Source: Candidatus Sumerlaeota bacterium
GTDB taxonomy: Bacteria > CG03 > SLGR01
DNA length: 6,054 bases
Reading direction: 5' to 3'
NCBI GenBank assembly: GCA_007136585.1
Contig: SLGR01000165.1
Span: forward strand, 1-6,054
Below, one piece after another: positions 1 through 6,054 of the stretch. The position numbers and the translations under genes are program-made. The first letter of the stretch is position 1. Each line of letters starts with the position of its first letter. The notes beneath the pieces were generated by a model. That model saw only the letters and a program-made list of their open reading frames with translations, did no database searches and was not told the DNA's origin.

Positions 1-89
1 CTTACCGCTGTTATAAGGACACCGGCGATATCCTTTTTCTTAGGCGGGACCGGACCGGAAGAACTTTTACTGCCTTTCCTGGGCGGCAT
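1..89 (-). CDS. ftsK: Probable N-terminus of DNA translocase FtsK (partial)
   Basis: An open frame starts at an ATG (87-89) and runs off the left edge. Its 29 visible codons read MPPRKGSKSSSGPVPPKKKD followed by IAGVLITAV. A short basic, Ser/Pro-rich cytoplasmic tail followed by the start of a hydrophobic segment is the usual beginning of FtsK/SpoIIIE proteins, which pump DNA at the division septum and are anchored by N-terminal membrane helices. The start lies inside the end of the preceding winged-helix-like gene, with a 23-base overlap, so the two are probably translationally coupled. The only purine-rich stretches upstream are GGGGAAG, directly against the ATG, and an AAAGG about 11 bases away. 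FtsK is often found downstream of rpsO-pnp, which supports the call. None of the diagnostic motor domain is in the window, so another membrane protein remains possible. Confidence 0.5.
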   Translation of the reverse strand, partial: MPPRKGSKSSSGPVPPKKKDIAGVLITAV

Positions 90-291
90 CTTCCCCGGTG
101 ACCTTTATAACTTTGTCACTTCCTTCCTGAAGAACATCAAACCCGCCTGAAGCAAGAAGCATACCGGCGGCGATAAGCAGTTCGGAGGCCCGGCAGCCGA
201 GCCGCTCTCTCAGCTGGGTTAATGTGAGGCTTCCGGTTTCCCTTACGAGACGGTCTGCCCGGGAGGAGAGCTGCTCAATTCGGGATCTCAT
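67..291 (-). CDS. Small putative winged helix-turn-helix protein
   Basis: This is a 74-residue protein that I cannot assign to a named gene. The predicted order is a helix around residues 3-17, a second helix after the TLTQLRERLG segment (23-32), a third helix at RASELLIAAGMLLASGG (about 34-50), then a short beta-like pair (FDVLQEGSDKVIKV) and a disordered acidic/Gln tail. That is the size and order of a minimal winged-helix domain, with a 'replace the rule, then read one level deeper' pattern typical of wHTH modules that bind DNA or a protein partner. No catalytic motif is visible. The ATG at 289-291 is the first possible start, since an in-frame stop lies two codons upstream. Its ribosome site is weak (GGA about 11 bases ahead). 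It follows accB by 41 bases and overlaps the putative ftsK start, so it looks like a genuine operon member rather than a chance frame. Confidence 0.6.
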   Translation of the reverse strand: MRSRIEQLSSRADRLVRETGSLTLTQLRERLGCRASELLIAAGMLLASGGFDVLQEGSDKVIKVTGEDAAQERQ

Positions 292-332
292 TCTTTAAAT
301 ATTCCGGCCAACCCTGATGAAAGCGAACATCC

Positions 333-827
333 TTAAAGGTTCTCTATCTCGAAAAGAGGATCGTTTACTTTGACCGGAGCCGCGTTTTCCGCGATAGCCT
401 TTACTATACGGCAGGGGTTTTCCACCTGAACCTCGTTCATAAGTTTCATAGCCTCTATTACGCATACAGTCGCGCCGGAGGAGATCTCGTCACCCTCCGC
501 CACATAGGGGTCTGATCCCGGAGAGGGAGCGCGGTAGAATATTCCGTTCATAGGGGACCTTATGCAGGTCTTTTCCTTTACGGGTTTCCCCCCGGCGGGG
601 GCGGCTGAAGGAACCTCGGGCTGCGGCGCAACCGCCGTGGCGCCCCCTGCCCTGCGCACCCGTATGCTGATCCCGTCTTTCTCCTGCCAGGAAACCTCAA
701 GGAGGTTCTCCTCTTTCATCAGTTTATATACCCTGGATATATCCCGCTCCGCGACAGAGAGTTTTTTTCCCTTGCTGACCGTCTTTTTTTTCGCTCCGGT
801 TTTTGTCTTCTTCTTTGATTTTGCCAT
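333..827 (-). CDS. accB: Biotin carboxyl carrier protein of acetyl-CoA carboxylase
   Basis: The protein (164 residues) carries biotin between the biotin carboxylase and carboxyltransferase parts of acetyl-CoA carboxylase, the first step of fatty acid synthesis. The C-terminal biotinyl domain (about 86-164) has the motif EAMKLMNEV, with Lys128 as the predicted biotinylation site. It also has the SPMNGIFYRAPSPGSDPYV segment, including the 'thumb' loop that marks true AccB rather than other biotin carriers. Residues 28-60 match the conserved N-terminal region (RDISRVYKLMKEENLLEVSW). A Pro/Ala-rich linker spans about 62-83. Unusual is a Lys-rich tail at residues 1-22 ahead of the normal AccB start. 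The ATG lies four bases after the pnp stop, which is a tandem TGA-TAA, and has no clear ribosome site, so it probably depends on ribosomes finishing pnp. No accC follows, although accB-accC is the common pairing. Confidence 0.93.
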   Translation of the reverse strand: MAKSKKKTKTGAKKKTVSKGKKLSVAERDISRVYKLMKEENLLEVSWQEKDGISIRVRRAGGATAVAPQPEVPSAAPAGGKPVKEKTCIRSPMNGIFYRAPSPGSDPYVAEGDEISSGATVCVIEAMKLMNEVQVENPCRIVKAIAENAAPVKVNDPLFEIENL

Positions 828-831
828 TTTA

Positions 832-2952
832 TCAGTCGCCGTAATGTTCCTTTTTCTCTTCGTTCACCTCTTCGGGGGTAAGGGCCGCCACACGGCTGAG
901 ATTAATCCTGCCGCGGTCGTCAATCTCAAGACACTTTACCCTGACACTGTCGCCTTCGCTGAGTATATCGGTGACCTTTCCTACCCTGTAGGGGGCAAGC
1001 TCTGATATATGGACCAGTCCTTCCTTCCCCGGAAGGACCTCTACAAAGGCTCCGAACTCCATTATTTTCTTGACCGTACCGTCATACAGGGTTCCCGGCT
1101 CCACGTCGTCTGTGTACCCACGGACAAGTTTCTCTGCCCGTTCCAGGTCTTCTTTTGACTCGGCGCTTATTATAACCGTCCCATCGTCTTCAACGTCTAT
1201 ATCGGCACCCGTATCTTCCTGTATCCCCTTGATATGCTTTCCACCCGGACCTATAAGAGACCCGATCTTGTCAGGCTTTATCTGAAGCGTGGCAAGCTGC
1301 GGAGCATAGGGCGAGAACTCGGTTCTTGAAGCGGGGATGGCTTTCTCAAGCTCATCTATCGTCCTGATACGGGCCGCCCTCGCCTGTTCCAGGGCCCTCT
1401 CAAGCACCTCCCGGCTTATCCCTTCAACCTTTATATCCATCTGTATGGCCGTCACACCGTTGCGGCTCCCGGCAACCTTGAAATCCATATCCCCGGAATG
1501 ATCCTCATCACCTACCATATCCGTAAGAATAACATCCTCTATTATCCCCATCCCCACTCCGGCGACGGTGGATTTAAGAGGAACCCCGGCATCCATAAGG
1601 GCCATTGAGCCGGCGCAGACCGTTGCCATTGAGGATGACCCGTTGGATTCCAGTATATCCGAAACCAGGCGTATGGTGTAGGGAAAATTTTCCTTTGACT
1701 CAAGCATGGGCAGGATGGCTTTCTCAGCCAGGAGCCCGTGCCCTATCTCCCTTCTTCCCGGACCCCGGAGGAACCGGGCCTCGCCCACCGAATAGGGAGG
1801 AAAATTGTAATGAAGCATAAAGTGCTTCTTATACTCCCCTTCGAGCTCATCCATAACCTGCTGGTCGGAACCCGTTCCAAGTGTGGTGACCGCAAGGGAC
1901 TGGGTCTCCTCCTTGGTGAATATAGCAGACCCGTGCGTGCGGGGAAGCACCCCCACGGAGCAGGTTATCTTTCGTAACTCATCGGGTTTGCGCCCGTCCA
2001 CCCTGAGTTTCTCGTCTCTTATCAGGCAGCGGAGTATCTCCTTCTCAAGTTTACCGAAAGCTTCCTTGATATCTGATGAGCGATCCTCCTCATCTTCGGT
2101 TCGTCCGGATTCAAAACGGTCAATTATCTCCTGCCGTATCTCTTTCAGCGCTGAAGAACGCTCCTGTTTTCCAAGGGCTTTCTTAAAGGTATCCGTAATC
2201 CTGCCGGAAGCAAGCTCACGCACCTCCGTCATAAGGGAATCGTCTATCTTAGGAGGAGTGAACCCGGCCTTGACGGGAGAAACCTCGTCTATGATGCTCT
2301 TTTGCGCTTCAACAATCTTACTGATGGCATCCCTGGAAGCCTCAATAGCCTCTAAGATCTCTGTCTCGGAAGCCTCAAACGCCTCGCCTTCAAGCATTGT
2401 CACAGCTGACTCTTTACCGGCAACAATAATATTCATTGTGGAGGACTCCAGCTGGCTGAAGGTAGGGTTCACTATGTACTCGCCGTCAACCTTACCTATC
2501 CTTACAGCTCCTACGGGGCCCTGAAAGGGAGCATCCGAAAGGGCTGTGGCGCAGCTGGCTCCGACAAGAGCGGGGATATCCGAATCATTTTCCCCGTCGG
2601 AGGAAAGAACTGTTACTATTATCTGAACCTCGTTGACGTATCCATCGGGAAAAAGAGGCCTTATAGGCCTGTCTATAAGTCTGGAGGTTATTATCTCCTT
2701 CTCCTGGGGGCGTCCCTCCCGCTTAAAGAACCCTCCGGGTATCTTTCCGGCAGCGTAGGTTCTCTCCCTGTAGTCAACCGTAAGCGGAAAAAAGGACTGT
2801 CCTTCCCTTGCCTCGGCCGTACAGCATGCTGCAAGCACCACCGTATCGCCATAGGACACCTTCACCGCTCCCCCTGCCTGCCGGGCCAGTTCCCCGGTCT
2901 CAAGCACAAGTTTCCTGCCGTCAATCTCAATCTCTCTCGTAATCTTACTCAT
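832..2952 (-). CDS. pnp: Polyribonucleotide nucleotidyltransferase (PNPase)
   Basis: This is the phosphorolytic 3'-to-5' exoribonuclease, which forms a trimeric ring and often joins an RNA degradosome. Its 706 residues are the normal length and all domains are present: first RNase PH core (about 1-145, with FFKREGRP at 76-83), helical linker (about 150-310), second RNase PH core (about 315-545), KH domain (about 555-613, IGPGGK at 567-572) and S1 domain (about 619-688, GTVKKIMEFGAFVEVL). The catalytic stretch GDEDHSGDMDFK (481-492) supplies Asp484, Asp490 and Lys492, equivalent to E. coli Asp486, Asp492 and Lys494, so the enzyme should be active. The C-terminal tail after S1 is short and charged. 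The ATG is preceded by AGGG at a workable distance in a purine-rich leader. It follows rpsO, as in most bacteria, and is followed almost directly by accB. Confidence 0.98.
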   Translation of the reverse strand: MSKITREIEIDGRKLVLETGELARQAGGAVKVSYGDTVVLAACCTAEAREGQSFFPLTVDYRERTYAAGKIPGGFFKREGRPQEKEIITSRLIDRPIRPLFPDGYVNEVQIIVTVLSSDGENDSDIPALVGASCATALSDAPFQGPVGAVRIGKVDGEYIVNPTFSQLESSTMNIIVAGKESAVTMLEGEAFEASETEILEAIEASRDAISKIVEAQKSIIDEVSPVKAGFTPPKIDDSLMTEVRELASGRITDTFKKALGKQERSSALKEIRQEIIDRFESGRTEDEEDRSSDIKEAFGKLEKEILRCLIRDEKLRVDGRKPDELRKITCSVGVLPRTHGSAIFTKEETQSLAVTTLGTGSDQQVMDELEGEYKKHFMLHYNFPPYSVGEARFLRGPGRREIGHGLLAEKAILPMLESKENFPYTIRLVSDILESNGSSSMATVCAGSMALMDAGVPLKSTVAGVGMGIIEDVILTDMVGDEDHSGDMDFKVAGSRNGVTAIQMDIKVEGISREVLERALEQARAARIRTIDELEKAIPASRTEFSPYAPQLATLQIKPDKIGSLIGPGGKHIKGIQEDTGADIDVEDDGTVIISAESKEDLERAEKLVRGYTDDVEPGTLYDGTVKKIMEFGAFVEVLPGKEGLVHISELAPYRVGKVTDILSEGDSVRVKCLEIDDRGRINLSRVAALTPEEVNEEKKEHYGD

Positions 2953-3007
2953 TTAAATTTCCCTGTTCTTCCTTTTCCTGTGTTCCTTCGTCTTTTTTTC
3001 AGCTGAA
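2953..3007 (-). promoter_or_regulatory. Purine-rich pnp leader with ribosome binding site
   Basis: Read on the minus strand, the stretch just ahead of the pnp ATG is nearly all A and G. It contains four AGG-type sites (GAAGGAA, CAGGAAA, AAGGAAG and CAGGGAAA), the last placed about 7-8 bases before the ATG and therefore the likely ribosome site. Such a leader should be largely unpaired. It opens with a perfect 10-base palindrome, TTCAGCTGAA (2998-3007), followed by a run of A rather than U, so it is not a terminator. Confidence 0.5.
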
Positions 3008-3008
3008 C

Positions 3009-3028
3009 CCCGGATTTAAAATCCCGGG
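3009..3028 (-). promoter_or_regulatory. Stem-loop between rpsO and pnp (possible processing site)
   Basis: In the rpsO-pnp spacer the minus strand can fold as CCCGG, a bulged G, ATT, loop TTA, AAT, CCGGG: eight base pairs with one bulge, strong at the base. It begins about five bases after the rpsO stop codon. No U-run follows, so it should not end transcription efficiently. In E. coli the same spacer carries an RNase III-cut hairpin through which PNPase controls its own mRNA. The position matches, but the stem here is shorter than a classical RNase III substrate. It could also simply protect the rpsO 3' end. Confidence 0.5.
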
Positions 3029-3033
3029 CGGGC

Positions 3034-3303
3034 TTACTTGCGTATCTTTGTTTTCTTTATAAGCTGGCTATATCTCTCGGGGCTGCGTTTCTTAAGGTAA
3101 TCAAGAAGCTTTCGCCTCCGGGAAACCAGCTTGAGAAGTCCGTACCGGGAGTGAAAATCCTTCTTATGGGTCTTAAGGTGTTCTGTCAGGTTGTTTATCC
3201 TCTCGGTAAGGATAGCTACCTGAACCTCGGGGGACCCGGTATCTTCATTTTCCCTCTGGTACTCCTTTATAAGTTCCTGCTTCTTATCTTTGGTTATGGA
3301 CAT
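3034..3303 (-). CDS. rpsO: Small ribosomal subunit protein uS15
   Basis: The 89-residue protein matches S15 throughout. It is a primary binder of the central domain of 16S rRNA that helps organise the platform of the small subunit, and its helices also contribute to a bridge with the large subunit. The conserved [10 protein letters not shown] stretch lies at 21-30 and the [25 protein letters not shown] block at 46-70. His42, Asp49 and Ser52 correspond to the rRNA-contacting residues of E. coli S15. The ATG has a strong purine-rich site, AGAGGGGAGAG, some 10 bases upstream. It follows the diguanylate cyclase gene by 22 bases and precedes pnp by 81, the classic rpsO-pnp pair. No separate rpsO promoter is evident in the preceding 90 bases. 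Confidence 0.98.
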
Positions 3304-3325
3304 CTATATCACTCTCCCCTCTTGG

Positions 3326-4627
3326 TTAACCGGCCGCGCATATCCTGTCGCGCCCCTCTTCCTTAGCCCTGTAAAGGGCCCCGTCGGCTTTACCTATGAT
3401 TCCTTTTAAATCTACACCGTCATCCGGATATGAGGACACCCCGAGACTAACCTTTACGGAAACCTCTCCCGGAGCGGAGCCCTCCCGGGACATTCCTTTC
3501 CTTATCCTCTCTCCCAGCGCCATGGCCCCTTCCTTGGGGGTTTCGGGGAGTATTACGCAGAACTCGTCACCGCCGTACCGGCATACCGTATCCGCCCTGC
3601 GGACAGCCTTCTTCAGGTACCGCGAAACGTTTTTAAGGATCTTATCGCCCCTCAGGTGTCCGTAAGTATCGTTTATTTCCTTGAAATTGTCAAGGTCAAT
3701 TATAATTAATGAGAGGGCCCTGTCGTAACGCTGGGCGCGGCTGAGTTCGGTCTCAAGATGTTCCTGAAAATACCTGTGGTTGTAAAGGCCGGTAAGCCCG
3801 TCTGTCACTGAAAGACGGCGGGACTTCTGATAAAGTATTATATTCTCTATCGCTACCGTGGAGTGGTTGGCGAAAGTGGAGAGAAGCCTGCGGGAGGAAC
3901 CGGAGAAACCCCTGCTGGCGGATCTGCCGGTTATAACAAGTCCGCCTGTGACCCTGCCCCGTGACCGGAGCGGGGCGCAGAGAGCCGCCTTAAATTCACG
4001 CGCACACCCTTCAGGAACCTGGTCGAAAAGAGAAATGGTCTCAACCCCGGGAGGCCACTCCCTGAGCTTATCGACAGCCCGGCTTACCAGAACCGCCTCC
4101 GCATCCGGGGAGAGCCCCCAGGTTGACTTCATATCAATGGAGCTTCCGCTTTCATCCATAAGGATTATCATCCCCCCGTCATATTTTGTTGATTTTATAC
4201 AGGAGGAGAGTATCAGCATCAGCAACTCTTCAAGCCCAATCCCGGCAGTCATCCGCGCGGAGACCCTGTGGAGTTCCGCCTGCACCTGTCTTTCCACAAG
4301 AAGGCTGCTCAGAATATGCTTGGTAACCCCGCCCAGAAACTCTATCCCTCTCTCTGCGGCCGCCCGGCGGAGTTCATCTTCAATCTCCGTACCGTCGGTA
4401 AGGTCAAGAATAGCCTCCGGCGGGTCTTCCGACTCAAGGTACTTCCGCCACTCCGTATCCGTCTCAATACCCAGACGGTCGGCCAGTCTCACCCCGGCGG
4501 CCCCGGGATTTATGTCGATAACTGCCGTTATCTCAACCTCCCTATCCTCGTTTAGAACCTCGATACTGGCCAGTCCGCGGCGCCCGCCGCCTACGATAAG
4601 AATCTTTGTTTTATGTTTTGATTTCAC
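3326..4627 (-). CDS. Diguanylate cyclase with Rossmann-like, GAF and GGDEF domains
   Basis: This 433-residue soluble protein probably makes cyclic di-GMP from two GTP. Residues 7-105 look like a Rossmann fold: beta strand KILIVGGGRRG with the GxGxxG pattern at Gly13, Gly15 and Gly18, then VIDINPGA with acidic Asp38 ending the second strand, as in NAD-preferring folds of the Gfo/Idh type. A GAF-like domain spans about 125-265. The GGDEF domain (about 272-432) is complete: DGLTGLYNHRYF, metal-binding DLDNF (Asp311), the signature YGGDEF at 351-356 and the inhibitory I-site RxxD at 343-346. The enzyme should therefore be active and product-inhibited. No transmembrane segment or signal peptide is seen. 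The start is GTG (4625-4627), the only usual start codon between the in-frame ribF stops and the first strand, with a weak ribosome site. It is an unusual insertion between ribF and rpsO. The ligand of the N-terminus is inferred, not shown. Confidence 0.9.
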   Translation of the reverse strand: MKSKHKTKILIVGGGRRGLASIEVLNEDREVEITAVIDINPGAAGVRLADRLGIETDTEWRKYLESEDPPEAILDLTDGTEIEDELRRAAAERGIEFLGGVTKHILSSLLVERQVQAELHRVSARMTAGIGLEELLMLILSSCIKSTKYDGGMIILMDESGSSIDMKSTWGLSPDAEAVLVSRAVDKLREWPPGVETISLFDQVPEGCAREFKAALCAPLRSRGRVTGGLVITGRSASRGFSGSSRRLLSTFANHSTVAIENIILYQKSRRLSVTDGLTGLYNHRYFQEHLETELSRAQRYDRALSLIIIDLDNFKEINDTYGHLRGDKILKNVSRYLKKAVRRADTVCRYGGDEFCVILPETPKEGAMALGERIRKGMSREGSAPGEVSVKVSLGVSSYPDDGVDLKGIIGKADGALYRAKEEGRDRICAAG

Positions 4628-4640
4628 GGTAAAGTTTACC
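4628..4640. repeat. 13-base perfect palindrome at the cyclase start codon
   Basis: GGTAAACTTTACC has six-base arms around one central base and directly abuts the GTG start of the diguanylate cyclase gene. It sits about 22-35 bases downstream of the predicted transcription start. As DNA it has the form of an operator for a dimeric regulator. As RNA it could form a five-pair hairpin with a three-base loop that hinders initiation. Which, if either, applies cannot be told from one copy. Confidence 0.4.
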
Positions 4641-4661
4641 CGGGCAGCTTCTCTCTCCCGG
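4640..4661 (-). promoter_or_regulatory. Stem-loop at the 5' end of the cyclase transcript
   Basis: On the minus strand CCGGG (4657-4661) can pair with CCCGG (4640-4644) around a 12-base, purine-rich loop containing GAGAGAAG. If transcription starts near 4662-4664, this stem would form the very 5' end of the mRNA, an arrangement that often slows decay. It is only five pairs long, so this is tentative. Confidence 0.3.
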
Positions 4662-4669
4662 CAGAAAAA

Positions 4670-4698
4670 ATTTTACTACTCTGAGTTTTGGATGTCAA
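4670..4698 (-). promoter_or_regulatory. Sigma-70-type promoter for cyclase-rpsO-pnp
   Basis: Inside the last codons of ribF the minus strand reads TTGACA (4693-4698, a perfect -35), then exactly 17 bases, then TAAAAT (4670-4675, five of six matches to the -10). An A/T-rich run follows. The predicted start is near 4662-4664, giving a leader of about 35 bases before the GTG of the diguanylate cyclase gene. The promoter would let the cyclase, rpsO, pnp and later genes be transcribed separately from truB-ribF. Activity has not been shown, and the organism's sigma factor preference is unknown. Confidence 0.65.
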
Positions 4699-5590
4699 AT
4701 CTGATCTTCTCTATATCAGAGGAGATCCGGGCGCGGAGGCTTCCGACGCTGGAGAACCGCTCAGGATCCCTTATCTTCCCAAGAAGGACGGCCCCGCAGA
4801 ACCTCTCTTCCGAATTCTTATCGCAGTCCAGGAGATGCACCTCCACGGAAACCTTCCTCCGGGGACTCTCCCCCACACTTACCTCTCCTATAAAACACGC
4901 TCCGTATACACCGGCGGGAGCTCCGGAAAGATCTGTGACCATTTCGCATGAAAAAACACCCCGGGGAAGAAGTTTCCCTTCCTCAACATCAAAGTTAAGA
5001 GTGGGATAACCTATCCTGCCGCCCAGGCCCCGGCCGCGGACCCTGCTCCCTGTAAAATAAAATTTTCGCCCCAGCATCTTCTCCGCCTCTTTAAGCTCTC
5101 CTTTCTTAATCAGATCCTTTATAAGCGAAGAGGATATCTTCCGACCGTCAATCTCAGCCATCTCCGCCACTCTTACTTCAAGGGATCCTCCGGATTTTCT
5201 TAGAGTCCCGAGATCTCCCCGCCGGTCTTTTCCGAACCTGAAATCAGGACCGACCGATATACTGTAGGCTCTGACCCGGCTTCTCAGGAAACCGTTTATG
5301 AACTCTTCCGGGGTCCACTCCATCCACTCCCCGTCCGGAGGAAAAACCACTGCGAGATCAACACCCGCCCGGCTCATCAGGGAAAGTTTCTCTCCGGTAG
5401 TAGTAATAAGCCCCCTCTCGGGCTGCTCAAAAGTAACTGCGCAGACCTGTCCTTCCCCCCTGGAACGGGCCGCATCAACAGCTATTTCCGTTACCTTCCT
5501 GTGCCCTAAATGAAACCCGTCAAAAAACCCCGCCGCCGCCGAGACAGGCCGGGAAAGAGAGAGGTTCTTATAATCCCTAATAACTTTCAA
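4676..5590 (-). CDS. ribF: Bifunctional riboflavin kinase / FAD synthetase
   Basis: The 304-residue enzyme phosphorylates riboflavin to FMN and then adenylates FMN to FAD; the length is normal. The N-terminal adenylyltransferase half shows GFFDGFHLGH (21-30), the nucleotide-binding His motif, then VGPDFRFGKDRRGD (113-126) and ISSSLIK (152-158). The C-terminal kinase half shows GSRVRGRGLGGRIGYPTLNF (181-200), with the essential PTxN at 196-199, and VEVHLLD with the likely catalytic Glu250. Some positions differ from the common consensus: TFEQPE at 53-58 where TFEPHP is usual, Lys158 where Arg is usual, and FIGEVSVGES where NIGxxPT is usual. The start is a TTG (5588-5590) whose last two bases are shared with the truB stop TGA. 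No other start exists between an upstream in-frame stop and the first motif. It ends with tandem TAG-TAA. Confidence 0.96.
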   Translation of the reverse strand: MKVIRDYKNLSLSRPVSAAAGFFDGFHLGHRKVTEIAVDAARSRGEGQVCAVTFEQPERGLITTTGEKLSLMSRAGVDLAVVFPPDGEWMEWTPEEFINGFLRSRVRAYSISVGPDFRFGKDRRGDLGTLRKSGGSLEVRVAEMAEIDGRKISSSLIKDLIKKGELKEAEKMLGRKFYFTGSRVRGRGLGGRIGYPTLNFDVEEGKLLPRGVFSCEMVTDLSGAPAGVYGACFIGEVSVGESPRRKVSVEVHLLDCDKNSEERFCGAVLLGKIRDPERFSSVGSLRARISSDIEKIRFDIQNSE

Positions 5591-6054
5591 AGCCTGAAAA
5601 CCCGGCTTAACCGGTACCTCCCGTTCTCACGAATCCCCAGCGCCTCCGCGCGCATACCGGGTGAAAAAACAGGAAAAATTCCGTCAGACACATCCCCTCT
5701 CGTCCTGATAATATCCCCGGAATCAAACTGAACTCCCCGTCGAATGCCCTCGGCCGCCCTCTTATTTACAACTACGTGAGAAAACCCCGATAACGCTTCA
5801 GAGAGCCCGAGAAACCCGGACTCCCATTCCTCTGGAGGTACGCTTTCCCGGATACTGAACCCTCCGGAAGAACTCCTTTCAAGGCTCTTAAGATACCCCC
5901 GGGTTCCGGCGGCAATTGATATATCTGAGGCAAGTGTCCTTATGTAGGTCCCGGAGGAACAGCTTACAAGTATTCCGGCATCAGGAGGGGTGTAGCTCTC
6001 AAGTTTTATGCTGTATATCCGGCTGCGCTGATGGCGCTCGGGGGGGGTTCCCCC
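5587..6054 (-). CDS. truB: tRNA pseudouridine(55) synthase TruB, C-terminal part
   Basis: The frame enters at the right edge and runs 155 codons to a TGA (5587-5589). It contains RSRIYSIKL and then CSSGTYIRTLASDIS, the conserved C-terminal signature of TruB, which normally reads CSKGTYIRSLARDLG. TruB converts U55 in the T-loop of tRNA to pseudouridine. After the LKSLERSSSGGFSI segment, equivalent to LRRTRxGxFxL, a PUA-like C-terminal region follows and ends in RYRLSRVFRL. The N-terminal half with the catalytic Asp lies outside the window. The stop codon overlaps the ribF TTG start (TTGA), the usual truB-ribF adjacency. An eight-base C run near the edge (6040-6047) is read through in frame. 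Confidence 0.93.
   Translation of the reverse strand, partial: GGTPPERHQRSRIYSIKLESYTPPDAGILVSCSSGTYIRTLASDISIAAGTRGYLKSLERSSSGGFSIRESVPPEEWESGFLGLSEALSGFSHVVVNKRAAEGIRRGVQFDSGDIIRTRGDVSDGIFPVFSPGMRAEALGIRENGRYRLSRVFRL

Follow-up and report, generated by a model that had tools for sequence, protein, structure and literature searches.

The window, that is, the whole stretch of 6,054 nucleotides analysed here (Candidatus Sumerlaeota bacterium, contig SLGR01000165.1), carries the gene order truB-ribF-DGC-rpsO-pnp-accB, in which DGC encodes a diguanylate cyclase built from an N-terminal Rossmann domain, a GAF domain and a C-terminal GGDEF domain (Table 1). A sequence-only reading had placed this gene inside a ribF-rpsO-pnp operon, and the gene order agrees with that placement. 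An ORF of 74 aa that belongs to no known family follows accB (window 67-291, minus strand); it is conserved in the order and has ftsK as its next gene in one related locus (L036). A search with Rfam revealed no RNA element in the window.

Table 1 Features of the cyclase locus (window coordinates)
Feature	Coordinates	Strand	Remarks
Rossmann-GAF-GGDEF diguanylate cyclase	3326..4627	-	433 aa, GTG start
Rossmann (Gfo/Idh-like NAD-binding fold) input domain, residues 1-120	4268..4627	-	GGGRRG 13-18, D38, DLTD ending strand 4
GAF domain, residues 132-261	3845..4234	-	PF13185 32.1 bits, above cut-off
GGDEF catalytic domain, residues 274-428	3344..3808	-	RxxD I-site 343-346, GGDEF 352-356
rpsO, ribosomal protein S15	3034..3303	-	22 nt after cyclase gene
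pnp, polynucleotide phosphorylase	832..2952	-	ordinary RNase PH, KH, S1 domains
accB, biotin carboxyl carrier protein-like	333..827	-	PF00364
ribF, riboflavin kinase/FAD synthetase	4676..5590	-	upstream neighbour of cyclase
sigma-70-type promoter TTGACA-N17-TAAAAT	4670..4698	-	precedes cyclase gene

The GAF and GGDEF domains

The catalytic domain matches the Pfam family GGDEF (PF00990) with 168.9 bits against a cut-off of 23.8 (E 1e-49), and the middle of the protein exceeds the cut-offs of two GAF families, GAF_2 (PF13185, 32.1 vs 28.6 bits) and PF01590 (29 vs 22.4). The cyclase active site is intact, with D311, N319, D328, the GGDEF motif itself (including E355) and K422 all in place. In an alignment with 12 homologues the metal- and guanine-binding residues are unchanged, the exception being D or E at position 354, and the I-site residues R343 and D346 are invariant. 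Both the GAF-like middle and the intact GGDEF domain with its I-site, as noted from the letters alone, are thus upheld. Judged by these residues, the GGDEF domain is apparently an active, product-inhibited enzyme. Pfam found no match in the cyclase to the globin that forms the haem sensor of DosC-type cyclases. The full-length AlphaFold model has good domains and a low pTM of 0.44, so the orientation of the domains is not fixed by the model.

The N-terminal Rossmann domain

The GxGxxG motif of the cyclase is formed by G13-G14-G15-R16-R17-G18 and the acidic residue that ends the second strand is D38, with the first two strands at 7-12 and 31-37 in the AlphaFold model. Modelled together with 12 homologues, residues 1-121 reached a pLDDT of 86 and showed strands and helices alternating as in a Rossmann fold. 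Acylating acetaldehyde dehydrogenases were the top PDB match in Foldseek (4jn6_B, E 4.3e-6), with NAD-dependent Gfo/Idh enzymes next in rank, and VIA-align superposed the domain on 4lrs_B with a Z of 13.5 and 1.8 Å over 99 residues. A profile search of PDB sequences returned 1nvm (1.6e-5), further acylating dehydrogenases and 3nkl, with Rex appearing weakly (5zz5, E 0.0076). In Pfam the N-terminus scores below the cut-off with several Rossmann families (GFO_IDH_MocA 0.0077, CoA_binding 0.011, DapB_N 0.019); for GFO_IDH_MocA (PF01408) it attains 17.3 bits where 24 are needed, a cut-off that homologous Rossmann domains clear (L042 with 30.2, L047 with 28.6 and L089 with 34.4 bits). The domain is a divergent relative of the NAD domains of Gfo/Idh enzymes and acylating acetaldehyde dehydrogenases, and the fold proposed from its motifs is confirmed by model and structural comparison.

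With the N-terminal NAD-binding domain of the Gfo/Idh/MocA family it shares the Rossmann fold, the GxGxxG motif and the acidic end of strand 2, and NAD-bound GenD2 and inositol dehydrogenases are among its best structural matches. However, the cyclase lacks what follows in those enzymes and is joined to signalling outputs instead. The Gfo/Idh C-terminal catalytic domain has no Pfam match in the protein at E<=1, and the EKP motif with the catalytic lysine is absent from residues 90-105; the protein should therefore not work as a dehydrogenase, in line with the earlier remark that catalytic residues are not evident. The N-terminal domain of acylating acetaldehyde dehydrogenases of the DmpF/HsaG type is the best match in both sequence and structure (1nvm, 4jn6, 4lrs), but here too the catalytic part is missing and no aldolase partner was seen. 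The Rex redox repressor offers a functional likeness, as its Rossmann domain reads NAD(H) to steer an output (3wg9, Z 10.7). Rex acts through a DNA-binding helix-turn-helix, whereas the output of the cyclase is a GGDEF domain reached via GAF; Pfam found no HTH match in the cyclase that could represent the N-terminal winged helix of Rex, and its Rossmann domain begins at residue 7.

A module shared with other signalling proteins

Relatives of the domain were found by searching with an alignment of the Rossmann region; a scan of genome contigs with the single sequence had given no match. The domain is present in 35 of 386 sampled genomes from several phyla, fused to HD-GYP (L045, L046), GGDEF-HD (L100), GAF-PAS-HisKA (L098), PAS-HisKA-HATPase (L047, L048, L057-L059), HisKA-REC-REC (L061, L065) and sigma-54 AAA+ plus Fis HTH (L089, L091, L093). 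The fusion domains were called by Pfam in L045-L047, L062, L089, L091, L093, L098 and L100 and by reading the sequence in the remainder. Such joining of one module to many outputs is the pattern of an input or sensor domain. In a third small phylum the module is joined to V4R (L062 by Pfam, L063 and L064 by similarity), and the PAS-histidine kinases L047, L048 and L057-L059 also end in a degenerate GGDEF-like stretch, matched by Pfam in L047 and judged by similarity in the rest.

The Rossmann-GAF-GGDEF order itself recurs in the operon copies of two phyla, described below, and in four genomes outside both, where it is not near rpsO (L074-L077). The operon cyclases form one clade separate from these other Rossmann-GAF-GGDEF proteins (100/100). 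The main text of a 2022 census of c-di-GMP sensor domains mentions no Rossmann, NAD-binding or oxidoreductase domain (PMC8846402), which fits the view of the sequence-only reading that such a sensor is uncommon on GGDEF proteins. Our literature searches found no work uniting diguanylate cyclase, Rossmann fold, NADH and sensor, and none joining GFO_IDH_MocA and GGDEF; within the literature searched the sensor module is undescribed. Through it, c-di-GMP networks would gain an input that senses dinucleotides directly, beside the inputs already known. As the module is common to kinases, HD-GYP proteins and sigma-54 activators, a single answer about its ligand would explain many orphan regulators.

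Conservation of the cyclase-rpsO-pnp linkage

The cyclase is encoded in 14 of the 16 genomes of its own small phylum, which has deposits labelled Elusimicrobia MAGs as its closest named relatives, and this recurrence of gene and location shows that it is not there by chance. In 12 of the 13 resolvable loci (L024, whose contig ends inside the gene, is excluded) rpsO-pnp follows it immediately, a count made over the loci of this cyclase alone. The sole exception is L030, from genome G007, where the cyclase is apart from rpsO-pnp. In one of the two genomes without a cyclase, G013, rpsO likewise escaped detection, so the assembly probably lacks this region. In a second small phylum the cyclase is found in four of six genomes, each time directly before rpsO-pnp, and the remaining order truB-ribF-rpsO-pnp-accB is kept as far as the contig reaches; its two other members have truB-ribF-rpsO-pnp without the cyclase. 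The linkage is therefore not strict: in all, three genomes (G002, G022, G023) have rpsO-pnp and no cyclase. Family f6 of the window's phylum retains rpsO-pnp after the cyclase in five of six cases, and in the one f6 locus whose upstream neighbours were identified (L031) SurA-SurA-PdxA stand in place of truB-ribF. The linkage thus holds at 34% protein identity, across two phyla and with the upstream genes replaced. This conservation is at least as notable as the Rossmann domain, and a literature search, judged by titles and abstracts, found no report of a diguanylate cyclase-rpsO-pnp operon. The diguanylate cyclase of the window is genuine, conserved and out of the ordinary, combining a known kind of enzyme with an unusual sensor module and a striking conserved location.

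Some loci vary in detail. The cyclase of G010 is broken up, with two overlapping ORFs that differ in frame (L027, 3828-5121, and L040), through either a frameshift or an assembly error. One genus has a gene of the chloramphenicol-acetyltransferase fold (PF00302) between ribF and the cyclase (L026, 4356-4988; L039, 7273-7905), and L027 has an ORF of similar size at that place.

A sigma-70-type promoter element directly before the cyclase gene

The pattern TTGACA-N17-TAnRnT, a near-perfect match to a sigma-70 promoter, lies directly before the cyclase in all 10 loci checked from the window's own taxonomic order and the second phylum, and these are the only matches on either strand of the 10 loci. 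Shuffling the window 200 times yielded no match to the closely similar TTGACA-N17-TAnAmT. Across the genome the promoter pattern occurs 30 times against five for a reversed control, which agrees with its being a true class of sigma-70 promoter. We considered whether TTGACA is conserved merely through overlap with the C-terminal FDI codons of RibF, and rejected this because the element persists outside ribF (L023, L026, L027, L043, L044), in loci where another gene stands upstream or the upstream gene stops sooner.

Nine of the 10 loci (e.g. L025, L026, L028, L042-L044) have 8-12 nt between the end of the -10 box and the cyclase start codon, so that the cyclase mRNA would be leaderless or nearly so in those loci; the window has 42 nt there. 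On this sequence pattern, the cyclase of the window's order probably heads a transcription unit with rpsO-pnp-accB. The loci of family f6 are without a TTGACA-type promoter ahead of the cyclase; in them a TATAAT-type site precedes rpsO. A perfect inverted repeat, GGTAAA-C-TTTACC, is situated downstream of the window's promoter and directly before the cyclase GTG (4628-4640, minus strand). It is a possible operator, and it is not visible in the upstream sequences of the other loci compared.

What the Rossmann domain may bind

NAD-preferring enzymes typically close strand 2 with an acidic residue, the position held here by D38. In 4l8v, the A12K/D35S variant of Bacillus subtilis inositol dehydrogenase with NADP, the mutated positions are equivalent to 16 and 38 of the cyclase by our own motif alignment. 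Across the wider Rossmann family, K or R at 16 is usually paired with D or E at 38, and members with GAG[DE]G carry R at 39. This charge pairing between 16 and 38/39 is phylogenetically nested, since the three sequences of the swapped type all belong to one clade, and two sequences do not follow it; it is no statistical proof and is only suggestive of an adenosine-ribose pocket.

The likeliest reading of these residues is that the cyclase of the window senses NAD(H). The ligand of the domain might instead be CoA, acyl-CoA, a different nucleotide or some metabolite, or the domain might serve purely as a structural or dimerisation module whose glycine loop is a relic, which we think somewhat unlikely. 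Acylating, CoA-using dehydrogenases are among its nearest sequence relatives and the protein has a weak CoA_binding match. Moreover, in families f5 and f6 of the window's phylum the GxGxxG motif is degenerate (AGSRRS, GGSVRS, GGDVRS, ASGERD) and D38 is gone from most members, yet the remainder of the protein is kept, including R17 and the [ND]x[TS][GD] motif that ends strand 4; NAD binding is thus not universal among the orthologues. A relic or a different ligand sits less easily with the invariance of GGGRRGLA in the seven sequences of the window's own order, with that of GGGRRG, D38 and, nearly, N40 in fusions to GGDEF, HD-GYP and kinase outputs drawn from three phyla, or with the K/R16-D/E38 pairing being usual over most of the wider family. 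That the domain retains an NAD-dependent enzymatic step coupled to signalling is highly improbable: it belongs to the same superfamily as the dehydrogenases, but the catalytic domain and EKP motif of Gfo/Idh enzymes are missing, as noted above.

A proposed mechanism and its possible targets

We propose, with a probability of about one half, that the protein is a cytoplasmic one-component cyclase in which a dinucleotide bound by the Rossmann domain sets c-di-GMP production, and whose gene is co-transcribed with rpsO-pnp-accB. The N-terminal domain would derive from an NAD domain of the Gfo/Idh or acylating-aldehyde-dehydrogenase type, stripped of catalysis, and would bind a dinucleotide, most likely NAD(H). 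With ligand and direction of control both as we infer them, binding or redox state would be relayed along the helix at 100-125 to the GAF domain and on to the GGDEF dimer; the dimer would make c-di-GMP within a limit set by the I-site. The cyclase gene would start its own transcription unit from the strong promoter and continue into rpsO-pnp-accB, so the enzyme would be made together with S15 and PNPase.

The most speculative step is an action of c-di-GMP on the co-produced PNPase, as reported for the E. coli enzyme, with PilZ receptors as the ordinary alternative. PNPase is described as a c-di-GMP response enzyme in the E. coli DosC/DosP complex in the 2022 census (PMC8846402), and its listed affinity for c-di-GMP is 2.9 µM (PMC10519070). 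The shared operon makes PNPase an attractive target, and its local control by c-di-GMP is a testable idea based on this analogy. However, all 16 genomes of the phylum encode PilZ proteins and the window's genome has nine GGDEF matches, so PNPase need not be where the c-di-GMP acts. We give slightly less than even odds to the cyclase being an ordinary global source of c-di-GMP acting via PilZ, its place by rpsO-pnp a frozen insertion into an otherwise unchanging operon, with no functional link. Vertical inheritance can preserve such gene orders, sister genomes have truB-ribF-rpsO-pnp and no cyclase, and in G007 the cyclase is apart from rpsO. Against a frozen insertion, the linkage has outlasted divergence to 34% identity, the separation of two phyla and the swapping of upstream genes, and a conserved private promoter heads the unit.

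The NAD-domain-like front part of the cyclase and the location of its gene suggest a link among cell metabolism, c-di-GMP and RNA turnover. The strongest form of this proposal, in which NAD(H) redox read by the Rossmann sensor sets the c-di-GMP made with PNPase and S15 and thereby directly tunes RNA decay, is rather unlikely. If true, it would amount to an independent equivalent, encoded in an operon, of the DosC/DosP-PNPase link of E. coli, and one that has become fixed in two uncultured phyla. Whether c-di-GMP controls PNPase beyond E. coli is an old question, and the conserved location ahead of rpsO-pnp lets it be tested directly with one operon. The E. coli complex (DgcO/PdeO in its other nomenclature) likewise ties a diguanylate cyclase to PNPase (PMC8846402), whereas the tie here is genomic alone; the cyclase sensor is a Rossmann domain rather than a haem globin or PAS, its gene adjoins pnp, and the window is without a paired phosphodiesterase.
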